Assembly: GCA_946402705.1 (NCBI GenBank)
Contig: CAMIXG010000008.1
Coordinates: forward strand, 1 to 58,035
Direction: 5' to 3'
From: an uncultured Tissierellia bacterium
GTDB lineage: Bacteria > Bacillota > Clostridia > Tissierellales > Tissierellaceae
Length of the DNA stretch: 58,035 nt
The position numbers and the translations under genes were made by a program. Under the pieces are notes generated by a model. That model saw only the letters and a program-made list of their open reading frames with translations. It had not been told where the DNA came from and made no database searches. This document shows, in pieces, positions 1-58,035 of this stretch (the first letter of the stretch is position 1; every line of letters begins with the position of its first letter).

Positions 1-33
1 GGATTTGCAGATAGAACTTTATATAAAAACTAA
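1..33 (+). CDS. C-terminal end of an upstream gene (partial)
   Basis: An open frame runs from the window edge to a TAA at 31-33 and encodes GFADRTLYKN followed by stop. It is then followed by a hairpin at 56-80, which would suit a gene end. Ten residues are too few to assign a family. It could be chance, since only 33 bases are visible. Confidence 0.3.
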   Translation, partial: GFADRTLYKN

Positions 34-55
34 GTAAACTAACAATCTCTATTGT

Positions 56-80
56 TTGGGAGGATTTGTAATCCTCCCAA
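56..80. repeat. REP-like palindrome (copy 1)
   Basis: A perfect inverted repeat has arms TTGGGAGGATT and AATCCTCCCAA around a TGT loop. The same GGGAGGATT-TGT-AATCCTCCC core recurs at 10064-10084 and, with TGA as loop, at 10202-10222. Recurrence at unrelated sites says dispersed palindromic repeat. It could also serve as a terminator for the gene ending at 33, although no T-tract follows. Confidence 0.6.
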
Positions 81-170
81 AACATAAACTAATATAAAAA
101 ATATATTGATAATTTACATATAAATCAATAATATAGATATATGTTGAGTATAATATTTGGAGGAAGTAAA

Positions 171-986
171 ATGAAAAGTAAATTAAGTACAAGCATGGCT
201 CTGTTAGTTATGATATCAACAATACTAACCAGTGGAGTAGAGGCAAAAAAAGTTGAAACAGCAGAAAAAATACCAGTTTTAGCCTATCATCACATAATCA
301 AAGAGGATTATATAAAGAAAACACACCAGGAGAATAACCAGTCTACCCTATCTTTGGAGGACTTTGAGAAACAGATGCAGTATCTATATGAAAATAAGTT
401 TTATATAGCAAGTATGGATGAATTGGAAAAGTTTTTAGATGGAAAGATAAGCCTTCCTAAAAAAACTGTTGTAATTAGCTTTGATGATGGTTATTTAAGT
501 AATAGGTATCAAGCCTATCCCATCTTAAAACGATACAAATTTAATGCAGAACTATTTATGATAACTTCAGTCTTAGACCACAGTAAGAATACTGCCTATA
601 ATGAAATGAAAATACAGTTTTTAAGGACAGATGACCTTAAGGCCATGTCAGATGTATTTAAGTATGGAAGTCATACAAATGATATGCATAGGGGAGTGGA
701 GAACAACCTACCACTATTTGTAACAAGCCCTAGGGAGGATGTTAAGAAAGATCTTTTAAAGAGTAGGGAGATATTAAAAACTAGATATTTTGCCTATCCA
801 TCAGGATGTCATAATCCAGATGTAATACAGGAGCTTAAAAATACAGGATATACAATGGCATTTACCATATCACCAGGATATGTTACCAAAACTCAAGATA
901 AGTATGTTTTGCCAAGATTTAATATATCATATCAAAAAGTTGGTATGAAAGGTTTTGAGGATATAGTAAATGGAAGGGCCAATTAA
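171..986 (+). CDS. Polysaccharide deacetylase (NodB/CE4 fold), secreted
   Basis: A 271-residue protein. An ATG at 141 is in frame, but the ATG at 171 is preceded by GGAGGA (159-164) and gives a clean N-terminal signal sequence (MKSK, then a hydrophobic stretch ending near Val-Glu-Ala), so I start there. Mature motifs are VLAYHHI near the start, the metal/catalytic SFDDGY motif (about residues 108-113) and SHTND (the HxxxD/H-like second motif, about residue 168), followed by YPSG. CE4 enzymes remove N-acetyl groups from peptidoglycan or exopolysaccharide; the substrate cannot be told. It stands alone, followed by an AT-rich hairpin. Confidence 0.85.
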   Translation: MKSKLSTSMALLVMISTILTSGVEAKKVETAEKIPVLAYHHIIKEDYIKKTHQENNQSTLSLEDFEKQMQYLYENKFYIASMDELEKFLDGKISLPKKTVVISFDDGYLSNRYQAYPILKRYKFNAELFMITSVLDHSKNTAYNEMKIQFLRTDDLKAMSDVFKYGSHTNDMHRGVENNLPLFVTSPREDVKKDLLKSREILKTRYFAYPSGCHNPDVIQELKNTGYTMAFTISPGYVTKTQDKYVLPRFNISYQKVGMKGFEDIVNGRAN

Positions 987-987
987 G

Positions 988-1022
988 AGAAAATATAGTT
1001 TATATTTTCTTTTCTTTATTTT
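988..1022 (+). terminator. Putative rho-independent terminator
   Basis: Ten-base arms AGAAAATATA/TATATTTTCT (988-997 and 1001-1010) with a three-base loop are followed by a T-rich tail. The stem contains almost no GC, so strength is uncertain. Confidence 0.45.
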
Positions 1023-1312
1023 TTATAGCAGGTAGGCTAGTATCCAAAAGGAATAATTATATACTAAATACACTACAATCTGGAGTAGAAATTAATTTAT
1101 AGATAGAAGTGGCTTAGATTAGGCTTTATTACAAGTATAGAAAGTTTAAAAACATAGGTAAATATTATGTATAAATTTTCATACTTATATAAAAATTATA
1201 CCAAGAATAAAATTCTAATAAAAAATAAAAAATCTTATCCCAACATTTACTGATTTGTATCTACAATATTAAAAAAATAAAAAGTCAATAGAGATAAAAC
1301 AAAATATTTATG

Positions 1313-1328
1313 ATACCATATATAGTAT
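1313..1328. promoter_or_regulatory. Candidate NrdR box upstream of nrdD
   Basis: The 16-bp sequence ATACCATATATAGTAT is a dyad with one mismatch. It matches 9 of 10 core positions of the published NrdR box (CwAtATaTwG), the operator of the ATP/dATP-sensing repressor of ribonucleotide reductase genes. It lies about 90 bp before the nrdD start. NrdR boxes normally occur in pairs. The second dyad here (1346-1366) does not carry the AT core, so assignment stays tentative. Confidence 0.5.
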
Positions 1329-1345
1329 GTGAAAATAAAAAACAT

Positions 1346-1366
1346 ACCACAACTGCTGTTTGTGGT
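1346..1366. promoter_or_regulatory. Inverted repeat in nrdD leader
   Basis: Perfect 7-bp arms ACCACAA and TTGTGGT are separated by CTGCTGT. It ends 54 bp before the nrdD start and about 35 bp (centre to centre) from the NrdR-like dyad, roughly three helical turns. It could be a degenerate second NrdR site or a different operator. Confidence 0.35.
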
Positions 1367-1419
1367 TGAAATGAATGTTTTATAGAAATATGTTTTTTTA
1401 TGTGAAGGAGAATGGGATA

Positions 1420-3567
1420 ATGTTAAAAGTTGTAAAAAGAGATGGAAGACAAGTTGAATTTCAGAGCGATAAAATAGTTAGTGCTATAGAAAAGGCTATG
1501 AAGTTTGGTAGTGGTATATTTAAACCAGAAGTTTCTGTTGAAATAGCTGATGAAATTGAAGCGGTAATCAATGAAATAGGAAATCTAACTATATTTCAAA
1601 TTGAAGATATGGTGTACCATAAACTAATAGTTCATGGAGAAGTTCAAACAGCTAAGGCTTATGAAGGCTACAGAGCTATTCAAGAATATAAAAGAGAAAA
1701 CAATACAACTGATGACAGTATAGAAGGTCTATTAGAATTCAAAAACCATGACGTAATGAATGAAAATAGTAATAAAAATGCAGTGCTAAACTCTACACAA
1801 AGAGATTTAATAGCAGGGGAAGTAAGTAAGGATCTTGTAAAGAGAAGATTATTTCCATCACATTTAATACAGGCACATCAAGAGGGGAAAATACATATTC
1901 ACGATCAGGATTACTTGATACAGCCAATGCATAACTGTACTATAATAAACTTGGAAGATATGCTTAGAAATGGCACAGTTATAAATGATAAAATGATTAA
2001 GACACCAAATTCTTTTCAGGTTGCTTGTACTATAACAACTCAAATAATAGCTCAAGTTACCAGTTCACAATTTGGTGGAGCAAGTATCAATGGTATAGAT
2101 AGAATCTTAGCACCATATGCTAGGAAATCTTTTGATAAATATTATGAAAAACACTATGAAAGATTACAAGAATTAAATATGGGAGATAGCATAGAAGAAC
2201 TTGCAGAGAAGTATTCGTGGGAAGATACTAAAAAGGAAATAAAAGATGGGGTTCAAACTATGCAGTATCAAATAAATACAATAAGTGGAAGTAATGGACA
2301 AAGTCCATTTGTAACTTTCATGCTGTATTTTGATCCAAGTAGTGAACTTGCATATGAAAGCTCTTTAATATGTGAAGAACTACTTAGACAGAGATATGAT
2401 GGTATAGATAATGAAATTGGAATTAAGATGCCTGCATCTTTCCCAAAACTAATTTATGTACTAGATGAACATAATGTTGAGCCAACTAGCGAGTACTATT
2501 ATTTAACAGAATTAAGTGCAAAAGCTACTGCAAAAACACTTATGCCAGATTATATTTCTGCTAAGAAAATGAAAGAAAACTATGAAGGAAATGTTTTTGT
2601 ACCAATGGGATGTAGATCATTCCTATCTCCTTGGAAGGATGAAAATGGAGATTATAAATTTGAAGGAAGATTTAACTTTGGAGTATTTAGTTTAAACTTA
2701 GTAAATGTAGCCTTGACTTCAAATAGAGATATGGACTTATTCTGGAATGTACTAGATGAGAGACTAGCTCTTATAAAAGAAGCAGGACTTTTAAGATTTA
2801 ATCAAATAAAGAATACAACAAGTGATGTAGCACCTATATTATGGCAACATGGAGCTATAGCTAGACTTAAAAAAGGTGAAAAAATAGAACCACTATTAAA
2901 AAATGGTTATTCAACAGTATCTCTAGGATATATTGGTATCTATGAAACAGTTAAGTATATGTTAGGGGTAAGCCATACGACTGAAGAAGGTAGAGAATTT
3001 GCCCTTCAAATAGTAAAATATTTGAGAAAAACTGTAGATGGCTGGAAGGCAGAAACTACTTTAGGTTTTGCACTTTATGGTACACCTTCGGAAAATATGG
3101 CTGGTAGACTTTCAAAACTAGACAGGGAATACTTTGGAGAAATCGAAGGTATAACGGATAAGGGTTATTATGTAAATTCTTATCATGTTGATGTAAGGGA
3201 AGAAATAGATGCCTTTACAAAACTAGATTTCGAAGCGCCATTCCAAGCTTTATCAAGTGGAGGAACTATATCTTATGTTGAAATACCAAACCTTCAAAAC
3301 AACATAGAAGCTGTTGTAGAAGTTATGAAACACATATATAACACAAATATATATGCAGAGATGAATACTAAGGCTGACCTTTGTCATGTATGTGGTTTTA
3401 ATGGAGAAATCATAATCAATGATGACATAGAGTGGGAATGTCCACAATGTCACAACAAGGATCAAGATCAGATGACTGTTGTTAGGAGAACTTGTGGGTA
3501 TTTAGGAAGTAATTTCTGGAGTGAAGGTAGAACAAGAGACATAAAAGATAGAGTACTACATTTATAA
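1420..3567 (+). CDS. nrdD: Anaerobic (class III) ribonucleoside-triphosphate reductase
   Basis: A 715-residue glycyl-radical enzyme that reduces NTPs to dNTPs without oxygen. The ATG at 1420 follows AAGGAG (1405-1410) at ideal spacing. The in-frame ATG at 1375 has no Shine-Dalgarno and would add 15 residues ahead of the conserved LKVVKRDGR start of the ATP-cone, so I reject it. Order: N-terminal ATP-cone allosteric domain (about 1-95), the ten-stranded barrel, a zinc site (CHVCG and CPQC pairs near residues 661-685) and the glycyl radical loop RRTCGYLGSNFW near the C terminus, whose Gly carries the radical. nrdG follows 11 bases later as an operon. Confidence 0.97.
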   Translation: MLKVVKRDGRQVEFQSDKIVSAIEKAMKFGSGIFKPEVSVEIADEIEAVINEIGNLTIFQIEDMVYHKLIVHGEVQTAKAYEGYRAIQEYKRENNTTDDSIEGLLEFKNHDVMNENSNKNAVLNSTQRDLIAGEVSKDLVKRRLFPSHLIQAHQEGKIHIHDQDYLIQPMHNCTIINLEDMLRNGTVINDKMIKTPNSFQVACTITTQIIAQVTSSQFGGASINGIDRILAPYARKSFDKYYEKHYERLQELNMGDSIEELAEKYSWEDTKKEIKDGVQTMQYQINTISGSNGQSPFVTFMLYFDPSSELAYESSLICEELLRQRYDGIDNEIGIKMPASFPKLIYVLDEHNVEPTSEYYYLTELSAKATAKTLMPDYISAKKMKENYEGNVFVPMGCRSFLSPWKDENGDYKFEGRFNFGVFSLNLVNVALTSNRDMDLFWNVLDERLALIKEAGLLRFNQIKNTTSDVAPILWQHGAIARLKKGEKIEPLLKNGYSTVSLGYIGIYETVKYMLGVSHTTEEGREFALQIVKYLRKTVDGWKAETTLGFALYGTPSENMAGRLSKLDREYFGEIEGITDKGYYVNSYHVDVREEIDAFTKLDFEAPFQALSSGGTISYVEIPNLQNNIEAVVEVMKHIYNTNIYAEMNTKADLCHVCGFNGEIIINDDIEWECPQCHNKDQDQMTVVRRTCGYLGSNFWSEGRTRDIKDRVLHL

Positions 3568-3578
3568 GAAGGGATAAA

Positions 3579-4073
3579 ATGAGATACGGACAAATAAGGA
3601 AGTACGATGTAGCAAACGGTATAGGAGTAAGAACATCAATCTTTGTAACAGGATGCACTCATAACTGTTTCAATTGCTTCAATAGAGAATACCAAGATTT
3701 TCTAGCTGGAGACATTTGGACAGATAAAGAGACAGAACAAATCATAGAAAACCTGAAACTATCCAATATAAAAGGATTATCAATACTTGGCGGTGAGCCA
3801 ATGGAGAATGAAAAAGACCTTTTAACCATAATAAAACAAATAAAAAAACAAATAAAAAAAGATATATGGCTATGGAGTGGATATACATTTGAAGACATCA
3901 TACAAGACCAAGATAAGCTGGCGCTTTTAAAAGAAGTAGATATACTTGTAGATGGAAAATTTGTAGAGAAACTAAAAAACTTAAATCTAAAATTTAGGGG
4001 CAGTTCAAATCAAAGGATAATTGATGTGAAAGAATCTCTAAAACTAGGACAAGTTGTCATATATATGGAATAG
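3579..4073 (+). CDS. nrdG: Anaerobic ribonucleotide reductase activating protein (radical SAM)
   Basis: A 164-residue radical-SAM activase that installs the glycyl radical on NrdD. The CTHNCFNC motif (CxxxCxxC) near residues 26-33 binds the [4Fe-4S] cluster, and LGGEP (about residue 68) is the SAM-binding GGE motif. N-terminal MRYGQIRKYDVANG is typical of NrdG. It begins 11 bases after nrdD with AGAAGGG as ribosome binding site, so the two are co-transcribed. A bidirectional hairpin follows directly. Confidence 0.96.
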   Translation: MRYGQIRKYDVANGIGVRTSIFVTGCTHNCFNCFNREYQDFLAGDIWTDKETEQIIENLKLSNIKGLSILGGEPMENEKDLLTIIKQIKKQIKKDIWLWSGYTFEDIIQDQDKLALLKEVDILVDGKFVEKLKNLNLKFRGSSNQRIIDVKESLKLGQVVIYME

Positions 4074-4074
4074 T

Positions 4075-4112
4075 AAAAGACTATTTGGTACACTCATGCC
4101 AAATAGTCTTTT
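4075..4112. terminator. Bidirectional terminator between nrdG and araC-type gene
   Basis: Fourteen-base arms AAAAGACTATTTGG/CCAAATAGTCTTTT (4075-4088, 4099-4112) flank a short loop, with T-rich tracts on both sides. It lies between convergent genes and overlaps the last base pairs of the minus-strand gene. Confidence 0.85.
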
Positions 4113-5061
4113 ATATTTTAAAGATTTGCCTATATTCTGTAGGAAGTAAGTTTGTATACTCTCTGAAAATTTCAGAGAATCTACTTTGATTTTTGTAGCC
4201 TACCATAAGGGATATGTCTTTAATACTAAACTTATCTTCTTTTAGCAAGGTTTTGGATTTTTCAATTCTATTTTTCTTAATAAATTCAGATATAGTGCAA
4301 TTATTCACTTTTTTAAACTGATTTTGAAGCTTGGTTCTGCCTATGAAAAAGTGACTACAGATTTGTTTTTGTGAAATATCAGAACTTAAATTTTCTAAGA
4401 TATACTTGTTTATAGCTTGAATCTCCGTATAGTCCTCTAGGGAAATATTTTTTTCATAACTAGATTTAGAAAGAATTAGAGCTACAGCTTCCATAACTTT
4501 AGACTCATAGAAAATTTCAGCAGAAATTCCAGCTGATTTAAAATTTTTAATCTCCTGCAAAAGTATCATCATTTCATAAAAATCAGTATCAGATTTTAGT
4601 GATAAAAGAGCATTTTTAAGATACTCTTTTTCCAGTTTAAATTTATCCGTTAGATAGTCATAGTAGTCTGGATAGATTTCTATTGATATTGAATAAACTT
4701 GTGTGTTTTTATCAATTACTGCATTAACTGTGTTTTCTCCATAGAGAACCCCAGTTATAGAGTTACTTATAGGATTTATACTGGAGTTTAAAAAATCCCC
4801 ATTAATACTAATATTATGGGATATACTAAGGTAAGTAGGCTTGTCTTTAACATACATATCTGCAGAAAAATAAAAATCATCATGAAAATAAAAGTCATGA
4901 ATACTTATGGTAAACATATTTTTATAGTCATATAGCCAGTAGCCTCCTACACCAAACCTATCATCTAAATAAAAGTATTCACCAATAGGAAAGTCTGGGT
5001 TATCTATTTTTCTAAATCCAAAACCATTTAATTGTTTTTTTCTAATTTCTGTTAAATTCAT
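4111..5061 (-). CDS. AraC-family regulator of the adjacent iron-type ABC transporter
   Basis: A 316-residue protein. In-frame ATGs lie at 5109, 5073 and 5061. I take 5061 because GGTGA stands four bases before it and MNLTEIRKKQ reads as a natural start. The last ~100 residues hold the two helix-turn-helix motifs of AraC proteins (ISQKQICSHFFIGRTKLQNQFKK and the FSIKDISLMVGYKNQSRFSEIFREY segment). The N-terminal domain is unassigned, similar in layout to PchR-type regulators. It is divergent from two ABC subunits, with a Fur box between them. This matches the ybtA-ybtPQ arrangement, so it probably activates that transporter when an iron chelate is present. Confidence 0.85.
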   Translation of the reverse strand: MNLTEIRKKQLNGFGFRKIDNPDFPIGEYFYLDDRFGVGGYWLYDYKNMFTISIHDFYFHDDFYFSADMYVKDKPTYLSISHNISINGDFLNSSINPISNSITGVLYGENTVNAVIDKNTQVYSISIEIYPDYYDYLTDKFKLEKEYLKNALLSLKSDTDFYEMMILLQEIKNFKSAGISAEIFYESKVMEAVALILSKSSYEKNISLEDYTEIQAINKYILENLSSDISQKQICSHFFIGRTKLQNQFKKVNNCTISEFIKKNRIEKSKTLLKEDKFSIKDISLMVGYKNQSRFSEIFREYTNLLPTEYRQIFKI

Positions 5062-5125
5062 ATTATCACCCATATATATTTTTACCTCAAAATTATAAGT
5101 ATTTACCACTTAGGCTTTAAATCTA

Positions 5126-5154
5126 TTGAATAATGTATTTAATAATGCAATACT
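5126..5154 (+). promoter_or_regulatory. Candidate promoter for the ABC pair
   Basis: TTGAAT (5126-5131), a 17-bp spacer and AATACT (5149-5154). The -10 is poor, as expected for an activated promoter. The downstream edge touches the Fur box, so Fur binding would block it. Confidence 0.35.
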
Positions 5155-5168
5155 GATAATGCTTATCA
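5154..5168. promoter_or_regulatory. Fur box
   Basis: TGATAATGCTTATCA matches 14 of 15 positions of the 7-1-7 Fur box described for Bacillus (TGATAAT-N-ATTATCA) and has hexamer arms TGATAA/TTATCA. It lies 41 bp ahead of the ABC operon start and about 90 bp from the AraC start, where it could control both directions. It makes the neighbouring transporter iron-repressed by inference. Confidence 0.8.
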
Positions 5169-5209
5169 ATAATATAACATAATAGACAAAATATAAAAAG
5201 GAGGAAACT

Positions 5210-6970
5210 ATGGAATATATTAGAGAGCGACTTAAAATAATTTTGAAGTGGTCAGGAAAAAATAAAAAATATATGTATATATCAATTTTTTTAGGCTTTA
5301 TAGCGGGCTTACTTATAATGGTGCCTTATATGGGGATTTATAATTTAATAAATAGGATATATGTAGATGATTTAAGTGAAAGAACAGTTTTAAATGTAGC
5401 TTTGATAATAACTGTATCGGTTGTATTTAGATATGTATTTTTTACCTTATCAACAATTTATTCCCATAAGGGAGCATATAATACCTTATTTTCAATTAGA
5501 GAAAAATTGGTAGTTCATATGTCTAAGGTACCCCTGGGAGAATTAGATAGTAAGAATAGAGGGGAAATAAAGAAAATATTAAATGAGGATATAGAAAAAT
5601 TAGAATTGTTTTTCGCACATCATTTAGGTGAAGTGGTTATGTATTTAACAGGGCCAATAGCAGTATTTATTTACTTGTTTTCTGTAAATAAACTACTTGC
5701 ACTTTTAACACTTATCCCTCTACCAATAGCCTTTTATTTTCAAACTAGAATGTTTAAAGGTACAGGGGAATATATACTGGAATTAAATGATGTTGGAGCT
5801 AATTTAAACTCTACAATAATAGAATATATAACAGGTATGAGAATTATAAAATCATATAATATGACAAGTTCATCTTTTACAAAGTATAAGGAAGCTTGTA
5901 CAGATAAATCAGTTTTATGGAAAAAGATAGCTGGAATTATGGGGCCTAATTTTGCTTCATTTATTGTGGCTTTAGAGATGGGACTGTTAATACTTATACC
6001 AGTTGGTGGAATTTTATTTTTAAAAGATGTAATATCACCTAGTATATTCATACTATTTTTATTTATAGGTTCCTTATATCTTATGGAGATAAGACCTTTA
6101 CTTGAGATTGGAGGACATTTTTCACAAGTATTATCAAGCGTGGATAAAATAGAAGAAATTTTAGCTCTTCAAGTTTTTGAAGGGGGAGAAAAGACTTTTC
6201 CACAAGCAACTGATATTAAATTTGAAAATGTGAGTTTTTCCTATAACAAGGATGAAAAAATACTTGAAAATATAAGTATAGAAATAAAAAATGGTGAAAA
6301 AACAGCTATAGTAGGGCCTTCTGGAGGAGGTAAATCAACTTTAATAGGACTGATAGCTAGGTTTTATGATGTAAATAGTGGCAGGGTTACTATAGGTGGC
6401 AAGGATGTGAAAAGTCTTGATTACACTACACTTTTAAATAATATAGCCATAGTTTTCCAAAAGAATTTTATGCTAAAAGAAACTGTTTTCAAAAATATAA
6501 CAATGGGAAAAGATTATAGTTTAGAACAGGTTAGATCTGCTTGTAAAAAGGCAGAAATAGATGATGTAATAATGGCACTACCAAATGGATATGACAGTAT
6601 GATTGGTGGCCATGAAGATAGGTTATCAGGGGGAGAAAAACAAAGGATAAGTATAGCTAGAGCCTTTTTAAAAGACTCTCCGATTCTAATACTAGATGAA
6701 GCCACATCTAATACAGATCCTGAAAACCAGAAAAAAATAAATAAGGCACTTAAAAATTTATTTGTTGGAAAAACAGTAATAATAGTGGCACATAGACTTT
6801 CCACAATAGTGGATTGTGACAAGATAATAGTCTTAGAAGATGGAAAGATAAGTAAGGTTGGAAAACATGACGAATTAGTGGAAACTAGTAAATACTATAG
6901 CACTGTTTGGAATAAGTATAAGATTTCTAGAGACTTTGTATATAAAGAAGGTGATAAAAATGAAAGATAA
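5210..6970 (+). CDS. ABC transporter, fused membrane/ATPase subunit 1 (YbtP/IrtA-like)
   Basis: A 586-residue half-transporter with six membrane helices (about 1-310) followed by the nucleotide-binding domain. Walker A is GPSGGGKST, signature LSGGEKQRIS and Walker B ILILDEATS. AAAGGAGG precedes the ATG. It overlaps the next, paralogous subunit, so they form a heterodimer. Folds of this type usually export. Exceptions YbtPQ and IrtAB import ferric siderophores and sit beside an AraC gene and Fur sites, as here. Iron-chelate import is therefore the favoured reading; multidrug or peptide export remains possible. Confidence 0.8.
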   Translation: MEYIRERLKIILKWSGKNKKYMYISIFLGFIAGLLIMVPYMGIYNLINRIYVDDLSERTVLNVALIITVSVVFRYVFFTLSTIYSHKGAYNTLFSIREKLVVHMSKVPLGELDSKNRGEIKKILNEDIEKLELFFAHHLGEVVMYLTGPIAVFIYLFSVNKLLALLTLIPLPIAFYFQTRMFKGTGEYILELNDVGANLNSTIIEYITGMRIIKSYNMTSSSFTKYKEACTDKSVLWKKIAGIMGPNFASFIVALEMGLLILIPVGGILFLKDVISPSIFILFLFIGSLYLMEIRPLLEIGGHFSQVLSSVDKIEEILALQVFEGGEKTFPQATDIKFENVSFSYNKDEKILENISIEIKNGEKTAIVGPSGGGKSTLIGLIARFYDVNSGRVTIGGKDVKSLDYTTLLNNIAIVFQKNFMLKETVFKNITMGKDYSLEQVRSACKKAEIDDVIMALPNGYDSMIGGHEDRLSGGEKQRISIARAFLKDSPILILDEATSNTDPENQKKINKALKNLFVGKTVIIVAHRLSTIVDCDKIIVLEDGKISKVGKHDELVETSKYYSTVWNKYKISRDFVYKEGDKNER

Positions 6971-8660
6971 TACAATCAAAAAGAACAAGACATTTTATAA
7001 GTCGATGGGTTTATTTTTATTAGAAGGACTTTTATCAGGGATAAATTTTACTATGATATTTTTAATTATAAGAAATATTATAGATGAAAATTTTAGCATG
7101 GAAAAGATAGTATACTATTTTGTGGGTTTAGCTGTAGTTTATATTATTAGGAATCTATCCTATAGAAAGGCGTATACTTTGGGACAGTTTGCAGGAGCAG
7201 ATATATCTAGTGATATAAGGCTTGGGCTTGGAAATAAGTTTAAGGAAATACCTTTATCAAACTTTACAAAAACCAAGGTTGGTAGATATATAAATACAGT
7301 TACCAATGATGTTGATAATTACGAAAAAATCCTAACACATAATTATGGGGATATACTAAAGAACTTTGTACTAGTTTTGATGCTGTTATTTTTCCTATTT
7401 AATTTTGATAAAACTATAGGTTTGGTATCTTTAATATCTACACTTCTTTTAATACCTTCACTATATTTATCTTTTAAAGAGGTTAAGAAACATGGGATAA
7501 ATAAAAATTTGGCGCAATCAGATAATACAGATAACGTGGTTGAATATATAACAGGTATAAAAACTTTGAGAGTATATGGACAAGATGGGATAAATAATCA
7601 AGCCATAATTAAGTCCATGAAAAATTATAGTGATGTATCCTATAGATATGAAGTAAATATACTTCCACTTTCAGGGGTTTGTAACATAGTTATAGGTCTT
7701 GGAATACCAGTATCCATATATTTAGTTGGACTTAAGTATATAGGTGGATTAATAGATATAAAAACAGCGATTATGATATGTACTCTTCCCATATTTTTAA
7801 ATAAACTACTGGGAACATTATATATAGCCTTAACAGGATATAAGAATTTAAAAATATCAAAGGCAAATATAGAGTCAGTATTTGAAGAGGGAGAAGAAGT
7901 AAAAAGTGATTTAGATTTTAAACCTAAAGACTATGGTGTTGAGTTTGAGAATGTTACATTTTCATATGATGGAGTGGAAGATGTGTGTAGAAATTTAAGC
8001 TTTAAGGGAGCTACTGGAGAGTTAACTGCTATTGTGGGAACATCTGGAGCAGGGAAATCTACCATATTAAATTTAATATCTAAACTTTATATACCTAGTG
8101 CTGGAGCAGTAAAAATTGGTGGAATAGATATAAAGAATATATCCAATGAAAAGGTTTTTGATAAAATATCTATGGTAGATCAAAATACATTTTTATTTAA
8201 TGACACCATAAAAAATAATATAAGAATAGCTAAGCCAAGCGCCAGTGATAGCGAAATAATAGCTGTCTGTAAGGAGGCTAATTGCCACGATTTTATAATG
8301 GAAGAAAAGGATGGATATGATTCCATAGTGGGGGAAAATGGCGGTAAGTTATCGGGAGGACAAAGGCAAAGAATAAGTATAGCAAGAGCATTATTAAAAG
8401 ATAATCCTATAGTTTTACTAGATGAAGCAACAGCATCTTTAGATATAGAAAATGAACTTTTAGTAAAAGAGGCTATAGCAAGACTTATAGATAAGAAGAA
8501 AACTATATTTATGATTGCCCATACTTTACCAATTGTTAAAAATGCAGATAGAATAATAGTTATGGACAAGGGACAGGTAATAGAAAGTGGCAAACATGAA
8601 GAGCTAATAGCTAAAAAAGGAAAATATTATGCCATGTACTTGGCAGATAAAGACAATTAA
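6960..8660 (+). CDS. ABC transporter, fused membrane/ATPase subunit 2 (YbtQ/IrtB-like)
   Basis: A 566-residue partner of the upstream subunit. The in-frame ATG at 6936 lies inside the preceding gene without a ribosome binding site. The ATG at 6960 has GAAGGTGA ahead of it and overlaps the upstream stop by 11 bases, which suggests translational coupling. Six membrane helices precede a nucleotide-binding domain with GTSGAGKST (Walker A), LSGGQRQRIS (signature) and IVLLDEATA (Walker B). The H-loop region reads MIAHTLP, with the histidine kept. A strong bidirectional terminator follows. Confidence 0.82.
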   Translation: MKDNTIKKNKTFYKSMGLFLLEGLLSGINFTMIFLIIRNIIDENFSMEKIVYYFVGLAVVYIIRNLSYRKAYTLGQFAGADISSDIRLGLGNKFKEIPLSNFTKTKVGRYINTVTNDVDNYEKILTHNYGDILKNFVLVLMLLFFLFNFDKTIGLVSLISTLLLIPSLYLSFKEVKKHGINKNLAQSDNTDNVVEYITGIKTLRVYGQDGINNQAIIKSMKNYSDVSYRYEVNILPLSGVCNIVIGLGIPVSIYLVGLKYIGGLIDIKTAIMICTLPIFLNKLLGTLYIALTGYKNLKISKANIESVFEEGEEVKSDLDFKPKDYGVEFENVTFSYDGVEDVCRNLSFKGATGELTAIVGTSGAGKSTILNLISKLYIPSAGAVKIGGIDIKNISNEKVFDKISMVDQNTFLFNDTIKNNIRIAKPSASDSEIIAVCKEANCHDFIMEEKDGYDSIVGENGGKLSGGQRQRISIARALLKDNPIVLLDEATASLDIENELLVKEAIARLIDKKKTIFMIAHTLPIVKNADRIIVMDKGQVIESGKHEELIAKKGKYYAMYLADKDN

Positions 8661-8690
8661 AATAAGAGCTGAAATCAGCTCTTATTTTCT
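8661..8690. terminator. Bidirectional terminator
   Basis: Twelve-base perfect arms AATAAGAGCTGA/TCAGCTCTTATT with a two-base gap (8661-8672, 8675-8686), flanked by T-rich sequence, lie between convergent genes. Confidence 0.85.
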
Positions 8691-9236
8691 ATTTATTATA
8701 GTTTCCACTAGGGCATAATGCCTATCTATAGCATCAAACAAGTCTACCTTGTTTTTGGCACTTAAAATACTTTGGGACATTATATCCAGTATGGTTAATT
8801 CATTTTCTTCTAAAACATTTGCATAATCAGATTCTATATCTGCATTATATATATAAGAAGAATAACCTGCAGCTGCTATGGCCTTACATAAATAAGAATG
8901 ATTATCTTCGCTTATGTCCAAGACTTCATCTAAGGCAAGTTTTGCCATATCTTCACCTCTTTTAACCATAAAGGCATTACGAACATAGGACTCATATCTA
9001 GAGCTAGCATAGGGCATATTTGCCATTATAAGACCACTAGGATTTTCTTCTAATGAGCCAAATATTCTATTCATGGCAGAATTTGTAACCAGCCATTGTT
9101 TATTAAATTTTTTAATATCTATATCTTTTATAAGTTCTTCATTAGCTATTTTTTCCATGATTTCCATGGGTTCAATATTCCATTTTTCTGCTGCATCTTC
9201 CAAAGTTATTAAGTCTTCAAATGGATTTATAATCAT
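8682..9236 (-). CDS. Hypothetical protein with N-terminal helix-turn-helix-like segment
   Basis: 184 residues, start supported by AGGAGTGA upstream. Residues about 10-58 (ITLEDAAEKWNIEPMEIMEK, then KQWLVTNSAMNRIFG) resemble the small winged helix found in excisionase-type and antitoxin-type proteins, which choose a DNA site and end in a WLV strand. The rest is helical and I do not recognise it. It is monocistronic. A regulatory or antitoxin-like role is only a guess; no toxin gene is adjacent. Confidence 0.6.
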   Translation of the reverse strand: MIINPFEDLITLEDAAEKWNIEPMEIMEKIANEELIKDIDIKKFNKQWLVTNSAMNRIFGSLEENPSGLIMANMPYASSRYESYVRNAFMVKRGEDMAKLALDEVLDISEDNHSYLCKAIAAAGYSSYIYNADIESDYANVLEENELTILDIMSQSILSAKNKVDLFDAIDRHYALVETIINRK

Positions 9237-9323
9237 AAAATCACTCCTCTATATAGTAATATATTATCATAATAAAAAACTATATGGAAAGTTATATTTT
9301 AGTTTATAATAGGGTAATTATGG

Positions 9324-9329
9324 TATAAT
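9324..9329 (+). promoter_or_regulatory. Extended -10 promoter element
   Basis: TATAAT preceded by TGG (an extended -10) lies 34 bp before the lipoprotein start at 9363. No good -35 is visible. Confidence 0.5.
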
Positions 9330-9362
9330 ATACAATATATATAATACTTAGGAGGTATTTTT

Positions 9363-10010
9363 GTGATAAGAAAATTTGGAATTATAATATTAATGACATT
9401 ATCTATTATTCTTACAGCCTGTAGTGAAAAAGCAGAAATTTCAAGTGATGAATATTACAAAAATGGATATGAATTATTAAGTAATAAAAGTTATGATGAT
9501 GCGCTTGAAAATTTTAATCTAGCATTATCTAACGGATATAATGATGAAGATGGAAATCTTAAAAATATAATATCTATTTTAGAAAATTATTCTCTAGCCA
9601 ACGAATTTTATGTTAAGAATGATATGGAGAAAGCCAGTGAAAAAATATATTTGGTAAAAAACTATGAAAATTATAGTATAAGAGAAGATGTAGATGAATT
9701 AAAGAAAAATATTTATACAAAATTAGATAACACTGAAAGAGAAGGCCTTAGATATTTAGATGAAGTCTTGGAACAAGAAGCAAAAAATATAAGGGCGAAT
9801 TCAAATATAAGTGCAGAAGAAGCCAGTAGTAAGTTAAAGGCTAATTTTGAAAATGAAGAAATTACTGTTGAAGGAGTTAAGGAGTTTAATATAGTTGAGG
9901 ATAATACTATTTGGTATTATTTTAATACTTATGATAATGAAGAACATGAAATATCATATTATATTAATTCTAAGACAGGCGAAATAAAAGAAAATGAAGT
10001 AGTGGAATAG
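9363..10010 (+). CDS. Lipoprotein with TPR-like repeats and PepSY-like C terminus
   Basis: 215 residues starting at GTG after TAGGAGGT. The lipobox LTAC ends a short signal peptide, so the protein is lipid-anchored outside the membrane. Residues about 30-115 look like TPR units (YYKNGYELLSNKSYDDALENF). The end (WYYFNTYDNEEHEISYYINS then TGEI) resembles a PepSY strand-turn. Function unknown. No partner gene is adjacent, and the downstream DNA is a repeat cluster. Confidence 0.75.
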   Translation: MIRKFGIIILMTLSIILTACSEKAEISSDEYYKNGYELLSNKSYDDALENFNLALSNGYNDEDGNLKNIISILENYSLANEFYVKNDMEKASEKIYLVKNYENYSIREDVDELKKNIYTKLDNTEREGLRYLDEVLEQEAKNIRANSNISAEEASSKLKANFENEEITVEGVKEFNIVEDNTIWYYFNTYDNEEHEISYYINSKTGEIKENEVVE

Positions 10011-10050
10011 AGGGATTTACAAAAATTAAAATATTTGTTGAATATGTAAA

Positions 10051-10225
10051 AACCATTATGTAGGGGAGGATTTGTAATCCTCCCTATTTTTATAAATAAA
10101 TATATTAAAAATAAAAATGCTGGGTGGTATACAATACCACCCCTACGAAAGGGTTTATTAGCACAAAGAAAATTTTTGAATATAGTAATGCCATTGTGTA
10201 GGGGAGGATTTGAAATCCTCCCACT
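10051..10225. repeat. Cluster of three REP-like palindromes (REPIN-like)
   Basis: Three hairpins fill this gap. 10064-10084 has GGGAGGATT/AATCCTCCC. 10122-10142 has GGGTGGTAT/ATACCACCC. 10202-10222 again has GGGAGGATT/AATCCTCCC. The first and third are in direct orientation and share the preceding CCATTRTGTAGGGG and a similar AT-rich flank. The middle one carries the GTAGGGG tag on the opposite side, so it is inverted. Alternating orientation is typical of REP doublets. The stem core varies while the CCC/GGG ends and GTAG tag stay fixed. Confidence 0.65.
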
Positions 10226-10236
10226 TTATAAAAAAT

Positions 10237-10266
10237 AAAGTCCTAGGCTTATAAACCCAGGACTTT
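10237..10266 (-). terminator. Terminator of the CitMHS/AtuA operon
   Basis: AAAGTCCT/AGGACTTT arms, extended by imperfect pairing, with a T-rich tail on the minus strand directly after the 99-residue gene. Confidence 0.75.
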
Positions 10267-10281
10267 TATAACTTTAAATTC

Positions 10282-10581
10282 TTATATTTCCATTTCTAAT
10301 AATGCAGAACTAAGACTCTTTCCATGCATATCTAAAGATAATGTTCTTGTAACTCCACCACCAAGAGCATCATGCATTACAAAGTTAAGTGCTCCAAGAC
10401 TAGGAAGTTCATATCTAATAACTTCTCCTTCAACTATATCTTTAAACCATTCTTTAACTTTTTCACTAGTTACTTTTTCTTTTAAAGTAGCAAAATCATC
10501 TAAATTATAAGCGATTAAAGATATGTTTGATATATTACCTTTATCACCAGTACGAGAGTGTGCAATTTCATATAATTTCAT
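10282..10581 (-). CDS. AtuA-related small protein (AtuA C-terminal ferredoxin-like domain)
   Basis: 99 residues with the pattern of the domain that forms the C terminus of AtuA proteins (AHSRTGDKGNISNISLIAY, later LGALNFVMHDALGGGVTRTL). Here it is a separate gene three bases after the AtuA-like N-terminal protein, with GAGGAGG as ribosome binding site. In longer AtuA proteins both parts are one chain, so the two probably form one complex. The biochemical activity of this family is not established. Confidence 0.8.
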   Translation of the reverse strand: MKLYEIAHSRTGDKGNISNISLIAYNLDDFATLKEKVTSEKVKEWFKDIVEGEVIRYELPSLGALNFVMHDALGGGVTRTLSLDMHGKSLSSALLEMEI

Positions 10582-10583
10582 AA

Positions 10584-11936
10584 TTATACCTCCTCATAAA
10601 CAACAGTAGTTTTAATGTTTTCTCTAGGAACAAATATTGAACAAACAGCAACTATAGCCTTGATGTTTTTAGTAGCTCCACCACCAGCTGCTGGCCCATT
10701 TGTATATAGAGTTTCAACTTCATTTACTATTGCTTGAGCTTCTTTTTTAGTTTTAGTTCTAGCAGCAACTCTAAGTCTAACATCTTTTACATTGTTAAAG
10801 TCGTTCATACTAGAGCTTATGCTGTCTTTATATAGTGAGTTACAACCTATAAAATCAAATCTGATTTCATCAAAAGTTGCACCAATTATTTCAAGTCTTT
10901 TTTCAACTATTTCCTTAGCAAGTTCTGCTCTAGAGTAGGCAGTAGTTCCTCCATAACTGATTTCTCCTTCAGCTATGAAACCATCTTTATAACCAATACT
11001 AGCTTTTAAAGTAGCTGGTCTTTCTTTTCCTGTACCACCCTTAACAGACACTACATTTTCCTTTACTTCTTCAAGTACAACATTTGTATAATCAGCTATA
11101 CCATCTGGAGTTATATACTCACTAGGATTGTGAATTTCATATAAAAGTTGTTCTGTAACTGTGTGTCTGTTAATTATTCCACCAGAACCGTCTACTTTTG
11201 ATATTTCAACATCTCCATTTTCACTGATTTCAGCTATAGGGAAACCTAGTTTCCATGGTTCAGGCACATCTTTGAATTTTGGATCTGCAAAATAACCACC
11301 AGTTATTTGTCCACCACATTCTAATAAATGTCCTACCATGATTGCGTTACCTATTTCAGATATATTTGAATAATCCCATCCAAATTCATAAACAAGTGGT
11401 CCAACAACTAGTGCTGGGTCAGAACATCTACCTGTAACAACTATGTTTGCTCCATTTTTTAAAGCTTCAGCTATACCTTCAGCTCCAGTATAAACATTGG
11501 CAGAAACTATATTATCTTTTATAGTTGATAAGTTTCCTTCAAGTTCTAAAATGTCATAGTCCATATAATCATCTATAGAGTCATAGATATCATCACCTAT
11601 AACTGCTGCTATTTTTAAGCCTTTGATATTTTTTTCTATGGCCATTTCCTTGATAACTTTAATAGCAGCTAGAGGATTAGCAGCTCCCATGTTAGTTATA
11701 ACCTTGATACCTTTTTCCGCAGCAAGGGGTAATACTTTTTCCATTCTGTATTCTAAAAGACCATTATATCCCTTGTCTGGATTATTTAATTTTTCTTGTT
11801 GAGCTATAGCTATTGTTCTTTCAGCTAGAGTTTCAAAAATAACATAATCTAAATTACCTTTTTCCATTACTTCTATAGCAGGTTCAACTCTATCTCCACC
11901 ATAACCTGCTCCAGAACCTATACGAATTTTTTTCAT
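10584..11936 (-). CDS. AtuA-family protein (DUF1446)
   Basis: 450 residues with the AtuA/DUF1446 signature: IRIGSGAGYGGDR at the N terminus, ANIVVTGRCSDPALVVGPL in the middle and RVAARTK plus a glycine-rich GPAAGGGAT near the end. AtuA is named from acyclic terpene utilization in Pseudomonas, but many anaerobes carry homologues with no link to terpenes. It lies between a CitMHS-type transporter and its own detached C-terminal domain under a sigma-54 promoter. That suggests catabolism of an imported carboxylate; substrate unknown. Confidence 0.82.
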   Translation of the reverse strand: MKKIRIGSGAGYGGDRVEPAIEVMEKGNLDYVIFETLAERTIAIAQQEKLNNPDKGYNGLLEYRMEKVLPLAAEKGIKVITNMGAANPLAAIKVIKEMAIEKNIKGLKIAAVIGDDIYDSIDDYMDYDILELEGNLSTIKDNIVSANVYTGAEGIAEALKNGANIVVTGRCSDPALVVGPLVYEFGWDYSNISEIGNAIMVGHLLECGGQITGGYFADPKFKDVPEPWKLGFPIAEISENGDVEISKVDGSGGIINRHTVTEQLLYEIHNPSEYITPDGIADYTNVVLEEVKENVVSVKGGTGKERPATLKASIGYKDGFIAEGEISYGGTTAYSRAELAKEIVEKRLEIIGATFDEIRFDFIGCNSLYKDSISSSMNDFNNVKDVRLRVAARTKTKKEAQAIVNEVETLYTNGPAAGGGATKNIKAIVAVCSIFVPRENIKTTVVYEEV

Positions 11937-11950
11937 AGTAACCTCCTATA

Positions 11951-13246
11951 TTAAATACTAATTACACCAATAACTAGAGATACAATTAACATAACTATAG
12001 TTATTAAAAATGCAAAAGGAATAGTTTTCTTTTGATGATCACCTAAGTCTACATCTGTAAGTCCTATTAATAAGAAAGTAGCTCCAGTTAGTGGACTTAT
12101 TGGGAAACCTGTAGTCATTTGACCGATTATTGAAGCTCTTGCAACACTTAGTGCACTTACTCCAAAGTTTGAAGATGCTTCTGCTAAAACTGGTAGAATA
12201 CCAAAGTAGAAAGAATCTGGATCAAATAGTAAACTTGTAGGCATTGAGAATACCCCAACGATTATAGGTATAAATCTACCTAGACTTTGTGGAATGATTT
12301 TAACAGTAGCTACAGCCATTGCATCTAACATTCCAGCACCTTTTAAGATACCTGTGAAAGAACCAGCAGCAAATAATAAACTTGCCATCATAAATGCAGA
12401 TTTAGCATGTGCATCAACTCTTGCTCTTTGAGTATCTGGGTTTGGATAGTTAACTATTAAAGAAAGTGCAAATGCCAACATAAAGATAGCTGTTGGAGAA
12501 AGAATCTCTTTAATCATTACAACTACACAAACTATGATTAAGGCTATATTAAATAAGAATAATTTCGGTCTTTTTAGTGCTTCAACTTCTTCATCAACAA
12601 CAACTTCTGTTTTTACATTGTCTAAATTAATATCACCAAGTCTCTTTTTCTCTTGTTTACCAAGGAAGTAAGAGATAACTAGTACAGTTATAATACCTGC
12701 TGCAAATGGTACTAACATTGGGTTGAATAATTCAGATACACTGATTTCAAGTGCTGATGCAGCCCTAACAGTAGGTCCACCCCAAGGTAACATATTCATA
12801 GTACCTGCTCCAAGTGCAGTAACTGTTGCAAGTGTTGTTCTCTTCATTTTTAATGCATCATAAAGTGGTAACATAGCTGGTATAGTAACTAAGAATGTTA
12901 CAGCTCCAGAACCATCTAAATGAACTATCATAGCTAGAATTGCAGTACCTATAGTTATTTTTACAGGGTCATTTCCAACTATTTTTAAAATCTTACTTAT
13001 GATTGGGTCAAAAGTACCTGCGTCTGTTAAAATACCAAAGAATAATATGGCAAATATAAACATTGTTCCTGTTGGAGCAATAGCTTTAATACCATCTATA
13101 ATGAAAGTATTTAGTTCAGAGGCAAATCCTCCTATTACGGCAGTTATTACTGGTACAGCTATAAGGGCAACTATTGGAGAAGCCTTTTTAGTCATTATTA
13201 AAGCCAATAAAACTACAATTGTTAAAAAACCTAATGTTGCTAACAT
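11951..13246 (-). CDS. CitMHS-type carboxylate:cation symporter
   Basis: 431 residues with about twelve membrane helices and the CitMHS pattern (HLDGSGAVTFLVTIPAMLPLYDAL and MNMLPWGGPTVRAAS). Members take up citrate-metal complexes or related carboxylates with protons. It is the first gene after the -24/-12 promoter at 13293-13310 and is followed by AtuA-type genes, so its substrate is probably what those enzymes process. Start ATG at 13246 follows ATAGGAGGGA. Citrate itself is not assured, since no citrate lyase genes are nearby. Confidence 0.85.
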   Translation of the reverse strand: MLATLGFLTIVVLLALIMTKKASPIVALIAVPVITAVIGGFASELNTFIIDGIKAIAPTGTMFIFAILFFGILTDAGTFDPIISKILKIVGNDPVKITIGTAILAMIVHLDGSGAVTFLVTIPAMLPLYDALKMKRTTLATVTALGAGTMNMLPWGGPTVRAASALEISVSELFNPMLVPFAAGIITVLVISYFLGKQEKKRLGDINLDNVKTEVVVDEEVEALKRPKLFLFNIALIIVCVVVMIKEILSPTAIFMLAFALSLIVNYPNPDTQRARVDAHAKSAFMMASLLFAAGSFTGILKGAGMLDAMAVATVKIIPQSLGRFIPIIVGVFSMPTSLLFDPDSFYFGILPVLAEASSNFGVSALSVARASIIGQMTTGFPISPLTGATFLLIGLTDVDLGDHQKKTIPFAFLITIVMLIVSLVIGVISI

Positions 13247-13292
13247 TAAATCCCTCCTATTATATTATGATTTTGATTTCACTATACTAATA

Positions 13293-13310
13293 ATGCAAAT
13301 AGCGTGCCAA
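13293..13310 (-). promoter_or_regulatory. Sigma-54 (-24/-12) promoter of the CitMHS-AtuA operon
   Basis: On the minus strand TTGGCAC-GCTAT-TTGCAT matches the consensus TGGCAC-N5-TTGCW at every invariant position, with GG (-24) and GC (-12) correctly spaced. It lies about 50 bp before the CitMHS start and next to an enhancer-binding activator gene. Confidence 0.9.
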
Positions 13311-13391
13311 CTTTTTACGAAATCATAAAATCTTAATAAATGTTGATAAATACATAAATTTAAAATTTAAAAAATATTTTAAAAATAATGA

Positions 13392-13409
13392 TTTCTAAGT
13401 TTTTAGAAA
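13392..13409. promoter_or_regulatory. Upstream activator site 1 (enhancer dyad)
   Basis: The perfect palindrome TTTCTAAGTTTTTAGAAA lies about 80 bp upstream of the -24 element. The identical 18-mer recurs at 13500-13517 and an imperfect copy at 13469-13486, so these are probably sites for the neighbouring sigma-54 activator. Confidence 0.7.
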
Positions 13410-13468
13410 TTATAATAAGCAATAAATATAAATCCTAAAAATCCTTGATATTTAGACAATGGTACTAG

Positions 13469-13486
13469 TTTCTAAATGTCTGGAAA
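13469..13486. promoter_or_regulatory. Upstream activator site 2 (imperfect dyad)
   Basis: TTTCTAAATGTCTGGAAA keeps the TTTCTAA and GGAAA half-sites of the perfect copies. Its centre is 31 bp (three turns) from site 3. Confidence 0.6.
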
Positions 13487-13490
13487 AAAA

Positions 13491-13526
13491 GAATGAGAAT
13501 TTCTAAGTTTTTAGAAACTTTCATTC
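13491..13526 (-). terminator. Terminator of the sigma-54 activator gene, containing activator site 3
   Basis: Sixteen-base arms (13491-13506 and 13511-13526) with two mismatches are followed on the minus strand by a run of T. The inner part is the perfect 18-bp dyad at 13500-13517, identical to site 1. One sequence thus appears to serve as both enhancer site and terminator stem, overlapping the stop codon of the activator gene. Confidence 0.65.
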
Positions 13527-14864
13527 TTTTAATTTATTATATAGGGTTGCAAGAGATATATTTAAGGCTTTAGCTGCCTCTTTTTTCCCAGTAACAGTAT
13601 CTCCGTATATTAAAATAGCCTTGTCTATGGCATCTTTTTCTGCTTGTTTTACTACTTCATCCATAGTTTTAAGTTTTACTAGATTTGATTTAATACCTTG
13701 AGTTCTTATTATTTCAGGCAGATGTCTTTCTCTTATTAAAAAGTCATCAGACATATTCATAGAAAATTCTAGGGCATTTCTAAGTTCCCTAACATTACCA
13801 GGCCAAGAATAGTTGATTAAAAGAGCCATGGCATTATCACTTATTTTGACAGAACGCTTCATCTTATCAGAATAAAATTTTAGAAAGTGAGTGATTAAAG
13901 GTTCTATATCATAAGGTCTTTCTCTAAGGGGAGGAATCATAATTGGGAAGACAGATAGTCTATAGAATAAATCCCGTCTAAATTTGTTTTCATTTGCCAT
14001 AGATTCAAGATCTCTATTAGTAGCTCCTATTATTCGGACATCTACATCTATTTCTTCAATTCCGCCAACCCTTCTAATTTTACCTTCTTGGAGTACACGA
14101 AGTAGCCTAGCTTGTATGTTAATATCCATTTCTCCTATCTCATCTAAAAATATAGTACCACCATTAGCTACTTCAAATAGACCTAGCTTTCCATCTTTTT
14201 TTGCTCCAGTAAAAGCACCTTCTTCATAGCCAAATAGTTCTGCTTCCAAAAGGTTTGGATCAAAAGAGGCACTATTGATAGCTACAAAACCAAAGTCTCT
14301 ACGCTTACTATTTTGATGGATAGAATGGGCATAAAGTTCTTTTCCAGTACCAGTTTCGCCAGTTATTAAAACATTGGAATCAGTTGAAGCTGCTTTCTTT
14401 GCCATATTTTTTACTTCTATAGATTTATAATCAACAGAGATAATATCTTCGAAAGAATACTTTGTCCTATTTATAATATGCATATGTTTTTCTAATTTTT
14501 TTATTATAGATTGGGATTTTTTAAGTTTTTCAAATAAACTATATAGGTCCTTCATCTCAGTTAATATGGATAATCCACCAATTACTACATCATCTTTTAT
14601 AATGGGTACCATATTTACTATATATTCTCTAGAACTTTCCTGCCTATGGGTGTTTAATAAAGGTTTACCAGAATCGATAACATCTGGAAGCCTAGCACCA
14701 GGTCTAACATCTTCTAGATTTTTATTTAAAATTTCTTCCCCTGTAACTTTAGTAATCCTTTCATAAGAAGGATTTATATATCTAACAATATGATTGGTAT
14801 CTGCTATTAAGACACCCTCAAATATAGAATTAAAATATAATTTAACTTCATCAGTGATAAAAAT
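13521..14864 (-). CDS. PAS-domain sigma-54-dependent transcriptional activator (ATT start)
   Basis: 447 residues. N-terminal PAS sensor domain (about 10-110), AAA+ domain with GETGTGKE (Walker A), the sigma-54-contacting GAFTGA loop, and GGTIFLDEIGEM (Walker B), then a Fis-type helix-turn-helix (KKEAAKALNISLATLYNKL). The first in-frame ATG (14612) would cut the PAS domain off. Between the in-frame TGA and that ATG there is no ATG, GTG or TTG. GGAGG at 14872-14876 is seven bases from an ATT at 14862-14864, so ATT is the likely start. It should activate the divergently placed CitMHS-AtuA promoter in response to a small ligand. Confidence 0.88.
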   Translation of the reverse strand: MFITDEVKLYFNSIFEGVLIADTNHIVRYINPSYERITKVTGEEILNKNLEDVRPGARLPDVIDSGKPLLNTHRQESSREYIVNMVPIIKDDVVIGGLSILTEMKDLYSLFEKLKKSQSIIKKLEKHMHIINRTKYSFEDIISVDYKSIEVKNMAKKAASTDSNVLITGETGTGKELYAHSIHQNSKRRDFGFVAINSASFDPNLLEAELFGYEEGAFTGAKKDGKLGLFEVANGGTIFLDEIGEMDINIQARLLRVLQEGKIRRVGGIEEIDVDVRIIGATNRDLESMANENKFRRDLFYRLSVFPIMIPPLRERPYDIEPLITHFLKFYSDKMKRSVKISDNAMALLINYSWPGNVRELRNALEFSMNMSDDFLIRERHLPEIIRTQGIKSNLVKLKTMDEVVKQAEKDAIDKAILIYGDTVTGKKEAAKALNISLATLYNKLKE

Positions 14865-15004
14865 AAAACCACCTCCAAATATTCATACATGATTTTACCT
14901 ACTTAAGTACCTAAATGATAACATACAAATAAGAGATTGTAGAATATAGTTTAGAGAAAAGCTAACTTGTAAAACTCTATTCTAGAAAGTAGGTTTTTAG
15001 GAAT

Positions 15005-15040
15005 AAAAAGTGAACCCTAATAAGATAAGGCTCACTTTTA
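15005..15040 (-). terminator. Terminator after mgsA
   Basis: AAAAGTGAACCCT pairs with AGGCTCACTTTT (with a G-U pair) around a loop, followed by T-rich sequence on the minus strand. Confidence 0.7.
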
Positions 15041-15502
15041 TTTATGTTTTCTAAATTTATCTACATATTTGTCATAGTCTATAACTATACGTTTATATTC
15101 TTCATTAAATAGATTTGAATGCAGCATAAAGTCTGCTGTACTAATATTATTGGCAATTGGGATATTATATAAAACACCTATCCTTAAAAGAGCCTTAACA
15201 TCAGGATCATGTGGTTGAGCTTCTAGTGGATCCCAAAAGAAAATCATTAAATCTATTTCTCCATCTACTATTTTAGCACCTATTTGCTGGTCACCGCCAA
15301 TGGGTCCGGATTTGAATCCCTTTACATTTAAACCAGCTTTTTCTGATATTAGAGAGGCAGTTGTGCCTGTGCCGCATAGTTTATGATTTTTAAGAATATC
15401 CTTATTTTTAATTGCCCAATCTATCAAAAGACTTTTCATATTATCATGGGCTACTAGTGCTATATGTTTTTGCTTGTCTGATATAATTTCTTTGTATTCC
15501 AT
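15038..15502 (-). CDS. mgsA: Methylglyoxal synthase
   Basis: 154 residues. Converts dihydroxyacetone phosphate to methylglyoxal and phosphate, a bypass that frees phosphate when sugar phosphates build up. Hallmarks: HIALVAHDNMK at the start, LCGTGTT (phosphate contact), GPIGGDQQIGA and FFWDPLEAQPHDPDVKALLR with the catalytic aspartates. I choose ATG 15502 because GGAGGT stands six bases before it; the in-frame ATG at 15532 has no such site. Confidence 0.96.
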   Translation of the reverse strand: MEYKEIISDKQKHIALVAHDNMKSLLIDWAIKNKDILKNHKLCGTGTTASLISEKAGLNVKGFKSGPIGGDQQIGAKIVDGEIDLMIFFWDPLEAQPHDPDVKALLRIGVLYNIPIANNISTADFMLHSNLFNEEYKRIVIDYDKYVDKFRKHK

Positions 15503-15576
15503 AGCATTACCTCCATAAGAAATTATACCCAAATTATAGAAGAAATTGTAGTATAATAAAAATAAGAGGTGATATT

Positions 15577-16206
15577 ATGAAATTTTTTACAATACAAAGC
15601 AAGGAAGTTATAGATAAATTGTTAGAAGAAGATGTATATTATCCAAGTTATGAATTAGGAACCTCACCAGTATCCATAAAATCGGCTTATAAGGAAATTT
15701 TAGCTAATTATAATGTGCTTAACAAAACTGATGAAAAAGGTTTAGTGTTTGGATTTAATTCTATAAATGGTGGCAGTGAAATAGAAGATATAGAGGAAGT
15801 ATATAACCTAGTAGAGCAAAGACCTGATTATAAACAGCTAATAAAGGATTTAGATGATGGAAGCCATGTAATACTAGAACTCAATATAGAATCTGATGAA
15901 AATTTAGTATCGATAGATTTCAATAATTTTATAAAACTATCCCTATGGGCTAATTATCTAAGACAGTATAATGAAGACTTACTAGAGGTATTTACAAATG
16001 AATATGAGGCGAGAAAAGAAATACTAAGAATAAAAAAATATCTACCTAATGGAGCAGATAAGTCAGAACCAGGAAGCTTTATACAGGTACATTATCCAGT
16101 GATAAGATTAGAAGATATAGTGGATGTTCATGAGATGATAGACTTAGAAACAGGAGAATTAATAGAATTTAGCGAAAAGGTTAAAGAACTTAAAAGTAAA
16201 CTATAA
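15577..16206 (+). CDS. DUF3841-like protein
   Basis: 209 residues beginning FFTIQSKEVIDKLLEEDVYY, which resembles the DUF3841 start (YTIQ...EV...L...G.Y). C-terminal QVHYPVIRLEDIVDV is also conserved-looking. Function unknown for the family. It is acidic, cytosolic, monocistronic and divergent from mgsA. Start supported by AAGAGGTGAT. Confidence 0.6.
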   Translation: MKFFTIQSKEVIDKLLEEDVYYPSYELGTSPVSIKSAYKEILANYNVLNKTDEKGLVFGFNSINGGSEIEDIEEVYNLVEQRPDYKQLIKDLDDGSHVILELNIESDENLVSIDFNNFIKLSLWANYLRQYNEDLLEVFTNEYEARKEILRIKKYLPNGADKSEPGSFIQVHYPVIRLEDIVDVHEMIDLETGELIEFSEKVKELKSKL

Positions 16207-16237
16207 AAAAACAAGCTGATTATTTCAGCTTGTTTTT
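16207..16237. terminator. Bidirectional terminator
   Basis: Thirteen-base arms AAAAACAAGCTGA/TCAGCTTGTTTTT between convergent genes, with A/T runs on both sides. Confidence 0.85.
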
Positions 16238-16834
16238 CATTTTTAAGAATTTATATATAACCTGACTTGCTTCAGCGCGAGTTAAGTTGTCATTAGGTCT
16301 AAAGTATCCATCTTTTCCTTCAAGATAACCCCTATTATAGGCTGCATAGATACTGTCGATTGTTATATCTGAAGCCTCTGATATATCTTTTATACCATTT
16401 ACCTTTAAAGTATTTGCACGAGTTTTATAGATATTTTCATCTACACCAATTAAGATATAGGCCATATTTTCCCTAGTAAGAGGGGCATCTAAGGTTGCCT
16501 TGTCACCTTTAAAGTTAGATGAGTCTATAACTGCCTTTACTACTGCATCAATATAAATATCATAGGCCCAATGTTTGTTTGGCATGGGAAGATATTGTGA
16601 GTTTGTAGATGCAGTCATTATGATTTTAAGAAATTCTGCGAAAGTTATATTTTCATTAGGTTTAAAAGTATTGTCTTGATATCCATTTATATAACCTTGG
16701 TCTACTAGACTTGTAACAGGTGTATAATACCAGTTTTTGTTAGTAACATCTTTGAAGTTTATCTCTTTTGCAAAACTAGTAGTAGAACTAGATATAATGG
16801 AAATTAGTAATAAAGTTGAAATATATTTTTTCAT
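16220..16834 (-). CDS. S-layer homology (SLH) domain protein, secreted
   Basis: 204 residues: a signal peptide (cleavage near SFA-KE) and three SLH repeats beginning near INFKDVTNKNWYYTPV, then PNKHWAYDIY and a third ending in YFRPNDNLTRAEA. The FRPN-x-x-LTRAE motif is the classic SLH core. SLH domains bind pyruvylated cell-wall polymers. There is no other domain, so this is a minimal wall-bound protein. AAGGAGG precedes the start. Confidence 0.9.
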   Translation of the reverse strand: MKKYISTLLLISIISSSTTSFAKEINFKDVTNKNWYYTPVTSLVDQGYINGYQDNTFKPNENITFAEFLKIIMTASTNSQYLPMPNKHWAYDIYIDAVVKAVIDSSNFKGDKATLDAPLTRENMAYILIGVDENIYKTRANTLKVNGIKDISEASDITIDSIYAAYNRGYLEGKDGYFRPNDNLTRAEASQVIYKFLKMKNKLK

Positions 16835-17022
16835 TATAATAAAACCTCCTTATATATATTGTAGTATAAAAACTGAATATGTGAACTAAAAAGAATAAAA
16901 ATGTGGATATATTTTATTTAAAGTAGAAATAATCCACAGTAGGTTTAGCCTATAAGTCTTGTTCAAAATCGGGTAAGTATATAAAAAGAGACTTAGGTTT
17001 AAGTGTGAAAAGGAGGCTTAAG

Positions 17023-17313
17023 ATGAAAAAATTAAATGGAAAGCTAATGGGTTTTAGTATGATTTTATCTCTTGCATCAGGCTTGATATTACCAGCAGAG
17101 AAAATTCGTGAAAATATGTATGTAATGGGTTATCCAATTAAATATATGAGATATTCCAGCAGACAAGGTATGGTTTATCCAAGAATAGCTATGTTTTTGC
17201 CAAAGAATATTTTAAATATATCTGTAAATCTACTAGATTTTCTATTTTGCTCTTTAGCCATATATTTATTTTTATTTATAATTTACTTAGTTGTAAAAAG
17301 AATTGTTGAATAA
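17023..17313 (+). CDS. Small membrane protein of unknown function
   Basis: 96 residues. GTG at 17005 is in frame, but AAGGAGG (17010-17016) is placed for ATG 17023. A hydrophobic N-terminal segment (possible signal or helix) precedes a tyrosine- and arginine-rich middle (MGYPIKYMRYSSRQGMVYPR), then a strong membrane helix near the C terminus (LDFLFCSLAIYLFLFIIYLV). No family recognised. It stands alone. Confidence 0.6.
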   Translation: MKKLNGKLMGFSMILSLASGLILPAEKIRENMYVMGYPIKYMRYSSRQGMVYPRIAMFLPKNILNISVNLLDFLFCSLAIYLFLFIIYLVVKRIVE

Positions 17314-17330
17314 AAGTATGAAAATAAAAA

Positions 17331-17357
17331 ACAAAAGAACTAAATTAGTCCTTTTGT
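17331..17357. terminator. Bidirectional terminator
   Basis: CAAAAGAACTAA and TTAGTCCTTTTG pair (one G-U), with A-rich and T-rich flanks, between convergent genes. Confidence 0.65.
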
Positions 17358-17366
17358 CTCTATAAG

Positions 17367-18143
17367 TTAATTTATATCAAGAGCTGATTCAGGTAGGATT
17401 TGCCCACCATCAACTATGATTGTTTGACCTGTTATATAACTTGCCTCATCAGAAGCCAAGAACATAATAGCATAGGCTATGTCTTCAGGTGTTCCAAGTT
17501 TTCCAGAGGGTATAGTAGCCTCTTGGTTTTTAATATACTCTTCTCCAAGTACATTTTTCATACCAGGTGTCATTATATTTCCAGGCTCTACAGTATTTAC
17601 AGTGATTTTGTATTTTGCAAGTTCAAGAGCAGCTGTTTTTACAAAACCATTTACTCCGCCCTTAGATGCAGAATAGTGAGCAAGACCAGGGTTACCTACT
17701 CTATTACCTGTAATGGATGAAACTATAACAATTCTACCGTGAGCGTTATCCTTCATATACGGCAGGACTTCTTTTGTGGAAACAAAGATACTTTTTAGGT
17801 TTACATCATGAACCATGTCCCACTGTTCAACTTCCATATCCTCTATCCTAGTTTCTGGATAAATTCCAGCATTTAAAACTAGGATATCAATACTACCAAG
17901 CTTTTCCTTAGCATATTTAAATAGCTCCTTGGTTTTATTAAAGTCCAAGACATCAGCCTGGAAAAACTCTACATTCAAGCCTTGATGTTGTAAGTCTTTT
18001 GCTAAGCCTTCTCCACTTTCTAAATCCCTACCTGTGAATATGAGATTAGCCCCTTCTCTTGCAAATGAAGTTGTAATCCCAAGGCCAATACCCTTACTGC
18101 CACCAGTAATAATAACATTCTTATCTTTCATTGAAAATGCCAT
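17367..18143 (-). CDS. Short-chain dehydrogenase/reductase (UcpA-like)
   Basis: 258 residues of classical SDR type: TGGSKGIG (NAD(P) loop), NAG (about 92-94), a catalytic Ser (VSSITG) and YSASK (Tyr/Lys). C-terminal TIIVDGGQILPES resembles UcpA more than FabG. Such enzymes oxidise or reduce an alcohol/ketone pair; substrate unknown. It stands alone rather than in a fatty-acid operon, which argues against FabG. Confidence 0.85.
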   Translation of the reverse strand: MAFSMKDKNVIITGGSKGIGLGITTSFAREGANLIFTGRDLESGEGLAKDLQHQGLNVEFFQADVLDFNKTKELFKYAKEKLGSIDILVLNAGIYPETRIEDMEVEQWDMVHDVNLKSIFVSTKEVLPYMKDNAHGRIVIVSSITGNRVGNPGLAHYSASKGGVNGFVKTAALELAKYKITVNTVEPGNIMTPGMKNVLGEEYIKNQEATIPSGKLGTPEDIAYAIMFLASDEASYITGQTIIVDGGQILPESALDIN

Positions 18144-18271
18144 AAAATCCCTCCTTAATTAAGACTATACCCCAATGTAAAAAAATATACTTTAAAAATC
18201 TTTCTATATTTATATAGAATATGGGAAATGGGGTAAGGGATTTATAATTAGAAGAGAGGGGGAGTAAATTT

Positions 18272-18889
18272 ATGAGAAAAGGTTTAACAGTAGTATTTAT
18301 ATTAGTTGGAATAGTTGCTGCCTATTTTTTAGGGGCAAATAGTAGTGTACCTTTGATACTTGATGATATGGAAGATTATGAGGAAAACCTAGTAGAAACT
18401 GACAAACAATTTATTAAAAGTGGTCAAAAAATAAATATAAATGGATATGTAATAGATGGAGAAGAATATTATAGATTAAAAGACTTGGAAGATATTTTAG
18501 GTTTTAGTACAAAAACTGATGATATAAACAAGACCATAGAATTAATGCCAGATGGGGAAATACAAGTAAATAATTTTAAGCCCCAAGATTTTAAGGAATA
18601 TAGTTTGAAAATTGATTATCAAGATAATAAAGTAGAAGTAGAATATGATAGAAAGACTAAAGGTATAGAAGCAAGGTATTTAAATAAGAAAACTGGAGAG
18701 AAAATTAGGGGAGAGGAAGCTGAAAATCTAATAGAAAGTAAGCTATTATCAATTGATTATAGTGCTGGAGAAGAGGATATAATTAATAGGATTATAGAAA
18801 GTTTAGGACTTGATCAGAATTATAAAAAGTTTGAACTGGACATAGAATATATGGACAATAGTGAGTTTCAAATTGAAAAGATAAAATAA
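18272..18889 (+). CDS. Membrane-anchored protein with copper-amine-oxidase-like and YusW-like domains
   Basis: 205 residues with an N-terminal hydrophobic anchor (about 5-25) and an extracellular part. Residues about 50-95 (INGYVIDGEEYYRLKDLEDI then LGFSTKTDD) resemble the copper amine oxidase N-terminal-like 'stalk' domain found in surface proteins of Bacillota. The end (KFELDIEYMDNSEFQIEKIK) resembles YusW-like domains. Neither has a known enzymatic role. Start follows AGAGGGGGAG. Confidence 0.65.
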   Translation: MRKGLTVVFILVGIVAAYFLGANSSVPLILDDMEDYEENLVETDKQFIKSGQKININGYVIDGEEYYRLKDLEDILGFSTKTDDINKTIELMPDGEIQVNNFKPQDFKEYSLKIDYQDNKVEVEYDRKTKGIEARYLNKKTGEKIRGEEAENLIESKLLSIDYSAGEEDIINRIIESLGLDQNYKKFELDIEYMDNSEFQIEKIK

Positions 18890-18890
18890 A

Positions 18891-18912
18891 AAAGCCTCCT
18901 ATAGGGGGCTTT
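18891..18912. terminator. Bidirectional terminator
   Basis: AAAGCCTCC/GGGGGCTTT (with G-U) around TATA, flanked by A and T runs, between convergent genes. Confidence 0.8.
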
Positions 18913-20131
18913 AAATTTTGAATTTTATTGTTATCCTAGTACCAAGATCTAATTTACTAGATATACTAATTTCGCCCCTATGGGCTTCTACTATATGTTT
19001 TACTATGGAAAGACCAAGTCCAGTACTATTTAAGCTACTACTTCTAGACTTATCAACTATATAAAATCTTTCAAAAACTCTGGCTAGATTATCTTCAGAT
19101 ATTCCAATACCAGTATCTTTTAGAACAAAGACTATATAATTTTCCTCTTCAAATAGATTTATATCTATAGTGCCACCAACTTTATTGTATTTAATGGCAT
19201 TGTCCAATAAGTTAAAAATTAAATCCTTTAGCATCCTTTGATTTCCATTTATAAAATAGTCTCTACCTTTTAAGTTTAAGTTTATATCTTTTTCAGCTAA
19301 GCGGGTTTCTAATTTACCCACAGTTGATTCAATAATTTCATAGATATTTGTAGATGTAAATTCTATTTTTAAATTTGGGTTTTCCAAGTTTGAAAGTTCT
19401 ATTATAGAATCTATAAGCTCTAGTAATCGTTTACCTTCACTATGGATAACATGGCCTATGTTGGTCAAGTCCTCACCTTTTACCATATTATGTTCTATCA
19501 TTTCAGCATAACCATTTATTGAAGTAAGTGGTGTCTTAAGTTCGTGGGATACATTAGCTGTAAACTCCCTACGAAATTTTTCATTTTTCTTAAGTAGGCT
19601 GATGTAATAATCTGCCTGCTCCTTGTAGAGATTAATATTGGCAGCAAAACTTTGGAACTCATAATCCATTAAATCCACATCTACAACTGAAGAGTTTAGT
19701 ATATTACCTATGGAATTATTGACTAAATTTATATTTTGGTATAGTTTATCAATTATTTTAGAGGTCAAGATATTTAAAAACAAGACAATCATCATAATAA
19801 GACCAGAAGAAAGAATTAGGCTGGGAATTAAGATGTGGCCTATAGATTCTCTAGGTTTAGAGACCCTTAGAGTAAGACCTTCATAAGGTGTATCTAAATA
19901 AATAGCCTGTTTATTTTTGGGCGGATTTTCATACAACTTAATACTTACATTGTTGGATAAAATTATATCTTTTTTATCATTTGAAGACATATAGACTTCT
20001 GTTATATTTTCTAAGTTTTTCTTAGACATATCTATGTAAAAATCATAGAAAAAAGTAGATAAAAAAATAGTAGATAAAAATACGGATATAAGGGAAGTTA
20101 GTACTAGACTAAAATAGATTTTTTTTCTCAT
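18911..20131 (-). CDS. phoR: Sensor histidine kinase PhoR
   Basis: 406 residues: two membrane helices (about 10-28 and 97-120) flanking a small extracellular domain, a linker, HisKA with phospho-acceptor His in FTANVSHELKTPLTS, and a HATPase domain with the N box (NLLDNAIKYN) and G boxes (DTGIGI, GLGLS). It starts one base after phoP and closes the pst-phoU-phoPR gene set, so it probably senses phosphate status through PstSCAB-PhoU. The name rests on context; the sequence alone says OmpR-partner kinase. Confidence 0.88.
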   Translation of the reverse strand: MRKKIYFSLVLTSLISVFLSTIFLSTFFYDFYIDMSKKNLENITEVYMSSNDKKDIILSNNVSIKLYENPPKNKQAIYLDTPYEGLTLRVSKPRESIGHILIPSLILSSGLIMMIVLFLNILTSKIIDKLYQNINLVNNSIGNILNSSVVDVDLMDYEFQSFAANINLYKEQADYYISLLKKNEKFRREFTANVSHELKTPLTSINGYAEMIEHNMVKGEDLTNIGHVIHSEGKRLLELIDSIIELSNLENPNLKIEFTSTNIYEIIESTVGKLETRLAEKDINLNLKGRDYFINGNQRMLKDLIFNLLDNAIKYNKVGGTIDINLFEEENYIVFVLKDTGIGISEDNLARVFERFYIVDKSRSSSLNSTGLGLSIVKHIVEAHRGEISISSKLDLGTRITIKFKI

Positions 20132-20132
20132 G

Positions 20133-20807
20133 TCAAACCTCTACCTTATAGCCAACATTTCTAACAGTTTGTATAATACTACCAGAATCAGCTAGTTTTT
20201 GCCTAAGAGAGCCTATGTGTACATCTATAGTTCTAGTCTCACCTTCAAAGTCAAATCCCCAAACCTTATTCATAATATTTTCCCTAGTTAAAACTATGTT
20301 TTTATTCTCAATTAAGTAGTCTAAAAGTTGAAATTCTTTATAGGTTAAATCTATATACTTTCCAGAAACGGTTACAGTTCTACTATCAGGATTTAATTCA
20401 AGTTCTCCAATCTTTATACTACTATTTGGTTTATCAATGTGGTATCTTCTAAGGACTGCCTTAACTCTAGATACCAATTCTATTACACTAAAAGGTTTTA
20501 AAACATAGTCGTCAGCTCCAGCATCAAGACCTTTTACCCTATTGATTTCACTAGTTTTGGCAGTTAAAAATATGACTGGTATAGCTTTAGTAGACTTATT
20601 AGCTTTAAGTTTTTCAAGTATATCAAAACCATCAGAACCAGGTAGCATTATATCTAAAATTATAAGGCTGGGTGTCTGTGTTTTTAGTTTTTCAAATAAT
20701 TCATCTGAACAACCTAGGCCAAGAGGAGAAAAATTAGTATTCTCAAGGGCATAGACTATCAGATCTCTTATATTTTCATCATCTTCAACTACAAAAATAG
20801 TATCCAA
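20133..20807 (-). CDS. phoP: Phosphate response regulator PhoP (OmpR family)
   Basis: 224 residues: receiver domain with acidic pocket (VEDDENI), phospho-acceptor Asp in LIILDIMLPGSDG and Lys in VLKPF, then a C-terminal winged helix (YKEFQLLDYLIENKNIVLTR, ending in GYKVEV). Directly upstream of phoR and downstream of phoU. Likely binds the TTTACA repeat at 24821-24837 before pstS. Confidence 0.92.
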   Translation of the reverse strand: MDTIFVVEDDENIRDLIVYALENTNFSPLGLGCSDELFEKLKTQTPSLIILDIMLPGSDGFDILEKLKANKSTKAIPVIFLTAKTSEINRVKGLDAGADDYVLKPFSVIELVSRVKAVLRRYHIDKPNSSIKIGELELNPDSRTVTVSGKYIDLTYKEFQLLDYLIENKNIVLTRENIMNKVWGFDFEGETRTIDVHIGSLRQKLADSGSIIQTVRNVGYKVEV

Positions 20808-20840
20808 AAAATCACCTCTTAATGAAATTATAGCATTTAT

Positions 20841-21488
20841 TTATATGTTTGGAACCTTACCTGTCAAGAAATATATTACCCATTCTGAAATATTTTCTGC
20901 ATGGTCACCAATACGTTCTAAATATTTACCAATCATCAATATATCAAGAGCCTGAGTACCATTTTTAGGATTTTCTATAATTAATTCTATTAGGTGGTTT
21001 TTTAGGCAGTGGAAAAGTTCATCCACTCTATTATCCATTTCTATAACTTCAGTTGCTAGACTTAAGTCGCCATTTATAAAGGCTTCTAAACTTTTCCTAA
21101 CCATATCTTGGGCAATGTTTGCCATTTGAGGTATCTTAACAATTGGAGTTATAAAGTCTTCATCTGATAGATAAAGGCTGATTTCGGCTATATCAGCACC
21201 TTGATCTGCTATTCGCTCCAAATCTGTTATTATCTTTAGAACTGAGGATATAAAGCGTAAATCACTTGCCACAGGATTTTCGCGAAGGATAATATTTAGA
21301 CAGTGAGATTCTATCTTTTTTTCCATATTATTTATATCTATATCCTCTGCTATTATTTTTTTAGCAAGGTCTGTATTTTTTTTGGTTAATGCTATTACAG
21401 AGTTGTCTATAACTTTGATGACCATGTTTCCCATAGTTTCTATTTCTAGGTGAAGATTTTTTAATTCTTTTTCAAAATTTTCTCTCAT
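20841..21488 (-). CDS. phoU: Phosphate signalling regulator PhoU
   Basis: 215 residues of paired three-helix bundles with the PhoU metal-binding motif pattern (DITDLERIADQGADIAE analogue and KYLERIGDHAENISEW). Represses PhoR signalling when phosphate is plentiful and modulates Pst. ATG 21488 follows AGGAGTGA; the in-frame ATG at 21539 lies inside pstB and is rejected. Ten bases separate it from pstB. Confidence 0.95.
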   Translation of the reverse strand: MRENFEKELKNLHLEIETMGNMVIKVIDNSVIALTKKNTDLAKKIIAEDIDINNMEKKIESHCLNIILRENPVASDLRFISSVLKIITDLERIADQGADIAEISLYLSDEDFITPIVKIPQMANIAQDMVRKSLEAFINGDLSLATEVIEMDNRVDELFHCLKNHLIELIIENPKNGTQALDILMIGKYLERIGDHAENISEWVIYFLTGKVPNI

Positions 21489-21498
21489 AAAATCACTC

Positions 21499-22245
21499 CT
21501 AACCAAATCTACCAGTAATATAATTTTCAGTTTTTTCATTTTCAGGGAAGGTAAATAGTTTATCTGTCTCGTTAAACTCTATCAATTCTCCGTTTAAGAA
21601 GAAGCCTGTGTTATCAGATATTCTAAGTGCCTGCTGCATATTATGAGTTACTATAACTATAGTATAATCATCTTTTAAGCTTTGAAGTAGCTCTTCTATT
21701 TTTAGTGTAGAAATAGGATCAAGTGCAGAAGTTGGTTCATCTAGTAAGAGTACTTCAGGTTCTATAGCAAGAGCCCTAGCTATGCATAGCCTTTGTTGCT
21801 GACCACCAGATAGTTTTAAGGCAGACTTATGAATGGAGTCCTTAACTTCATCATAAAGGGCAGCCTTTCTAAGTGATGATTCAACTATTTTATCTAATTC
21901 TTCTTTGGATTTTATACCATGAGTTCTAGGACCATAGGCTATATTGTTATAGATACTCATAGGAAAAGGGTTTGGATTTTGGAATACCATACCAATTTCT
22001 TTTCTAAGCTGTGTAACATCAGTTTTCATAATATCCTTATCATCAAAATAGATATTACCATTTGTAACACAACTATCAACTAGGTCATTCATCCTATTTA
22101 TACTTTTTAATAAACTAGACTTACCACATCCAGAAGGGCCTATAAAGGCAGTTATTTTATTTTCTTCTATATTCATATTAATATTTTTAAGACCTTGAAA
22201 ATTATCATAGAATAAATTAAAGTCCTTGATTTTTATTTTACTCAT
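21499..22245 (-). CDS. pstB: Phosphate ABC transporter ATPase PstB
   Basis: 248 residues: GPSGCGKSS (Walker A), the Q-loop [18 protein letters not shown] typical of PstB, signature [14 protein letters not shown], Walker [14 protein letters not shown] and H-loop VTHNM. Energises phosphate uptake through PstCA. One base after pstA in the operon. Confidence 0.97.
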
Positions 22246-22246
22246 A

Positions 22247-23053
22247 TCATTTCTCCTTTGAGATTTTCTTTATAACTTGGTTTGATAAGAAATTAATCAA
22301 TAATATAATTATCATCAGTACAAAAGCAGTTCCATAGGCTTTATCTGTGTGCAGTCCTTCAGTAGAAAGAGCAAACATATGAACAGATAAGGTTCTACCA
22401 GATGAAAATAGATTTTCTGGTATTTGAGCCACAGTTCCAGCAGTATATATAAGGGCAGCAGATTCACCAAAAATCCTACCTATAGATAGAATTATTCCAG
22501 AGAAAATACCTGGAAGAGCGCAAGGTAAAACCACCTTGAAAATAGTCCTAACCTTGGTAGCACCAAGGGCTAAACTACCCTGTCTAAGTGAGTCTGAAAC
22601 CGTTAGAAGGGACTCACGAGTTGTAGTTATTATTAGGGGAAGAACCATTATAGATAGGGTAAAGGACCCAGCTAAAATGGAAAATCCTAAATTTAAATAA
22701 GTTACAAAAAATATCATTCCAAATAGACCATAGATTATAGATGGAATCCCAGATAAGGTGTCTATGGCAATACTTATAAATTTCATAATTATATTTTTAT
22801 TAGCATATTCTACTAGGTAGATAGCTGTTAAAATTCCAATTGGTATAGAAATGATAAGGGCAATTATAGTTATTATAATTGTAGTTATCATGGCTGGAAC
22901 TAGAGACATATTTTCTGTTGTGTAATTAAATCTAAACAAATCTAGACTCAAATTAGGCAGTCCTTTTATAACTATATATGCAACAATCCCAAGCAAGGAT
23001 GCAAAAGTTAGAGAGGCAACTAAATATATTAACTTTTTCATTATTTTATCCAT
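22247..23053 (-). CDS. pstA: Phosphate ABC transporter permease PstA
   Basis: 268 residues with six membrane helices and the EAA coupling loop ([21 protein letters not shown]). [17 protein letters not shown] and [11 protein letters not shown] are characteristic of PstA. ATG overlaps the pstC stop by eight bases, implying coupled translation. Confidence 0.95.
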
Positions 23054-23906
23054 TTACATTTCTCTCCTTAAATATTGTAAATACTAGGTTGATTATAAGT
23101 ATAATCATAAATAAAACTACAGCAGTACCAATTAAGGCGTTTCTGTGGACACCAGATGCATAACTCATTTCCATAACTATATTAGTAGTTAGAGTTCTGG
23201 CTCCCTTAAATATACCTTTAGGCATACGAGGTTGATTACCAGCTACCATTACAACAGCCATAGTTTCACCAACAGCACGGCCTATACCAAGTATAAGACT
23301 GGATATAACACCAGATTTTGCAGCAGGTAAAACTACCTTAAAAATACTTCTCTCCTTGGATGAACCAAGGGCAAGTGCTCCCTCATAATAAAATCTAGGG
23401 ACAGCTCTAATTGCAACTTCAGATAAATTTATAACAGTTGGTAAGATCATAATGCTCAGTAAAATCCCAGCAGTTAAAATACTGTTTCCATTGCTGGGAA
23501 AAAGGTATCTAACTGCTGGAACTAAAACTACCATTCCAAAGAAACCATAGATAATTGATGGAATTCCCGCCATTAGATTTATTATTGACTTTAAAAATCG
23601 ATAGTGCTTGTCTTTTGTGTAGTATACTAGGAAAACTGCTGTGATTATTCCAACTGGTCCACCTATTAGAATGGCTATTAAGGTTATATATAGGGAACCT
23701 AGAATCATTGGAAGTATGCCAAAACTGCTAGGAGTGTTGGTAGGAGACCAGTCTTTTCCAAGTATAAAGTTTAGAAAACCTACTTCTTTAAAAATAACTG
23801 TTCCTTCTTTAAATAAAAAGAAGGAAATCAAAATTATTAGAGCTATGGACAAGATAGCTGATAAAAAGAAAAGGTAGCGTATAAGGTCAGATTTATTTTT
23901 TTTCAT
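23046..23906 (-). CDS. pstC: Phosphate ABC transporter permease PstC
   Basis: 286 residues with six membrane helices, the conserved [12 protein letters not shown] motif and EAA loop (EGALALGSSKERSIFKVVLP). Pairs with PstA to form the pore. The start overlaps the pstS stop by 14 bases, so the permease and binding protein are tightly coupled. Confidence 0.95.
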   Translation of the reverse strand: MKKNKSDLIRYLFFLSAILSIALIILISFFLFKEGTVIFKEVGFLNFILGKDWSPTNTPSSFGILPMILGSLYITLIAILIGGPVGIITAVFLVYYTKDKHYRFLKSIINLMAGIPSIIYGFFGMVVLVPAVRYLFPSNGNSILTAGILLSIMILPTVINLSEVAIRAVPRFYYEGALALGSSKERSIFKVVLPAAKSGVISSLILGIGRAVGETMAVVMVAGNQPRMPKGIFKGARTLTTNIVMEMSYASGVHRNALIGTAVVLFMIILIINLVFTIFKERNVNG

Positions 23907-24744
23907 TATTACTACCTACTTCACTCCAATTGACAACTGTTCCTGTAAAGATGTGTTTAACATCATCAATGGAAAGTTCATCTATTGGATTTTCTTTATT
24001 TACAATTACAGCTATGCCATCTAGGGCAATTATTTTTTCGCTTAATTTAGATTTTTCTTCTGTAGAAAGCTCACGAGAACTCATGCCTATATCTGCAGTT
24101 CCTTCCAAGACAGATGTTATACCAGCAGACGAACCTGTTTGTTGTATTTCAGCCTTTACATTTGGATTTAAGCTCTTATATTCATCTACTAACTTTTCCA
24201 TAAGAGGAGCAACAGAAGTAGAACCAGCTATGGTTATAGTTCCAGATAAATTAGATGGTAGATAATCTTCAGTATTATCCATAGCAATATAGCTTTTTCC
24301 AACAATAACATCAGCCGACTTAGAATTTACAAAACTCAAAAAGTCTTTAGTTAAATCAGTTTCAGTTTTTGTAGCCAAGATAAAAGGTCTAGATATTTCA
24401 TAATTTTTATCCTTTATATTTTCTTTAGTTGGAGCATATCCATTTATTTTTAAAGCCTTAACCCTATCAGATAGAGAACCAGTTGATATATAACCTATTC
24501 CATTTTCATCTTTTGATACAGATTGTATAACCCCTTCAGTTTGCATTTGTATAATTGCTTCTTCCGTAGTTCTATCAGCCTCAGAGTCTTTATTTTTTTC
24601 TAACACTCCAGTTAATTCTACAAAGGCAGATCTAGTTCCAGAACCTTCTTCTCTAGATATAACATTGATATTATCTTTTTTCCCACCACAAGCTACAAGG
24701 GAAAAACTTATTACTAAGATTAAGCCTAAAATTATTTTTTTCAT
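23893..24744 (-). CDS. pstS: Phosphate-binding lipoprotein PstS, apparently circularly permuted
   Basis: 283 residues, lipobox LVAC with Cys19. The order of blocks is unusual. Directly after the anchor comes NINVISREEGSGTRSAF (about 25-41), which in ordinary PstS lies in the middle. Then the usual C-terminal half ends at VGKSYIAM (about 148-155). Only then comes the usual N-terminal block: GTITIAGSTSVAPL (168-181), GSSAGI, ADIGMSSRE and finally FTGTVVNWSEVG (266-277) at the C terminus. All phosphate-contacting segments are present in one intact frame of normal length, first in a pst operon. So this looks like a functional permutation, not a pseudogene. Confidence 0.9.
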   Translation of the reverse strand: MKKIILGLILVISFSLVACGGKKDNINVISREEGSGTRSAFVELTGVLEKNKDSEADRTTEEAIIQMQTEGVIQSVSKDENGIGYISTGSLSDRVKALKINGYAPTKENIKDKNYEISRPFILATKTETDLTKDFLSFVNSKSADVIVGKSYIAMDNTEDYLPSNLSGTITIAGSTSVAPLMEKLVDEYKSLNPNVKAEIQQTGSSAGITSVLEGTADIGMSSRELSTEEKSKLSEKIIALDGIAVIVNKENPIDELSIDDVKHIFTGTVVNWSEVGSNNEKK

Positions 24745-24912
24745 AATTACCTCCTAAGTATTGTAATTGTCATCTTTAGTTTAAATATAATACATGTAAG
24801 TCAATTCTAAATAAGGTCTATGTAAAATCTATGTAAAGTTTGTCTAACTTGGAATACTAAATATTCTGATAGTATGATAAAATATACTTAGAAATAGGAG
24901 AGGAGAGATATT
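24745..24912. promoter_or_regulatory. Divergent promoter region of pstS
   Basis: 168 bp between pstS and the plus-strand 92-residue gene. Contains the TTTACA direct repeat listed separately. No additional gene. Confidence 0.5.
24821..24837 (-). promoter_or_regulatory. Pho box (PhoP-binding direct repeats)
   Basis: On the minus strand TTTACA occurs twice with five bases between (24832-24837 and 24821-24826), an 11-bp period. Each sits in the longer repeat TTTACATAGAY. This is the arrangement of Bacillus PhoP sites (TTAACA-like hexamers every 11 bp). It lies about 80 bp before the pstS start. Confidence 0.7.
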
Positions 24913-25191
24913 ATGTTAGAGGTTTATACTAGCTATTTAATTGGAAAAGCTTTTGAAAAATATGATTTAAATGAAAAATTCAGCTTTGATGACATAATTA
25001 AAGATGAGGACTTATCCTATATGACAGAAGAAGGACAAAGACTTTTAAGGGAAAAATTTATAAAAACCATAGATGAAAATAAATATGGTATTGTAAAATT
25101 ATCAGATAGTGGGACAAAGGATGGAATAATATTTAAGAAAATATCCAAGCAAATAAAGAATACAAATTATTTTGCAAACAAGGTATATTAG
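24913..25191 (+). CDS. Small hypothetical protein (DUF1413-like)
   Basis: 92 residues. The middle (FSFDDIIKDEDLSYMTEEGQ, then RLLREKFIKTI) loosely matches the DUF1413 pattern in which a conserved Gly-x-Arg is followed by an arginine-rich helix. Preceded by AGGAGAGGAGAG. Eight bases ahead of the DfsB-like gene, so probably co-transcribed. No function known. Confidence 0.55.
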   Translation: MLEVYTSYLIGKAFEKYDLNEKFSFDDIIKDEDLSYMTEEGQRLLREKFIKTIDENKYGIVKLSDSGTKDGIIFKKISKQIKNTNYFANKVY

Positions 25192-25199
25192 GTGGTTTT

Positions 25200-25721
25200 A
25201 TGGCGAGACCTAAGAATAAGGAAGAACTAATTATCTTATCAGAGGAAAACTATGATAAGTTGGTTAAACTAATAGAATCAATACCAAGTGAAAGGCAGGA
25301 AGATAGCTTTAATTTTGAAGATAGGGATGAAAATATAAGAGATATATTAATTCATTTATATGAATGGCAGGCCATGTTTTTTAAGTGGTATGAAGTTGGT
25401 ATGAAGGGTGAAAAACCTATTATGCCAAGGGAAGGATACACTTGGAAGACTACATCCGATATGAACTATATGATAAAAGATATGTATAAGGATACTAGCT
25501 TAGAAGAGAGTAGAAAGCTTTTAGAGGCTTCTCATAAAAAAATAATGAAGCTAATCAAGGGGCATACAGATGATGAATTATTTACCAAAAAGTATTATGA
25601 ATGGACAAATACTACATCTCTAGGTTCTTATCTTATATCAGCAACATCAAGTCATTATGACTGGGCCATTAAAAAATTAAAAAAACATTGTAAAATACAG
25701 AAAGAGTTAGGACTTTTATAG
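25200..25721 (+). CDS. ClbS/DfsB-family four-helix bundle protein (DinB-like)
   Basis: 173 residues starting MARPKNKEELI, with the ClbS/DfsB landmarks RDILIHLYEWQAMFFKWYE and GYTWKTTSDMNYMI, and an ending in SSHYDWAIKKLKKHCK. Family members include ClbS, which protects against colibactin, and the stress-induced DfsB; most have unknown roles. No self-resistance cluster is nearby. Confidence 0.85.
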   Translation: MARPKNKEELIILSEENYDKLVKLIESIPSERQEDSFNFEDRDENIRDILIHLYEWQAMFFKWYEVGMKGEKPIMPREGYTWKTTSDMNYMIKDMYKDTSLEESRKLLEASHKKIMKLIKGHTDDELFTKKYYEWTNTTSLGSYLISATSSHYDWAIKKLKKHCKIQKELGLL

Positions 25722-25735
25722 TCTTAACTCTTTTT
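25701..25735. terminator. Bidirectional terminator
   Basis: AAAGAGTTAGGAC pairs with GTCTTAACTCTTT (one mismatch), followed by TTTTTATATA. Lies between the DfsB-like gene and the end of the cobalamin-riboswitch operon. Confidence 0.75.
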
Positions 25736-25744
25736 ATATAAAAA

Positions 25745-26530
25745 TTATTTTAAATTTTGTATGTTTTCATAGCCACAAGTAAATCTATTTAATTCCTTTG
25801 AATAAGTTAGTTTTATATTTATATCATATAAATCTTTTAAACTATTTTCACTTATTAAGTCTTGAGGACTTCCAAATGAGAATTTTGATTTATTAAGTAT
25901 GGCAACATAATTTTCAAGCATAAAAATATGATCTGGATTATGGGTTGTATAGATTATAATAAAACCTTTTTTTGATAGATTATGTATTATTTCAAGGGTT
26001 TTAAACTGGCTTCCAAAGTCCAGGTGATTAGTTGGTTCATCTAGTATTATTATATCTGGATTTTGAACTAAGACCCTAGCCATACTAGCCTTTTGCATTT
26101 CTCCCCCACTTATTTGCCTATAGGACTTGTTTTCTATATTTTCTATACCAAAGATTGATATAGCTTCGTCTACTAATTCCTTATCTTTTTTACCAGGTCT
26201 TTCATAAAAATTAAGATAAGGAGTTCTGCCCATCATAACATATTCTCTAACAGTAAAGTCATAGGTTGGAGATGTAATCTGCTGAACATAGCCGATTTTT
26301 TTAGCCAGTTCTCTAGCAGGGATATCCTCTATATTTACACCATCTAAAATGATTTCACCAGTTTTTGGTTTAAGGTATGATGATATACAGTTTAAGAGTG
26401 TGGATTTACCAGTTCCGTTAGGTCCTAAGATTCCAAGGACATCACCCTTATTTAAAGTAAAATTTATATTTTCAAATATATTATTTTTATTATCATAGGA
26501 AAAGGCTAAGTTTTTCACTGTTAGTTTCAT
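25745..26530 (-). CDS. BtuD/FepC-type ABC transporter ATPase
   Basis: 261 residues: GPNGTGKST (Walker A), YVQQITSPTYDFTVREYVMM (Q-loop region of the iron-siderophore/cobalamin/haem family), signature ISGGEMQKASMARVL, Walker B IIILDEPTNHLD and H-loop TTHNPDH. Signature position two is Ser-Gly-Gly-Glu, normal for FepC. It overlaps the permease gene by four bases (ATGA). Last gene of the riboswitch operon, so it probably powers corrinoid or related chelate uptake. Confidence 0.9.
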   Translation of the reverse strand: MKLTVKNLAFSYDNKNNIFENINFTLNKGDVLGILGPNGTGKSTLLNCISSYLKPKTGEIILDGVNIEDIPARELAKKIGYVQQITSPTYDFTVREYVMMGRTPYLNFYERPGKKDKELVDEAISIFGIENIENKSYRQISGGEMQKASMARVLVQNPDIIILDEPTNHLDFGSQFKTLEIIHNLSKKGFIIIYTTHNPDHIFMLENYVAILNKSKFSFGSPQDLISENSLKDLYDINIKLTYSKELNRFTCGYENIQNLK

Positions 26531-27543
26531 TTAATATTCATCCTTTGTTTGTAAAGTAAGTAAAGGTAAAATGGTGCTCCAACCAAACCTGTTAGTATAG
26601 TAATTGGTAATTCTGTAGATGAGATACTTCTGGATAAAGTATCTATTAAAAGTAAAAATGAGCCTCCAAATATAAAACTAAGAGGTAGTAATTTACTATT
26701 ATCAGGACCAATCAATATTCTGCAAAAATGTGGAATAACAAGTCCTATCCAACCAATGGTACCAGCTATACACACAGATGATGCAGTTAAGAAGGTAGAA
26801 GAAATTATGATTATTATTTTAAAGACTTTAGTATTTATGCCAAGAGAACTAGCCTCTTTATCACCCAAGGATAGTATATTGATTTTCCAGCTTAGCATGA
26901 TTAGGATACTGGAAAAAATTATTATAACTGGTACTAGAAAATATAGATTATCTATGGATACCTTGGCCAAGCTTCCCATTTGCCAATAAACTATTTCAGG
27001 TAGTTGGGTTTCAGAGTCTGCCATATATTTAATAAGACCCATAAATGAAGTCGTTATCCCAGATACAATTATCCCAGATAATACTAAGATTAAGTCTGAA
27101 GAAAACCTTAATAGTTTAGGTATATAACTAGTTATCATAACAGCTATAATGCCTCCTAAAAAAGAAGCTACTTGAACTCCTAAGACATTGAAATTTAGTA
27201 AAATAGCTATGCCTGCCCCTACAGCAGCACCAGAGGATACACCCAGCATATCTGGTGAGACTAAAGGGTTTTTAAATACACCCTGATAGCTGGCACCAGA
27301 CATAGCTAAAGCTGCACCTACAAAAAGTGCAGCGAGAGCCCTAGGTAGTCTTAGCTTAAAGAGTATAGCTGAAGATTTATCTACAATACCACTATTAGTT
27401 CCAAAAACTTTGGAGATTAGTAACTTGCTCACAGATATAATATTCAAATCATACCTACCAGTTGATAAACTCCATAAAAATATAAGAATTAGAACTCCTA
27501 GTGAGGATAATAAAACTAAAGTATAATTTTTATTTCTAAGCAT
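26527..27543 (-). CDS. BtuC/FecCD-type ABC permease
   Basis: 338 residues with about ten membrane helices. Typical FecCD motifs: LRLPRALAALFVGAALAMSG, the following YQGVFKNPLVSPDMLGVSSG, and the coupling segment TIGWIGLVIPHFCRILIGPD. Transports vitamin B12, haem or ferric siderophores in this family. Context (cobalamin-type riboswitch) favours a corrinoid. Lies between binding protein and ATPase. Confidence 0.92.
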   Translation of the reverse strand: MLRNKNYTLVLLSSLGVLILIFLWSLSTGRYDLNIISVSKLLISKVFGTNSGIVDKSSAILFKLRLPRALAALFVGAALAMSGASYQGVFKNPLVSPDMLGVSSGAAVGAGIAILLNFNVLGVQVASFLGGIIAVMITSYIPKLLRFSSDLILVLSGIIVSGITTSFMGLIKYMADSETQLPEIVYWQMGSLAKVSIDNLYFLVPVIIIFSSILIMLSWKINILSLGDKEASSLGINTKVFKIIIIISSTFLTASSVCIAGTIGWIGLVIPHFCRILIGPDNSKLLPLSFIFGGSFLLLIDTLSRSISSTELPITILTGLVGAPFYLYLLYKQRMNIK

Positions 27544-27553
27544 TTAATCACCA

Positions 27554-28642
27554 TTAATTAGTTTTTATGTCAGTATTAACTTGAGAGTTTAAAATAATTT
27601 TAACTTGTTCATCATTTAACTCAAAGTTATAAAAGTTTTTGTAGAAATCTTTAAGTTCTGCATCCAGATCTAAGTCTGCAAAAATTTCAGGTTGTTGAAC
27701 TTTTGCCATCCACATCATCATAAGTGGAGTTTCAGCACATGGTGCGTCCCATCTATAAGTTCCAATAGGAGTCTTATATACCTTGTTATCTTGTACAGCC
27801 TTTACTTGAGTCCAGTCTTGACCTTCAATTTCATTGTTTTTTATATTATCAACTGTAAAATCATCAAAGTTGCTTAGGTAAATCATTTCAGGATTCCATT
27901 TTATAACCTGCTCCATATTTACAGAAGTTTTATCTTTTACATGTACAGCCACATTTTTACCACCAGTTTTATCAAATAATAATTGGTTTACACTTTTTTC
28001 TCCAAAGATAGTTAACTCTTTATCTCTTAGATAAAGAACTTCTGGCATAGCTTTAAAGTCAGAAGTCTTAGTTTTTTCATCAAAATATGAGATAGTGTCT
28101 TGATGATATTTTACAAGTTTTGCAGCTTGCTCTTCCTTATTTAAAACCTTACCAAGTAAAGTCATACCTTCTTGTAGAGTGTCAAGATTGTCATATTTTA
28201 TGGCAAGGGCAGGTATACCTAGTTCTCCAAGTTTTTTAATTTCTTCTTCTTGATAATCCCAAACTACAACTAAATCAGGATTAAGTTCTGCCATGGCTTC
28301 CATATTGATTGAAAAGTCCTTGCCAATAATATCTGTATTTATTTCTCCAAATTCTTTGGAAATAGTTGGTAAAAAACTGATTTCATAAGATTTAAGGGCA
28401 GACGGGTTCATAGCAACAATTCTGTCAGCACTTCCATCTAAAGTATACATTAGAGATGCCCAAGGTATTGGAGTTATAGCAACAGATTGAATATCTTTTT
28501 TCATAGTTACTTCATTACCAGCCATGTCTATAAGGGTTTGCGTTTCTATACTTTCTTCTTTTGGTGCGGGTTCTGTTTTACCACAAGCAGTGGCAAGGAT
28601 ACTTATTACTAATAAACTAAGTATAATTATTTTCTTTTTCAT
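27554..28642 (-). CDS. BtuF/FepB-type substrate-binding lipoprotein
   Basis: 362 residues, lipobox LATAC. Class III binding-protein fold with a single helical backbone: DMAGNEVTMKKDIQSVAITP, then LNPDLVVVWDYQ, and QVKAVQDNKVYKTPIGTYRW near the end. Captures a chelate or corrinoid outside the cell for the BtuCD-like pair. It sits 11 bases after the NifK-like gene, so the transporter is part of the nitrogenase-like operon. Ligand cannot be read from sequence; haem and siderophore remain alternatives. Confidence 0.88.
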   Translation of the reverse strand: MKKKIIILSLLVISILATACGKTEPAPKEESIETQTLIDMAGNEVTMKKDIQSVAITPIPWASLMYTLDGSADRIVAMNPSALKSYEISFLPTISKEFGEINTDIIGKDFSINMEAMAELNPDLVVVWDYQEEEIKKLGELGIPALAIKYDNLDTLQEGMTLLGKVLNKEEQAAKLVKYHQDTISYFDEKTKTSDFKAMPEVLYLRDKELTIFGEKSVNQLLFDKTGGKNVAVHVKDKTSVNMEQVIKWNPEMIYLSNFDDFTVDNIKNNEIEGQDWTQVKAVQDNKVYKTPIGTYRWDAPCAETPLMMMWMAKVQQPEIFADLDLDAELKDFYKNFYNFELNDEQVKIILNSQVNTDIKTN

Positions 28643-28653
28643 GATACACTCTC

Positions 28654-29715
28654 CTAAATAAATTTTTTAAAGTAGTCCAGACCATCTTGGCCAATTAGAC
28701 TATATTTTATATTTGAAAAATATCTGCCAGATAGTCCAACATAGGGAACTGGAATAAATATTTTTTCATCAAGTTTATAAAGTTTGCTAAATAATACATC
28801 AGCTACTAGGATATCTGATTTACTTATAGCCGCTTGTAAATCAGTTTCTTCAATGGAAGAGATAGCTTTGTCGCAAGTAAAATTTGGATTATTTTTAGCA
28901 GACTTAAGTTCTGATTTTAAAGATAAGATTTCTATATTCTCAAATCCAAAGTCATTTTCAAAGGATTTTGCTAGGGCTAAACTAGTGGTATATTCTCCTA
29001 TTATAAGGACTTTTTCATCTCTCTTATTAGGGCACTTATCATACTTATAATTTAAACCTAGAGAGTTTAAAAGTTTATAAACACCATACTTTCCTATGGG
29101 ATAACCATAGATTTTATTTTGAAAATCATTATCAGCTTCTGGGTTTAAAATAAGGGAGTATTCACCATCCTTGTAGAGGTTTTTACTTCCCAAAAGTTCT
29201 AAGTCAAAGTTATAGGACTTTAGTAGGGCTATAAGTGGATTTAGAAGTTCTTTACTACCATAGGCAAGTTCGGTAAAGCCTACAATTTGAATTTTATTTT
29301 TTACCATTTCAGCACTACCAAATAGATTTTTTGACTTAAAAAAAGCCTTTATTCCTGATTTATAATCCTTAAAACCATTGGTCTTTATATGAAAGACAGG
29401 TTTGTTTGATTTCAAGACTATACTAGAATAATCAGCCCCAACCATTTCTGTAAGGGGAGTTGATATAAGGATGATATCCTTGTTAGTATCTAGGGCATTT
29501 ATTGATGATATCAGTTTATCTTCAGTCCCAAAGTTAAAGTCTAAATCATCAAATCTAGTCTTTAAATAGCTATAGTTTGTGTCAAGTTCATTAAGTTTTC
29601 TATGAGGGGCATCGCAGCCACCAGGTGTATAGACAATTGGCTCGAGATTCATAAGTTTACAAATACTCAAAACACCAGATATATCTGATGCTAGAGGAGG
29701 TAGTAGTTTATTCAT
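28654..29715 (-). CDS. NifK/BchB-like oxidoreductase component 1, large subunit
   Basis: 353 residues. ATG 29715 has GGAGG upstream and overlaps the short NifD-like gene by eight bases; the in-frame ATG at 29730 is rejected. Nitrogenase component 1 motifs: PLASDISGVLSI, YTPGGCDAPH with Cys34 (the cluster-ligand position of NifK, Asp in BchB), LDFNFGTEDKLISSI (as VFGG.E.L...I) and ISTPLTEMVGADY, where the usual STC cysteine is replaced by Pro. The later two-thirds show Rossmann-like domains (VLIIGEYTTSLALAKSF). Works presumably with the 153-residue and NifH-like proteins as a reductase of an unknown substrate. Confidence 0.82.
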   Translation of the reverse strand: MNKLLPPLASDISGVLSICKLMNLEPIVYTPGGCDAPHRKLNELDTNYSYLKTRFDDLDFNFGTEDKLISSINALDTNKDIILISTPLTEMVGADYSSIVLKSNKPVFHIKTNGFKDYKSGIKAFFKSKNLFGSAEMVKNKIQIVGFTELAYGSKELLNPLIALLKSYNFDLELLGSKNLYKDGEYSLILNPEADNDFQNKIYGYPIGKYGVYKLLNSLGLNYKYDKCPNKRDEKVLIIGEYTTSLALAKSFENDFGFENIEILSLKSELKSAKNNPNFTCDKAISSIEETDLQAAISKSDILVADVLFSKLYKLDEKIFIPVPYVGLSGRYFSNIKYSLIGQDGLDYFKKFI

Positions 29716-30169
29716 ACTCAGCACCTCCAAGTTTTATTATTTCATCTTCTATTTCAAATAATCTAGTCCTAATATCCTGACCTCTCTTAGCCATAGGACC
29801 TCGTTTTAATAAGATTAGATTAAGATTTTCTTCTTTAAGTTTTTTTATAAGAGAGTCATAATCAGTGCCAGATACAAGGTCCATACAGGAAAGGTAGATT
29901 AAAATTACATCATTTTTTCCAGTAGCCATTCTTCTTGCAGTTTCTTCAACCCTAGTTATATGGCTTCCAAAAGTAAAGTCTATCTTACTAAGCTCTATAA
30001 AGTTAAATCTATCCAAGTAATTATGGTCTAGCGCCTGAAAATATAGGTGTCTAATACAAATAGGTGCTCCAATAGCTAGAAGTTTAACATTTTTGAATTT
30101 TAGGAGTGAAAAAGCGCCAACCAAGTTGTTATCTTCACATTCTCCTAAAAATATACAGTTGTTTTCCAT
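29708..30169 (-). CDS. Short NifD/BchN-like component 1 subunit (N-terminal domain only)
   Basis: Only 153 residues, while NifD/BchN proteins usually exceed 400. It carries the first domain alone: GECEDNNLVGA (Cys11), GAPICIRH (Cys38), KIDFTFGSHITRVEETARR and YLSCMDLVSGTDY (Cys95). These three cysteines have nearly the spacing of the three BchN/ChlN cluster ligands. With Cys34 of the neighbouring large subunit they could bind one [4Fe-4S] cluster at the interface. AGGAGG precedes the start. The frame ends cleanly, overlapping the next gene, so it is a real short subunit, not a broken one. Confidence 0.8.
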   Translation of the reverse strand: MENNCIFLGECEDNNLVGAFSLLKFKNVKLLAIGAPICIRHLYFQALDHNYLDRFNFIELSKIDFTFGSHITRVEETARRMATGKNDVILIYLSCMDLVSGTDYDSLIKKLKEENLNLILLKRGPMAKRGQDIRTRLFEIEDEIIKLGGAEYE

Positions 30170-30177
30170 ATGGCCTC

Positions 30178-30984
30178 CTATATCTGTAGCATTTGTTCTC
30201 TGATTAGTTCTAGTCCATTTTCATCAAGAGGTTTTGGATTAAGATTTTCTTGATTATTAAAGACTAAGGATGACAAATCATCAAAAAAACTAGTTTCAAA
30301 AACTTCAGCCATAGTTTTTCTCATAAGCTCAACCCTTCTAAGGTCATTATCAAGTGGAACATTATACACTATTCTTCCATCTACAGAATCTACAAACTCT
30401 TTTAAAATATGAAATTCTTTATCACTGCTATGCTTATTAAGTATAAAGCCTCCGAATAGAGGAGCGTCTTTAGTAGAATATCTCTCCACTGACTTTAAAA
30501 TATTATTTGCAGCATAGATAGACATAAACTCTGAACTAGTAACAATATATACTTCGTCTATATAACTATCTCTCATAGGCACTGCAAAGCCACCGCAAAC
30601 AACATCGCCTAAAACATCATATACAATTAGGTCCCAGTCCAAATCAAAAACTTCCAGTTCTTCCAAAAGTTCTAAGGTTGAAGAAATTCCAATTCCAGCA
30701 CAACCAATTCCAGCCACTGGGCCACCAGATTCTATACAGTATACACCCGTAGGACTTTTAAACATTATATCTTCTATTTCTACATCTTCACCACTTTGTA
30801 AAAGCTCAAGTACAGTGGGTATTTTTATAGATGTTAAATTTCTAGTTGAATCAGCTTTGGGATCACATCCTATATGCAAAACTTTCTTACCAGCCTTGGC
30901 AAGGGATGATGATATATTTGATGATATGGTAGATTTCCCAATTCCACCTTTTCCATAAAATGCAATTCTCTTAGGTTTATTCAT
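30178..30984 (-). CDS. NifH/BchL-like ATP-dependent iron-sulfur reductase
   Basis: 268 residues from ATG 30984 (AGGGAGG upstream; the ATG at 31008 lies in the terminator's T-tract and is rejected). P-loop GKGGIGKST (11-19), CDPKADSTR (40-48), cluster ligands Cys95 in AGIGCAGIGI and Cys130 in DVLGDVVCGGFAVP, so the dimer can hold one [4Fe-4S]. The Arg that follows GCAG in true NifH (ADP-ribosylation site) is Ile. It donates electrons with ATP hydrolysis to component 1, here the two genes that follow. No nifEBN, no molybdenum genes and a truncated partner argue against nitrogen fixation. Confidence 0.92.
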   Translation of the reverse strand: MNKPKRIAFYGKGGIGKSTISSNISSSLAKAGKKVLHIGCDPKADSTRNLTSIKIPTVLELLQSGEDVEIEDIMFKSPTGVYCIESGGPVAGIGCAGIGISSTLELLEELEVFDLDWDLIVYDVLGDVVCGGFAVPMRDSYIDEVYIVTSSEFMSIYAANNILKSVERYSTKDAPLFGGFILNKHSSDKEFHILKEFVDSVDGRIVYNVPLDNDLRRVELMRKTMAEVFETSFFDDLSSLVFNNQENLNPKPLDENGLELIREQMLQI

Positions 30985-31008
30985 TTTGTCCTCCCTATTA
31001 TTGAGCAT

Positions 31009-31033
31009 AAAAAAAGACTGAACAAATCAGCCT
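31009..31033 (-). terminator. Riboswitch-controlled intrinsic terminator
   Basis: Minus-strand stem AGGCTGA/TCAGTCT (one G-U) with loop TTTGT is followed by a run of T. It lies between the aptamer (31076-31160) and the ribosome binding site of the NifH-like gene, so it is the likely expression platform: premature termination when ligand is bound. Confidence 0.75.
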
Positions 31034-31038
31034 CTAAT

Positions 31039-31067
31039 ATTTAAAAACTAGTTCCGAATTTTTAAAT
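31039..31067 (-). promoter_or_regulatory. Linker hairpin between aptamer and terminator
   Basis: ATTTAAAAA/TTTTTAAAT arms with an 11-base loop TTCGGAACTAG. Position matches the loop-13 hairpin that forms a kissing contact with L5 in cobalamin riboswitches, but I did not find convincing loop complementarity. Confidence 0.4.
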
Positions 31068-31075
31068 AGCCCACA

Positions 31076-31160
31076 ATTGTAGTAGGTAACCAGACTTAAG
31101 CTTTCGCTTTTACTGTGCCGACTGCGTATAGGATTTTAACCTATTTCCCCTAACTACAAT
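31076..31160 (-). promoter_or_regulatory. Cobalamin-type riboswitch (compact variant)
   Basis: Minus strand. A closing stem pairs ATTGTAGTTAGG (31160-31149) with CCTACTACAAT (31086-31076). Inside are the conserved cobalamin blocks in order: GGGGAAATAGGTT, AAAATCCTA, ACGCAGTCGGCACAGTAA, a small AGC-GAAA-GCT stem and AAGTCTGGTTACCTAC. These match GGGAA..GGTGAAAATCC..CGGCACTGTAA..AAGTCxGGxxACC. At about 85 nt it lacks the peripheral P7-P11 domain, as in small AdoCbl-variant/Cbl-II forms. A terminator follows before the NifH-like gene. Confidence 0.85.
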
Positions 31161-31184
31161 ATTATTCAATTATCACTTAATAAG

Positions 31185-31213
31185 AATATAACAAAAATCA
31201 TAGTTAAAATCAA
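31185..31213 (-). promoter_or_regulatory. Promoter of the riboswitch/nitrogenase-like operon
   Basis: Minus strand TTGATT (31213-31208), 17-bp spacer, TATATT (31190-31185). Transcription would begin near 31178, about 18 nt before the aptamer. Confidence 0.65.
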
Positions 31214-31244
31214 TTGAAAGATAAATTAAAAGTAAAACTGCCTA

Positions 31245-31253
31245 TGGTATAAT
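31245..31253 (+). promoter_or_regulatory. Extended -10 promoter of the two-component operon
   Basis: TGGTATAAT on the plus strand, about 115 bp before the response regulator start at 31367. It is divergent from the riboswitch promoter. No clear -35. Confidence 0.5.
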
Positions 31254-31366
31254 AAAAGTGATGAAAATTAGAAGATATGACTAGTTAAGAAAAGTTTAAG
31301 AAAGAAAAAGATAAATGTTAATAAGTGCTTGATATATTAAAATTAATAAGTTAAGGGGAGGATATT

Positions 31367-32056
31367 ATGAATATTTTAGTTGTAGATGATGATAGGGAGA
31401 TTGTAGAGGCTATTTCAATCTATTTGGAGAATGAAGGATACAATATCATAAAGGCCTATGATGGTTTGGAAGCTCTAAAGGCTGTAGAAGATCAGGAGAT
31501 ACACTTGATAATAATGGATATAATGATGCCAAAGATGGATGGAATAAAGGCAACTACTAGAATTAGAGAAAAGAAAAATATACCAGTCATAATGTTATCT
31601 GCTAAAGGAGAAGATACAGATAAGATAATAGGACTTAATATGGGAGCAGATGACTATATAACTAAACCCTTTAACCCACTTGAACTAATAGCAAGAGTTA
31701 AGAGTCAGCTTAGAAGATATACAGATTTGGGAAGTATGGACATTAAGGAACATATTTTTACTACTGGTGGACTTAAGTTAAATGATGAAACCAAGGAGAT
31801 TTTTGTAGATGGAGAGATAGTACATTTGACTCCTGTTCAGTATAAGATATTAAAACTTCTGATAACAAATCAAGGTAGAGTTTTTTCAATAGACCAAATA
31901 TATGAAAGAGTTTGGGAGGAAGAAGCTTATAATGCTGATAATACAGTGGCAGTTCATATAAGAAAGATAAGAGAAAAGATAGAGTTTGATCCAAAAGAAC
32001 CTAAATATTTAAAGGTGGTGTGGGGTATTGGATATAAGATCGAAAAAATCGACTAA
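31367..32056 (+). CDS. OmpR-family response regulator (VanR-like)
   Basis: 229 residues: receiver domain (VVDDDREI, phospho-acceptor Asp in LIIMDIMMPKMDG, TKPFNPLELIARV) and a C-terminal winged helix (LTPVQYKILKLLITNQGRVF then GIGYKIEK). Preceded by AGGGGAGGA. Its end overlaps the kinase gene by 29 bases. Targets unknown. Resembles VanR-type regulators often linked to envelope or antimicrobial stress; no resistance gene is next to it. Confidence 0.92.
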   Translation: MNILVVDDDREIVEAISIYLENEGYNIIKAYDGLEALKAVEDQEIHLIIMDIMMPKMDGIKATTRIREKKNIPVIMLSAKGEDTDKIIGLNMGADDYITKPFNPLELIARVKSQLRRYTDLGSMDIKEHIFTTGGLKLNDETKEIFVDGEIVHLTPVQYKILKLLITNQGRVFSIDQIYERVWEEEAYNADNTVAVHIRKIREKIEFDPKEPKYLKVVWGIGYKIEKID

Positions 32057-34199
32057 AATATCGGTACAGGAAGTAATAATATTTATATTAACCCTAATAA
32101 TGTTTACTAACTTTTGTATTCTAACAGTGGATATTTTTGCTACTGCTAGAAATAAATCCTATATATCAACTTTTATGCCAGAAGAGGACTATCTATATAG
32201 TCAGGATTTTATCTACAGAACTCAAAATACAATAATAGATTTGAGGGATTATGTATATAAGTATAAGAGTGAGGAAAATATAAAGGCAGGTAAGACCTTA
32301 AACTTTAAGGATAATAACTATAAGGCAGAGTATAATACCTTATTTAATATCTATACAAATGAATTAGGTTATTATCAGGAAGAGGTAAATATCTATGCCA
32401 GAGAAGATGATGCTAATATTAGGGTATCCAAAGATGAGCTGGAGAAAGCTTTTATAAAAGAAAAAAATGATGAAATAGAAGAAATTAGAAAAAATAGTAT
32501 AGATGAAGATTTGGCAAAATTTGAGAGTGTAAAGAGAAGAATAAGAAATATAGACTCCAAGGAAATGTCATATTATGCAACTGATGGAAATATTAAAATT
32601 GCCAATACTAAGAATATAAAAAGAGATGACTTTAAAGAATTTCCAGTCTATGTAATTATAGATAGAGATGGTATAGAAATAGGTAATGAAAGAGCAGAAG
32701 AAAGTACTCGTAGTCACATAGCTCAGGTTGTCAATGAACCTATAGTTGAAAACCAAAGGTATGAAGACAATAAGTACAAAATATTTCTAGGCTATGAATA
32801 TGATTATATAAATGCAAGACTAAATACCTGGAATCAGGCTAGAAAAGACTTTGAAGCTAAGACTCAAAAACTTACCATAGTAGGGTTAATACTGGTATTA
32901 TTAGTTATTAGATTACTTATAATAACAGGAAGAGTAAAAGACAGTGATGAAGTTCAAACTAGGTTTTTAGACAAGATTTTTACAGACATTAATTTTATAA
33001 TATGTTTAGTTTTAATGGGAGCCTGGATATCCTTTGTAGAAACCAGCATATTTAGGAGAAGTAGTATAATAAATGTAAGGGAACTAAAATCTTTATTCCT
33101 AGTAACAATAGTTTCAGGAGGGATAGGACTAGGCTTAGTTTTAGCCTTGGTTAGACACCTAAAGAGAGGAACTTTATGGTCGCACTCCTTGATTTATGTT
33201 GTTATTAATAAAATATTTAAGCTAATATCAAGTGTTTATAATAGTGGGAATTTAACTAAAAAAGCCATAGTTTTATTGATACTATATCCTATAATTTTAA
33301 CATTTACAGCCTTTATATTTCCAGTAACTATAGCCATAGCTGCTTGGATTGTTATAAAAAAGATAGAGAATTTTGAAGCTATAAAAGAAGGGGTAAAGCA
33401 AATAAAAGATGGAGATTTAGATTATAAAATTCAAATAGAAAAAGATGGAGAATTTAAGGAACTGGCAGAAAATATAAATGATATAGGTCAAGGACTTAAA
33501 AGTGCAGTAGATAATGAGCTAGTAAGCGAGAGACATAGGAGTGAATTAATCACTAATGTATCTCATGATATAAGAACTCCTCTAACCTCTATAATAACCT
33601 ATATTGGTCTATTAAAAGTTGAGGAAGATGCTGAAAAGAGAAAAGAGTATGTCGACATACTAGATCAGAAATCTGAAAGACTCAAAAAATTAATAGATGA
33701 CTTATTTGAAGCTTCTAAAGTATCATCTGGAAGCATACCTGTAACCATGGACAGAATAAACTTAGTATCACTCATAACCCAAGGTGTAGGTGAATTAGAT
33801 GATAAGATAAAAGAAAAAAACTTGGACTTTATAATAAGTAAAGAATCAGATGAAATGTATGTAAATGCAGATGGAAACTTGCTTTGGAGAGCTATAGAAA
33901 ATCTTCTATCAAATATATTTAAGTATGGACTGGAAGACTCTAGGGTCTATATAGATATAGTGGAAGAAGATGATAATATAGTGTTTACAATGAAAAATAT
34001 ATCTGCCTATAAACTTAATATATCAGAAAAGGAACTCATGGAAAGATTTAAAAGAGGAGATGAGTCCAGAAGTAGTGAGGGAAGTGGGCTTGGACTTTCA
34101 ATAGCAGAGAGTTTAATAAAGCTTCAAAAGGGTAAATTCTACATTGAAATAGATGGAGATTTATTTAAAACTACTATGATTTTGCAAAAATATAAATAG
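32028..34199 (+). CDS. Large multi-pass sensor histidine kinase (VanS-like)
   Basis: 723 residues with TTG start (GGTGGTGTGGGG upstream), overlapping the regulator by 29 bases. One N-terminal membrane helix, a large (~240 residue) extracellular part rich in charged coiled-coil-like sequence, then about four membrane helices (280-435), a HAMP-like linker (IKEGVKQIKDGDLDYKIQ), HisKA with His in LITNVSHDIRTPLTS and HATPase (NLLSNIFKYGLEDS, GSGLGLSI). The mix of a big sensor domain and extra helices suggests detection at or within the membrane. Followed by a 26-bp palindrome. Confidence 0.9.
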   Translation: MDIRSKKSTKISVQEVIIFILTLIMFTNFCILTVDIFATARNKSYISTFMPEEDYLYSQDFIYRTQNTIIDLRDYVYKYKSEENIKAGKTLNFKDNNYKAEYNTLFNIYTNELGYYQEEVNIYAREDDANIRVSKDELEKAFIKEKNDEIEEIRKNSIDEDLAKFESVKRRIRNIDSKEMSYYATDGNIKIANTKNIKRDDFKEFPVYVIIDRDGIEIGNERAEESTRSHIAQVVNEPIVENQRYEDNKYKIFLGYEYDYINARLNTWNQARKDFEAKTQKLTIVGLILVLLVIRLLIITGRVKDSDEVQTRFLDKIFTDINFIICLVLMGAWISFVETSIFRRSSIINVRELKSLFLVTIVSGGIGLGLVLALVRHLKRGTLWSHSLIYVVINKIFKLISSVYNSGNLTKKAIVLLILYPIILTFTAFIFPVTIAIAAWIVIKKIENFEAIKEGVKQIKDGDLDYKIQIEKDGEFKELAENINDIGQGLKSAVDNELVSERHRSELITNVSHDIRTPLTSIITYIGLLKVEEDAEKRKEYVDILDQKSERLKKLIDDLFEASKVSSGSIPVTMDRINLVSLITQGVGELDDKIKEKNLDFIISKESDEMYVNADGNLLWRAIENLLSNIFKYGLEDSRVYIDIVEEDDNIVFTMKNISAYKLNISEKELMERFKRGDESRSSEGSGLGLSIAESLIKLQKGKFYIEIDGDLFKTTMILQKYK

Positions 34200-34219
34200 G
34201 TTACTTAAGTAACCTATTT
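34194..34219 (+). terminator. Terminator after the kinase gene
   Basis: Perfect 26-bp palindrome (AAATAGGTTACTT and its complement) overlapping the stop codon. It is followed by a short T/A stretch. With no loop it may also be an operator for the next gene. Confidence 0.6.
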
Positions 34220-34241
34220 TAATATTAAAAGGGGGATAAAA

Positions 34242-34859
34242 ATGAAGAAAAGATACTTAGCTTTAGTTTTAGCAGGAACATTATTATTGGCAGCTTGTGG
34301 TGATAAGGGAAAGGTCAAACCAGAGGAAGACACTGAACTTACAGAAACTAATGAGGTAGAAGAAGAGGAAAAAGAAATAAGTAATTGGTTTGTAGATATG
34401 AAAACAGTAGACTTAGATGGAAATGAAGTAGATAAGTCCATGTTTGAAGAGTATGATTTAACTCTTATAAATATATGGGCAAGTTGGTGTCCACCTTGTA
34501 TAATGGAAGTTCCAGAGCTTGAAAAGGTAGCTAATAAGTATACAAATGTTGGAGTAAAAGGACTTATAGTAGAACATGACCCTCAAACTGGACAACTGCT
34601 TGAAGGTATAACAGATTCAAATAGAGAGGCAGTAAATCAAATAATAAAAGATTCAAATGCTCACTATCAACATATCTTGGTTTGGAAAGATTTAATTGCT
34701 ACAGATTTTGCTGAAATAGAGGGTTATCCATATACAGTTTTTGTAGATTCTAATGGAAACTTTGTAGGCAAACCTTTAACAGGTGCAAGAGATGAAGGAC
34801 AATGGTCAAAAATAATAGAAGAAAGATTGGAAATGGTGAAGACACAAAATGAAAAATAA
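34242..34859 (+). CDS. TlpA/ResA-type thioredoxin-fold lipoprotein
   Basis: 205 residues, lipobox LAAC, acidic linker, then a thioredoxin domain with WASWCPPC (CPPC active site) and a cis-Pro region EIEGYPYTVFVD. Extracytoplasmic thiol-disulfide exchange. It forms an operon with a 44-residue CxxC peptide and a NapH-like ferredoxin, a trio also seen in Clostridioides (CD1870-1872 type). The ferredoxin may supply electrons across the membrane to it. Confidence 0.9.
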   Translation: MKKRYLALVLAGTLLLAACGDKGKVKPEEDTELTETNEVEEEEKEISNWFVDMKTVDLDGNEVDKSMFEEYDLTLINIWASWCPPCIMEVPELEKVANKYTNVGVKGLIVEHDPQTGQLLEGITDSNREAVNQIIKDSNAHYQHILVWKDLIATDFAEIEGYPYTVFVDSNGNFVGKPLTGARDEGQWSKIIEERLEMVKTQNEK

Positions 34860-34983
34860 ATTATGGATGGTGTTCTTAAGTATGGGAATAATCTCTATGG
34901 TTTATGGTATTTCAAGAAGTGAAGCTGGAATAGTGTTGATTAAATCAATCAATATTTGTTTGGAATGTATAGGTATAGGATAG
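34849..34983 (+). CDS. CD1871A-family CxxC-motif membrane peptide
   Basis: 44 residues: short basic start (MKNKLW), one membrane helix (MVFLSMGIISMVYGI), then RSEAGIVLIKSINICLECIGIG and stop. The CLECIGIG ending is the hallmark of the CD1871A family, always found between TlpA-like and NapH-like genes. It overlaps the TlpA-like gene by 11 bases and ends eight bases before the ferredoxin start. The CxxC may shuttle electrons between the two. Too short to be picked up by many gene finders. Confidence 0.88.
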   Translation: MKNKLWMVFLSMGIISMVYGISRSEAGIVLIKSINICLECIGIG

Positions 34984-34991
34984 GTGATAGA

Positions 34992-35870
34992 ATGAAAAAA
35001 TTGATGTCAAATGTAAGACTTATGATACAGATTTTAGTAACTACTATTACCAATGCCAACTTTAAAGGTTTTCTAACGGGAACAATCTATAGGGGACCTA
35101 CAAAATTTGCCTGTGTACCAGGGCTGAATTGTTATTCTTGCCCTGGAGCCCTAGGCTCATGTCCAATAGGCTCATTTCAAGCAGTGGCAAATAGTAGAGA
35201 TTTTAGTATTCCTTTTTATGTAGGTGGATTTTTAGCTACAGTTGGAGCTACAACTGGTAGATATACTTGTGGATATGCTTGTCCTTTTGGACTTGTTCAG
35301 GATTTGATATATAAGATACCTCTATTTAAAAAGGTTAAAAAATTACCACTTGAGAAGTATTTGAGAAAGTTAAGGTATTTAGTACTTGCTATTTTTGTAA
35401 TAATACTGCCAATTTTTATTGCAGGAATAGGTGGAGTTGGAAATCCATATTTTTGTAAATACATATGTCCATCAGGAACCTTGATGGCGGGGATACCCCT
35501 AGTACTTAAAAATGATGTATTTAGGTCTAGTATAGGAAGTCTATTTTTCCTAAAGATGAGTATATTAGTTGGAACAATCCTTTTATCCATAAAAACCTAT
35601 AGACCTTTTTGTAAATATATATGCCCATTAGGAGCTATATATGGTTTTTTTAATCCAGTTGCCATGTATAAGTTTAAGATAAATGATAGTTGTATAAACT
35701 GTAATAAATGTAGGCAGGTATGTAAATTTGATATAGAGGTATATCATAATCCTAACTCACCAGACTGTATAAGATGTGGTGATTGTATAAGAATATGTCC
35801 AACTTCTGCTATAGAAACTCCTTATACTAAAGCTTTAAAAAATAAAAAGGATAAATTAGGGGAGAATTAG
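34992..35870 (+). CDS. NapH/MauN-type membrane 4Fe-4S ferredoxin
   Basis: 292 residues. ATG 34992 follows ATAGGTGAT; the ATG at 34956 sits inside the CxxC peptide gene and is rejected. Membrane helices alternate with cysteine motifs: NCYSCPGALGSCPIGS, CGYACPFGLVQD, CKYICPSGTL, CKYICPLGAIYG, then two classical 4Fe-4S motifs (CINCNKCRQVCK, CIRCGDCIRICP). Likely passes electrons from the cytoplasm towards the outer thiol system of the same operon. Confidence 0.92.
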   Translation: MKKLMSNVRLMIQILVTTITNANFKGFLTGTIYRGPTKFACVPGLNCYSCPGALGSCPIGSFQAVANSRDFSIPFYVGGFLATVGATTGRYTCGYACPFGLVQDLIYKIPLFKKVKKLPLEKYLRKLRYLVLAIFVIILPIFIAGIGGVGNPYFCKYICPSGTLMAGIPLVLKNDVFRSSIGSLFFLKMSILVGTILLSIKTYRPFCKYICPLGAIYGFFNPVAMYKFKINDSCINCNKCRQVCKFDIEVYHNPNSPDCIRCGDCIRICPTSAIETPYTKALKNKKDKLGEN

Positions 35871-35892
35871 AATTGTTACTAGTTAATTTTGA

Positions 35893-35921
35893 TTGACAAA
35901 ATAAAATAGTTGATGTATGGA
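35893..35921 (+). promoter_or_regulatory. Candidate purC promoter
   Basis: Perfect TTGACA (35893-35898) with a 17-bp spacer and a weak TATGGA (35916-35921), 43 bp before the GTG start. Confidence 0.45.
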
Positions 35922-35963
35922 AAATCCTCTTGTACCATTGTAGAAAAGAATAGGAGTGATATT

Positions 35964-36644
35964 GTGAATCTAATATATAAGGGTAAAACAAAAGATGTTT
36001 ATGATTTAGAAGATGGCAAATATTTACTACAATTTAAGGATGATGTAACTGGAGAAAATGGAAAATTTGACCCAGGTGCAAACACAGTTGGACTTACAAT
36101 AGATGGGGTTGGACTTTCCGGACTTAAACTTACTAAGATGTTTTTTGAAAAAATAAATGATGTAGGTATAAAAACTCACTATGTGGATTCAGATTTAGAA
36201 AAAGCTACTATGACAGTATATCCAGCTACAATGTTTGGTAAAGGCATAGAGGTAATTTGTAGATATAAGGCAGTGGGTAGTTTTATTAGAAGATATGGTA
36301 TGTACGCAAAAGAGGGTCAAGATTTAGATACTTATGTGGAGATAACTTTGAAAGATGATGAGAGACAAGATCCACTTATTACCAAAGATGCCCTTGAAAT
36401 GTTAGGCATACTAAGTGAAGATGAATATAATATTTTGGTAGATATGACTAAAAAAGTATCAAATATAATAAGGGAAGAACTTGCAAAAAAAGATATAGAT
36501 TTATATGACATAAAGCTTGAGTTTGGAAGAATTGGAGACAAGAAAGAAATAGCCCTTATAGATGAAATATCTGGCGGAAATATGAGAGCATATAAAAATG
36601 GTAAACATTTGGAGCCACTAGTTCTTGAAAAAGAAATGATTTAA
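35964..36644 (+). CDS. purC: SAICAR synthetase (PurC)
   Basis: 226 residues from a GTG at 35964 with TAGGAGTGAT upstream; the in-frame ATG at 35910 would add 18 unrelated residues. Starts NLIYKGKTKDVYD as PurC proteins do; ATP-binding glycine-rich strand, EVICRYKAVGSF(I)RRYG and LIDEISGGNMR are family motifs. Makes SAICAR from CAIR, Asp and ATP in purine synthesis. Unusually it stands alone rather than in a pur operon. Confidence 0.96.
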   Translation: MNLIYKGKTKDVYDLEDGKYLLQFKDDVTGENGKFDPGANTVGLTIDGVGLSGLKLTKMFFEKINDVGIKTHYVDSDLEKATMTVYPATMFGKGIEVICRYKAVGSFIRRYGMYAKEGQDLDTYVEITLKDDERQDPLITKDALEMLGILSEDEYNILVDMTKKVSNIIREELAKKDIDLYDIKLEFGRIGDKKEIALIDEISGGNMRAYKNGKHLEPLVLEKEMI

Positions 36645-36688
36645 AGGTTTTTAGAAGTTTTAAAATATGGTAGAATATATTGGCAATG

Positions 36689-36720
36689 AAAAGCATACAG
36701 GGTATGCTTTTTAATTTTTT
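36689..36720 (+). terminator. purC terminator
   Basis: AAAAGCATAC/GTATGCTTTT with a three-base loop and a T-rich tail. Confidence 0.9.
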
Positions 36721-36737
36721 TAATAGGGGGAGCAAAT

Positions 36738-39700
36738 TTGATAGAGACCATAATAAGAAACTTCACACTAAAGTCAAGAAGTAAAATAATGGATTACATA
36801 GATAATCAAGAAGATATAAAAGCTAATGGATACATATGGTTTTTCAAATTGGTTTCAATGAAATATATGGATGCTAAAGGATATATAAAAGTTGATTTCA
36901 CCAATTATAATTCAATTATAGATAATATGAAAAAGCTAGTTGAGTATATGGAAGAGGTATTTACATTAGATGATATAGATTATGATTTAACTAAGATAGA
37001 TATGGAAAGTGATAAGGGAATAATAGCAGAGCTTATCCAGCTACCAAATGAGTATTTTTCAGAAATAGAGATAATAGGGTGGATTTACCAGTACTATAGA
37101 TCTGTTAAGAAAGATGAAGTTCTAAAACTAGTTAAAAAGAATAATAAGGTTGAAAAAGAAAATATAGGAGCTGTAACCCAACTATTTACACCTAAATGGG
37201 TGGTTAAATATATGGTGGAGAACTCTGTTGGAAGAATCTACTTGGAAGGTAGAGACAATGATAAATTTAAAGCTAGTTTAAGGTATTATGTAGATAATGA
37301 AAAGATTAAAGATAGGTGTATTGAATCTGAGTATTTAAAAATATTAGATCCAGCCATGGGTACGGGGCATATTTTAGTATATGTATTTGATATTTTATAT
37401 GAAATGTATCAGATGGAGGGCTATAAAAAGGATGATATAGCAATAACTATATTAAAAGAAAATATTTTTGGTTTTGACATAGACATATACTCGGAGAAAC
37501 TAACTAAATTTTCATTATATATGAAGGCTAGGGAAAAAGATAAGGACATATTAAAAAAAGACATTCATTTCAATATATTTTCATTTAAGGAAACATCAGA
37601 CATAGAAATAAATCACCCAAATATAAACAAAAAAGCAAGAGAAGATATAGAGTATATAATTGAGATATTTAAAGATGCTAAAAATCTAGGCTCCATTATA
37701 AAGGTGGAAAAAGCTATAGATTTTGAAAACTTATACAGGGAAGTAGAAGAAGAAAACTTACTTGAAATAATTAAGCAAGTGGAATTTTTGTGCGGAAAAT
37801 ATCATGTTTTAATAACAAATCCACCCTACATGGGAAAGAAAAATATGAATAAGGATTTGGCAAAATATATAAATGAAAATTATCCACTTACAAAAAATGA
37901 TTTATTTTCAGTTTTTATGGAAATAAAGGATAAACTACTTTATGATGATGGGATTGTATCCATGATAACACCTCATTCTTGGATGTTTTTATCCAGCTTT
38001 GCAGGTTATAGGGCAGACCTGTCAAAAAATCATACTATAACAAGCTTACTTCATCTAGGCTCTAGAGCCTTTAATGCCTCAGATGTAGGGACAATAGTTC
38101 AGGCAGTTGCCTATATTATGGAGAATCGGAAAGTAAAAGGCTATCAAGGTAGTTATTATAATTTAGTGGATTATGGAAATTCTGATTTAAAGGAAAAAGC
38201 TTTTTTATCTGGAAAAGATGAATATATAATAGATATAGATGAGTTAAGTAAAATAGACCAGCATCCATTTGCCTATTGGATAAATAAAAGCATGATAATT
38301 GATATGGATAAACATGCAGAACTTGGTGACCTATATATTGTGAAACAAGGTATGACAACTTCAAATAACAAGAGGTTTTTAAGGTTTTGGCATGAGGTAG
38401 ATAGAGAAAAGATTGGCTTTAATATGAAGGACAGTCAAGAAGCTAAAGATTCTGGAAAGAAATGGTTTCCCTATAATAAGGGAGGAACCTTTAAAAAATG
38501 GTATGGTAATAATGATATGATAGTTAACTATGAAAATAATGGAGAAGAGATGGTGGAATATACATCAAAGCTTCCCCAAGGTTCATGGGTTAGAATAAAG
38601 AGTAGGGAGTATTATTTTAAGGAGGCTATATCCTGGCCCTATATAACAGATATTAATAACTTTGGCCCAAGATATGTAGAGACAGGTTTTATTTTTGATG
38701 TGGCAGGACCATCTATATTTATAGATGGTGATGACAAGTATTATATAATGGGTATACTATCATCTCCCATAAGTCGTGAAGTCATAAGAATTATAAATCC
38801 AACTATGAATTTTCAAGTAGAAAATATAAAACGCATACCCATTGTTTTTGATGATAAGGAGAAAGCTACTATAATAAAATTGGTTAAGGAAAATATAAAA
38901 CTATCTAAGATAGACTATGATTTATTTGAGAAATCATGGAATTTTAAAGGGCATCCACTTTTAAATTATAATCCAAAAATCGAGCTGGGGATAAGTGAGT
39001 ATTGTGATGATATAAATAAAAGATTTAATAAGGTTAAGAAAAATGAAGAAAAGATAAATCGGCTTATAAATAAAATCTATGACTTAGAAGATGAAATTAG
39101 TCCCAAAGTTGAAAATGCTAGTGTAACTATGACTAGGGTTGTAGACAAGAAAATTGACGGAGATAATAGTTATGTAATGACTAGGGCTGAAATAATAGAA
39201 AATCTATTGGGTTATCTTGTAGGGTGTATCTTAGGAAGATATAGGCTGGATAATTATGAGAGTTATGATAATATAATAATCTTTAATAAATTGGATGAAA
39301 TGCCAGATGTGGTTTTTAGTATAAAAGAGCTACTAAAGCTGCTATTTGGATCTGAAAACTTCCATGAAAACTATAGCTATATAGCGAGTATTATTTCAAA
39401 AGATGAAGTAAAGACAGACGATGAAAAAATCAGGGATTATTTTATGTATAAATCAGGATTTTATAATGAACACAACAGAAAATTTCAAGGAAACCCTATA
39501 TATTTCTTATTTGAGAGTGGTAAGAAAAATGCCATGAAGGGAATTTTCTCCATCCATAGATATTGTGGAAAAGAACTAGTGGATATAGCCAATATATATG
39601 GGGATAAGTTAGAAAAAATTTATCTAAAGAAGGTTGAAAGTGACATAGATAAAAAGGAAAACTTGGCTAAGCTTAAAGAACTTGAAGGCTATAGAGAATT

Positions 39701-39821
39701 ACTCCTATTGCAAGATATAGAGGTAAATTTAGATGATGGAATAAAAGCAAATTATGGAAAATTTCAAGATATAAGATATAATAATAAGACATCAAATATT
39801 TTGACCAAAATCAAACTATAA
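36738..39821 (+). CDS. PglX-like adenine-specific DNA methyltransferase (orphan)
   Basis: 1027 residues from TTG after AGGGGGA. N-terminal helical domain, FTPKWVVKYMVENSVGRIYLE, SAM site LDPAMGTGHIL (about residue 205, Cys of the usual DPACGSGH replaced by Met) and catalytic NPPYMGKKNMN (about 360), then ITPHSWMFLSSF and a long specificity region with FAYWI and FNFQVENIKRIP-type blocks. These match BREX PglX N6-adenine methyltransferases and type IIG-like enzymes. No brxA/B/C/L or pglZ gene is in the window. It may mark DNA, regulate genes or be a solitary defence enzyme. Confidence 0.87.
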   Translation: MIETIIRNFTLKSRSKIMDYIDNQEDIKANGYIWFFKLVSMKYMDAKGYIKVDFTNYNSIIDNMKKLVEYMEEVFTLDDIDYDLTKIDMESDKGIIAELIQLPNEYFSEIEIIGWIYQYYRSVKKDEVLKLVKKNNKVEKENIGAVTQLFTPKWVVKYMVENSVGRIYLEGRDNDKFKASLRYYVDNEKIKDRCIESEYLKILDPAMGTGHILVYVFDILYEMYQMEGYKKDDIAITILKENIFGFDIDIYSEKLTKFSLYMKAREKDKDILKKDIHFNIFSFKETSDIEINHPNINKKAREDIEYIIEIFKDAKNLGSIIKVEKAIDFENLYREVEEENLLEIIKQVEFLCGKYHVLITNPPYMGKKNMNKDLAKYINENYPLTKNDLFSVFMEIKDKLLYDDGIVSMITPHSWMFLSSFAGYRADLSKNHTITSLLHLGSRAFNASDVGTIVQAVAYIMENRKVKGYQGSYYNLVDYGNSDLKEKAFLSGKDEYIIDIDELSKIDQHPFAYWINKSMIIDMDKHAELGDLYIVKQGMTTSNNKRFLRFWHEVDREKIGFNMKDSQEAKDSGKKWFPYNKGGTFKKWYGNNDMIVNYENNGEEMVEYTSKLPQGSWVRIKSREYYFKEAISWPYITDINNFGPRYVETGFIFDVAGPSIFIDGDDKYYIMGILSSPISREVIRIINPTMNFQVENIKRIPIVFDDKEKATIIKLVKENIKLSKIDYDLFEKSWNFKGHPLLNYNPKIELGISEYCDDINKRFNKVKKNEEKINRLINKIYDLEDEISPKVENASVTMTRVVDKKIDGDNSYVMTRAEIIENLLGYLVGCILGRYRLDNYESYDNIIIFNKLDEMPDVVFSIKELLKLLFGSENFHENYSYIASIISKDEVKTDDEKIRDYFMYKSGFYNEHNRKFQGNPIYFLFESGKKNAMKGIFSIHRYCGKELVDIANIYGDKLEKIYLKKVESDIDKKENLAKLKELEGYRELLLLQDIEVNLDDGIKANYGKFQDIRYNNKTSNILTKIKL

Positions 39822-39915
39822 TATGTTTGTTAGCTAGCTTTGTAAATAAAGATGAAATATACTATAGTTTATTATATAATAACAGTGATAATAATAAATG
39901 ACTGGAGCTGATTTT

Positions 39916-40875
39916 TTGAAAAAATACGGAAAGCTAATCATAGTTTTAATATGTTTGGCAACAGCATTCCTTATTTTTAGCTGTAGCAATAAATCTAAAA
40001 AAAATAATGGAACATCAGATTTAAAAACAGATGAAAATGTAGAAAGTGTAAAAGAAGAAAAAGTATATAAAACTATGGAAGAATTTGATGAAATAAATAA
40101 AAAGGGTAAAACTGATGAAGCTATAGATTTTGTGGATAAAAATATAAAAATAGTTGGAAAAGAAAATGCAGATATTTTGGTGTATGGACTTGAAGAAAAA
40201 TTATATTCAAATATAAACTATAGATTTAGACAGCTTACAAATGATGATAAAGATGGAGAACTTCAAGGTATTTTTACGGAAAACAGAATTATAACAGAAG
40301 AAGATGTAAAAACTATAAAAAATAAAGAGCTTAAAAAAGATATAGAAGATATTTTAAAGGATAAATATACACTTGTAAAGAATGCTGATAAGTTAGAGCT
40401 TGTAATTAACTATGACAAGTTTTTATCTTATGGAGAATCTGTATCTGAAAGTACAAGGGACTATTTAAATATAGAAGCTAAAATATTAGAATCACCAACC
40501 ATATATAATGGAGAATTTAATATAGAGATAGATGATTTAGGATCTAGGCTTTTAAAGTTAGAAACTTATTTAACTGAATATCCAGAAGCTAAACATTTTG
40601 AAAAGATTTTAAAGTATTATAGAAGGGATTTAATAAGTTATCTAAAAGGAACAGAAAGTGATTTAATCCTAGATAAAAATGGTAAAGTAAATACTAGGTT
40701 ATTTAATAGCTATAAAAACCTTATTAAGAATAAAGATAGTATAACAGCAAACATAGTAAGAAAATATGTGGACATTTTAAAAGATGGAAATAGTTTTACT
40801 AGAGATTATTTAGAAGTTACCATATTATCTCTAACAAATCAGGCATTAAATTCTATTGAGAATAAAGTGGAATAG
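39916..40875 (+). CDS. Lipoprotein of unknown function
   Basis: 319 residues from TTG 39916, seven bases after GGAG. The in-frame ATG at 39898 lacks a ribosome binding site and would put non-signal residues before the signal peptide. Lipobox LIFSC. The remainder is lysine- and glutamate-rich and helical (EEKVYKTMEEFDEINKKGKT), without a recognised domain. Probably a surface-anchored helical protein. Ends 46 bases before fni. Confidence 0.7.
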   Translation: MKKYGKLIIVLICLATAFLIFSCSNKSKKNNGTSDLKTDENVESVKEEKVYKTMEEFDEINKKGKTDEAIDFVDKNIKIVGKENADILVYGLEEKLYSNINYRFRQLTNDDKDGELQGIFTENRIITEEDVKTIKNKELKKDIEDILKDKYTLVKNADKLELVINYDKFLSYGESVSESTRDYLNIEAKILESPTIYNGEFNIEIDDLGSRLLKLETYLTEYPEAKHFEKILKYYRRDLISYLKGTESDLILDKNGKVNTRLFNSYKNLIKNKDSITANIVRKYVDILKDGNSFTRDYLEVTILSLTNQALNSIENKVE

Positions 40876-40921
40876 TTTTGTAATATTAGTTATTTATAAA
40901 GTTTAGTAGAGGTGTTAATCT

Positions 40922-41941
40922 ATGAGAGAATTAAGAAAAAAAGAGCATGTAGAAAATTATTTAAGATCTATGTATGAAGGAGATACTCTATTATCAGATG
41001 TATTTCTACCAAATAATTCATTACCAGAGTTAAACTTTGATGAGTTAGATATTAGTATGGAATTTTTAGGTAAGAAAATTGATTGTCCAATTATGATTAA
41101 TGCAATGACAGGTGGTTCAGAATTTACTAAATCGATTAATAACGATTTAGCTAGACTTGCAAGGCAATTTAATATCCCCATGGCAGTTGGTTCACAGACC
41201 ATAGCCCTTTGTGAAGATAATAGTTGTATAGAATCATTTAGTGTAGTTAGAGATATTATTGGAGAAGAAGGAGTAGTAATATCTAATCTTTCAGCCAGTG
41301 CATCTTTAGAAGATTGCCAAAGGGCAGTTGAGTTACTAAATAGTGATGCAATTCAACTTCACTTAAATCCTGGTCAGGAGATGGTGATGAGAGAGGGAGA
41401 TAGAGATTTTAGAGGTATTTTAGATAATATTAAAAAAATCAATGAAAATATCGACAAACCTTTAATTGTAAAAGAAGTAGGACTTGGAATGTCTAAAGAA
41501 GTGGTAACCAAGTTAGAAAATATAGGTGTTAAATATATAGATATATCTGGTGCTGGTGGTACAAATTTTATAGAAATTGAAAATCTTAGAAATGCAGATA
41601 CAGATTTAAGTGAACTTTTTGAGTGGGGAGTGCCAACAGCACTTTCAATAATAGAAGCTAGAAAGGTTTCAAGTCAGTTAAATATAATTGGTAGTGGAGG
41701 AATCAGAAGTAGTTTAGATATAGTTAAGGCTGTAGTTCTAGGAGCAGATATAGTTGGTATAGCTGGGGAACTTATGTCATATCTACAACATGGTGGTTAT
41801 GAAACAGCAGAAGCATATTTAGAAGACACAGTTTATAAGATAAAGGTTATAATGATGCTTTTAGGAAAGGCAAATATAAAAGAATTAAAAGAAACTAAAT
41901 ACAAGGTAAAAGGCACATTAAAAGAGCTATTAGAAGGATAG
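40922..41941 (+). CDS. fni: Type 2 isopentenyl-diphosphate delta-isomerase
   Basis: 339 residues. FMN-dependent TIM barrel interconverting IPP and DMAPP. Landmarks: KKEHVENYL near the N terminus, DCPIMINAMTGGSEFT, VGSQ, AIQLHLNPGQEMVMREGDRDF, VKEVGLGMS and IIGSGGIRSSLDIVKAVVLGAD (FMN phosphate). Frequent in Bacillota with the mevalonate pathway, though no other isoprenoid gene is here to show which pathway is used. AGAGGTG upstream. Confidence 0.95.
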   Translation: MRELRKKEHVENYLRSMYEGDTLLSDVFLPNNSLPELNFDELDISMEFLGKKIDCPIMINAMTGGSEFTKSINNDLARLARQFNIPMAVGSQTIALCEDNSCIESFSVVRDIIGEEGVVISNLSASASLEDCQRAVELLNSDAIQLHLNPGQEMVMREGDRDFRGILDNIKKINENIDKPLIVKEVGLGMSKEVVTKLENIGVKYIDISGAGGTNFIEIENLRNADTDLSELFEWGVPTALSIIEARKVSSQLNIIGSGGIRSSLDIVKAVVLGADIVGIAGELMSYLQHGGYETAEAYLEDTVYKIKVIMMLLGKANIKELKETKYKVKGTLKELLEG

Positions 41942-42010
41942 TATAATAACTTGTTAAATAAAACTTATCGAGGGAAAGTTTTATTATATAAATGTTGTTC
42001 TATAAAAGGG

Positions 42011-42044
42011 AAAATATGTTAACTATTATAGTTAGCATATTTTT
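42011..42044. terminator. Bidirectional terminator between fni and the Lys-rich peptide gene
   Basis: Sixteen-base arms (AAAATATGTTAACTAT and its near-complement, one G-U) with almost no loop. Runs of T follow on the plus strand, and CCCTTTT on the minus strand. Confidence 0.65.
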
Positions 42045-42174
42045 ATTTGCCTTTTTTTATGATGATTTTTTTCTTAACTATTTTTTTATAACCTTTTTTC
42101 TTTTTTATCTTTTTAAATTTTTTAATTATTTTATTTTTCTTTTTAATTATTTTTTTCTTTTTTATTGTTTTCAT
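42043..42174 (-). CDS. Lysine-rich 43-residue peptide
   Basis: ATG 42174-42172 lies four bases after ATAGGAGG, a near-ideal ribosome binding site. The frame gives MKTIKKKKIIKKKNKIIKKF, continuing with KKIKKKKGYKK and IVKKKIIIKKGK to a TAA at 42043-42045. 25 of 43 residues are Lys, most of the rest Ile, and there is no acidic residue. The block is flanked by hairpins at 42194-42215 and 42011-42044. Might bind nucleic acid or membranes. No family recognised. Low-complexity AT sequence can make such frames by chance; the ribosome site and flanking hairpins are the main argument. Confidence 0.6.
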   Translation of the reverse strand: MKTIKKKKIIKKKNKIIKKFKKIKKKKGYKKIVKKKIIIKKGK

Positions 42175-42193
42175 ACTTCCTCCTATAAAATAA

Positions 42194-42215
42194 GAGATAC
42201 TAAATATAGTATCTC
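42194..42215 (-). terminator. Hairpin between TIM-barrel gene and Lys-rich peptide gene
   Basis: GAGATACTA/TAGTATCTC with a four-base loop. On the minus strand it is followed by a T-rich stretch, so it may end the TIM-barrel transcript or attenuate it. Confidence 0.55.
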
Positions 42216-42228
42216 AGAATAGTAGTTT

Positions 42229-42909
42229 TTATTGTTTTTTATCAACTCTATATTGTTGCATTATACCTGCAAAAATTTCAGCACTAGTCGGTGGTGTATA
42301 GGTAATGGCATTAGCACCAGCCTCAATAGTTTCAAGTATAGACTCATCAGTTGGTCCACCTGTGGCAATTATAGGAACCATTTCTCCAAATTCGGCTCTT
42401 ATAGTCCTAACTATTTCAGCAGTTTTTGACCCACCTGATACATTGAAAATCTTAGCACCTGCTTCTAGTTTTCCCTTAAAATCGTCATGTACTGAAGCTA
42501 TAGTAGCAATTATAGGTATATCTACAACCTTATTCATATGAGCAATTACTTCATTAGAAGTAGGAGCGTTTACAACTACACCATAAGCACCCATAAGCTC
42601 TGCTTGTGCAGCTATGTTTACAGATCTTTTTCCAGTAGTAAGTCCACCACCAACACCAGCAAATACTGGTACAGGGGAAGCTTCTAGAATAGCTTGTGTA
42701 ATTGAAAGTTGTGGGGTAAAGGGATATACAGCCATAATAGAACTGGCATTAGTATTTCTAATTATTGCCACATCTGTGGTAAATAATAATGATTTTATCC
42801 TTTTTCCTAAAATTTTAATACCGCTAGCTTTATAAATTGCCTCTGGCACCTCTATTATCCTAGATCGCAGTGCAGATTTCACCTCAGGTACAAATTTTTC
42901 TTTCTTCAT
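42229..42909 (-). CDS. TIM-barrel protein of unknown function
   Basis: 226 residues with repeating strand/helix units and phosphate-gripping glycine loops (FAGVGGGLTTGKRS, FNVSGGSKTAE, IIATGGPTDESILE). It resembles HisA/ribulose-phosphate binding-type barrels and is often annotated merely 'hydrolase' in Clostridia. GGAGGT lies before the start. It stands alone, followed by a hairpin and the Lys-rich peptide. Substrate unknown. Confidence 0.7.
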   Translation of the reverse strand: MKKEKFVPEVKSALRSRIIEVPEAIYKASGIKILGKRIKSLLFTTDVAIIRNTNASSIMAVYPFTPQLSITQAILEASPVPVFAGVGGGLTTGKRSVNIAAQAELMGAYGVVVNAPTSNEVIAHMNKVVDIPIIATIASVHDDFKGKLEAGAKIFNVSGGSKTAEIVRTIRAEFGEMVPIIATGGPTDESILETIEAGANAITYTPPTSAEIFAGIMQQYRVDKKQ

Positions 42910-42990
42910 ATAATACCTCCATTCTAACTTAATACATCAAGTAAATATATTATACAATACATTAAAGAAAAAGTAATTAACTATCTCACT

Positions 42991-43036
42991 ATAAAGAAAA
43001 CTTATAATAAACCTATTAAAACAAAGTTTTCTTTAT
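42991..43036. repeat. 13-bp inverted repeat before the DUF1538 gene
   Basis: Arms ATAAAGAAAACTT (42991-43003) and AAGTTTTCTTTAT (43024-43036) are perfect complements around a 20-base loop. TATAAT at 43034-43039 overlaps the right arm. It could be an operator for a dimeric repressor over a promoter, or an RNA hairpin if transcription starts upstream. Confidence 0.5.
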
Positions 43037-43104
43037 AATAAAATGGGTATGGGTATTTACAGAGTAAGATTGCACTAAAATATATTAAGGAAAAGGGTGA
43101 TGAC

Positions 43105-43788
43105 TTGATAGAATTTTTTAAGACAGTAGGCTCAGTAGCCCCTTTGGCAGGAATACTATTATTTCTTCAGCTAGTTATATTCAGACAACCATTACATAGC
43201 AATTTGCAGTTTGGCTTTGGGTTCGTGATGACTATAATAGGGTTACATCTTTTTTTAAAGGGTATAGAAATCAGCTTAATACCCCTAGGAGATTTAGTTG
43301 GTAGTAACTTTGTAAGAATTGAAAAAAAGTGGATAGTAATGATAATGGTATTTATAATAGGCTATTTTGCTACTATGGCTGAACCAGGATTAAAGTCTTT
43401 GGCTAGAGAAGTCGAAAACTTATCAATGGGAGCAATAACAGAAAAAATGCTGATAAAAACCGTTGCAGTAGGATTTGGTATGGGAATGATGGTAGGTGTG
43501 GCAAAAATACTGTATAATGTATCTTATGTAAAGGTAATGATACCAGCACTTGCAATTATAATTGTACTGCTTGTAATATCGCCAGCACCTTTTAATGCAA
43601 TAGCTTTTGATGCAGCTAGTGCAACAACAGGACCTGTGAATATACCAATTAATATGGCTATTGCCATTGGACTGGCGACCTTAATAGAGGGAGTAGACCC
43701 ACTTTTATCAGGATTTGGTATTGTGGGACTTACATCAATGGGTTCAATAATATCTGTTATGGTACTTGGGATAATTACAAAAATCTAG
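43105..43788 (+). CDS. DUF1538 membrane protein (single-unit)
   Basis: 227 residues with about six to seven membrane helices, TTG start after AAGGGTGATG. Contains the DUF1538 signature (RQPLHSNLQFGFGFVMTIIG then FLKGIEISLIPLGDLVG, and GYFATMAEPGLK). Many DUF1538 proteins hold two such units, so this one may act as a dimer. A PII-like gene begins 11 bases later, and the two are probably a transporter with its cytosolic sensor. Substrate unknown. Confidence 0.8.
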   Translation: MIEFFKTVGSVAPLAGILLFLQLVIFRQPLHSNLQFGFGFVMTIIGLHLFLKGIEISLIPLGDLVGSNFVRIEKKWIVMIMVFIIGYFATMAEPGLKSLAREVENLSMGAITEKMLIKTVAVGFGMGMMVGVAKILYNVSYVKVMIPALAIIIVLLVISPAPFNAIAFDAASATTGPVNIPINMAIAIGLATLIEGVDPLLSGFGIVGLTSMGSIISVMVLGIITKI

Positions 43789-43799
43789 GAGTGTTATAT

Positions 43800-44126
43800 A
43801 TGAGTGATTTTAAATGTGTAGTGGCAATTGTAGACAGAGGAAAGGCTGACTTAGTAGTAGATGAAGCTAAGGAGGCTGGAGCAGAAGGAGCTACAATATT
43901 TTTTGGAAGAGGAACAGGAAAAACTGAAGCGCAAAGATTTTTCAACATAACAGTTGAATCATCAAAAGAGGTTATAATTATACTTTCAAGAGTTGAGAAG
44001 GTAGAAGCTATAATGCATGCCATGGGAAGGGCAGGAGAGATGAAAAAAGCTGGAAATGGAATAATATTTTCCTTTGATGTAGAGAAAATGCTAGGTTTTC
44101 ATCATAGACAATTTCCAATGATATAA
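43800..44126 (+). CDS. PII-family nitrogen-regulator-like protein
   Basis: 108 residues from ATG 43800 (AGGAGTG upstream; the ATG at 43791 overlaps that site). Ferredoxin-like fold with PII pattern: CVVAIVDRGKADLVVDEAKE, GAEGATIFFGRGTG (T-loop region) and VEKVEAIMHAM. The usual T-loop tyrosine of GlnB is not evident, so uridylylation is unlikely. Paired with DUF1538, as seen in other bacteria. Probably gates that transporter in response to a nucleotide. Confidence 0.8.
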   Translation: MSDFKCVVAIVDRGKADLVVDEAKEAGAEGATIFFGRGTGKTEAQRFFNITVESSKEVIIILSRVEKVEAIMHAMGRAGEMKKAGNGIIFSFDVEKMLGFHHRQFPMI

Positions 44127-44138
44127 GATGAAATAATT

Positions 44139-44166
44139 GGAGAAGCTAAAGCTTCTCCTTAATTTT
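44139..44166 (+). terminator. Terminator of the DUF1538-PII operon
   Basis: Perfect eight-base arms GGAGAAGC/GCTTCTCC with TAAA loop and TTAATTTTA tail. Confidence 0.85.
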
Positions 44167-44183
44167 ATGAAAATAGGTGTATT

Positions 44184-45902
44184 ATGAGAAGAGAATATAC
44201 AAGTTATGAATCAAATATAGATATTAATTTTAGTTTGGCCAAGATAAAGAATTATCCCTTATCTTGGGGGGATTCCATTAGAATGTTTTTTGTTTTAGAA
44301 GGTAGCATAATTGTGGGACTTGAGAATGAAGAATTTAAACTTGAAGAAGATTCCATAGAGATAATAAATAAGAATGAACCCTACTACATAAAAACTGAAA
44401 ATCAAGATAATCTAGTTTTAATAATAGATATTAACCCAGAATTTTTTACTAAATTTAATGATTTTGCAGAGTATATACATTATTATACAGATACCTTTGA
44501 TGGTTCGCGTCAAAAGGAGTATAAGTATACAAAACTCAGGGAATATATCTCCATGCTTTTTTATGAATTTACAGAACAAGAAGATGGTTATGAGGAAAAT
44601 ATGGAAGATGTACTTTTAAAAACTATGAATCATCTTTTAAATAATTTCCACTATCTTTTTTATGAAGAAGAAAGTTTAAAAGAAGATGGAATACAATTGG
44701 AAAGATTTACAAGAATTATCTACTATATAAAACAAAACTATAAGGAAAAGGTATCCCTAACGGAGATAGCTGAAAGAGAGTTTTTAACTCCTCAATACCT
44801 ATCCTACAAAATAAAAGATACTTTTGGTCAAAGCTTTAATGATTTTTTAAACAAAATAAGGGTTGAAGAATCTAGGAAGCTTTTATTAGATACAGACAAA
44901 TCTATATCTGAAATAGCACTAGAAACAGGCTTTTCTCATAGTAGATATTATAATAAACATTTTTTAAGGATACATGGAATAAATCCAGCAGAATATAGGG
45001 AGAAATATAGGGTTAGTGATGAAGAACTAGAAAAGCAAAGACAAATAGAATATTTGGACATAGAAACAGCCATGCCTTATTTGGAAAACTATCTACATAA
45101 GTACATTAGATATACACAAAATGGGATTATAGATAAGAAAAAGATAGACTTGGATGAAGAGGTAATTGGATATTTAAATACAGAGATAATACTAGATATA
45201 AATGAAGTGAACTTATTTGATATTAGAAATATTAATTTTTTAAGGGAGTTAATTCAGGATCTTAATATAGAATATCTTTATTGTGAAAAAATTGGAGAAC
45301 TAGAGAGTATTTTATCCTATGTTGAGATGGAAAAAATAGATGTTTTAACCAGTAAAGAAATAGAATCAGATGATTATGTATTTCTAGATATAGGACCAAA
45401 CAATAAAAAAAATCTAGTAGATTTTTATGAAAATCTATCAAAAAGGAAACATCTTATAATAAAATTTAAGGATAGGGATGAAGATGAAAATGGTTTACTG
45501 ACTGGGGATTATCTAAAGAAACCTCTATATTTTAATATAAAGTTTTTCTCTAAGATGGGAGAAGAAGTCTTATATAAAGATGATAATACAGTAGTTACTC
45601 AATCTAAACTTGGATATGAGATATTGGCTTATTCAAGTGATAAGGAACCCTTTAAAATGTCTATAAATCTACATGGTTTAAAGAAAAAATATAGATATAT
45701 TTTGTATAAACATGATAAAAATACAGATATTTTTAATAAACTAAAAAAAATTGGAAACCCTAAAGTGCTGGATAAGATATTTTTAGATGAATTAAAAAAA
45801 GTAGATGTAAGAGGAGAATTTGGAATTATAGAGAAGGCAAGTATTCATAATTTTATTTTAGAATTAGATACAAATAATTCTATGTTAATAGTATTAAGAT
45901 AA
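44184..45902 (+). CDS. AraC-type regulator with degenerate GH39-like C-terminal part
   Basis: 572 residues. Cupin-like N-terminal domain (FFVLEGSIIVGLENEEFKLE), two helix-turn-helix motifs (VSLTEIAEREFLTPQYLSYK and KSISEIALETGFSHSRYYNKH, about residues 185-275) and a 280-residue tail. The tail ends with GLKKKYRYILYKHDKNTDIF and KIGNPKVL, which resembles the closing strand region of GH39 xylosidase-like domains fused to other AraC proteins. The catalytic barrel with its paired glutamates is not evident. Probably a sugar-linked regulator that lost or shortened the hydrolase module. No sugar genes adjoin it. Confidence 0.75.
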   Translation: MRREYTSYESNIDINFSLAKIKNYPLSWGDSIRMFFVLEGSIIVGLENEEFKLEEDSIEIINKNEPYYIKTENQDNLVLIIDINPEFFTKFNDFAEYIHYYTDTFDGSRQKEYKYTKLREYISMLFYEFTEQEDGYEENMEDVLLKTMNHLLNNFHYLFYEEESLKEDGIQLERFTRIIYYIKQNYKEKVSLTEIAEREFLTPQYLSYKIKDTFGQSFNDFLNKIRVEESRKLLLDTDKSISEIALETGFSHSRYYNKHFLRIHGINPAEYREKYRVSDEELEKQRQIEYLDIETAMPYLENYLHKYIRYTQNGIIDKKKIDLDEEVIGYLNTEIILDINEVNLFDIRNINFLRELIQDLNIEYLYCEKIGELESILSYVEMEKIDVLTSKEIESDDYVFLDIGPNNKKNLVDFYENLSKRKHLIIKFKDRDEDENGLLTGDYLKKPLYFNIKFFSKMGEEVLYKDDNTVVTQSKLGYEILAYSSDKEPFKMSINLHGLKKKYRYILYKHDKNTDIFNKLKKIGNPKVLDKIFLDELKKVDVRGEFGIIEKASIHNFILELDTNNSMLIVLR

Positions 45903-46050
45903 GATATTTTTTAGATAATATAAGCTAAATTAAAAAGAATAAAAAACTTCAAATATTAATATAGTCCTTAAAACTAAGTAATAGAATGACTGAAATTAAA
46001 GGTTTTATGTGATAGACTATTGATATATAACAATATTTGGAGGGGTTACA

Positions 46051-47460
46051 ATGGGTGATGAAAGTAATAGGATGTTTGGAGAGGAGAAAATTGGAAGGTT
46101 ATTATTCAAATTTTCTATACCAGTTATAATATCTTTATTAGTTTCAGAGTTATACAACATGGTAGATACATTATTTGTTGGAAATGTTGTAGGAGGACTT
46201 GGGATTGGAGGACTTGTCTTAGTTTTTCCAGTACAAAGGATTATAATAGCACTGAGCATAATGTTTGGTATAGGTACAGCAACATCATTTTCAAGGGCTA
46301 ATGGTGAAAAAGACTTTGAGAAAAGCAAAAAAGTTCTTGCAAATGGATTTAGTTTAAATATTTTAGTGATGGCATCACTTACAATAATGGTTTCAATATT
46401 TTATGAACCAATATTAAAATTTTTGGGAGCCAGTGAAGATATACTACCATATGCAGAAGATTACCTTAGAATAGTAATTTTAGGTAGTGCATTTTTAAGT
46501 TTAACAACATTTACATCAAATGTAATGCTGTCTCTTGGAAATAGTAAAATAGCCATAATCGCTACTAGTTTGGGAGCAATCCTAAATGTAATAATAGATT
46601 ATATTCTAGTAGTTAGAGTAGGCATGGGTGTAAAAGGTGCAGCTATAGCTACTACAGTATCGCAAATAGCAGGGTTTATTTATGCTTATAGACACCTTAG
46701 AAAGGTAAAAAAAGAGTATGGAATAAAAGGATTTAATTTTGATTTTAAAATCATAGTGCCACTTGTTTTAGTGGGTATGTCATCCTTTATAATAGAAGCA
46801 GAAGATGGTATAGTAATGGGATTTTTAAATAAGCTTTTAGCAAGTGCAGGAGGAGACGAAGCTATAATAGTACTTGGAGTAGTTACAAAGGTATATCTAT
46901 TCTTATTTGTTACTATGTTTGGTATGGCTTCGGCTATGCAGCCTATAGCAGCCTATAATGCAGGAGCTAAGAATTATACTAGATTAAAAGCTATAGTTAA
47001 GAAAACAGTTTTTTATGGTTTTATAACTACAGGTATGCTTTGGATTTTGGGCATGTTGTTTACAGAAAATATAATGAGTCTTTTTGTAAAGGATCCAGTT
47101 ATAATAACTGAAGCAGCTAAAGCCTTTAAAATTATGATAGCCTTAATGCCACTTATAAGTGTGTATTATGTATCAATATTCTATTATCAGGCAGTTGGTA
47201 AGGCTAGATATTCAGTTACAGTGTCTATATTTAGACAGCTTTTAATAATGATACCACTGGCTATATTTTTAGTAGAAGTTATGGATATGGGAGTTATGGG
47301 TGTTTGGTTATCTTATCCAATATCAGACTTTTTATCTATGATTCTCTCAGGCGCTCTTTTGACTAAGGAGTTTAAAGAATTAGATGTAAGTGCAGAAAAA
47401 TTTGAAGACAAAAAACATAAATCTGAAAAAGAAATAGAAGCTGAAGAAGCTTTTCAATAA
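46051..47460 (+). CDS. MATE-family multidrug efflux protein
   Basis: 469 residues with twelve membrane helices in two homologous halves (FSIPVIISLLVSELYNMVDT then LFVGN in the first). The ELYNMVDTLFVGN pattern is characteristic of Na+- or H+-driven MATE exporters of the NorM/DinF branch. A hydrophilic Lys/Glu tail ends the protein. Preceded by TTTGGAGGGG and followed by a strong hairpin. Substrates unknown. Confidence 0.92.
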   Translation: MGDESNRMFGEEKIGRLLFKFSIPVIISLLVSELYNMVDTLFVGNVVGGLGIGGLVLVFPVQRIIIALSIMFGIGTATSFSRANGEKDFEKSKKVLANGFSLNILVMASLTIMVSIFYEPILKFLGASEDILPYAEDYLRIVILGSAFLSLTTFTSNVMLSLGNSKIAIIATSLGAILNVIIDYILVVRVGMGVKGAAIATTVSQIAGFIYAYRHLRKVKKEYGIKGFNFDFKIIVPLVLVGMSSFIIEAEDGIVMGFLNKLLASAGGDEAIIVLGVVTKVYLFLFVTMFGMASAMQPIAAYNAGAKNYTRLKAIVKKTVFYGFITTGMLWILGMLFTENIMSLFVKDPVIITEAAKAFKIMIALMPLISVYYVSIFYYQAVGKARYSVTVSIFRQLLIMIPLAIFLVEVMDMGVMGVWLSYPISDFLSMILSGALLTKEFKELDVSAEKFEDKKHKSEKEIEAEEAFQ

Positions 47461-47467
47461 GATACAG

Positions 47468-47499
47468 ATACCAGTTTAAAATATTAAACTGGTATTTTT
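47468..47499 (+). terminator. MATE gene terminator
   Basis: ATACCAGTTTAA/TTAAACTGGTAT around AATA, followed by TTTTATTTT. Confidence 0.9.
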
Positions 47500-47563
47500 A
47501 TTTTGAAAAAAGCTATAAAAATAGTATACTAGACATAAGAATAATACAGAAAGGTGGAGTAGA

Positions 47564-47950
47564 ATGGAAATTTTAAGAAAAACAATAAGGGCCACTTCCC
47601 AGTTATTCACTCTAGGAATGCTTATATTTTGTATATTTCAGATAACGAGAAAGATTGAACAAATTTATGTAATAGATATTGTCTTATGTATGTTTATGAC
47701 ACTTATAATAGTTCTTGGAATAGTTCTTAGTAAAAATCTATCTTTACATAGTAAGCTTTTAAACTTTTTAATACCATATGTATTAGTTATGATTTTATTA
47801 TTTGCAGGGGTTTATTTAGTAAACTATACAAATATATCAAGGTATATAGATTTTAAAATAATAGGCATAGGATTTACAGGGGGATATATAATATACTCCT
47901 TGGTAAGCTTATATTTAATAAGAAAAGATAGGAATAGAATACATTTTTAA
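47564..47950 (+). CDS. Four-helix membrane protein of unknown function
   Basis: 128 residues with four predicted membrane helices (about 13-30, 38-55, 66-86, 100-120) and short basic ends (MEILRKTIRATS; RKDRNRIHF). AAGGTGGAG lies before the ATG. No family recognised. Stands alone between two terminators. Confidence 0.65.
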   Translation: MEILRKTIRATSQLFTLGMLIFCIFQITRKIEQIYVIDIVLCMFMTLIIVLGIVLSKNLSLHSKLLNFLIPYVLVMILLFAGVYLVNYTNISRYIDFKIIGIGFTGGYIIYSLVSLYLIRKDRNRIHF

Positions 47951-47978
47951 AAAAAGATTGGCTGGCCAATCTTTTTTT
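47949..47978. terminator. Bidirectional terminator
   Basis: Fourteen-base perfect arms AAAAAAAGATTGGC/GCCAATCTTTTTTT with a two-base gap, between convergent genes. Confidence 0.92.
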
Positions 47979-49149
47979 ATTTTATAGAAGTTAGAATATG
48001 AACTTTTGATACTATTCCCTTTAACTCTTTTGACTTATCAATTACAGCTATAGGATAAGGACTTTCTACAGACATATCCATTATTTCATGGACTGTAGAA
48101 TCTAAGTCAGCAAGGGCTACATCTTTTATTAAAACTTCTTCAATCGATAAATTTAACCTACTTGCCTTTAAGGCATCATCTAGGGTGATAACTCCTTGAA
48201 ATTTCAACTTAGGACCTAGAACATAGGCGCTAGATACTGCATTCTCTTTCATTATATTTAGAGCATGAATTGGACTATCCTTAAGTCTAACCACACTATT
48301 AGGTCTTATCATAATATCTCTAACAGTTATAACTTTAGATTTATCAGCATTTCCAATAAAATCTTCTACATATTCATTGGCTGGATTTTTAGAAATATTG
48401 GCAGGTGTATCTAATTGTATTAATTCACCATCCTTTAGAATTGCAACCCTATCACCAAGTTTAAAGGCTTCATCAATATCATGAGTAATGAAGATTATTG
48501 TAGTCTCCAAATTTTCCTGTAGGGATATTAGTTCAAATTGCATATCTCTCCTAACAAGGGGATCTAGGGCAGAAAAGGGTTCATCCATTAATAAAATTTC
48601 AGGGTCAGTTGCAAGACCTCTAGCTATGCCAACTCTTTGCTTCATACCTCCAGATAGGCTATTGATACTCTCGTTTTCCAAGCCATCAAGTCCAACCATC
48701 TTCATCATAGCCAAAGATTTTTCTTCAGCTAATTTAGAATTTAAGCCTTTGATTTCAAGTCCATAAGATATATTTTTTAAGACATTTTTATGATCCATCA
48801 AGCCAAAGTTTTGAAAAACCATGGCTATATTATTTTTTCTAAAATCTCTAAGTCCATTTTTATTAAGTCTAGCTATATCCTTATCCTGAAATATGATTTT
48901 TCCAGAACTAGGTACATTAAGTTTATTAAACATTCTTAGAAGAGTAGATTTGCCTGATCCAGATAGGCCTATGATAACTAGAATTTCACCTTTTTTAACA
49001 TCAAGATTAATGTTGTTTAGGGCCATAGTAACTTTAGTCTTTCTATATATTTCATCTTTCGTCATACCTTGCTTACTAAGTTTCAGGGCAGCAGATTTAT
49101 TTGCCCCATAAAGTTTATATAAATTTTTAACTTCTAGAATATTATCCAT
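47977..49149 (-). CDS. opuAA: Glycine betaine/proline ABC transporter ATPase with CBS pair (OpuAA/ProV)
   Basis: 390 residues. ATG 49149 follows GGAGATGATAA and overlaps the fusion gene by eight bases. Features: extended N terminus (YKLYGANKSAALKLSKQGMT) typical of OpuAA/ProV, GLSGSGKST, signature LSGGMKQRVGIARG, ILLMDEPFSALDP, H-loop THD, and two C-terminal CBS domains (VRDIMIRPNSVVRLKDSP and later). The CBS pair is the ionic-strength sensor in OpuA. Imports compatible solutes under osmotic stress. Confidence 0.93.
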   Translation of the reverse strand: MDNILEVKNLYKLYGANKSAALKLSKQGMTKDEIYRKTKVTMALNNINLDVKKGEILVIIGLSGSGKSTLLRMFNKLNVPSSGKIIFQDKDIARLNKNGLRDFRKNNIAMVFQNFGLMDHKNVLKNISYGLEIKGLNSKLAEEKSLAMMKMVGLDGLENESINSLSGGMKQRVGIARGLATDPEILLMDEPFSALDPLVRRDMQFELISLQENLETTIIFITHDIDEAFKLGDRVAILKDGELIQLDTPANISKNPANEYVEDFIGNADKSKVITVRDIMIRPNSVVRLKDSPIHALNIMKENAVSSAYVLGPKLKFQGVITLDDALKASRLNLSIEEVLIKDVALADLDSTVHEIMDMSVESPYPIAVIDKSKELKGIVSKVHILTSIK

Positions 49150-51016
49150 TGTTATCATCTCCAGTCTTTCTTATAATGCCTTGAGTCATTCTATCTAAAA
49201 GTATAGCTAGGATAACTACTGCACCACCAGATATTATTCCCCTACCAATCTCTATACGGTTTACAGATACTAATACCTCCATACCAAGACCTGTTGCTCC
49301 TATCATCGATGTTGTAACAACCATAGACATAGCCATCATTATAGTTTGGTTCACACCTTCCATAATAGTTGGAAGAGCTTGTGGGATTTTAACATTTATT
49401 AGAGTTTGAATAAAGCTTGCACCAAAGGATTCTGATGCCTCAACAATTTCATAATCTATTTCTCTTATCCCATGGTTAGTGAGTCTAATTATAGGTACAA
49501 TGGCATAGATTGTAGTGGCAATAACAGCAGGTGCTTTACCTAAGCCGAAAAATAAAAGTGCTGGTATTAAATAGACAAAAACTGGCATTGTTTGTAGACA
49601 GTCTAAAATAGGGCGTGTTATCTTGTTGGCTAACTCATTTGAGGATATTAAGATACCAAGTGGAAATCCTAATAACAGTGAGATTACTACAGAGGCTATG
49701 ACAATGGATAAGGTCTCTATCATAAGATTCCATAAACCAAGAGAACCAATTAAGAGTAAAAGGCATCCATACAGCAAGCCTGTAGATATTTTTTTACTAG
49801 ATTTATAACCTACTAAAAATACTAGAATTATAAATACTAGCCAAGGAATAAAGGTCAAGATATTTTCTATAAGGCTAACTAAGTTTTTCAGTCCATTTCT
49901 TATGGCTCCAAAAAATTTATCATGTCTTATACTAAAATCTCTTACAGTTTCATCGATATTATCGTAATTAATATTTAGTTTAAATGGGAATTCTCTAAAA
50001 AAGTTATTAGAACCCTTATTTTTAGAGTTTAAAGAACTAATTAATTTTTCATAGTTTTTTGTACCCAACCAGGATTTAATAAGGTCTGGATTTTCTGATA
50101 TAAACCAAAGTGCGGTCTGCTCATAATCCTCACCAGTATCCTGCATATGTGAAAGGGCAAGAGATGTAAGTTTACTAGATGTTTTATAGAGTTTTAAAAA
50201 TTCTATAACATCTTTATTATTTTCATCATTATAAAAGTCATTACTCACAGAGATAGTCACATTTACTGATGGAAAAGATGTTTCACCATTTTGATACTTA
50301 GTTTCCTCATAGGGCTTATCTTCCAAGAGAACAAAATCATATTTTCCCATAAGCCAAGTTGGCTCCCAGTAGTAGGTCAATATTGGCTCACCCTTTTCAT
50401 AAGCTGATGTAATAGTTGCATCATGGGCAGATTGAGAACCAGATCTAAAGTAGACATAGTTTTTATCTAGGTCATAATGTTCATATTTTTTCAGTAAGAT
50501 TTTATCCACATCCCATCCAGGAGTAGCACCTAATAATCTGCCCTTAGAAGGATCATCTTCATCCTTAAAAATATGAGAATACTGACTTAGGTCTTCAACG
50601 GTTTTTAGATTTGGAGCCAGAGCTTTTATACCTCTTTCTCTATCTCCTTCTATTACATATCTTGGAACATATATCCCCTGTCTATTATCATCAAAATTAG
50701 AACCTAATTCTACTAGTTTTCCAGCATCTAGGTCTTGATAATAACCATTGATATTATCTGTCCAAGTTTCCATATTAATTTGAATTTCACCTTTTTTAAT
50801 TCCTTCATGGAGAATACTAGAACCACCAGGAACTTCTGTATAAGTGTAATCAAATACATTTTCAAGTATAAGGCCACAAAGGGCATTATGAAATTTAATA
50901 CTATCCCAACCAGCATCTGCAAATTTAACAGGGCTGTTTGCAAAAGAGGTTGAACTTGTAATCAAAGTAAATAGTATTAAAAATAAACATAGAATTTTTT
51001 TTGAAATATTTTTCAA
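49142..51016 (-). CDS. Betaine transporter fusion: binding protein (N) + permease (C)
   Basis: 624 residues from TTG 51016 (GGAGGTGG upstream). Signal peptide, then a glycine/proline-betaine binding domain (about 28-340) with aromatic-cage motifs FADAGWDSIKFHN, NMETWTDN and TYYWEPTWLMGKYD, then a permease (about 395-620) with an EAA loop (EASESFGASFIQTLINVKIP). Both functions on one chain, with the binding domain first. Lactococcal OpuABC has the reverse order (permease, then binding domain). With the CBS ATPase it completes an OpuA-type importer. Confidence 0.92.
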   Translation of the reverse strand: MKNISKKILCLFLILFTLITSSTSFANSPVKFADAGWDSIKFHNALCGLILENVFDYTYTEVPGGSSILHEGIKKGEIQINMETWTDNINGYYQDLDAGKLVELGSNFDDNRQGIYVPRYVIEGDRERGIKALAPNLKTVEDLSQYSHIFKDEDDPSKGRLLGATPGWDVDKILLKKYEHYDLDKNYVYFRSGSQSAHDATITSAYEKGEPILTYYWEPTWLMGKYDFVLLEDKPYEETKYQNGETSFPSVNVTISVSNDFYNDENNKDVIEFLKLYKTSSKLTSLALSHMQDTGEDYEQTALWFISENPDLIKSWLGTKNYEKLISSLNSKNKGSNNFFREFPFKLNINYDNIDETVRDFSIRHDKFFGAIRNGLKNLVSLIENILTFIPWLVFIILVFLVGYKSSKKISTGLLYGCLLLLIGSLGLWNLMIETLSIVIASVVISLLLGFPLGILISSNELANKITRPILDCLQTMPVFVYLIPALLFFGLGKAPAVIATTIYAIVPIIRLTNHGIREIDYEIVEASESFGASFIQTLINVKIPQALPTIMEGVNQTIMMAMSMVVTTSMIGATGLGMEVLVSVNRIEIGRGIISGGAVVILAILLDRMTQGIIRKTGDDNNG

Positions 51017-51351
51017 AATTCCACCTCCAAATTTTTTTAGTTAAAACTAATATAGTATCTAACCTATATGAAAGAAACAAATGTGTCAAATTAGCCATTT
51101 GATTTTTAGACCTATAAATTTTAGAGTTTAAATTTGTAAAAAACCTTTAAAATCCATAAAAAATAATCACTTTAAATAAGTTAATCATAGGAGATGTAGA
51201 AGAAGTTAGAAAAGACAGTTAAATTGGTAAAAGTTAGCTTGAAAAAATTGATTTTGCCTGGGAATTATTAATAAAATGTAACAATTTCCGAGGGGAATTT
51301 ATAAAATATACCTTATTTTTTAAAAAAATAAAGGAACTTATAGAAGATTCG
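51017..51351. other. Non-coding gap between opu and tetR genes
   Basis: About 335 bases, very AT-rich, holding the divergent promoters. No ORF with a ribosome binding site on either strand and no recognisable RNA element. The tetR promoter and operator lie directly to the right. Confidence 0.5.
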
Positions 51352-51380
51352 TTGACAGGTAAAAATAAATTTGCTAATAT
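51352..51380 (+). promoter_or_regulatory. Promoter of the tetR-ABC operon
   Basis: TTGACA (51352-51357), 17-bp spacer, TAATAT (51375-51380): a near-consensus sigma-A promoter, 37 bp before the tetR start. Confidence 0.85.
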
Positions 51381-51386
51381 TTGGAC

Positions 51387-51403
51387 AGATAACGGTGTTA
51401 TCT
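51387..51403. promoter_or_regulatory. Probable TetR operator
   Basis: Perfect dyad AGATAAC-GGT-GTTATCT directly downstream of the -10 at the expected transcription start, and 14 bp before the TetR start codon. Ideal position for autorepression by the adjacent TetR protein. Confidence 0.75.
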
Positions 51404-51416
51404 AAGGGGGATAAAA

Positions 51417-52028
51417 ATGGAAAATACACCAGAAATGACTAAAAATAAAATAATTGAAGTCTCTAGAGAACTATTTGCAACTTTAGGTTTTAATAATGTG
51501 AGTATGAGAAGAATAGCAAAAGATGCCAGTTTAACCACAGGAGCTTTGTATAATCACTTCGAGAACAAGGATGACCTATTTGAGTGTATAGTTGGGAAAT
51601 CTGCAAAGGGACTCCTAGAATTATTTAGTGAAGTACATCAACTTGAAGATGTAGATTTACTAGAAAAATATGGGGAAATGGAAGATGAAGTTGCTAAGAA
51701 AACTATAAAAGTCATAGATTACTTGTATGATAATTTTGGGGATATGAAAATCATATTTACCAAGGCGAGTGGAAGTAAATATGAAAATTTCATAGATGAT
51801 TTAGTGGAGATTGAAGATGTATTATCAAGAAGACTTTATAAAAATGATGAACTGGGATATGTAGATGAATTTTTTATACATGTACTTGCAACAATGGGAG
51901 TTAGAAACTTTTTAGAAGTTATATATCATGACTTAAGTAAAGAGGAAGCCTTGGATTATATGAACAAAATTCAGCATTTCTATAGATATGGATATATGGG
52001 AATAGTGGATAAGATGACAAAAAAATAG
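51417..52028 (+). CDS. TetR-family repressor of the adjacent ABC exporter
   Basis: 203 residues: N-terminal helix-turn-helix (IIEVSRELFATLGFNNVSMR then RIAKDASLTTGALYNHFENK) and a divergent ligand-binding C-terminal part. AAGGGGG before the ATG. It is the first gene of an operon with two ABC half-transporters and has a dyad operator at its own promoter, so it most likely represses the exporter until a drug-like ligand binds. Confidence 0.9.
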   Translation: MENTPEMTKNKIIEVSRELFATLGFNNVSMRRIAKDASLTTGALYNHFENKDDLFECIVGKSAKGLLELFSEVHQLEDVDLLEKYGEMEDEVAKKTIKVIDYLYDNFGDMKIIFTKASGSKYENFIDDLVEIEDVLSRRLYKNDELGYVDEFFIHVLATMGVRNFLEVIYHDLSKEEALDYMNKIQHFYRYGYMGIVDKMTKK

Positions 52029-52037
52029 GAGGAATAA

Positions 52038-53833
52038 ATGAAAAATAAGAAATCTGTACTCAAAAGATTATTTGTGTATGCAGGTAATTATAAGTATTTA
52101 ACTATACTAGGTATGATTTTATCTGGTATTAGTGCAGTTATAGCCCTTGCTCCAATAGTTTTTATTTGGAGAGGGATTGGAGATATATTTAATAATTTTG
52201 GAAGTATTTTAAATGATAATAGTATTAGGGCGAGTATTATAAACAATGCATGGTGGACAGTTATAAGTAGTTTGATGGCCATGGTGATATATTTTATAGC
52301 CCTTATGTGTACTCATATATCTGCCTTTAGAATAGCAAGAAATATGAGACTTACATCTTTAGAACATATATTAAAATTGCCTTTGGGTTATTTTGATGAA
52401 ACTGGCAGTGGGAAAATTAGAAGGACTATAGATGAAAGTGCTGCAAGTACTGAAACATATTTGGCCCATCAATTGCCAGATTTAATAGGGCATTTGTAAC
52501 ACCAATAATTATGTTGATATTATTTTTTGTAGTAGATTGGAAACTTGGTTTGATAAGTCTATTACCAGTATTATTATCTTTTATATCCCTATTTGCCATG
52601 ATAGGAAAAGGCAAGGAAAGACTTAAAGAATATCAGGGTTCACTAGAGGATATGAATAATGAAGCCATAGAATATATAAGGGGAATACCAGTTGTTAAAA
52701 CCTTTAATCAGAGTATATATTCTTTTGATAAATTCTATAAAAGTATAATGAACTATAAGGAAAATGTTTTGGAGTATACTTATAGACTTAGAATGCCTAT
52801 GACTATGTTTCAAAGTTTACTAAATAGTATCCCTATATTTTTAGTACTAGGTGGAATTTTCTTAATAAATGGAGCAATGGATAAAACTCAATTTTTAATA
52901 AATTTTATGTTCTATTTATTTATAACACCCATATGTAACACTATGATGAGAAAGGTTATGTGGACTAGTCAAGATTCCCTTGTTGCAGAAGATGCCTTAG
53001 ATAGGGTAGATGAACTACTGGCTGAAAAAACATTAACCTACATGAAGAATAATGAAAAAGTAAATAAATATGATATAGAGATTGAAGATGTCTTTTTCAA
53101 GTACCCAAATGCCAAAAACTATGCAGTAGATGGAGTTAGCATGAAGATAGAAGAAAATTCTACAGTGGCTTTAGTTGGAGCATCAGGAAGTGGAAAATCA
53201 ACAATGGCTACTTTAATAGCAAGGTTTTGGGATGCAGAGAAGGGAAGTATAAAAATAGGTGGAGTGAGTGTGAAGGATATACCTGAAAGTGAGCTTATGA
53301 AAAATGTGTCTTTTGTTTTCCAAAACACAAACTTGTATAAAATGAGTATACTAGATAATGTAAGAGAAGGAAGACCAGATGCTACAGTAGAAGAAGTTAT
53401 GGATGCTTTAGAGGCTGCTCAATGTATGGAAATAGTAGATAAGCTACCAAATGGTATAGATACAGTAGTTGGAGAAAAAGGAGTATATTTATCTGGAGGA
53501 GAAGGTCAGAGGATAGCTCTTGCAAGAGGGATATTAAAGGATGCTCCAATAGTATTACTTGATGAAGCAACTGCCTTTACTGATCCGGAGAATGAGCATA
53601 AAATCCAGCTGGCATTTGAAAAACTTACAAAAAACAAAACTGTTTTAATGATTGCCCATAGGCTATCTACAGTACAAAATGCTGATAGGATTTATTTATT
53701 AGAAAATGGCAAACTAGTTGAAAGTGGAAGCCATAAAAGTTTGGTAGAGGATAATGGTAAATATTCTTCCATGTGGAAAGAATATCAATCAGCATTTGTT
53801 TGGAAGGATAGTGAGGTGGTAGTTAATGACTAA
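52038..53833 (+). pseudogene. ABC exporter half-transporter, frameshifted
   Basis: A single ~598-residue gene split by one missing base. The first frame (52038-52499) ends AHQLPDLIGHL then TAA. Re-reading from 52490 in the -1 frame gives AFVTPIIMLILFFVVDWKLG, exactly what should follow PDLIG in this family. A lost G in the GGG run at 52488-52490 explains it. Downstream frame (to 53833) holds the rest of the membrane domain and a complete nucleotide-binding domain (GASGSGKST, LSGGEGQRIALARG, IVLLDEATAFTD). Both halves otherwise look intact, so the loss is recent, or a sequencing error. Upstream of its intact partner by an eight-base overlap. Confidence 0.85.
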
Positions 53834-55571
53834 ATTTTTTATCAAAACTTTTGGACTTAGTGAAAAAGGGGCTAAGGATTTAGTTAAGGCAAGTAATTGG
53901 ATGGCAGTTATAAATATTTTGATAATGCTTTTAAATGCTTTGGCATTTTGGTATTTAAAGGATACAGTAATGCCAACCCTAAACGGAGATTCCATAAAAT
54001 TTAAGCTAGGACTATATATTGGCTTTTCAATATTTATGTTTATAACCATGGTTATATCTAATTATATTCAATACAATGTAACCTTTGTATCAGCATATGA
54101 AGAGAGTGCTACAAAAAGGATAACTCTGGCAGAAGCCTTGAGAGAAATTCCCTTATCATTTTTTGGGAAGAGAGATATAGCAGATTTAACAACGACAATA
54201 ATGAAGGATGCTCAAACTTTGGAAACTGTATTTTCACATTTTGTGCCAGAATTATTTGGTTCAATTATATCTACAGTTTTAATAGCTTTAAGTTTATTTT
54301 TATTTAATGTAAAAATAGCCCTTGCTATGTTTTGGGTTGTACCAATTTCCTTTGCCCTATGTATATTGACTAGAAAATTGCAAAATAGTTATGCTATAAA
54401 ATCTAAGAATATACAATTAGGGTATTTGGATAAAATGCAAGAATGTGTAGAAAATATAAAAGATATAAAGGCAAATGATAGAGAAGAGGCGCATTTTCAG
54501 GTGGTTAAAGAAAAGCTTGTAGCTTATGAAAAGTCGTCTGTTTTAGGAGAATTAGTCACTGGGATTTGTGTAGTATCTGCTCAAATGATATTAAAACTAG
54601 GTATAGGAACAACTATGGTTGTGGGAGTATATCTCCTTCTTAATAATGACATAGATGTATTAACATTTCTAGTGTTTTTAATGGTTGTAACTAGGGTTTT
54701 TGAGCCCTTAGTTGGGGCACTTATGAATTTAGCAGCAGTATATAATTCTCTTATAAGTGTTGATAGAATGAGAGTACTTGAAAATGAAGAAGTACAAGCT
54801 GGAAAAATGGAAATGAAAAACATAGGATATGATGTTGAATTCAAGGATGTGGTATTTGGATACAATGAGAAAGAAACTGTCTTAGATGGTATATCATTTG
54901 TAGCTAAACAAGGTGAAGTTACTGCCTTGGTAGGGCCATCGGGAGGTGGTAAATCAACAGCTATAAAATTGGCAGCTAGGTTTTGGGATATAAACAAGGG
55001 TAGTGTAAAAATTGGAGGAGAGGATATCTCTCAAGTTCATCCAGAAGAGTTATTAAAAAACATATCGATAGTTTTTCAAGATGTAACCTTGTTTGATAAT
55101 AGCATTATGGAAAATATCAGAGTGGGAAGAAAGACTGCTACAGATGATGAGGTTGTGGAAGTTGCAAAACAAGCTAGGTGTCATGATTTTATAATGCAGT
55201 TACCAAATGGATATGATACTCTCATAGGAGAAAATGGATCCAGCTTATCAGGAGGAGAAAGGCAAAGATTATCAATTGCCAGAGCCCTTTTAAAAGATGC
55301 TCCAATTATCTTATTAGATGAGGCAACATCCTCATTAGATATAAATAATGAAACCCAAGTACAAACAGCTATAAGTAATCTTATAAAAAACAAGACTGTT
55401 ATGGTTATAGCCCATAGAATGAGAACTATTGCAGGGGCGGATAAAATTGTCTTATTAAAGGATGGTAAGATTATGCAAGAAGGAAGGCATGGAGATTTGA
55501 TAAAATCTCATGGAGATTACAAAGATATGGTAGAATTACAAACAGAAAGTATTAATTGGCAGTTAAATTAG
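53826..55571 (+). CDS. ABC exporter half-transporter (partner subunit)
   Basis: 581 residues: six membrane helices (about 20-315), then a nucleotide-binding domain with GPSGGGKST (Walker A), LSGGERQRLSIARA (signature), IILLDEATSSLD (Walker B, catalytic Glu) and VIAHRM (H-loop). Start overlaps the frameshifted gene by eight bases; GTGAGGTGG upstream. Heterodimeric drug/lipid exporter under TetR control by context. If its partner is truly broken it might act as a homodimer or not at all. Confidence 0.9.
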   Translation: MTKFFIKTFGLSEKGAKDLVKASNWMAVINILIMLLNALAFWYLKDTVMPTLNGDSIKFKLGLYIGFSIFMFITMVISNYIQYNVTFVSAYEESATKRITLAEALREIPLSFFGKRDIADLTTTIMKDAQTLETVFSHFVPELFGSIISTVLIALSLFLFNVKIALAMFWVVPISFALCILTRKLQNSYAIKSKNIQLGYLDKMQECVENIKDIKANDREEAHFQVVKEKLVAYEKSSVLGELVTGICVVSAQMILKLGIGTTMVVGVYLLLNNDIDVLTFLVFLMVVTRVFEPLVGALMNLAAVYNSLISVDRMRVLENEEVQAGKMEMKNIGYDVEFKDVVFGYNEKETVLDGISFVAKQGEVTALVGPSGGGKSTAIKLAARFWDINKGSVKIGGEDISQVHPEELLKNISIVFQDVTLFDNSIMENIRVGRKTATDDEVVEVAKQARCHDFIMQLPNGYDTLIGENGSSLSGGERQRLSIARALLKDAPIILLDEATSSLDINNETQVQTAISNLIKNKTVMVIAHRMRTIAGADKIVLLKDGKIMQEGRHGDLIKSHGDYKDMVELQTESINWQLN

Positions 55572-55572
55572 A

Positions 55573-55603
55573 AAAAACACTAGAGCTTATCTCTAGTGTT
55601 TTT
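55573..55603. terminator. Bidirectional terminator
   Basis: Thirteen-base arms AAAAACACTAGAG/CTCTAGTGTTTTT around CTTAT, between convergent genes. Confidence 0.92.
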
Positions 55604-55865
55604 ATTTAGGGAAAACTATAAGGACATAAGTCACTAAATTACCAAGTGCTATTAAAAAAGATGCAATAGTATATAGTAGTTTTGCCTTACTTTTTTCCAG
55701 CTTATATTCAGCCATATATTTAAAACCTGTGTATAAAAAGAAGATTGTAAAAACATCATACAGGTCTTTTTTTGCAATTAAATTTATTAGGGTTATGATA
55801 CAGGTACCTATTAGAAAACCTATATTTCCAAACCTATCTATTTTAGATTTATCTTTATCATTCAT
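55602..55865 (-). CDS. Small membrane protein of unknown function
   Basis: 87 residues with two to three membrane helices (about 12-28, 31-48, 62-83) and a charged N terminus (MNDKDKSKIDRFG). It starts 18 bases after the pepT stop and is likely co-transcribed with it. No family recognised. Confidence 0.65.
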   Translation of the reverse strand: MNDKDKSKIDRFGNIGFLIGTCIITLINLIAKKDLYDVFTIFFLYTGFKYMAEYKLEKSKAKLLYTIASFLIALGNLVTYVLIVFPK

Positions 55866-55883
55866 ATTTTATCCCCAACCTAC

Positions 55884-57119
55884 CTACATAGGATTTGCAT
55901 TAAGTTTTAATATTTCTAATATTAGAAGGGTAGCTTGTTCCATAGTCTCTATTGATACAAACTCAAACCTTCCATGTAAGTTTTCTCCACCTGCAAAAAA
56001 GTTAGGTGTTGGAAGTCCCATAAAAGATAATCTTGATCCATCAGTACCACCACGAACTGGGTCAATGATTGGGTCTATATCTAGTCTAAGCATAGCTCTT
56101 TCAGCAAGTTCAACTATATGCATTTCTTTTTTTATAACTTCCATCATATTGTAGTAAGAGTCTTTTATGTCTACAAAAACTCTTTCTTTTCCAAGCTCGT
56201 CATTCATTTTTTTAGCTATATACTCTAAGGATTTTTTTCTACCCTCAAATTTTTCCTTATCATGATCTCTAACTATATATTTTAAAACAGTTTCTTCAGG
56301 ACAACCAGTAAAATCTTCTAGTAAAAAGAAGCCTTCGTATTTTTCAGTATGCTCAGGTCTATCTTTTTCTGGTAAGGAATTTTGAAAGTCCATAGCAAGT
56401 AAAATAGAATTTACTAGCTTATCTTTAGCGGTACCTGGATGAACATTTGTCCCCTTAAAACTGATAGTGGCACTGGCAGCATTAAAAGTTTCATATTGAA
56501 GTTCACCAAGTGGTCCTCCGTCAACAGTATAGGCAAAATCAGCTCCAAAAGCATCAACATTAAAATTACTAGCACCAGTTCCTATCTCTTCATCAGGGCC
56601 AAAAGCTAGATTCATTTGTCCATGTTTAATATCAGGATTATTAATTAAAAATTCTGCAGCAGTTATAATCTCTGCTATACCAGCCTTATCATCAGCACCT
56701 AAAAGAGTTGTTCCATCAGTTGTGATTAGAGTGTTACCCTTGTAGTTTTTAAGGTTTGGGAAATCTCTGTTATTAAGTACATATTCTCCATCCTTATCAA
56801 GAGGAATATCTGATATTCCATCATAATTTTCAACAATTTGAGGATTTATATTTACAGCATTAAAGTCTGCTGTATCCATATGGGCTATAAATCCAATGAT
56901 AGGTACATCCTTGTCTATATTACTAGGAAGAATAGCAGTTACAAATCCACTGTCATCATTGTACTTACATTCTGATAAACCTATTTCTTCTAATTCTGCA
57001 ACTAAAGTTTTTGCAAACTCCATTTGCTCTGGAGTAGATGGGATAGTGTTTGAATTTTCATCTGAACGAGTATTAATTTTTGCATATCCTATAAATCTAT
57101 CTCTTAATATGTTTTTCAT
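55884..57119 (-). CDS. pepT: Peptidase T (tripeptide aminopeptidase)
   Basis: 411 residues of the M20B zinc peptidases. Metal ligands in FIAHMDTAD (His, Asp), TTLLGADDKAG (Asp), FGPDEEIGTGA (Glu-Glu) and the C-terminal FAGGENLHGRFEF (His). FDVDFAYTVDGG-type motif (ADFAYTVDGG) is also PepT-specific. Cleaves N-terminal residues from tripeptides, supporting a peptide-fermenting lifestyle. Starts RDRFIGYAKINTRSDE as PepT proteins do. Confidence 0.96.
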   Translation of the reverse strand: MKNILRDRFIGYAKINTRSDENSNTIPSTPEQMEFAKTLVAELEEIGLSECKYNDDSGFVTAILPSNIDKDVPIIGFIAHMDTADFNAVNINPQIVENYDGISDIPLDKDGEYVLNNRDFPNLKNYKGNTLITTDGTTLLGADDKAGIAEIITAAEFLINNPDIKHGQMNLAFGPDEEIGTGASNFNVDAFGADFAYTVDGGPLGELQYETFNAASATISFKGTNVHPGTAKDKLVNSILLAMDFQNSLPEKDRPEHTEKYEGFFLLEDFTGCPEETVLKYIVRDHDKEKFEGRKKSLEYIAKKMNDELGKERVFVDIKDSYYNMMEVIKKEMHIVELAERAMLRLDIDPIIDPVRGGTDGSRLSFMGLPTPNFFAGGENLHGRFEFVSIETMEQATLLILEILKLNANPM

Positions 57120-57290
57120 CTAATCATCCTTTCTTTATTAACTAACATTATATAGTAAAAGCCTAGGTAAGTTAATTGATATTATTGGTTTTAATTAATA
57201 ATTAGTTAAGATTCTTGTAAATCCTTTGTAATTAATTGGTTGATAAAATCATATATATTTTAGTTATAGAAAAGTGGAAGGGGTTTTAAG

Positions 57291-57755
57291 ATGAAGAAAA
57301 TAGTAAGTTTGTTAGGTTTTGTATCATTACTAGGTCTTATAATGGTTGGTTGCAAGAGTAATGAAAATAGTTTTTATAAAAATGGGGACTATGCTTTCCA
57401 AATTGAGATACCTGAAGAATGGGAAAATAAATATACAGTTCTAGAGGACAAGGACGAAAAAAATGAAAACATAAAAAGTCAGTTAGCATTTTTATATACC
57501 GGAGATAAAAATATGAAGGAAGAAGATAGGGCAGAGCTCTTTAGAATATATGTACTAGATAAAAACTACTGGGAAGAAATAGATAAAAACAAAGAAGAAC
57601 CTCCTCTTGGAGCTTACTTGGGAGAAAAAGGAGAGCTTGTATATGTAGTAGCGACACCACAATCTAATCCTTATGGAGAGGAAACAGAAGCTGGCAAAGA
57701 CTTTGATAAGATGTATAAACTAATGGATTTAGATAAAAACTTTAAAATAAATTAA
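57291..57755 (+). CDS. Lipoprotein of unknown function
   Basis: 154 residues, signal peptide with lipobox MVGC. The mature start YKNGDYAFQIEIPEEWENKY resembles PsbP/DUF-type lipoprotein folds whose first strand is F.I..P..W. No conserved catalytic residues seen. Monocistronic with AAGGGG upstream and a strong terminator downstream. Confidence 0.75.
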   Translation: MKKIVSLLGFVSLLGLIMVGCKSNENSFYKNGDYAFQIEIPEEWENKYTVLEDKDEKNENIKSQLAFLYTGDKNMKEEDRAELFRIYVLDKNYWEEIDKNKEEPPLGAYLGEKGELVYVVATPQSNPYGEETEAGKDFDKMYKLMDLDKNFKIN

Positions 57756-57786
57756 GAGGACTGGGAATTTCCCAGTCCTCCTTTAT
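57756..57786. terminator. Bidirectional terminator
   Basis: Ten-base GC-rich arms GAGGACTGGG/CCCAGTCCTC with a five-base loop, followed by CTTTAT. Confidence 0.85.
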
Positions 57787-57804
57787 ATGTTAATCTAAAA
57801 AACA

Positions 57805-57840
57805 AAAAAACCAAGTAAGTTCAAACTTACAAGGTTTTTT
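57805..57840 (-). terminator. Terminator after the first tRNA-Pro
   Basis: Sixteen-base arms AAAAAACCAAGTAAGT and its near-complement, ending in T-run on the minus strand. Confidence 0.75.
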
Positions 57841-57845
57841 ATAAA

Positions 57846-57922
57846 TGGTCGGGGCGAAAGGATTTGAACCTTCGACCCCCTGGTCCCAAACCAGGTGCGC
57901 TACCAAGCTGCGCCACGCCCCG
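57846..57922 (-). tRNA. tRNA-Pro (anticodon TGG)
   Basis: A 77-nt cloverleaf including an encoded CCA. Acceptor stem CGGGGCG/CGCCCCG, anticodon arm CCTGGTTTGGGACCAGG with TGG in the loop, T-arm GGTTCAAATCC. Minus strand. It decodes CCN proline codons. Confidence 0.97.
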
Positions 57923-57956
57923 AAAATATTAATAACTAGAGAAAGACATAAAAAAA

Positions 57957-57978
57957 TCAAAAGCAAATTCACTTTTGA
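57957..57978 (-). terminator. Hairpin between the two tRNA-Pro genes
   Basis: TCAAAAG/CTTTTGA arms followed on the minus strand by a T-run; ends the transcript of the upstream tRNA copy. Confidence 0.6.
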
Positions 57979-57984
57979 ATTAAA

Positions 57985-58035
57985 TGGTCGGGGCGAAAGG
58001 ATTTGAACCTTCGACCCCCTGGTCCCAAACCAGGT
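57985..58035 (-). tRNA. tRNA-Pro (TGG), second copy, cut by window edge
   Basis: 51 nt of the 3' part (encoded CCA, acceptor 3' strand, T-arm, variable loop and anticodon arm) are identical to the first copy over the visible length. The 5' part lies beyond the window. Separate terminators after each copy suggest a recent tandem duplication with independent transcription. Confidence 0.95.

What the first reader, a model, noticed from the sequence alone, without database searches (positions are those of the whole stretch)
25745..31213. Cobalamin-riboswitch operon joining a stripped-down nitrogenase-like reductase to a BtuFCD-type importer
Seen: a compact cobalamin-type aptamer and terminator, then NifH-like, 153-residue NifD-like, 353-residue NifK-like, BtuF-, BtuC- and BtuD-type genes, tightly spaced or overlapping. 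Known: nitrogenase-like enzymes BchLNB and CfbCD reduce tetrapyrroles; corrinoids are tetrapyrroles; cobalamin riboswitches repress B12 uptake and synthesis. Inference: the operon imports a corrinoid (or precursor) and reduces or remodels its ring, or removes or reduces the cobalt ligand, giving a nitrogenase-type corrinoid reductase. I know of no described enzyme of this kind.
Basis: partly seen in the sequence, partly recalled or inferred. Interest (0 to 1): 0.93.

Follow-up and report, generated by a model that had tools for sequence, protein, structure and literature searches.

The report
B12-controlled nitrogenase-like corrinoid import operon
A bacterial operon headed by an RNA element that matches vitamin B12 riboswitches joins a nutrient importer to a cut-down relative of nitrogenase, and it likely imports B12-like molecules and would reduce them with ATP-driven electrons, a task for which we found no described nitrogenase relative.

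Summary
On the minus strand (31173 to 25745) a cobalamin-riboswitch aptamer (RF01482, 49.0 bits, one under gathering) and a terminator precede six tight genes: NifH-like, 153-aa NifD-like, 353-aa NifK-like, solute-binding protein, FecCD permease, ATPase. The short D is the N-terminal domain of full-length NifD-like relatives. The same stripped D+K, fused, occurs in Eubacterium, Acetobacterium and one genome of the window's family; all 10 genomes examined (8 from one family) carry a cobalamin riboswitch at the operon head. Of 15 full-length-D sister operons with leader present, 2 do, both of one Acetobacterium type. Models match the tetrapyrrole reductase DPOR best. Fourteen of 15 strong binding-protein hits lie beside nitrogenase-like genes, so the reductase probably acts on the imported ligand.

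Weaker points: no ligand or activity is known; 'BtuF' is a loose label (some sister binding proteins follow Mo/W riboswitches); one genome has a Nik-type importer instead; 9 of 10 genomes make corrin de novo. Best reading: a B12-repressed importer plus ATP-driven reductase for a cobalt ligand, most likely a corrinoid. New variant of a known kind.

The parts
31185..31213 (-). promoter-like site (TTGATT, 17 nt, TATATT, with TG before the -10)
   Evidence: consensus match only, number of such sites no higher than in shuffles
31034..31173 (-). cobalamin (AdoCbl-type) riboswitch aptamer
   Evidence: RF01482 49.0 bits, E 4.1e-8 in 451 bases, gathering 50; whole-genome search agrees
31013..31035 (-). 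terminator-like stem of the riboswitch expression platform
   Evidence: 9-pair stem, 5-nt loop, T run; present in the minimum-energy fold
30178..30984 (-). NifH-like Fe protein (268 aa from the ATG with a ribosome-binding site; the ORF extends to 31008)
   Evidence: PF00142 294 bits; nearest solved chains are nitrogenase Fe proteins, then BchL; start
29708..30169 (-). stripped NifD-like protein, 153 aa, N-terminal domain only, two invariant Cys (38, 95)
28654..29715 (-). NifK-like protein, 353 aa from ATG
27554..28642 (-). lipoprotein-type solute-binding protein, FecB/BtuF superfamily
   Evidence: PF01497 72 bits; 43-46% identical to the binding proteins of seven Eubacterium/Acetobacterium operons; PDB 4ovk 346 bits
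26527..27543 (-). FecCD-type permease
   Evidence: PF01032 282 bits
25745..26530 (-). ABC transporter ATPase
   Evidence: PF00005 120 bits

Best explanation
The operon couples an ABC importer to a stripped-down nitrogenase-like reductase under a leader that matches cobalamin riboswitches, and it likely takes up a corrinoid when B12 is short and would reduce it inside the cell with ATP-driven, low-potential electrons. Step by step: B12 bound to the leader is predicted to terminate transcription (aptamer and terminator seen in the sequence; switching inferred). When B12 is scarce, binding protein, permease and ATPase would import a ligand (families shown; ligand inferred to be a corrinoid or another cobalt complex). 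The NifH-like protein, with its P-loop and conserved cysteines, would hand electrons on ATP hydrolysis to the D-K pair (inferred from the superfamily). D keeps only the N-terminal domain and K all three domains (K by its alignment to whole DPOR B), with two invariant Cys in D and one in K, so the pair is predicted to hold one iron-sulfur cluster at its interface. Loss of the rest of D would leave that cluster more open, which suits a bulky substrate such as a corrinoid (inference). The product could be Co(I) for adenosylation, a reduced ring, or a ligand made ready for remodelling; which one is open.
Confidence: 0.5

Rival explanations
1. Cobalt salvage from a non-corrinoid chelate: the importer takes up a cobalt complex (cobaltophore or similar) and the nitrogenase-like pair reduces it so that cobalt is released for B12 synthesis.
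For: Binding protein scores better against metal or oxyanion binders (CeuE, HI_1472) than BtuF; weaker sisters partly behind Mo/W riboswitches (3 of 8); in G454 the partner importer is Nik/Cnt-type; 9 of 10 genomes have corrin synthesis genes and need cobalt; full-length-D relatives sit beside DUF364/DUF4213 'heavy-metal chelation' genes (L136, L137).
Against: G454 lacks CbiD and CbiJ, so it has no evident use for cobalt in corrin synthesis; an ATP-driven nitrogenase-like enzyme seems excessive for reducing a metal chelate (inference); the window genome already has two CbiM-type cobalt systems by sequence reading.
Confidence: 0.22
2. B12-independent stand-in: the reductase replaces a B12-dependent reaction and is therefore repressed by B12, the importer bringing its substrate.
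For: Cobalamin riboswitches are known (recalled) to repress B12-independent isozymes; the isethionate reductase shows that nitrogenase-like enzymes can be paired with importers of small non-tetrapyrrole substrates (PMC11423573, passages).
Against: FecBCD-type importers carry metal chelates, corrinoids, haem and similar ligands rather than small metabolites (recalled); no radical SAM B gene lies in the set, unlike Isr, Mar and Nfa (gene lists).
Confidence: 0.1
3. Iron or haem acquisition: the importer carries a siderophore or haem and the reductase frees iron or opens the macrocycle.
For: Same transporter superfamily; IsdE and siderophore models score as well as or better than BtuF for the binding protein.
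Against: Cobalamin riboswitch in 10 of 10 stripped operons; no iron-responsive RNA at gathering in the scanned loci (Fur boxes were not searched).
Confidence: 0.08
4. The importer supplies cobalt or another metal for the reductase's own metallocofactor rather than its substrate.
For: Some sister binding proteins stand behind Mo/W riboswitches; full-length-D relatives lie beside [FeFe] or [NiFe] hydrogenase maturases, so cofactor assembly is a theme in the wider family.
Against: D lacks the later domains, which help to hold nitrogenase's large cofactor (recalled); no maturase gene lies in the ten stripped operons.
Confidence: 0.06

Closest known systems
DPOR (BchLNB/ChlLNB), dark-operative protochlorophyllide reductase
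   Different: D is about one third the size; NifH-like scores 219 bits against BchL's cut-off of 345; B12 riboswitch and importer instead of chlorophyll genes
[quoted passage not shown]
   Same: Nitrogenase-like, acts on a tetrapyrrole close to corrinoids; NifH-like scores 288 bits to CfbC
   Different: Below CfbC's cut-off of 402; CfbD is a homodimer without a K homologue (PMC11423573, passages)
IsrBHDK isethionate reductase and MarBHDK methylthio-alkane reductase
   Same: Group IV nitrogenase-like; Isr is co-induced with the SsuABC importer, and an ssu disruption abolished growth on the substrate (PMC11423573, passages)
   Different: Both have a radical SAM B gene; SsuABC-type importer; sulfur regulation
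BtuFCD vitamin B12 importer
   Same: Same superfamily and gene order of binding protein, FecCD permease and ATPase; B12 riboswitch control is typical (recalled)
   Different: All three below the BtuF, BtuC, BtuD cut-offs (31.7/234, 215.5/461, 111.8/281 bits); binding protein scores higher with 4ovk, HI_1472, CeuE
Full-length-D NifHDK plus FecBCD-type operons of Clostridia (for example L053, L055, L057, L069, L079, L157)
   Same: Same gene content and related proteins; two invariant Cys in D and one in K shared
   Different: D of about 400-445 aa; cobalamin riboswitch in only 2 of 15 with leader present; some beside HydE/HydF/TM1266

Membership tests
Cobalamin riboswitch (RF01482/RF00174) | covariance-model score at or above Rfam's gathering score in the window | tested here: inconclusive
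   49.0 bits against 50, E 4.1e-8 in 451 bases
Cobalamin riboswitch (RF01482/RF00174) | same element above gathering at the head of the other stripped operons | tested here: met
   9 of 9, 53.9-69 bits
Cobalamin riboswitch (RF01482/RF00174) | binds a cobalamin and switches expression | not testable with these tools
   needs in-line probing or a reporter
Nitrogenase superfamily | NifH-type Fe protein with P-loop and two conserved cluster cysteines | tested here: met
   PF00142 294 bits; GKGGIGKS, GIGCAG and DVVCGG conserved in the 5 rows (role of the motifs recalled)
Nitrogenase superfamily | component 1 pair related to NifD and NifK | tested here: met
   K PF00148 over cut-off; D by hhalign 98.2% to NifD-like relatives; folds
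Nitrogenase proper (NifHDK) | full-length D subunit | tested here: not met
   D is 153 aa and matches only columns 31-164 of 439
Nitrogenase proper (NifHDK) | nifH equivalog cut-off | tested here: not met
   296 against 394 bits
DPOR (BchLNB) | BchL equivalog cut-off | tested here: not met
   219 against 345 bits
CfbCD | CfbC cut-off | tested here: not met
   288 against 402 bits
MarBHDK / IsrBHDK | radical SAM B gene in the set | tested here: not met
   no further gene in the window operon or in the nine relatives' operons
BtuFCD | BtuF, BtuC and BtuD equivalog cut-offs | tested here: not met
   31.7/234, 215.5/461, 111.8/281 bits
BtuFCD | transports corrinoids | not testable with these tools
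   needs binding or uptake assays

The most novel reading that the evidence does not exclude
This is the first nitrogenase-superfamily enzyme dedicated to vitamin B12 chemistry: a minimal reductase, with D cut down to its cluster-binding domain, that is switched on by B12 shortage together with its own importer and uses NifH-type ATP hydrolysis to reduce imported corrinoids, either to Co(I) or in the ring, for salvage.
Probability: 0.38. Interest if true: 0.9.

Novelty: new variant of a known kind. Interest (0 to 1): 0.76.

Why it matters
Nitrogenase relatives are known to reduce N2, chlorophyll precursors, a nickel tetrapyrrole and sulfur compounds. A B12-riboswitch-controlled member would add cobalt-corrin chemistry to that list, with the shortest NifD-like subunit seen here. 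It also offers a candidate for how strict anaerobes and acetogens, which depend on corrinoids, generate the very low potential needed to activate imported ones. E. callanderi and Acetobacterium species carry the operon, and genetic protocols for such strains exist in print (titles in the listing), so the idea is directly testable.

Tried and rejected
Broken-gene reading of the short D: rejected, since the D part ends at about the same place in the fused proteins of two families, and the cluster of the window's K is represented by a 98% identical protein from 6 contigs. Replacement of CbiJ (precorrin-6A reductase): rejected, since G000 and eight of the nine other stripped genomes have CbiJ. 'Absence of cob genes' as support: holds in G454 only. 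Phmmer with K alone found 4 proteins and with D alone only the window's own; the alignment search found 19 clusters at E<=1e-20, scoring only the 7994 candidates with most shared words, so the single-sequence rarity was a limit of the search. RF00174 in whole genomes misses the window's aptamer; RF01482 finds it. The genome-contig scan gave 4 loci out of 20 stretches, its peptide patterns being strict. Leader fold z-score is only -1.8 with 9 of 200 shuffles as good, so folding energy alone does not prove the riboswitch. CfbD did not appear in the structure lists; they are second looks at Foldseek hits, so this shows nothing.

Rows dropped and caps: from the full-length riboswitch contrast I left out L056 (contig starts inside the operon) and L139 (a D-like gene and importers but no NifH found); L077, L078 and L084 (NifHDK-like sets, not counted as importer operons) have no cobalamin riboswitch either. 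A late check added L157, a second full-length type with the riboswitch, which changed the count from 1 of 14 to 2 of 15. One search scored at most 5 candidates per genome, so its counts are lower bounds; of its 12 weaker hits 8 were fetched, none with nitrogenase-like genes. Against a clean cut at 200 bits: in Eubacteriaceae, binding proteins of 138-188 bits also stand beside nitrogenase-like genes (G572, G574, G583, G090).

Literature: full-text searches; no listed title or abstract opening describes this operon, but lists were capped (for example 20 of 268) and only open-licence PMC papers are covered. PMC11423573 and PMC10418091 were read as passages; all others were seen as search listings only.
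Full report
WHAT IS THERE. The six genes lie on the minus strand at the given coordinates and are tightly spaced or overlapping. The leader holds a full-length match to the AdoCbl riboswitch model RF01482 at 31034-31173, 49.0 bits, E 4.1e-8 for 451 bases, one bit below gathering. The more general model RF00174 does not report it although it reports 13 other elements in the same genome. A terminator-like stem with T run follows at 31035-31013 and appears in the minimum-energy fold, whose energy is only modestly better than shuffles (z -1.8). The NifH start is best put at 30984, after a GGGAGGA site, because the ATG at 31008 abuts the terminator's T run.

WHAT THE PROTEINS ARE. NifH-like: PF00142 294 bits, similar scores to the nifH (296) and CfbC (288) models and less to BchL (219), below each of their cut-offs. 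K: PF00148 30.5 bits against 28.6. D has no Pfam match alone, but its alignment (9 rows) aligns over 131 columns with the N-terminal part (31-164 of 439) of an alignment of 11 full-length NifD-like relatives, probability 98.2%. D's Cys38 and Cys95 are invariant (9 of 9 rows) and correspond to two invariant Cys (43, 103) of the full-length set. K has one Cys invariant in 15 of 15 rows, and the fused set has it in 12 of 12. From recalled nitrogenase structure these positions are cluster ligands; a fourth ligand is not evident.

STRUCTURE. The fused DK of L066 was modelled with 12 rows (pLDDT 81.7, pTM 0.82). The 11 best PDB entries by Z are all DPOR subunit B (31.7 to 30.8, 348-353 residues, rmsd about 3), followed by NifN (29.8) and by K-type subunits of iron, vanadium and molybdenum nitrogenase and methylthio-alkane reductase (28.8 to 27.8). 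These entries are several structures of a few proteins, and rows within 1 of each other are tied. The window's own D (pLDDT 77.3) gives DPOR subunit N as its five best entries (10.2 to 9.2, 135-136 residues), then methylthio-alkane reductase (9.1), with unrelated folds from 7.9 down; Foldseek's E-values for it are weak (2.4e-3 at best). So both halves look most like a tetrapyrrole reductase, with the later part of D missing.

RELATIVES. A class-wide search of 391 genomes with the K alignment found 54 with a match at E<=0.001. Reading 32 neighbourhoods shows a family of NifH-D-K plus binding protein, permease and ATPase operons in Clostridia, mostly with a long D. The stripped form, fused into one protein of 514-538 aa, was found in G296 and G385, in G454 of the window's own family (199 genomes of the order) and in 8 of 40 genomes of the family of G385, these two among them. 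The protein search with the alignment listed 19 clusters at E<=1e-20, the named ones from Acetobacterium, Eubacterium and a Dehalobacterium MAG; P0004 is from a Synergistaceae MAG. In a quick NifH tree of 42 rows the window groups with the eight Eubacteriaceae (SH-aLRT 97), while G454's NifH is a long branch and one stripped group has support of only 53.

REGULATION. Every stripped operon examined has a cobalamin riboswitch at its head: window, G296 and G385, G571, G572, G584, G590, G591, G592 (four again) and G454 (RF01482 53.9 bits), so 10 of 10 genomes, 8 of them from one family. In the Eubacteriaceae the element ends 110-136 nt from the NifH P-loop motif, in the window 68 nt. In G454 it heads seven co-directional genes that overlap or lie within 25 nt: a Nik/Cnt-type importer of five genes, then NifH and fused DK. 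Of the full-length-D operons with NifH, D, K and their leader in the sequence, 13 have no cobalamin riboswitch at gathering (L053, L054, L055, L057, L062, L064, L069, L072; L076, L081, L136, L137; L059) and 2 have one (L079, 100.5 bits; L157, 101.4 bits). Those two are one type from two genomes of the Acetobacterium genus, so cobalamin control also reached a full-length form. The best-scoring model differs (RF01482 in window and G454, RF00174 in Eubacteriaceae), which suggests that control by cobalamin was kept or regained rather than copied as one block (inference).

IMPORTER AND REDUCTASE BELONG TOGETHER. The binding protein of the window is 43-46% identical to seven from Eubacteriaceae operons, more than D+K (24% to the Eubacterium protein). 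In 391 genomes 15 hits to the binding-protein alignment reach 200 bits; 14 lie beside NifH, D or K genes and the fifteenth (G259) is near a contig end (contexts). Three of the 15 come from the query's own operons, leaving 11 of 12. Below lie 12 hits of 157-182 bits; of 8 fetched none has the nitrogenase-like genes and 3 have a molybdenum/tungsten riboswitch in front. In Eubacteriaceae, however, binding proteins of 138-188 bits stand beside full-length nitrogenase-like genes. By solved structures the window's protein is closest to 4ovk, then HI_1472 and CeuE, with BtuF far down the list. So the partnership is strong, but the label BtuF is loose and the ligand could be another cobalt complex.

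CORRINOID OR COBALT. Nine of 10 stripped genomes have both CbiD and CbiJ; G454 (96% complete) has neither. The window genome's operon includes genes reading as cbiP, cbiB, cbiL, cobD, cbiK, cbiA, cbiC, cbiD, cbiE, cbiT, cbiF, cbiG, cbiH and cbiJ (only CbiD, CbiJ and CbiK were checked by profile, and CbiK is below its equivalog cut-off). G454 argues for an imported corrinoid rather than cobalt for synthesis, while its Nik/Cnt-type importer argues the other way. The window genome carries SLH-anchored DUF4430 surface proteins near cobalamin riboswitches, a domain related to transcobalamin (recalled), so it seems to collect corrinoids although it can make them.

COFACTOR. No gene beyond H, D/K and importer genes lies in the ten operons. 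Of 6 genomes searched for NifB, G000 (87% complete), G454, G385 and G591 have none over cut-off, G296 and G572 have one far away. The Isr, Mar and Nfa systems each have a radical SAM B gene, while Cfb does not (PMC11423573, passages). This fits a simple cluster as in the tetrapyrrole reductases (recalled). The same paper is a precedent for a nitrogenase-like enzyme working on what a co-induced importer brings in.

VERDICT. That the reductase works on an imported corrinoid is the best single reading (about 0.4 for the corrinoid-reductase version, 0.5 for the broader statement), not a demonstrated one.

Noticed in passing
L058 3573-14567 and similar in L061, L063, L065, L068, L070, L071, L073, L074, L138: NifHDK-like sets lie around [NiFe]-hydrogenase maturation genes hypF, hypD and hypE (checked by profile in L058; the others only by gene size and order). 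A nitrogenase-like system tied to Fe(CN)2CO-making genes looks unusual.
   Followed up: partly
L054 901-1938, L069 5430-6488 and 12898-14448, L072, L062, L064: Full-length-D NifHDK operons lie beside [FeFe]-hydrogenase maturases HydE (L054) and HydF and the TM1266-type regulator (L069) by profile; the other loci only by reading.
   Followed up: partly
L136 3160-6926, L137 6487-7251: In two genomes of the Acetobacterium genus full-length NifHDK genes sit with several FecBCD importers, DUF364/DUF4213 'heavy-metal chelation' proteins and a MoeA-like gene (L136).
   Followed up: partly
L157 2059-8529 and L079 5489-12016: A second, full-length-D nitrogenase-like operon with importer is also headed by a cobalamin riboswitch; G572 carries both this and the stripped operon.
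   Followed up: partly
L016 846-1019 and 1088-1264 (window genome, contig C20): Two cobalamin riboswitches in tandem stand ahead of htpG (profile 688 bits), an unexpected target for B12 control.
   Followed up: no
L142 4189-15114, L143 2486-6745 (window genome, contig C5): Three cobalamin riboswitches are near large surface proteins, two of which have SLH and DUF4430 domains, possibly cell-surface corrinoid catchers.
   Followed up: partly
L144 7722-9967, L018 2141-5967 (window genome): Further FecBCD-type importers under cobalamin riboswitches carry accessory enzymes: a methyltransferase and a SagB-type dehydrogenase.
   Followed up: no
L022 9450-10670 (window genome, contig C1): An orphan nitrogenase component 1-like protein of 406 aa (PF00148 105 bits) has no NifH neighbour in the stretch read.
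   Followed up: no
L150 6977-7096, L154 3817-3936, L155 7254-7388: FecB-type binding proteins stand behind molybdenum/tungsten riboswitches, candidates for Mo or W importers of the FecBCD type.
   Followed up: no
L066 5957-6955, L060 11723-12655: A divergently transcribed LysR-type regulator flanks the operon in both Eubacterium and Acetobacterium (PF00126 in L066; L060 by reading).
   Followed up: no
L087 12602-12702: An azaaromatic (yjdF) riboswitch lies just downstream of the A. bakii operon.
   Followed up: no
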